Positions 1 through 10,369 of a stretch of DNA of 10,369 nt are shown one piece after another (within the stretch, counting starts at the first letter, position 1; each line of letters begins with the position of its first letter). The stretch covers positions 1 through 10,369 of the forward strand of contig JAQVDF010000030.1 in assembly GCA_028698405.1 (NCBI GenBank), given 5' to 3'. Position numbers and translations under genes: made by a program. The DNA is from Phenylobacterium sp. (GTDB lineage Bacteria; Pseudomonadota; Alphaproteobacteria; Caulobacterales; Caulobacteraceae). The notes beneath the pieces are model-generated. The model searched no databases and had not been told where the DNA came from. It saw only the letters and a list, made by a program, of their open reading frames with translations.

Positions 1-177
1 CGCGCCGATCAACAGGTCGCGCAACGTCCCGCCGCCGACGCCGGTGATGGCGGCGAAGAAGCCGAAGGTGACGATGTCGTGCCTGCGGTGAGCGGCCGCC
101 AGGGCCCCGGTCGCGGCGAACACGAAGACCGCCGCATAGTCGAGGATCGGGAAGGCGCGCAGGAGGGTGTCGTCCAT
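1..177 (-). CDS. TRIC/UPF0126 family membrane protein (N-terminal part; runs off the left edge)
   Basis: The first 59 residues are visible, starting at the ATG at 175-177 and open to the window edge. The protein begins MDDTLLRAFPILDYAAVFVF, then has a small-residue stretch (ATGALAAA) and the family hallmark GFFAAITGVGGGTLRDLLIG at residues 39-58. This Gly-rich segment after a first transmembrane helix is typical of the bacterial TRIC (trimeric intracellular cation channel) family, formerly UPF0126/YadS-YicG, small inner-membrane proteins with two repeats of three helices. By family it would be a cation (K+-type) channel; its physiological role in bacteria is poorly known. It is divergent from ftsY with only 75 bases between the starts. 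No strong Shine-Dalgarno is seen, so the start is chosen by family resemblance. The C-terminal three quarters are missing only because the window ends. Confidence 0.85.
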   Translation of the reverse strand, partial: MDDTLLRAFPILDYAAVFVFAATGALAAAHRRHDIVTFGFFAAITGVGGGTLRDLLIGA

Positions 178-252
178 TCGCCCGAGCTTAAGCGGCGGCG
201 CGCGTTCCGGCGAGGGTGACGGCCCCCGCGCGGCCCGCTAGAACGCCGCTCC

Positions 253-1188
253 ATGACCGAACCCAAGAAGGGCTGGTTCCAGCGGCTGGCCGATGGCCTC
301 TCCCGCTCCTCCAAGGCGATGACCGAACAGGTCGTCGGGAGCTTCACCAAACAGCCGCTGGACGAGGACCGGCTCGACGAGCTCGAAGAGATGCTCATCG
401 AGGCGGATCTCGGCCCCTATTCCGCCGCCCGCATCCGCGAACGCTTCGCCGAGGAGCGCTTCGGCAAGAGCGCCGACGAGCGCGAGATCAAGGAGGGGCT
501 GGCCGCCGCCATCGGCGACGAGCTGTCCGCCCGCGAAGGCGACTTCGACCCCCTCTCGGGGCCGAGGCCCTACATCGTCATGCTCATCGGCGTGAACGGC
601 TCGGGCAAGACCACCACGCTCGGCAAGATCGCCGCCGACCTGAGGAGCCGCGGGGCCAAGGTGCTGATCGTCGCCGGCGACACCTTCCGCGCCGCCGCGG
701 TGGAGCAGCTCAAGGTGTGGGCCGACCGGTCCGGCGCGGACTTCATCAGCCGGCCGACCGGAGCCGACGCGGCGGGCCTGGCCTACGACGCGGTCGAGCG
801 GGCCAAGGCCGAAGGTTACGATGTGGTGCTGATCGACACCGCCGGGCGGCTGCAGAACAAGCAGGGCCTGATGGACGAGCTCCTGAAGATCATCCGGGTG
901 ATCAAGAAGGTGGAGCCCGACGCCCCGCACGAGGTGTTGCTGGTGCTCGACGCCACCGTGGGCCGCAACGCGCTGGCCCAGGAGAACATCTTCGGCAACC
1001 AGATCGGCGTCACCGGCATCGTGATGACCAAGCTGGACGGCACCGCCCGCGGCGGCGTGCTGGTGCCGGTCGCCCAGGCCTCGGACTCGCCGATCAAGCT
1101 GATCGGGGTCGGCGAGGGGATCGACGATCTGCAGCCGTTCCGGGCCCGGGCCTTCGCCCGATCGCTCGTCGGCCTGGAGGATGCATGA
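253..1188 (+). CDS. ftsY: Signal recognition particle receptor FtsY
   Basis: A GTPase that docks SRP-ribosome complexes at the inner membrane for co-translational membrane-protein insertion. The 311 residues show the N domain (about 20-95, with a basic N-terminus KKGWFQRL typical of alphaproteobacterial FtsY) and the G domain: P-loop GVNGSGKTTT (113-122), insertion-box DTFRAAAVEQL (143-153), G3 DTAGR (195-199), DATVGRNALAQ (233-243), G4 TKLDG (259-263) and the closing GVGEGIDDLQPF (285-296). It lacks the long acidic A domain of E. coli FtsY, which is normal for this group. The ATG at 253 gives the expected short N-terminus; its Shine-Dalgarno is weak. The 75-base gap to the divergent TRIC gene (178-252) is the only upstream region and shows no clear promoter. 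The stop overlaps the next gene by ATGA, so the two are probably translationally coupled. Confidence 0.97.
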   Translation: MTEPKKGWFQRLADGLSRSSKAMTEQVVGSFTKQPLDEDRLDELEEMLIEADLGPYSAARIRERFAEERFGKSADEREIKEGLAAAIGDELSAREGDFDPLSGPRPYIVMLIGVNGSGKTTTLGKIAADLRSRGAKVLIVAGDTFRAAAVEQLKVWADRSGADFISRPTGADAAGLAYDAVERAKAEGYDVVLIDTAGRLQNKQGLMDELLKIIRVIKKVEPDAPHEVLLVLDATVGRNALAQENIFGNQIGVTGIVMTKLDGTARGGVLVPVAQASDSPIKLIGVGEGIDDLQPFRARAFARSLVGLEDA

Positions 1189-1763
1189 GCAGTAGCAAGA
1201 CGCACCGGCGGGTCCGGGCCTTCGTCGACTACTTCGGACCGCTCGTCTTCCTGCTGGCGTTCCTCGTCACCCGCGACGTGGTCAAGGCGACCGCGGGCCT
1301 CGTCGTGGGCTCCGCGATCGCCCTGATCGTCGGCTTTGTTCACGAGAAGCGGATCGCTCCGATGCCCCTGGTGGCCGGCGGAGCCGCGCTGGTGTTCGGC
1401 GCGCTGACGCTGATCTTCAAGGACCCGCGGTTCATCTACGTGAAGCCGACGGTGATCAACCTGGGTTTCGCCGGCTTCCTGCTCGGCGGCATGGCGATCA
1501 AGCGCAATCCGTTGAAGGCGCTGCTGGGCGAGGCGTTCCGCTTGCCGGACCACGCCTGGCGCACACTCACTCTGCGCTACGGGATCTTCTTCCTGTGCGT
1601 GGCAGGGCTGAACGAGATCGTCTGGCGCACCCAGCCGGAGGCCCTCTGGGTCGCCTTCCGCTTCCCGGGCCTGCAGATCCTGGCGCTGGCGTTCTCGTTC
1701 GCCCAGATCCCGCTGATGATGAAATACCACGAGGACGACCCGGCCCCGCCGCCGACCGAATAG
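1185..1763 (+). CDS. yciB: Septation protein A (YciB / IspZ family) inner-membrane protein
   Basis: A 192-residue polytopic membrane protein of the YciB family, called intracellular septation protein A. It is implicated in cell-envelope integrity and division, without a defined biochemical activity. The start ATG overlaps the ftsY stop (ATGA), and the reading frame begins MSSSKTHRRVRAFVDYFGPL. Hydrophobic segments lie near residues 15-30, 35-51, 60-78, 88-105, 131-149 and 160-178. The family signature FKDPRFIYVKPTVINLGFAG (78-97) and the WRTLTLRYGIFF stretch (125-136) are present. The length is as usual for the family. It ends 23 bases before the stop of the convergent TetR gene, leaving no room for a separate terminator. 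Pairing with ftsY in one transcript is the evident arrangement. Open frame continues upstream through ftsY in this reading frame, but that part is ftsY shadow. Confidence 0.93.
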   Translation: MSSSKTHRRVRAFVDYFGPLVFLLAFLVTRDVVKATAGLVVGSAIALIVGFVHEKRIAPMPLVAGGAALVFGALTLIFKDPRFIYVKPTVINLGFAGFLLGGMAIKRNPLKALLGEAFRLPDHAWRTLTLRYGIFFLCVAGLNEIVWRTQPEALWVAFRFPGLQILALAFSFAQIPLMMKYHEDDPAPPPTE

Positions 1764-1786
1764 CCGGCGAGGCTGGCCGCCTACGC

Positions 1787-2422
1787 CTACTCGGTCCAGA
1801 GGTCGTGGATGTCGCCCTTGCGGTTCAGCACCCGCACCGCGCGCTTGACGACCTGCAGCAGGCGCGCCCGGCGGGCCTCCTCGTCATAGGTCATCGAGCC
1901 CTTGGCCAAGCCTTCCAGCAGGAAGCGGCCGAGGTCGCGGCTGGTCTGGAACCTGGGGTCCTCGCCGGCCTGGGCGAGCGCCAGGAAGCGGTTGCCTACC
2001 TGGTTGTGGTCGAAGGCGCTCTGCGCGCCGGCCAGCCGCTCGCGCAGCATAGGGTCGGTGCGCGCCGCGGCCTCCAGCTCGGCGAAGGCCACGAACGGCA
2101 CGGTGTGCAGCAGGGTCCAGTAGGCGTCGATGGCGTGCTCGGCCGCGTCGATCCCGGGGATCGGCGGCTTGGCGGCGGCCTCTTCGAACAGACGGGCCCG
2201 CTCCACCTCGATGTAGGCGATGGCCGCCTCGACCAGCTCTTCCCGGCTGGGGAAGTGGTAGAGCATGGCGCCGCGGGTGAGGTTGGCCGCCTCGGCGATC
2301 ATCGCGTTGGCGGCGGCGTGGTAGCCCACCTCGGCGAACAGGCGCATGGCCGCATCGAGGATGCGCGCACGCGTGCGGCGAGACTTCGGGGTCTCTTTGG
2401 CGGGATATGTTCTGGTGTCCAT
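1787..2422 (-). CDS. TetR/AcrR-family transcriptional regulator
   Basis: A 211-residue dimeric DNA-binding regulator. The N-terminal TetR domain covers about residues 15-62: SRRTRARILDAAMRLFAEVG, then the HTH ANAMIAEAANLTRGAMLYHF (38-57) followed by PSREELVEAA. The C-terminal ligand-binding half (about 75-205) is helical and not assignable to a known ligand. The start at the ATG 2420-2422 (MDTRTYPAKETPK) gives a normal TetR N-terminus. The frame is open a long way upstream, but that sequence is the antisense of the neighbouring gene. No clear Shine-Dalgarno is visible. It is divergent from the TetR-glycosyltransferase fusion gene across a 210-base region, the classic position for a regulator controlling itself and its divergent neighbour. 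What it senses and whether it controls that gene is inference. Confidence 0.92.
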   Translation of the reverse strand: MDTRTYPAKETPKSRRTRARILDAAMRLFAEVGYHAAANAMIAEAANLTRGAMLYHFPSREELVEAAIAYIEVERARLFEEAAAKPPIPGIDAAEHAIDAYWTLLHTVPFVAFAELEAAARTDPMLRERLAGAQSAFDHNQVGNRFLALAQAGEDPRFQTSRDLGRFLLEGLAKGSMTYDEEARRARLLQVVKRAVRVLNRKGDIHDLWTE

Positions 2423-2632
2423 GGGCGTCGGGGAGGCGCGTGACGCGGCTGACCTAGGCGCGCCTGCTGCTTCGCGCCAGAGGCGAAACGCGCTTTTGCC
2501 GCTTCCGGCGAAAATTTTGATCAAAGCTGCGACATTCGCGCCCAGATCGGGGTCAATTGAGTGGTCGGCGTTATCCGAAGCGTCGCGCAGCCCCGTTGAC
2601 AGTCGCTGCGAACTCATGACAGTGCCGCTGCC
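2423..2632. promoter_or_regulatory. Divergent intergenic region between the two TetR-domain genes
   Basis: This 210-base gene-free stretch must carry the promoters of both divergent genes. Its centre is notably AT-rich for this genome (about 2509-2526) and contains a perfect 10-bp palindrome TTTGATCAAA at 2516-2525. Just to the left is an imperfect inverted repeat TTTTGCCG-cttc-CGGCgAAAA (about 2494-2514, one extra base). Either could be an operator for the TetR protein; no assignment is possible from sequence alone. No convincing 11-bp-period Pho box is present here. Confidence 0.5.
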
Positions 2633-2635
2633 ATG
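2596..2635. repeat. TGACAGT direct repeats plus inverted repeat over the start codon of the fusion gene
   Basis: TGACAGT occurs at 2597-2603 and again at 2617-2623, each followed by CGCTGC (2604-2609 and 2626-2631). The second copy is also the left arm of an imperfect inverted repeat CATGACAG-tgccg-CTGCCATG (2615-2635, one mismatch), whose right arm contains the ATG start at 2633. TTGACA at 2596-2601 could also be a -35 element. Binding here would block the start of the plus-strand gene. The likeliest reader is a TetR-type protein. The 20-base spacing of the CTGTCA-like units does not fit a PhoB box (11 or 22). Confidence 0.4.
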
Positions 2636-4027
2636 AACGACGCCCCTTCGGGCCCCTCGCTGCGCGACAGGCAGAAGGCGGCCACCCGTGACGAGATCCT
2701 GCGCGCCGTCGGCCGCAGGCTCGAGACCACCTCGCTCGAGGACCTGTCGTTCGCCGAGATCGCGGCCGAGGCGAAGGTCGGCGAGCGGACCGTCTACCGC
2801 CATTTCCCTACCAAGGAGGCGCTGCTGGGCGCCTTCTGGGCCTGGATCCAGACCCAGGCGGTGGCCCGCGACAAGCCGCCGGCCCAGCCCATCCGCGAGG
2901 CGGCGCCGCCGCATGCCGACACCCAGAAGCCGATGCGCATCCTTTTGGCCACCGACGCCTGGGAGCCGCAGGTCAACGGCGTGGTCCGCACCCTGACCCG
3001 GGTGGTCCAGGAGCTGCGCGCCATGGGCCATCAGGTGGAGGTGGTCAGCCCCGACCAGTTCAAGACCTTCCCGCTGCCGACCTATCCCGAGATCAAGGTG
3101 GCGATCGGCGCCTACGAGCCGGTGCAGGAGCGGTTCAAGGCCTTCGAGCCGGAAGCCATCCACATCGCCACCGAGGTGCCGATCGGCCTGGCGGCGCGGC
3201 GCATCTGCGTCGAGTGGAAGCTGCCGTTCACCACCAGCTACCACACCCGCTTCCCGGAATACGTCTCGGCCCGGCTGCCGGTGCCGCTGGCGGCGGGCTA
3301 CGCCTACATGAAGTGGTTCCACAAGCCGTCCGGGCGGCTGATGGTGGCCACGCCCACCATGCGCGACGAGCTCTCGCGGCACGGCTTCCGAAACATCTCG
3401 TCCTGGTCGCGGGGAGTGGACACCGAGCTGTTCCACCCGCGCCGGCCGGACGAGCCGGACCTGTTCGAAGGCCTGCCGCGGCCGATCTTCCTCTATGTCG
3501 GCCGCGTCGCCGTGGAGAAGAACATCGACGCCTTCCTCGGCCTCGACCTGCCGGGCAGCAAGGTCGTCGTCGGCGACGGCCCGCAAAAGGAGGAGCTGGC
3601 CGCCAAGCATCCGGGCGTGGTGTTCACCGGCTTCAAGAGCGGGGCGGAACTGGCCGCCCACTACGCCTGCGCCGACGTGTTCGTCTTCCCCTCGCTGACC
3701 GACACCTTCGGTCTGGTGATCCTGGAGGCGATGGCCACGGGCACGCCGGTCGCGGCCTATCCGGCCCCGGGGCCGATCGACATCATTCCCGGCTCGGGCG
3801 CGGGCGTGCTCGCGAAGTCCGCCACCGAGGGACTGCGCGAGGCCTGCCTCGAATGCCTGACCCTCGACCGGGGCAAGGTGCGCGCCTTCGCCGAGACCTT
3901 CTCCTGGCGTAACTGCGCCGAGGACTTCCTGCGCAACCTGCAGCCCTATCCGGAGCCGGAAAAGACCCGCTTCTGGCGCAGGCTGCGGCGGCTGGCGCGC
4001 GTGCGGCGGCGGCCCAAGGCGGCCTGA
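2633..4027 (+). CDS. TetR-type HTH domain fused to a GT4 glycosyltransferase (possible glycolipid synthase)
   Basis: 464 residues in one open frame. Residues 12-72 form a TetR_N DNA-binding domain (RQKAATRDEILRAVGRRL; HTH SFAEIAAEAKVGERTVYRHF at 39-58; PTKEALLGAFWAW). There is no TetR ligand domain; a Pro/Ala-rich linker (76-100) leads at residue 101 into a complete GT-B, GT4-type glycosyltransferase. Its motifs are MRILLATDAWEPQVNGVVRT (101-120), TTSYHTRFPEY (200-210), FLYVGRVAVEKN (286-297), VVVGDGPQKEE (311-321) and a D-x7-E nucleotide-sugar site (D357-E365 in FPSLTDTFGLVILEAMATG). The tail RFWRRLRRLARVRRRPK (446-462) is strongly basic, as in peripheral-membrane lipid glycosyltransferases. 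Third positions are G/C throughout, including the linker, so the whole frame looks coding. An internal ATG at 2933, with weak AGAAG before it, could give a 364-residue stand-alone enzyme. Donor and acceptor are unknown. The resemblance is to SqdX/PimB/MgtA-like enzymes. Confidence 0.85.
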   Translation: MNDAPSGPSLRDRQKAATRDEILRAVGRRLETTSLEDLSFAEIAAEAKVGERTVYRHFPTKEALLGAFWAWIQTQAVARDKPPAQPIREAAPPHADTQKPMRILLATDAWEPQVNGVVRTLTRVVQELRAMGHQVEVVSPDQFKTFPLPTYPEIKVAIGAYEPVQERFKAFEPEAIHIATEVPIGLAARRICVEWKLPFTTSYHTRFPEYVSARLPVPLAAGYAYMKWFHKPSGRLMVATPTMRDELSRHGFRNISSWSRGVDTELFHPRRPDEPDLFEGLPRPIFLYVGRVAVEKNIDAFLGLDLPGSKVVVGDGPQKEELAAKHPGVVFTGFKSGAELAAHYACADVFVFPSLTDTFGLVILEAMATGTPVAAYPAPGPIDIIPGSGAGVLAKSATEGLREACLECLTLDRGKVRAFAETFSWRNCAEDFLRNLQPYPEPEKTRFWRRLRRLARVRRRPKAA

Positions 4028-4063
4028 CGCCCCGAGCGGTGGGGTTGGGCCGGCGTTGAGGAA

Positions 4064-4106
4064 GCGTCATCCGACTGTCGCGGAACTGTCGCACCGCGAT
4101 GCTAGG
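4064..4106 (+). promoter_or_regulatory. Pho box and promoter of pstS
   Basis: Two identical 7-mers CTGTCGC (4075-4081 and 4086-4092) are separated by 4 bases (GGAA), giving the 11-bp period of PhoB half-sites. A third, looser unit GCGTCAT lies exactly 11 bases upstream (4064-4070). The known consensus is CTGTCAT-N4-CTGTCAT. A plausible -10 element (TGCTAG, 4101-4106) follows after 8 bases, the spacing expected when PhoB replaces the -35 contact. The site is 46 bases from the pstS start codon. Confidence 0.8.
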
Positions 4107-4137
4107 CCGCAGGCGCCTCAATCGGAGCCCTGACAAC

Positions 4138-5229
4138 ATGCGACTGATCTCCACCCTCGCCGCGACCAGCGCGGCGCTCGCCCTGGCGGGCTGCGGCCAA
4201 GGCGCCGAGACCAATGCGGCGGCCGGTGCGGCCGGCGGCGGCCAGACCGGCGGCAGCGCGGACCAGGTCTGGGTCGCCGGCTCCTCGACCGTCTTCCCGT
4301 TCGCGACCCGCGTCTCGGAACAGGTCTCCCGCACCACCGGCGGCACGGCCGCCAAGGTGGAGAGCCTTGGCACCGGCGGCGGCATCAAGCTGTTCTGCGG
4401 CGGCCTGGGCGCCAGCTACCCCGACGTGGCCACCGCCTCGCGGCCGATGAAGAAGTCCGAGTGGGAGGCCTGCCAGAAGGCCGGCGTGACCGACATCGTC
4501 GAGCTGAAGATCGGCTACGACGGCATCGTCGTCGCCAACGCCCGCACCGGCGCCGACTACGACCTGAAGGCCGAGCACCTCTACAGGGCGCTGGCGGCCG
4601 ACATGCCCAGCGGCCAGGGCTTTGCCGCCAACACCGCCAAGACCTGGCGAGACGTCGACCCGGCCCTGCCGGCCGACCGCATCCAGGTCTACGGCCCGCC
4701 GCCGACCTCCGGCACCCGCGACGCCTTCGTCGAACTCGGCATGGAGGCCGGCGCCCAGGCCGTGCCGGCGCTCAAGGCGCTGAAAAGCTCGGACGAGACC
4801 GCCTTCAAGCAACGCGCCCACACGCTGCGCAGCGATGGCGCGTGGATCGATTCCGGGGAGAACGACAACGCCATCATCCAGACCCTGGAGAAGACCCCAG
4901 GCTCGGTCGGCGTGTTCGGCTTCTCCTTCCTGGATAACAATCTGGACAAGGTGAAGCCCGCAGCGATCGGCGGGGTGAAGCCCACGATGGCGGCGATCTC
5001 CGACGGCTCCTATCCGCTGTCGCGGTCGCTGTTCATCTACGTGAAGAAGGCCAACGTCGAGACCAAGCCGTCGCTGAAGCCCTACGTCAGCGCCTTCGTA
5101 TCCGACGCCGCGGCCGGCCGCGGCGGCTACCTGCTCGAACGCGGGCTGATCCCGCTGCCGGACGCCGAACGCAAGGCACAGCAGGCCGCCGTCGCCGGCC
5201 TGACGCCGATGGCCGCGCCGGAGAAGTAG
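4138..5229 (+). CDS. pstS: PstS-like phosphate-binding lipoprotein
   Basis: The high-affinity phosphate-binding component of a Pst-type ABC transporter. It is 363 residues from the ATG at 4138, chosen because it begins a lipoprotein signal peptide (MRLISTLAATSAALALAGC, lipobox LAGC with Cys19) and has GGAG at 4124-4127. An upstream in-frame ATG at 4099 would lie in the promoter. After the Cys comes a Gly/Ala linker (27-40). Then come the PstS motifs AGSSTVFPF (47-55), SLGTGGGIKLF (76-86), TASRPM (99-104), GYDGIVVA (126-133) and PPPTSGTRDAFVELG (187-201), which carry phosphate-coordinating Ser/Asp/Thr/Arg positions in this family. Lipid anchoring is less usual in Gram-negative PstS, which is normally free in the periplasm. 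No pstC, pstA, pstB or phoU follows, so it is an orphan here. A Pho box precedes it and a strong hairpin follows. Confidence 0.92.
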   Translation: MRLISTLAATSAALALAGCGQGAETNAAAGAAGGGQTGGSADQVWVAGSSTVFPFATRVSEQVSRTTGGTAAKVESLGTGGGIKLFCGGLGASYPDVATASRPMKKSEWEACQKAGVTDIVELKIGYDGIVVANARTGADYDLKAEHLYRALAADMPSGQGFAANTAKTWRDVDPALPADRIQVYGPPPTSGTRDAFVELGMEAGAQAVPALKALKSSDETAFKQRAHTLRSDGAWIDSGENDNAIIQTLEKTPGSVGVFGFSFLDNNLDKVKPAAIGGVKPTMAAISDGSYPLSRSLFIYVKKANVETKPSLKPYVSAFVSDAAAGRGGYLLERGLIPLPDAERKAQQAAVAGLTPMAAPEK

Positions 5230-5236
5230 CGGGCCG

Positions 5237-5268
5237 CGTCCCGTACGGCCGCTCGGCCGTACGGGACG
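5237..5268. terminator. Perfect 15-bp palindrome hairpin after pstS
   Basis: The arm CGTCCCGTACGGCCG is followed by CT and then its exact reverse complement. It would fold as a 14-bp GC-rich stem with a 4-base loop after opening the terminal pair. It begins 8 bases after the pstS stop. No U-run follows on either strand, so it is either a U-less terminator, an mRNA 3' end stabiliser, or an extragenic palindrome. It lies between convergent genes and could serve both. Confidence 0.6.
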
Positions 5269-5290
5269 ACATGCCTCCACACCAAGCCGA

Positions 5291-5323
5291 GGCCGCCTTC
5301 GCTCCCGGTGGGCGAGGGCGGCC
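5291..5323 (+). terminator. Second hairpin between the convergent pstS and phosphoesterase genes
   Basis: GGCCGCCTTCGCTC pairs with GGGCGAGGGCGGCC across a 5-base loop, a 14-pair stem when two G-U wobbles are allowed in plus-strand RNA (these become mismatches in minus-strand RNA). It lies 32 bases before the stop of the minus-strand phosphoesterase gene. It has no T-run. It is a likely second stop or transcript-end structure for pstS. Confidence 0.4.
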
Positions 5324-5355
5324 AATCGCGTCTGACGTGAGAAGGTTCGGCGGCG

Positions 5356-6141
5356 CTAGGCGGCCTGGGCCACCACCACCGGGGCCGGGCGCGCGGCGAT
5401 CTCGTTCCAGCGGACGATCGAGAACCGGCCCTGGTGGTCCTCGACCAGCGCCGTGCAGCTCTCCACCCAGTCGCCGTCGTTCATGTAGACCACGCCGCCG
5501 ATGGACCTGATTTCGGCCCTGTGGATGTGGCCGCAGATCACTCCGTCGACGCCTCGCCGGCGGGCCTCGTCGGCCACCGCAGCCTCGAAGTTCTCGATGA
5601 ACTGCAGGGCGTTCTTCACCCGCGTCTTGACGTAGGCCGACAGGCTCCAGTCGCACAGGCCCAGCCGGCGCCGCACGCGGTTGAACATGGTGTTGGCCGT
5701 CAGCAGCGCCCGGTAGCCGTAGTCGCCGAGCAGGGCGAGCCACCTGGCGTGCTGGACGACGCCGTCGAACTCGTCCCCGTGGGTGACCAGATAGCGCCGG
5801 CCGTCGGCGGCCTCGTGGATCGCGTCGCGCGCCACCACCACGCCGCCGAAGTGAACGCCACAGAAGTCACGCACCCGTTCATCGTGGTTGCCGGGCACGT
5901 AGATGATCTCGACGCCCTTGCGCGCCAGCCGCAGGATCTTCTGGACCACGTCGTTGTGCGCCTGCGGCCAGTGCCACCCGCTCCGCAGCTTCCAGCCATC
6001 GACGATGTCGCCGACCAGGTACAGCCGCTCGCACTCGAGACTCCGGATGAAGTCCAGCAGCCGTTCGGCCTGGCAGCCCCGCGTCCCGAGATGGATGTCG
6101 GAGATGAAGACGCTGCGGCAGGAGAGTTCGGCGTCGTCCAT
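5356..6141 (-). CDS. plcP: COG2908-type metallophosphoesterase, PlcP-like phospholipase C candidate
   Basis: A soluble calcineurin-like phosphoesterase of 261 residues with no signal peptide or membrane helix. The two-metal site is complete: SDIHLG (D15, H17), GDIVDGW (D45), GNHDERV (84-90: N85, H86), THGDEFD (H121) and GHIH (H205, H207), closing with the signature NDGDWVESC (221-229). Automatic annotation would call it UDP-2,3-diacylglucosamine diphosphatase (LpxH-like). The NDGDWVESCTAL ending and the surroundings fit PlcP better, the cytoplasmic phospholipase C of phosphate-starved alphaproteobacteria that releases diacylglycerol from phospholipids. The start at 6141 is fixed by GGAGG at 6148-6152, 6 bases upstream. 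A longer open frame to 6294 would run over the promoter. The Pho-box-like repeat just upstream and the PstS, porin and PhnCDE neighbours support the phosphate role. LpxH-type activity is not excluded by sequence. Confidence 0.85.
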   Translation of the reverse strand: MDDAELSCRSVFISDIHLGTRGCQAERLLDFIRSLECERLYLVGDIVDGWKLRSGWHWPQAHNDVVQKILRLARKGVEIIYVPGNHDERVRDFCGVHFGGVVVARDAIHEAADGRRYLVTHGDEFDGVVQHARWLALLGDYGYRALLTANTMFNRVRRRLGLCDWSLSAYVKTRVKNALQFIENFEAAVADEARRRGVDGVICGHIHRAEIRSIGGVVYMNDGDWVESCTALVEDHQGRFSIVRWNEIAARPAPVVVAQAA

Positions 6142-6147
6142 GGCCAG

Positions 6148-6152
6148 CCTCC
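6148..6152 (-). promoter_or_regulatory. Shine-Dalgarno fixing the phosphoesterase start
   Basis: GGAGG on the minus strand (CCTCC on plus), 6 bases before the ATG at 6139-6141. It selects this start over upstream in-frame ATGs that would extend the protein by up to 51 residues with no family support. Confidence 0.8.
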
Positions 6153-6187
6153 AGGTGATTTTCCCATGCTGGCGATAAGCCGCCTCG

Positions 6188-6205
6188 GTGACAGGGCGGT
6201 GACGC
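6188..6205 (-). promoter_or_regulatory. Pho box candidate of the phosphoesterase gene
   Basis: On the minus strand, GCGTCAC (6205-6199) and CTGTCAC (6194-6188) are separated by CGCC, an 11-bp period. The units match those before pstS (GCGTCAT, CTGTCGC). A possible -10 (CTTATC or TTATCG) follows 8-9 bases later, the same spacing as in the pstS promoter. The site ends 46 bases before the start codon, again as at pstS. Confidence 0.7.
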
Positions 6206-6280
6206 ACGAGACGGGCGCGCACACAACTGTCGTGAAACGGCTCTACACGGCTCGCGCCACAGGCGAGTGCGAGTCGAGGC

Positions 6281-6505
6281 ATGATGGTGATCAACGTCAG
6301 GGCCGTGCCGGACGGCTGGATCGTGGATGGCGGCGACCCGGCGCCGCTGGTGTTCAGCCGCGGCGGGGAGGCCGAGCGGCGCGCCCACCAGCTGGGCGCA
6401 CAGCGGGCGCGGGTCGGCGCCGATGCCGAGGTGCGGATTCACGACCGCACCGGCGCCCTGGTGGGCCGCAGCCTCTACCTCGCTTCGGAACCGATACCGG
6501 CGTAG
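6281..6505 (+). CDS. Small DUF2188-like protein of unknown function
   Basis: 74 residues starting MMVINVRAVPDGWIVDGG and ending YLASEPIPA. The pattern (short beta strand, DGW turn, second strand with VFSRGGEAE, a helix rich in Ala and Arg, then AEVRIHDRTGALVG) resembles DUF2188 proteins, small soluble proteins without known activity. It has no signal peptide, helix anchor or catalytic motif. The start is uncertain. GAGG at 6276-6279 is too close to the first ATG (6281) and better spaced for the ATG at 6284 or a GTG at 6287; the difference is at most two residues. Its G/C-rich third positions match the neighbours. It is divergent from the phosphoesterase across 139 bases and could share its promoter region; only a single Pho half-site (CTGTCGT, 6227-6233) points its way. 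Confidence 0.7.
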   Translation: MMVINVRAVPDGWIVDGGDPAPLVFSRGGEAERRAHQLGAQRARVGADAEVRIHDRTGALVGRSLYLASEPIPA

Positions 6506-6525
6506 CGCAAGCCCGGCTCAGCGGT

Positions 6526-6566
6526 TGGGGCGAGGCAAGTCTTCGCGCCACAGGCCTCTTGCCCCA
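6526..6566. terminator. Hairpin between the convergent small gene and porin gene
   Basis: TGGGGCGAGGC (6526-6536) pairs with GCCTC (6554-6558) and, after a TT bulge, GCCCCA (6561-6566), an 11-bp stem with a 17-base loop. It begins 20 bases after the stop of the plus-strand small gene and lies 37 bases past the porin stop on the minus strand. There is no T-run. It is a possible bidirectional terminator; the rest of the 98-base gap shows nothing else. Confidence 0.45.
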
Positions 6567-6603
6567 GGGGCTTCGACCTGATCGGGAAGGGCTCCGGCGC
6601 GCG

Positions 6604-7743
6604 TCAGAATTCGAACTGGAAGCGGACCTGGGCGACTTGGGCGTCGACGTCGGCGCCGAAGGCGACGTTGTCGTTCTCGGAGTCGGTATAGTTGAACATC
6701 ACCCGGGTGTTGGAGGTCAGGTGCCAGTTGGCGCCCAGCGTCCAGGCGGAGTACTCGCCGCCCCCCGGCGCGTCGGAGAGGTCGGCGGCGTCGTAGCGCA
6801 GCGCCAGCTCGATGGCCCCCAGGCCGCCCTTGGTGACCGGCTCGGCGACCTTCACCCTGTCGAAGCGGCCGGCCTCCGGACGGTAGCGGCGCGACTGGCC
6901 GGTGACGAACCAGCTGCCGTAGGCGTACCAGGTCGACAGGTCCGCATCGCGCGTCGTCCCGTCCACGGCCACGTGGGCCCACTCGCCCTGCAGGGAGAAG
7001 GGGCCGTTCACATAGGCGCCTTCGAGGCCCACGGTGGTGTCAGAATCACCGAAGGCGGCGGTGCTGACGAAGCGCGGCCCGAAGTTGGTGTTCGGACGGG
7101 CGCGGTAGTTCAGCCGGCTGGGGGCGTCCCGGTCGCGCTGGCGAACCCAGGCGCCGAGGTGAGCCCTCTGGCGGTCCTCGTTCAGCGGCGCGAACGTGCC
7201 GCGCAGGCTGACGCCGACTTCCTGCGGCGCGGTGTCGATGTCGTTCAGGTTTTCGCCGGTGAGCGCGGCCGAGACGGTCCAGGTGTCGCCGCCGGTCTTG
7301 GCCTCCAGCGAGACCAGGCGGCCGAGGCCCAGCACGTCGTTGAAGGGTCCGCGCTCCATGAAGGTGGTTACCGCGTCGGATGTCAGGTTTTCGAGCGATA
7401 CGGTCTTGATGTTGCCGACCGTCAGCTTGGTGGAGTCGGTGAGGTCGACGGCCAGGTAGACGTCCTGCCAGACCACGTCCTCCAGCGCGAAGTCGAGCTC
7501 GGCCTTGTAGGAGACGCGGTCGGTCAGGTCGCCCTGGGCCCAGACACGGCCGAGGCGCAGGCGCACGTCCTGGTCCTCGAAGTCGGCGCCGGTCTCCCGG
7601 TCGGCGTCGACCTCCACGTAGTCGATGAAGCCCCGGGCGCCGAACTCGATGGTCGGCGGCGCGTCCTGCGCCAGCGCCGGGCCGGCTGCAGCGCCGGTGA
7701 CGGCAATCCCCGCAACAGCGGCCGCGCAAAACCTGGATCGCAT
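6604..7743 (-). CDS. OprP/OprO-family outer-membrane porin
   Basis: An outer-membrane beta-barrel of the phosphate-selective porin O/P family, 379 residues. The signal peptide is MRSRFCAAAVAGIAVTGAAA followed by GPALA, with cleavage after Ala25. The mature protein alternates charged and hydrophobic residues as barrel strands do and ends in Phe (QFEF). Family hallmarks are YKAELDFA (79-86), the GNIKTVSLENLTS stretch (110-122), ERGPFNDVLGLGR (130-142), YGSWFVTGQSRRYRPE (275-290) and GAIELALRYDAADLSD (309-324). It is shorter than OprP of Pseudomonas and has no N-terminal coiled coil. The start at 7743 has GGAGG at 7752-7756, 8 bases away; the ATG eight codons upstream would include this site. 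It lies 115 bases downstream of phnE on the same strand, so read-through from phnCDE is possible besides its own promoter. The exact substrate (phosphate, polyphosphate, phosphonate) is inferred only. Confidence 0.9.
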   Translation of the reverse strand: MRSRFCAAAVAGIAVTGAAAGPALAQDAPPTIEFGARGFIDYVEVDADRETGADFEDQDVRLRLGRVWAQGDLTDRVSYKAELDFALEDVVWQDVYLAVDLTDSTKLTVGNIKTVSLENLTSDAVTTFMERGPFNDVLGLGRLVSLEAKTGGDTWTVSAALTGENLNDIDTAPQEVGVSLRGTFAPLNEDRQRAHLGAWVRQRDRDAPSRLNYRARPNTNFGPRFVSTAAFGDSDTTVGLEGAYVNGPFSLQGEWAHVAVDGTTRDADLSTWYAYGSWFVTGQSRRYRPEAGRFDRVKVAEPVTKGGLGAIELALRYDAADLSDAPGGGEYSAWTLGANWHLTSNTRVMFNYTDSENDNVAFGADVDAQVAQVRFQFEF

Positions 7744-7751
7744 CGAATTAC

Positions 7752-7756
7752 CCTCC
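7752..7756 (-). promoter_or_regulatory. Shine-Dalgarno fixing the porin start
   Basis: GGAGG on the minus strand, 8 bases before the ATG at 7741-7743. It places the start at the signal peptide MRSRF rather than at the ATG eight codons upstream. Confidence 0.75.
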
Positions 7757-7802
7757 GAAGACGCCACAGCGCGTCCGCCGCAGGGGGTTAACGATGAAGT
7801 GT

Positions 7803-7828
7803 GAAGGTTCGCCTTCGAACGTTTGAAG
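7803..7828. repeat. TTCG-loop hairpin overlapping a 16-bp palindrome between phnE and the porin gene
   Basis: GAAGG-TTCG-CCTTC (7803-7816) is a compact hairpin, and CTTCGAACGTTTGAAG (7813-7828) is a near-perfect palindrome with one mismatched pair. The two overlap, so they are mutually exclusive structures. They lie 30-55 bases past the phnE stop, in the porin leader or promoter. It could be a weak terminator, an operator or an mRNA processing structure; no T-run follows. Confidence 0.35.
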
Positions 7829-7833
7829 CTTTT

Positions 7834-7862
7834 GCGTCAGTCCTGCGACATCTTGGCCTCAG
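7834..7862 (-). promoter_or_regulatory. Weaker Pho box candidate before the porin, overlapping the phnE stop
   Basis: On the minus strand three 7-mers stand at an exact 11-bp period: CTGAGGC (7862-7856), ATGTCGC (7851-7845) and CTGACGC (7840-7834). The last two each differ from the pstS unit CTGTCGC at one base, and the first at two. The phnE stop codon (7861-7859) lies inside the first unit. No good -10 follows at the expected place, so this is less certain than the other two sites. Confidence 0.45.
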
Positions 7863-8668
7863 ATCAGCCGCGAACGAATCGCCTGCGAGAGCATGTCGAT
7901 CAGCGTCACCGCGACGACGATGACCAGGGCGATGGCGGCGACCTTGCTGTAGGCGAAGCTGTTCAGGGAATCGAACAGCACCTGGCCGATGCCGCCGGCC
8001 CCAATCAAGCCGAGCACGGTGGCGGCGCGGCTGTTCGATTCGAAGCGGTAGAGGCCGTAGGAGGTCCACAGCGGGGCGACCTGCGGGATCACCCCCCAGA
8101 CGATCTCCTGCAGCTTGGTGGCGCCGGTGGCGCGCACGCCCTCCACCGGCCCGCGGTCGATGGCCTCCACGGCCTCCGAAAACAGCTTGCCGAGCACCCC
8201 GCCGGTGTTCAGCGCCAGCGCCATGACGCCGGCGAAGGGGCCGAGGCCCACGGCGGCGACGAAGAAGGTGCCGATGACCAGGTCCGGCACCGAGCGCAGG
8301 ATGTCCATCAGCCGGCGCACCACCAGCTGCACGGCGGGCGGCGAGACGTTGCGGGCGCCGGCGAGCCCCAGCGGTATGGCCAGGATCACCGCCAGGAAGG
8401 TGCCCCACAGCGCCATCTGCACGGTCAGCCACATCTGGCGCACGTAGAGCGACAGGTCGGTCCAGTCCGGCCGCACGAACTCGCGCCCGTACTGGCGCAT
8501 GTTCTCGGTGTTCTGGAACAGCCGCGGCAGCTTGTCGATCTCGGCCGGGCCGAAGCTGACCAGCAGCAGGACGGCGAGGCCGCCCCACAGCAGGATGTCG
8601 AACACCTTCTGGCCCAGCGGACGCGCGGGCGGCTTCAGGCTCGCGGCTTGGTCGATCGCTTCGGTCAC
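7859..8668 (-). CDS. phnE: Phosphonate ABC transporter permease PhnE
   Basis: The inner-membrane permease of the PhnCDE phosphonate importer, 269 residues with a GTG start. Membrane segments lie near residues 22-40, 82-105, 128-156, 215-232 and 243-262. The cytoplasmic EAA loop that contacts the ATPase is EGVRATGATKLQEIVWGVIP (176-195). The SVPDLVIGTFFVAAVGLGPF (126-145) and LGLIGAGGIGQVLFDSLNSF (219-238) segments are typical of PhnE. The start lies 4 bases after the phnD stop without a strong Shine-Dalgarno of its own, so translational coupling is likely. Only one permease gene is present, as in PhnCDE systems that use a homodimer. The gene ends in a possible Pho box for the downstream porin. 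Confidence 0.93.
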   Translation of the reverse strand: MTEAIDQAASLKPPARPLGQKVFDILLWGGLAVLLLVSFGPAEIDKLPRLFQNTENMRQYGREFVRPDWTDLSLYVRQMWLTVQMALWGTFLAVILAIPLGLAGARNVSPPAVQLVVRRLMDILRSVPDLVIGTFFVAAVGLGPFAGVMALALNTGGVLGKLFSEAVEAIDRGPVEGVRATGATKLQEIVWGVIPQVAPLWTSYGLYRFESNSRAATVLGLIGAGGIGQVLFDSLNSFAYSKVAAIALVIVVAVTLIDMLSQAIRSRLI

Positions 8669-8672
8669 GGGG

Positions 8673-9698
8673 TCACTGGGCGACGATGGGCTGGCCGGTC
8701 CTGGCCTCTAGGGCGGCGCGTTCGGCCTGGATCGCTTCCAGCGCCTTCTGGGCCTCGGTGATGCGGGCGGCGTCGCCGATGTTCTTCGCGCTGAGCAGCG
8801 CCTCGGTGGCCTCCATCTCGCGCACCGGGATCAGGTGGCTGTCGTCTGCCGGCAGGAAGCCGCCGATGGACAGCTGCGAGAGCAGCTTGCGCTGCCGCTC
8901 GGCCTCCTCGCCCTCGCCCTTGCCGTAGGTGAGGAAGAACTGGCGGATCTTCTCCTTGGTGGCCGGGTCCAGGTCCTTGCGCCAGATGATCGGGTCCTCG
9001 GGCAGCTTGGGCGATTCCCAGATCACCCGGATCTGGTCGGGCACCGGCGAACCGCGCTCGCGCTGCAGGCGGATGGCGGTGGAATTGTTGGTGGCAACGT
9101 CCAGCAGGCCGCGGGCGACCGCGAACAGGTTGGCCTGGTGGTTGGCCGTCTTCACCGTCTTGAAGCAGGCCTGCGGGTCCACCCCGTTGGGCGCGAACAG
9201 ATAGGTCATCGGCGCCAGCGTGCCCGAGGTCGACTTGGCGTCGCCGATGCCGAAGTTGAGCGTGCGGTCGCACTTCAGCACATCGGCCAGGGTGGTCTTG
9301 CTGTTGGCCGGCACGATCAGCACCGACTTGTAGCCGTCCTCGCCCGAGGGATCGAAGGTGCGGGCGAACACCTCGCCGCCCGAGCGGCGCACCGCTTCCA
9401 GGCCCGACTGGTTGGAGAACCAGCCCGCATCGATCTGCTTGAACCGCAGCGCCTCGATCAGGGCCGTGTAGTTGGTGGCGTAGAACGGCTTCACCCGGAT
9501 GCCGATGGACTTCTCCATGTCGGCCAGGATCGGCTTCCAGAAGGTCTCCAGGCTGGACGAGTTCTCGGTCGCCAGGATCGAGAAGTTGATGACCTCCGGC
9601 GGCCCCTCGGCGGCCTTTCCGGTCTCTTCCCCGTTCCCGCAGGCGGCGAGGCTGAGGGCGGCGAGGCTGGCGCCCAGCATCAGGCGGCGGCTGATCAT
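8673..9698 (-). CDS. phnD: Phosphonate-binding lipoprotein PhnD
   Basis: The periplasmic substrate-binding component of the phosphonate importer, 341 residues. The start at 9698 has AAGGAG at 9706-9711 (7 bases away) and overlaps the phnC stop as ATGA. The signal peptide [20 protein letters not shown] has a lipobox LAAC (Cys20), so the protein is predicted to be lipid-anchored. E. coli PhnD is remembered as a soluble periplasmic protein. The body closely follows the E. coli PhnD pattern: [11 protein letters not shown] (76-86), [13 protein letters not shown] (91-103), [14 protein letters not shown] (150-163), [20 protein letters not shown] (184-203, His187) and [15 protein letters not shown] (229-243, Asp235). 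This favours a 2-aminoethylphosphonate-type ligand over phosphite or hypophosphite, but affinity cannot be read from sequence. The extreme C-terminus is a charged, Ala-rich helix (about 306-335). Confidence 0.95.
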
Positions 9699-10369
9699 TT
9701 GGGCGCTCCTTCCCAGAAGACGTCCTCGAACTCGGGTCCGTAGATGTCGATAAGCCGGGAACGGTCCAGCGACTCGGGCGGACCGTCGTAGACGATCTTG
9801 CCGGCCTTCAGGGCGATCACCCGCCGGCAGTATTTCAGCGCATAGTCCACCTGGTGGAGGGTGACGACGACCGTCAGTCCGTCCTCGGCGTTCAGTTCGC
9901 TGAGGGTGTCCATCACTCGGCGGGCGGACACCGGGTCGAGCGAGGCCACCGGCTCGTCGGCCAGGATGATCTTGGCCCGCTGCACCAACGCGCGGGCGAT
10001 GGCCGCCCGCTGCTGCTGGCCGCCGGACAGGGTGCCGGCCCGCTGGCCGGCGTATTCGGCGATGCCGACCCGGGCGAGCGCCTGCATCGCCGCCTGGCGA
10101 GTTTCCTTCGGCCACAGCCCGAGGGTCCCGCGCCACGTCGGGATCCGGCCCAGTGAGCCGAGCGCCACGTTGGCGAACAGCGGCAGGCGGCCGACCAGGT
10201 TGAACTGCTGGAAGATGAAGCCGATGCGCTTGCGGGCCTCACGCACCTTGTCGGACAGCTTGCCGTCGGCCTGCACCGGACCGCCGAAGGCGTCAATCCG
10301 ACCCGCCCCGGGGTCGATCGTCTGCAGGCCGCTGATCGAGCGAAGCAGCGTCGACTTGCCCGAACCGGA
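9695..10369 (-). CDS. phnC: Phosphonate ABC transporter ATP-binding protein PhnC (N-terminus beyond the window)
   Basis: The ATPase of the phosphonate importer; 224 C-terminal residues are visible and the frame is open to the window edge. The first visible residues are the Walker A loop ([15 protein letters not shown]), so only about 35-40 residues are missing by comparison with the family. Further motifs (visible numbering) are the Q-loop FIFQQFNLV (51-59), ABC signature LSGGQQQR (114-121), Walker B IILADEP (134-140), D-loop SLDP (143-146) and the H-loop in [12 protein letters not shown] (167-178). The LHQVD form and the ending IYGPEFED are characteristic of PhnC. An in-frame GTG at 10276 is not the start, because it lies downstream of Walker A. 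The stop overlaps the phnD start, and the order phnC-phnD-phnE is the standard one. Its promoter lies outside the window. Confidence 0.95.
9706..9711 (-). promoter_or_regulatory. Shine-Dalgarno of phnD
   Basis: AAGGAG on the minus strand, 7 bases before the phnD ATG and inside the end of phnC. It rejects the much longer open frame that runs on upstream in the phnC shadow. Confidence 0.75.

Follow-up and report, generated by a model that had tools for sequence, protein, structure and literature searches.

A TetR DNA-binding domain fused in frame to a lipid-type glycosyltransferase across Phenylobacterium, a candidate autogenous repressor-enzyme

Results

The window analysed here, a stretch of 10,369 nucleotides from a Phenylobacterium sp., carries on its forward strand a gene (2633..4027) whose open frame runs without a stop through 464 amino acids and joins a TetR DNA-binding domain to a GT4 glycosyltransferase. 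The DNA-binding domain occupies residues 10-78 (2660..2866, forward strand), as delimited by Pfam, predicted helices and dN/dS. It scored 37.8 bits with the Pfam TetR_N model against a cut-off of 24, with the best stretch at residues 35-67, and the AlphaFold2 model of the fusion, made with a 50-row alignment and reaching a mean pLDDT of 77.7, places four helices at residues 10-32, 40-47, 51-57 and 61-78. A flexible linker of residues 79-100 (2867..2932, forward strand) follows, in a region of low model confidence (pLDDT <50 over residues 76-96). The remainder, residues 101-464 (2933..4024, forward strand), was assigned to the enzyme from its Pfam domains and from comparison with unfused relatives, whose enzyme has its start codon at the position of Met101 of the fusion. 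Both Glyco_transf_4 (80 bits, residues 114-265) and Glyco_trans_1_4 (78.1 bits, residues 284-409) scored above their cut-offs, and from residue 102 onward the strands and helices of the model are those of a GT-B enzyme; fold and domains together place this part in GT4. All 50 Foldseek matches listed were enzymes of glycosyltransferase type, including GlgM, MshA, BshA, PimA and PimB'. R291, K296, D357 and E365 were invariant across 50 alignment rows of fused and unfused proteins, a set that we take to fit the GT4 catalytic motif of the E/D-x7-E type. A basic C-terminal helix (residues 443-458; 3959..4006, forward strand) appears in the AlphaFold2 model and is also present in unfused relatives, and the tail motif KxRFWRxLRR is conserved in the same 50-row alignment. 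The helix probably contacts the membrane, and the enzyme is probably a membrane-lipid enzyme.

The N-terminal helix-turn-helix (HTH), with its TetR_N score and its predicted helices, belongs to the TetR family. The C-terminal ligand-binding and dimerisation domain of that family is absent according to both Pfam and AlphaFold2, which show GT4 from residue 101 on, and because that domain is replaced by the enzyme, the fusion uses a TetR DNA-binding domain without being a TetR regulator. The original prediction, made from the letters of the window, had thus correctly described both a TetR HTH and a GT4 enzyme in one frame and the loss of the TetR ligand domain.

On the reverse strand at 1787..2422 lies a full-length TetR regulator with an HTH of another type (Pfam TetR_N, synteny), and in many Caulobacteraceae loci an ordinary TetR gene of this kind is retained in divergent orientation to the phosphoesterase-glycosyltransferase operon. 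As a source of the fused HTH this neighbour was rejected, its own HTH being visibly different. Downstream of the fusion gene, positions 4099-10369 hold a phosphate-related cluster with a gene for a PstS-like phosphate-binding protein (4099..5229, forward strand; Pfam PBP_like_2, TIGR02136 below cut-off), a Porin_O_P porin gene and PhnE-, PhnD- and PhnC-like genes. In many loci some of these have relatives directly downstream of the glycosyltransferase gene, in varied order. An LpxH/PlcP-like metallophosphoesterase is encoded at 5356..6294 on the reverse strand (Pfam Metallophos), and LpxH models scored far below their cut-off on it; the labels "PlcP-like" and "Agt-like" as used here rest on fold family, operon context and published descriptions.

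The metallophosphoesterase gene was found upstream of the glycosyltransferase gene and on the same strand in 77 fused and 34 unfused loci, which makes it the likely ancestral operon partner of the enzyme. The pairing holds in the relatives and not in the window, where the phosphoesterase gene is downstream of the glycosyltransferase gene, inverted relative to it and apart from it; in some other fused loci it was likewise not seen upstream within the locus DNA examined. In the unfused relatives the enzyme ATG overlaps the stop of the LpxH/PlcP-like gene (gap -1) in 30 of 34 loci, whereas 33-95 bp (median 49) separate that stop from the fused ATG in the 77 fused loci where the phosphoesterase gene is the upstream neighbour. 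From this difference, about 50 bp of promoter-like DNA and about 100 codons (about 350 bp in all) now stand at the junction, made up of a -35-like block, the inverted repeat GRCAGNNNNNCTGYC, which runs up to the start codon, and the codons of the TetR domain.

To ask how widely the fusion occurs is to ask first how widely the enzyme does. The glycosyltransferase gene was present in 96 of 101 Phenylobacterium genomes, the window's own included (match at E<=1e-30), and an in-frame TetR domain was visible in 94 of these 96, a count that takes in eight genomes with a longer linker, whose frames were read individually; the matches in the two others, G064 and G060, start only mid-enzyme. Records without a MAG mark carry the fusion as well (L049, L050, L059, L068, L077, L080 and L113). 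Across the Caulobacteraceae, where the enzyme was matched in 27 of the 28 genomes examined more closely, one further genus, g15, was fused in all three of its genomes, and 24 genomes of 19 further genera had the enzyme with no TetR domain preceding it. At class level the enzyme was found in 157 of 385 genomes, and among the matches listed only that of the window itself begins before residue 49. Plasmid records matched the query in 42 cases, none of which reached 80% query coverage. A single change between the two states accounts for a tree built from 66 enzyme domains, 29 of them fused and 37 unfused (support 89/90), and one change sufficed in 93% of 200 bootstrap trees. We therefore regard it as virtually certain from these comparisons that the fusion is real and conserved. 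The recurrence in Caulobacteraceae that the original prediction had proposed to look for was found, and its suggestion of a recent deletion scar is rejected because almost every species of the genus has the fusion and the enzyme tree gives it a single origin. One genome, G098, has two fused copies (on contigs C131 and C23), each with the exact start-site repeat described below, which may reflect duplication or mixed strains.

In front of the fused ATG lies a conserved inverted repeat, which, like the altered operon junction, the original prediction had not noticed. Since the 115 fused loci include some genomes twice and contain 87 distinct start regions, dereplicated sets of 66 upstream regions and 68 proteins were used for base and residue counts. 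A -35-like TTGACA lies at 2596..2601 on the forward strand (positions -37 to -32 from the ATG), with T-37 in 56, T-36 in 60, G-35 in 52, A-34 in 53, C-33 in 53 and A-32 in 35 of the 66 regions. It is followed by a candidate operator, the inverted repeat (T)GACAGTGCCGCTGCC(A) at 2617..2633, whose core GRCAGNNNNNCTGYC spans positions -15 to -1 and adjoins the start codon. G-15, C-13, A-12, T-4, G-3 and C-1 are kept in 66 of 66 regions; the window's own repeat is imperfect, its -14/-2 pair being A-C. The spacing of TTGAC and the missing Shine-Dalgarno (SD) sequence, an SD-like 4-mer occurring at the fusion start in three of the 68 genes, would be consistent with a transcript that has no leader or almost none.

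The core motif stands at the start in 105 of the 115 fused loci (78 of the 87 distinct ones), and the nine distinct loci that deviate, all three of g15 among them, do so at one to three positions. Ten more copies lie within 150 bp upstream of the start in fused loci (seven in distinct loci), and elsewhere in the 661,299 bases of these loci there were four. The motif was absent from 47 unfused loci (249,980 bases), one of which, L110, is a fragment beginning mid-enzyme. Genome-wide, the exact 17-mer TGACAGTNNNNCTGTCA was found in 46 of 101 Phenylobacterium genomes, against none of 101 for a reversed-pattern control, and its 52 distinct sites in the genus include 43 at the fusion gene, in 42 genomes; in other Caulobacteraceae, g15 included, both 17-mer and control scored in one of 80 genomes. 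With one mismatch allowed, the 17-mer was at the fusion gene in 18 of 20 Phenylobacterium genomes (exceptions G015 and G023), ten of the 20 held 18 further distinct sites, and six of ten genomes of other genera held ten sites. Because the reversed control also scores at this tolerance, in four of the 20 and five of the ten genomes, one-mismatch matches beyond the fusion gene are near background as evidence for a wider regulon. The window's genome has a second one-mismatch copy in L276, on another contig of the same MAG (G000:C158), in a stretch that is less G+C-rich than the window by eye and is possibly a contaminant.

Of the nine exact sites away from the fusion gene, eight are flanked on one side by a lysine-2,3-aminomutase-like gene and on the other by one that encodes "Scaffold" and peptidoglycan-binding domains (one example of each gene was compared with Pfam) and that we take to be L,D-transpeptidase-like. 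This is the only repeated second place of the exact 17-mer, and it occurs in G006, G014, G020, G036, G041, G057, G060 and G079 (L216-L221, L223 and L224). The 17-mer there is possibly a second target, and its recurrence in eight of them shows that further targets can be added. In 16 loci of relatives of the L,D-transpeptidase-like gene from 30 chosen genomes, the 17-mer was found in none within one mismatch.

Free TetR relatives of the fused HTH were collected by searching 249 family genomes with one of them, L275 (E<=1e-12; no more than 12 candidates evaluated per genome; start codons of the free genes chosen by script), and 20 full-length relatives with their loci, L275 itself among them, were compared. 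The core motif was present three times in the 71,340 bases surrounding them, each time at a TetR start, once in L281 and twice in L285. These two are the closest of the 20 to the window's HTH by BLAST E-value, L285 being first (52% over 71 residues) and L281 second (48% over 79 residues); the third, L280, which is L275 again (50% over 68 residues), bears a different repeat. The recognition segments of L285 and L281 are VSERTVYRHFPTK and VGERTVYRYFPTK, compared with VGERTVYRHFPTK in the window. Eight other free relatives, with VTEVTVYRHFPSR or VTQVTLYRHFPSR in this segment (several being near-copies), bear an inverted repeat of approximately TGATGTAA-N7-TTACATCA adjoining the ATG. Recognition helix and repeat thus seem to change together, on a small number of independent genes, and this co-variation is the best available support for the fused type of HTH binding the core repeat. 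In contrast to the tree of enzyme domains, that of the HTHs needs two changes, does not group the fused HTHs together (a single change in 0% of 200 bootstrap trees), and has only one of its 29 inner branches well supported; with branches so poorly supported, it gives neither a descent from L281 or L285, nor a single origin of the fused HTH, nor a donor.

Discussion

Enzymes with a built-in DNA-binding domain are a kind already known from PutA, described as a trifunctional protein that is the autogenous repressor of its own regulon and has an N-terminal DNA-binding domain on a membrane-associating enzyme (PMC5293562). The fusion is like PutA in that an N-terminal DNA-binding domain is fused to a metabolic enzyme, and differs in its parts, a TetR-type HTH and a glycosyltransferase instead of a ribbon-helix-helix (RHH) domain and proline dehydrogenase, and in that its DNA binding and switching are putative. 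The enzyme half resembles Agt, the GT4-type glycolipid glycosyltransferase of Agrobacterium and SAR11 that is often encoded near plcP; plcP-agt operons serve lipid replacement under phosphate shortage (PMC4796936, PMC3972451), and activity on diacylglycerol with UDP-Glc or UDP-GlcA and induction by phosphate starvation are features of the Agt/PlcP pair. The likeness extends to the lipid-glycosyltransferase type and to the operon partner in the relatives, an LpxH-like phosphoesterase; compared by description, the relevant passages on Agt mention no DNA-binding domain (PMC4796936, PMC3972451). Caulobacteraceae have lipid glycosyltransferases of GT-4, the ceramide glycosyltransferases Sgt1 and Sgt2 of Caulobacter crescentus, which are set in a context of phosphate starvation and for which the passages describing them mention no TetR domain (PMC6445935). 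With autoregulated TetR repressors the fusion shares the TetR_N domain and, like the free L281 and L285, a repeat of inverted type adjoining its start codon, but it has an enzyme where the ligand-binding and dimerisation domain would be.

We consider it reasonably probable that the fusion gene encodes an autogenous repressor-enzyme, half TetR and half lipid glycosyltransferase. Pfam and AlphaFold2 put the DNA-binding domain and the enzyme on one chain, and it is likely, with somewhat greater assurance than the whole reading, that the protein binds its own start site; it is from this binding that we infer self-repression, and the enzyme would probably regulate its own production. An ancestor of Phenylobacterium and one related genus would have acquired the 5' half of an autoregulated tetR gene, that is, its promoter, the operator adjoining its start codon and its DNA-binding domain, and this half would have been placed at the stop/start overlap of the PlcP-like phosphoesterase and Agt-like glycosyltransferase genes, in frame with the enzyme. 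The fusion protein would then bind the start-site repeat as a dimer and repress its own transcription. For this, dimerisation via the enzyme or cooperative binding on DNA has to be assumed, and a lone HTH deprived of the TetR dimer domain should bind a palindrome weakly, which counts against the repressor-enzyme. So do the imperfect repeat of the window, the nine distinct loci that deviate from the core motif, the poorly supported HTH tree, the raised Pho-box-like score at the start, and the sites elsewhere, both those found with one mismatch and the exact one before another gene in eight genomes. Engagement of the membrane and the lipid substrate by the enzyme part (perhaps diacylglycerol, during phosphate-poor lipid remodelling) may in turn compete with DNA binding, so that expression would rise when membrane work is needed, as in PutA. 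We put forward such a PutA-like switch between DNA and membrane only tentatively. It would make the protein a one-component repressor sensing membrane lipid, and it is conceivable, if rather doubtful, that the protein is drawn by its substrate to the membrane and leaves the operator, and that it goes back to DNA and switches off its own gene when no substrate is left. The earlier proposal of a bifunctional DNA-binding enzyme has indirect support in the operator-like repeat, the strong constraint on the HTH and the genus-wide occurrence, the DNA binding itself being putative.

The window is one entire contig of a MAG that is 73% complete and split into 473 contigs, a setting in which an assembly or binning artefact, or a fusion peculiar to one strain, might be suspected; the same architecture in 94 of the 96 Phenylobacterium genomes that have the gene, as well as in records without a MAG mark, rules this out for practical purposes. 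The HTH might also be a relic passenger, with the 364-residue enzyme alone being of importance and perhaps made from Met101. Met101 is indeed kept in 66 of the 68 non-redundant proteins, and the linker is variable, with a dN/dS of 0.254 over residues 77-100. However, dN/dS in the HTH is 0.051 over residues 35-67, lower than in the enzyme (0.088), and 0.103 over residues 10-76 (values from 112 close pairs of the 68 proteins, which share species and are not independent), and E51, R52, T53, Y55 and R56 are invariant in all 68. An SD-like 4-mer precedes Met101 in 11 of 68 genes, compared with 29 of 40 at the enzyme start of unfused relatives. A relic is highly improbable on these grounds; the same SD count and the loss of Met101 in two of the 68 proteins likewise disfavour two products made from starts at 2633 and 2933, as had been suggested.

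The repeat may instead be bound by another regulator, either PhoB or a free TetR sharing this type of HTH, leaving the fused HTH to do something else, such as scaffolding the enzyme or tethering it to DNA. One repeat arm together with the ATG reads CTGTCAT, a Pho half-site, and this arm raises the Pho-box-like score at the start, which reached at least 10 of 14 in 22 of 66 start regions against two of 66 shuffled ones; in addition, at least one Phenylobacterium genome (G023, in L281) has a free TetR with the fused type of HTH. A Pho box is an 11-bp direct repeat, however, whereas the repeat here is inverted, and no clear Pho box was found at the fusion start, a score of at least 11 of 14 being reached in only three of 66 regions. 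PhoB would be expected to act in all genera, yet the motif is missing from the 47 unfused loci, and among the matches listed (E<=1e-12, no more than 12 candidates evaluated per genome) free relatives of this TetR group were in only six Phenylobacterium genomes, which is a lower bound. We consider binding by another regulator unlikely. It is more unlikely still that the inverted repeat governs translation independently of the HTH, by folding into an RNA hairpin where a transcript with almost no leader begins. The arms could pair just 5' of the AUG, and the scarcity of SD-like 4-mers at the fusion start (3/68) would fit, but the mid-stem pair -14/-2 is a standard or G-T pair in only 43 of 66 regions, the three invariant pairs never switch to another pair, some loci have extra copies upstream of the start, and eight genomes have a copy upstream of another gene.

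If such a repressor sensing membrane lipid is real, it would be a TetR-based counterpart of PutA in which the catalytic domain serves as the ligand sensor. We found no description of a TetR-glycosyltransferase fusion in the open literature searched, and as far as we have seen, it is new for half a TetR to be joined to a lipid-type glycosyltransferase together with its likely operator. The promoter, operator and DNA-binding half of a regulator were apparently joined to a metabolic enzyme and have been retained across a genus, and the unfused operons of related genera represent natural "before" states. The fusion raises the questions of how the DNA-binding domain of a TetR protein can function once the dimer and ligand domain is gone, and whether membrane composition can be sensed by a lipid enzyme and reported directly to DNA. 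Finally, the free TetR relatives with a repeat of their own, L283, L286, L289, L290, L291, L292 and L295 with VTEVTVYRHFPSR and L288 with VTQVTLYRHFPSR, offer material for decoding TetR specificity.
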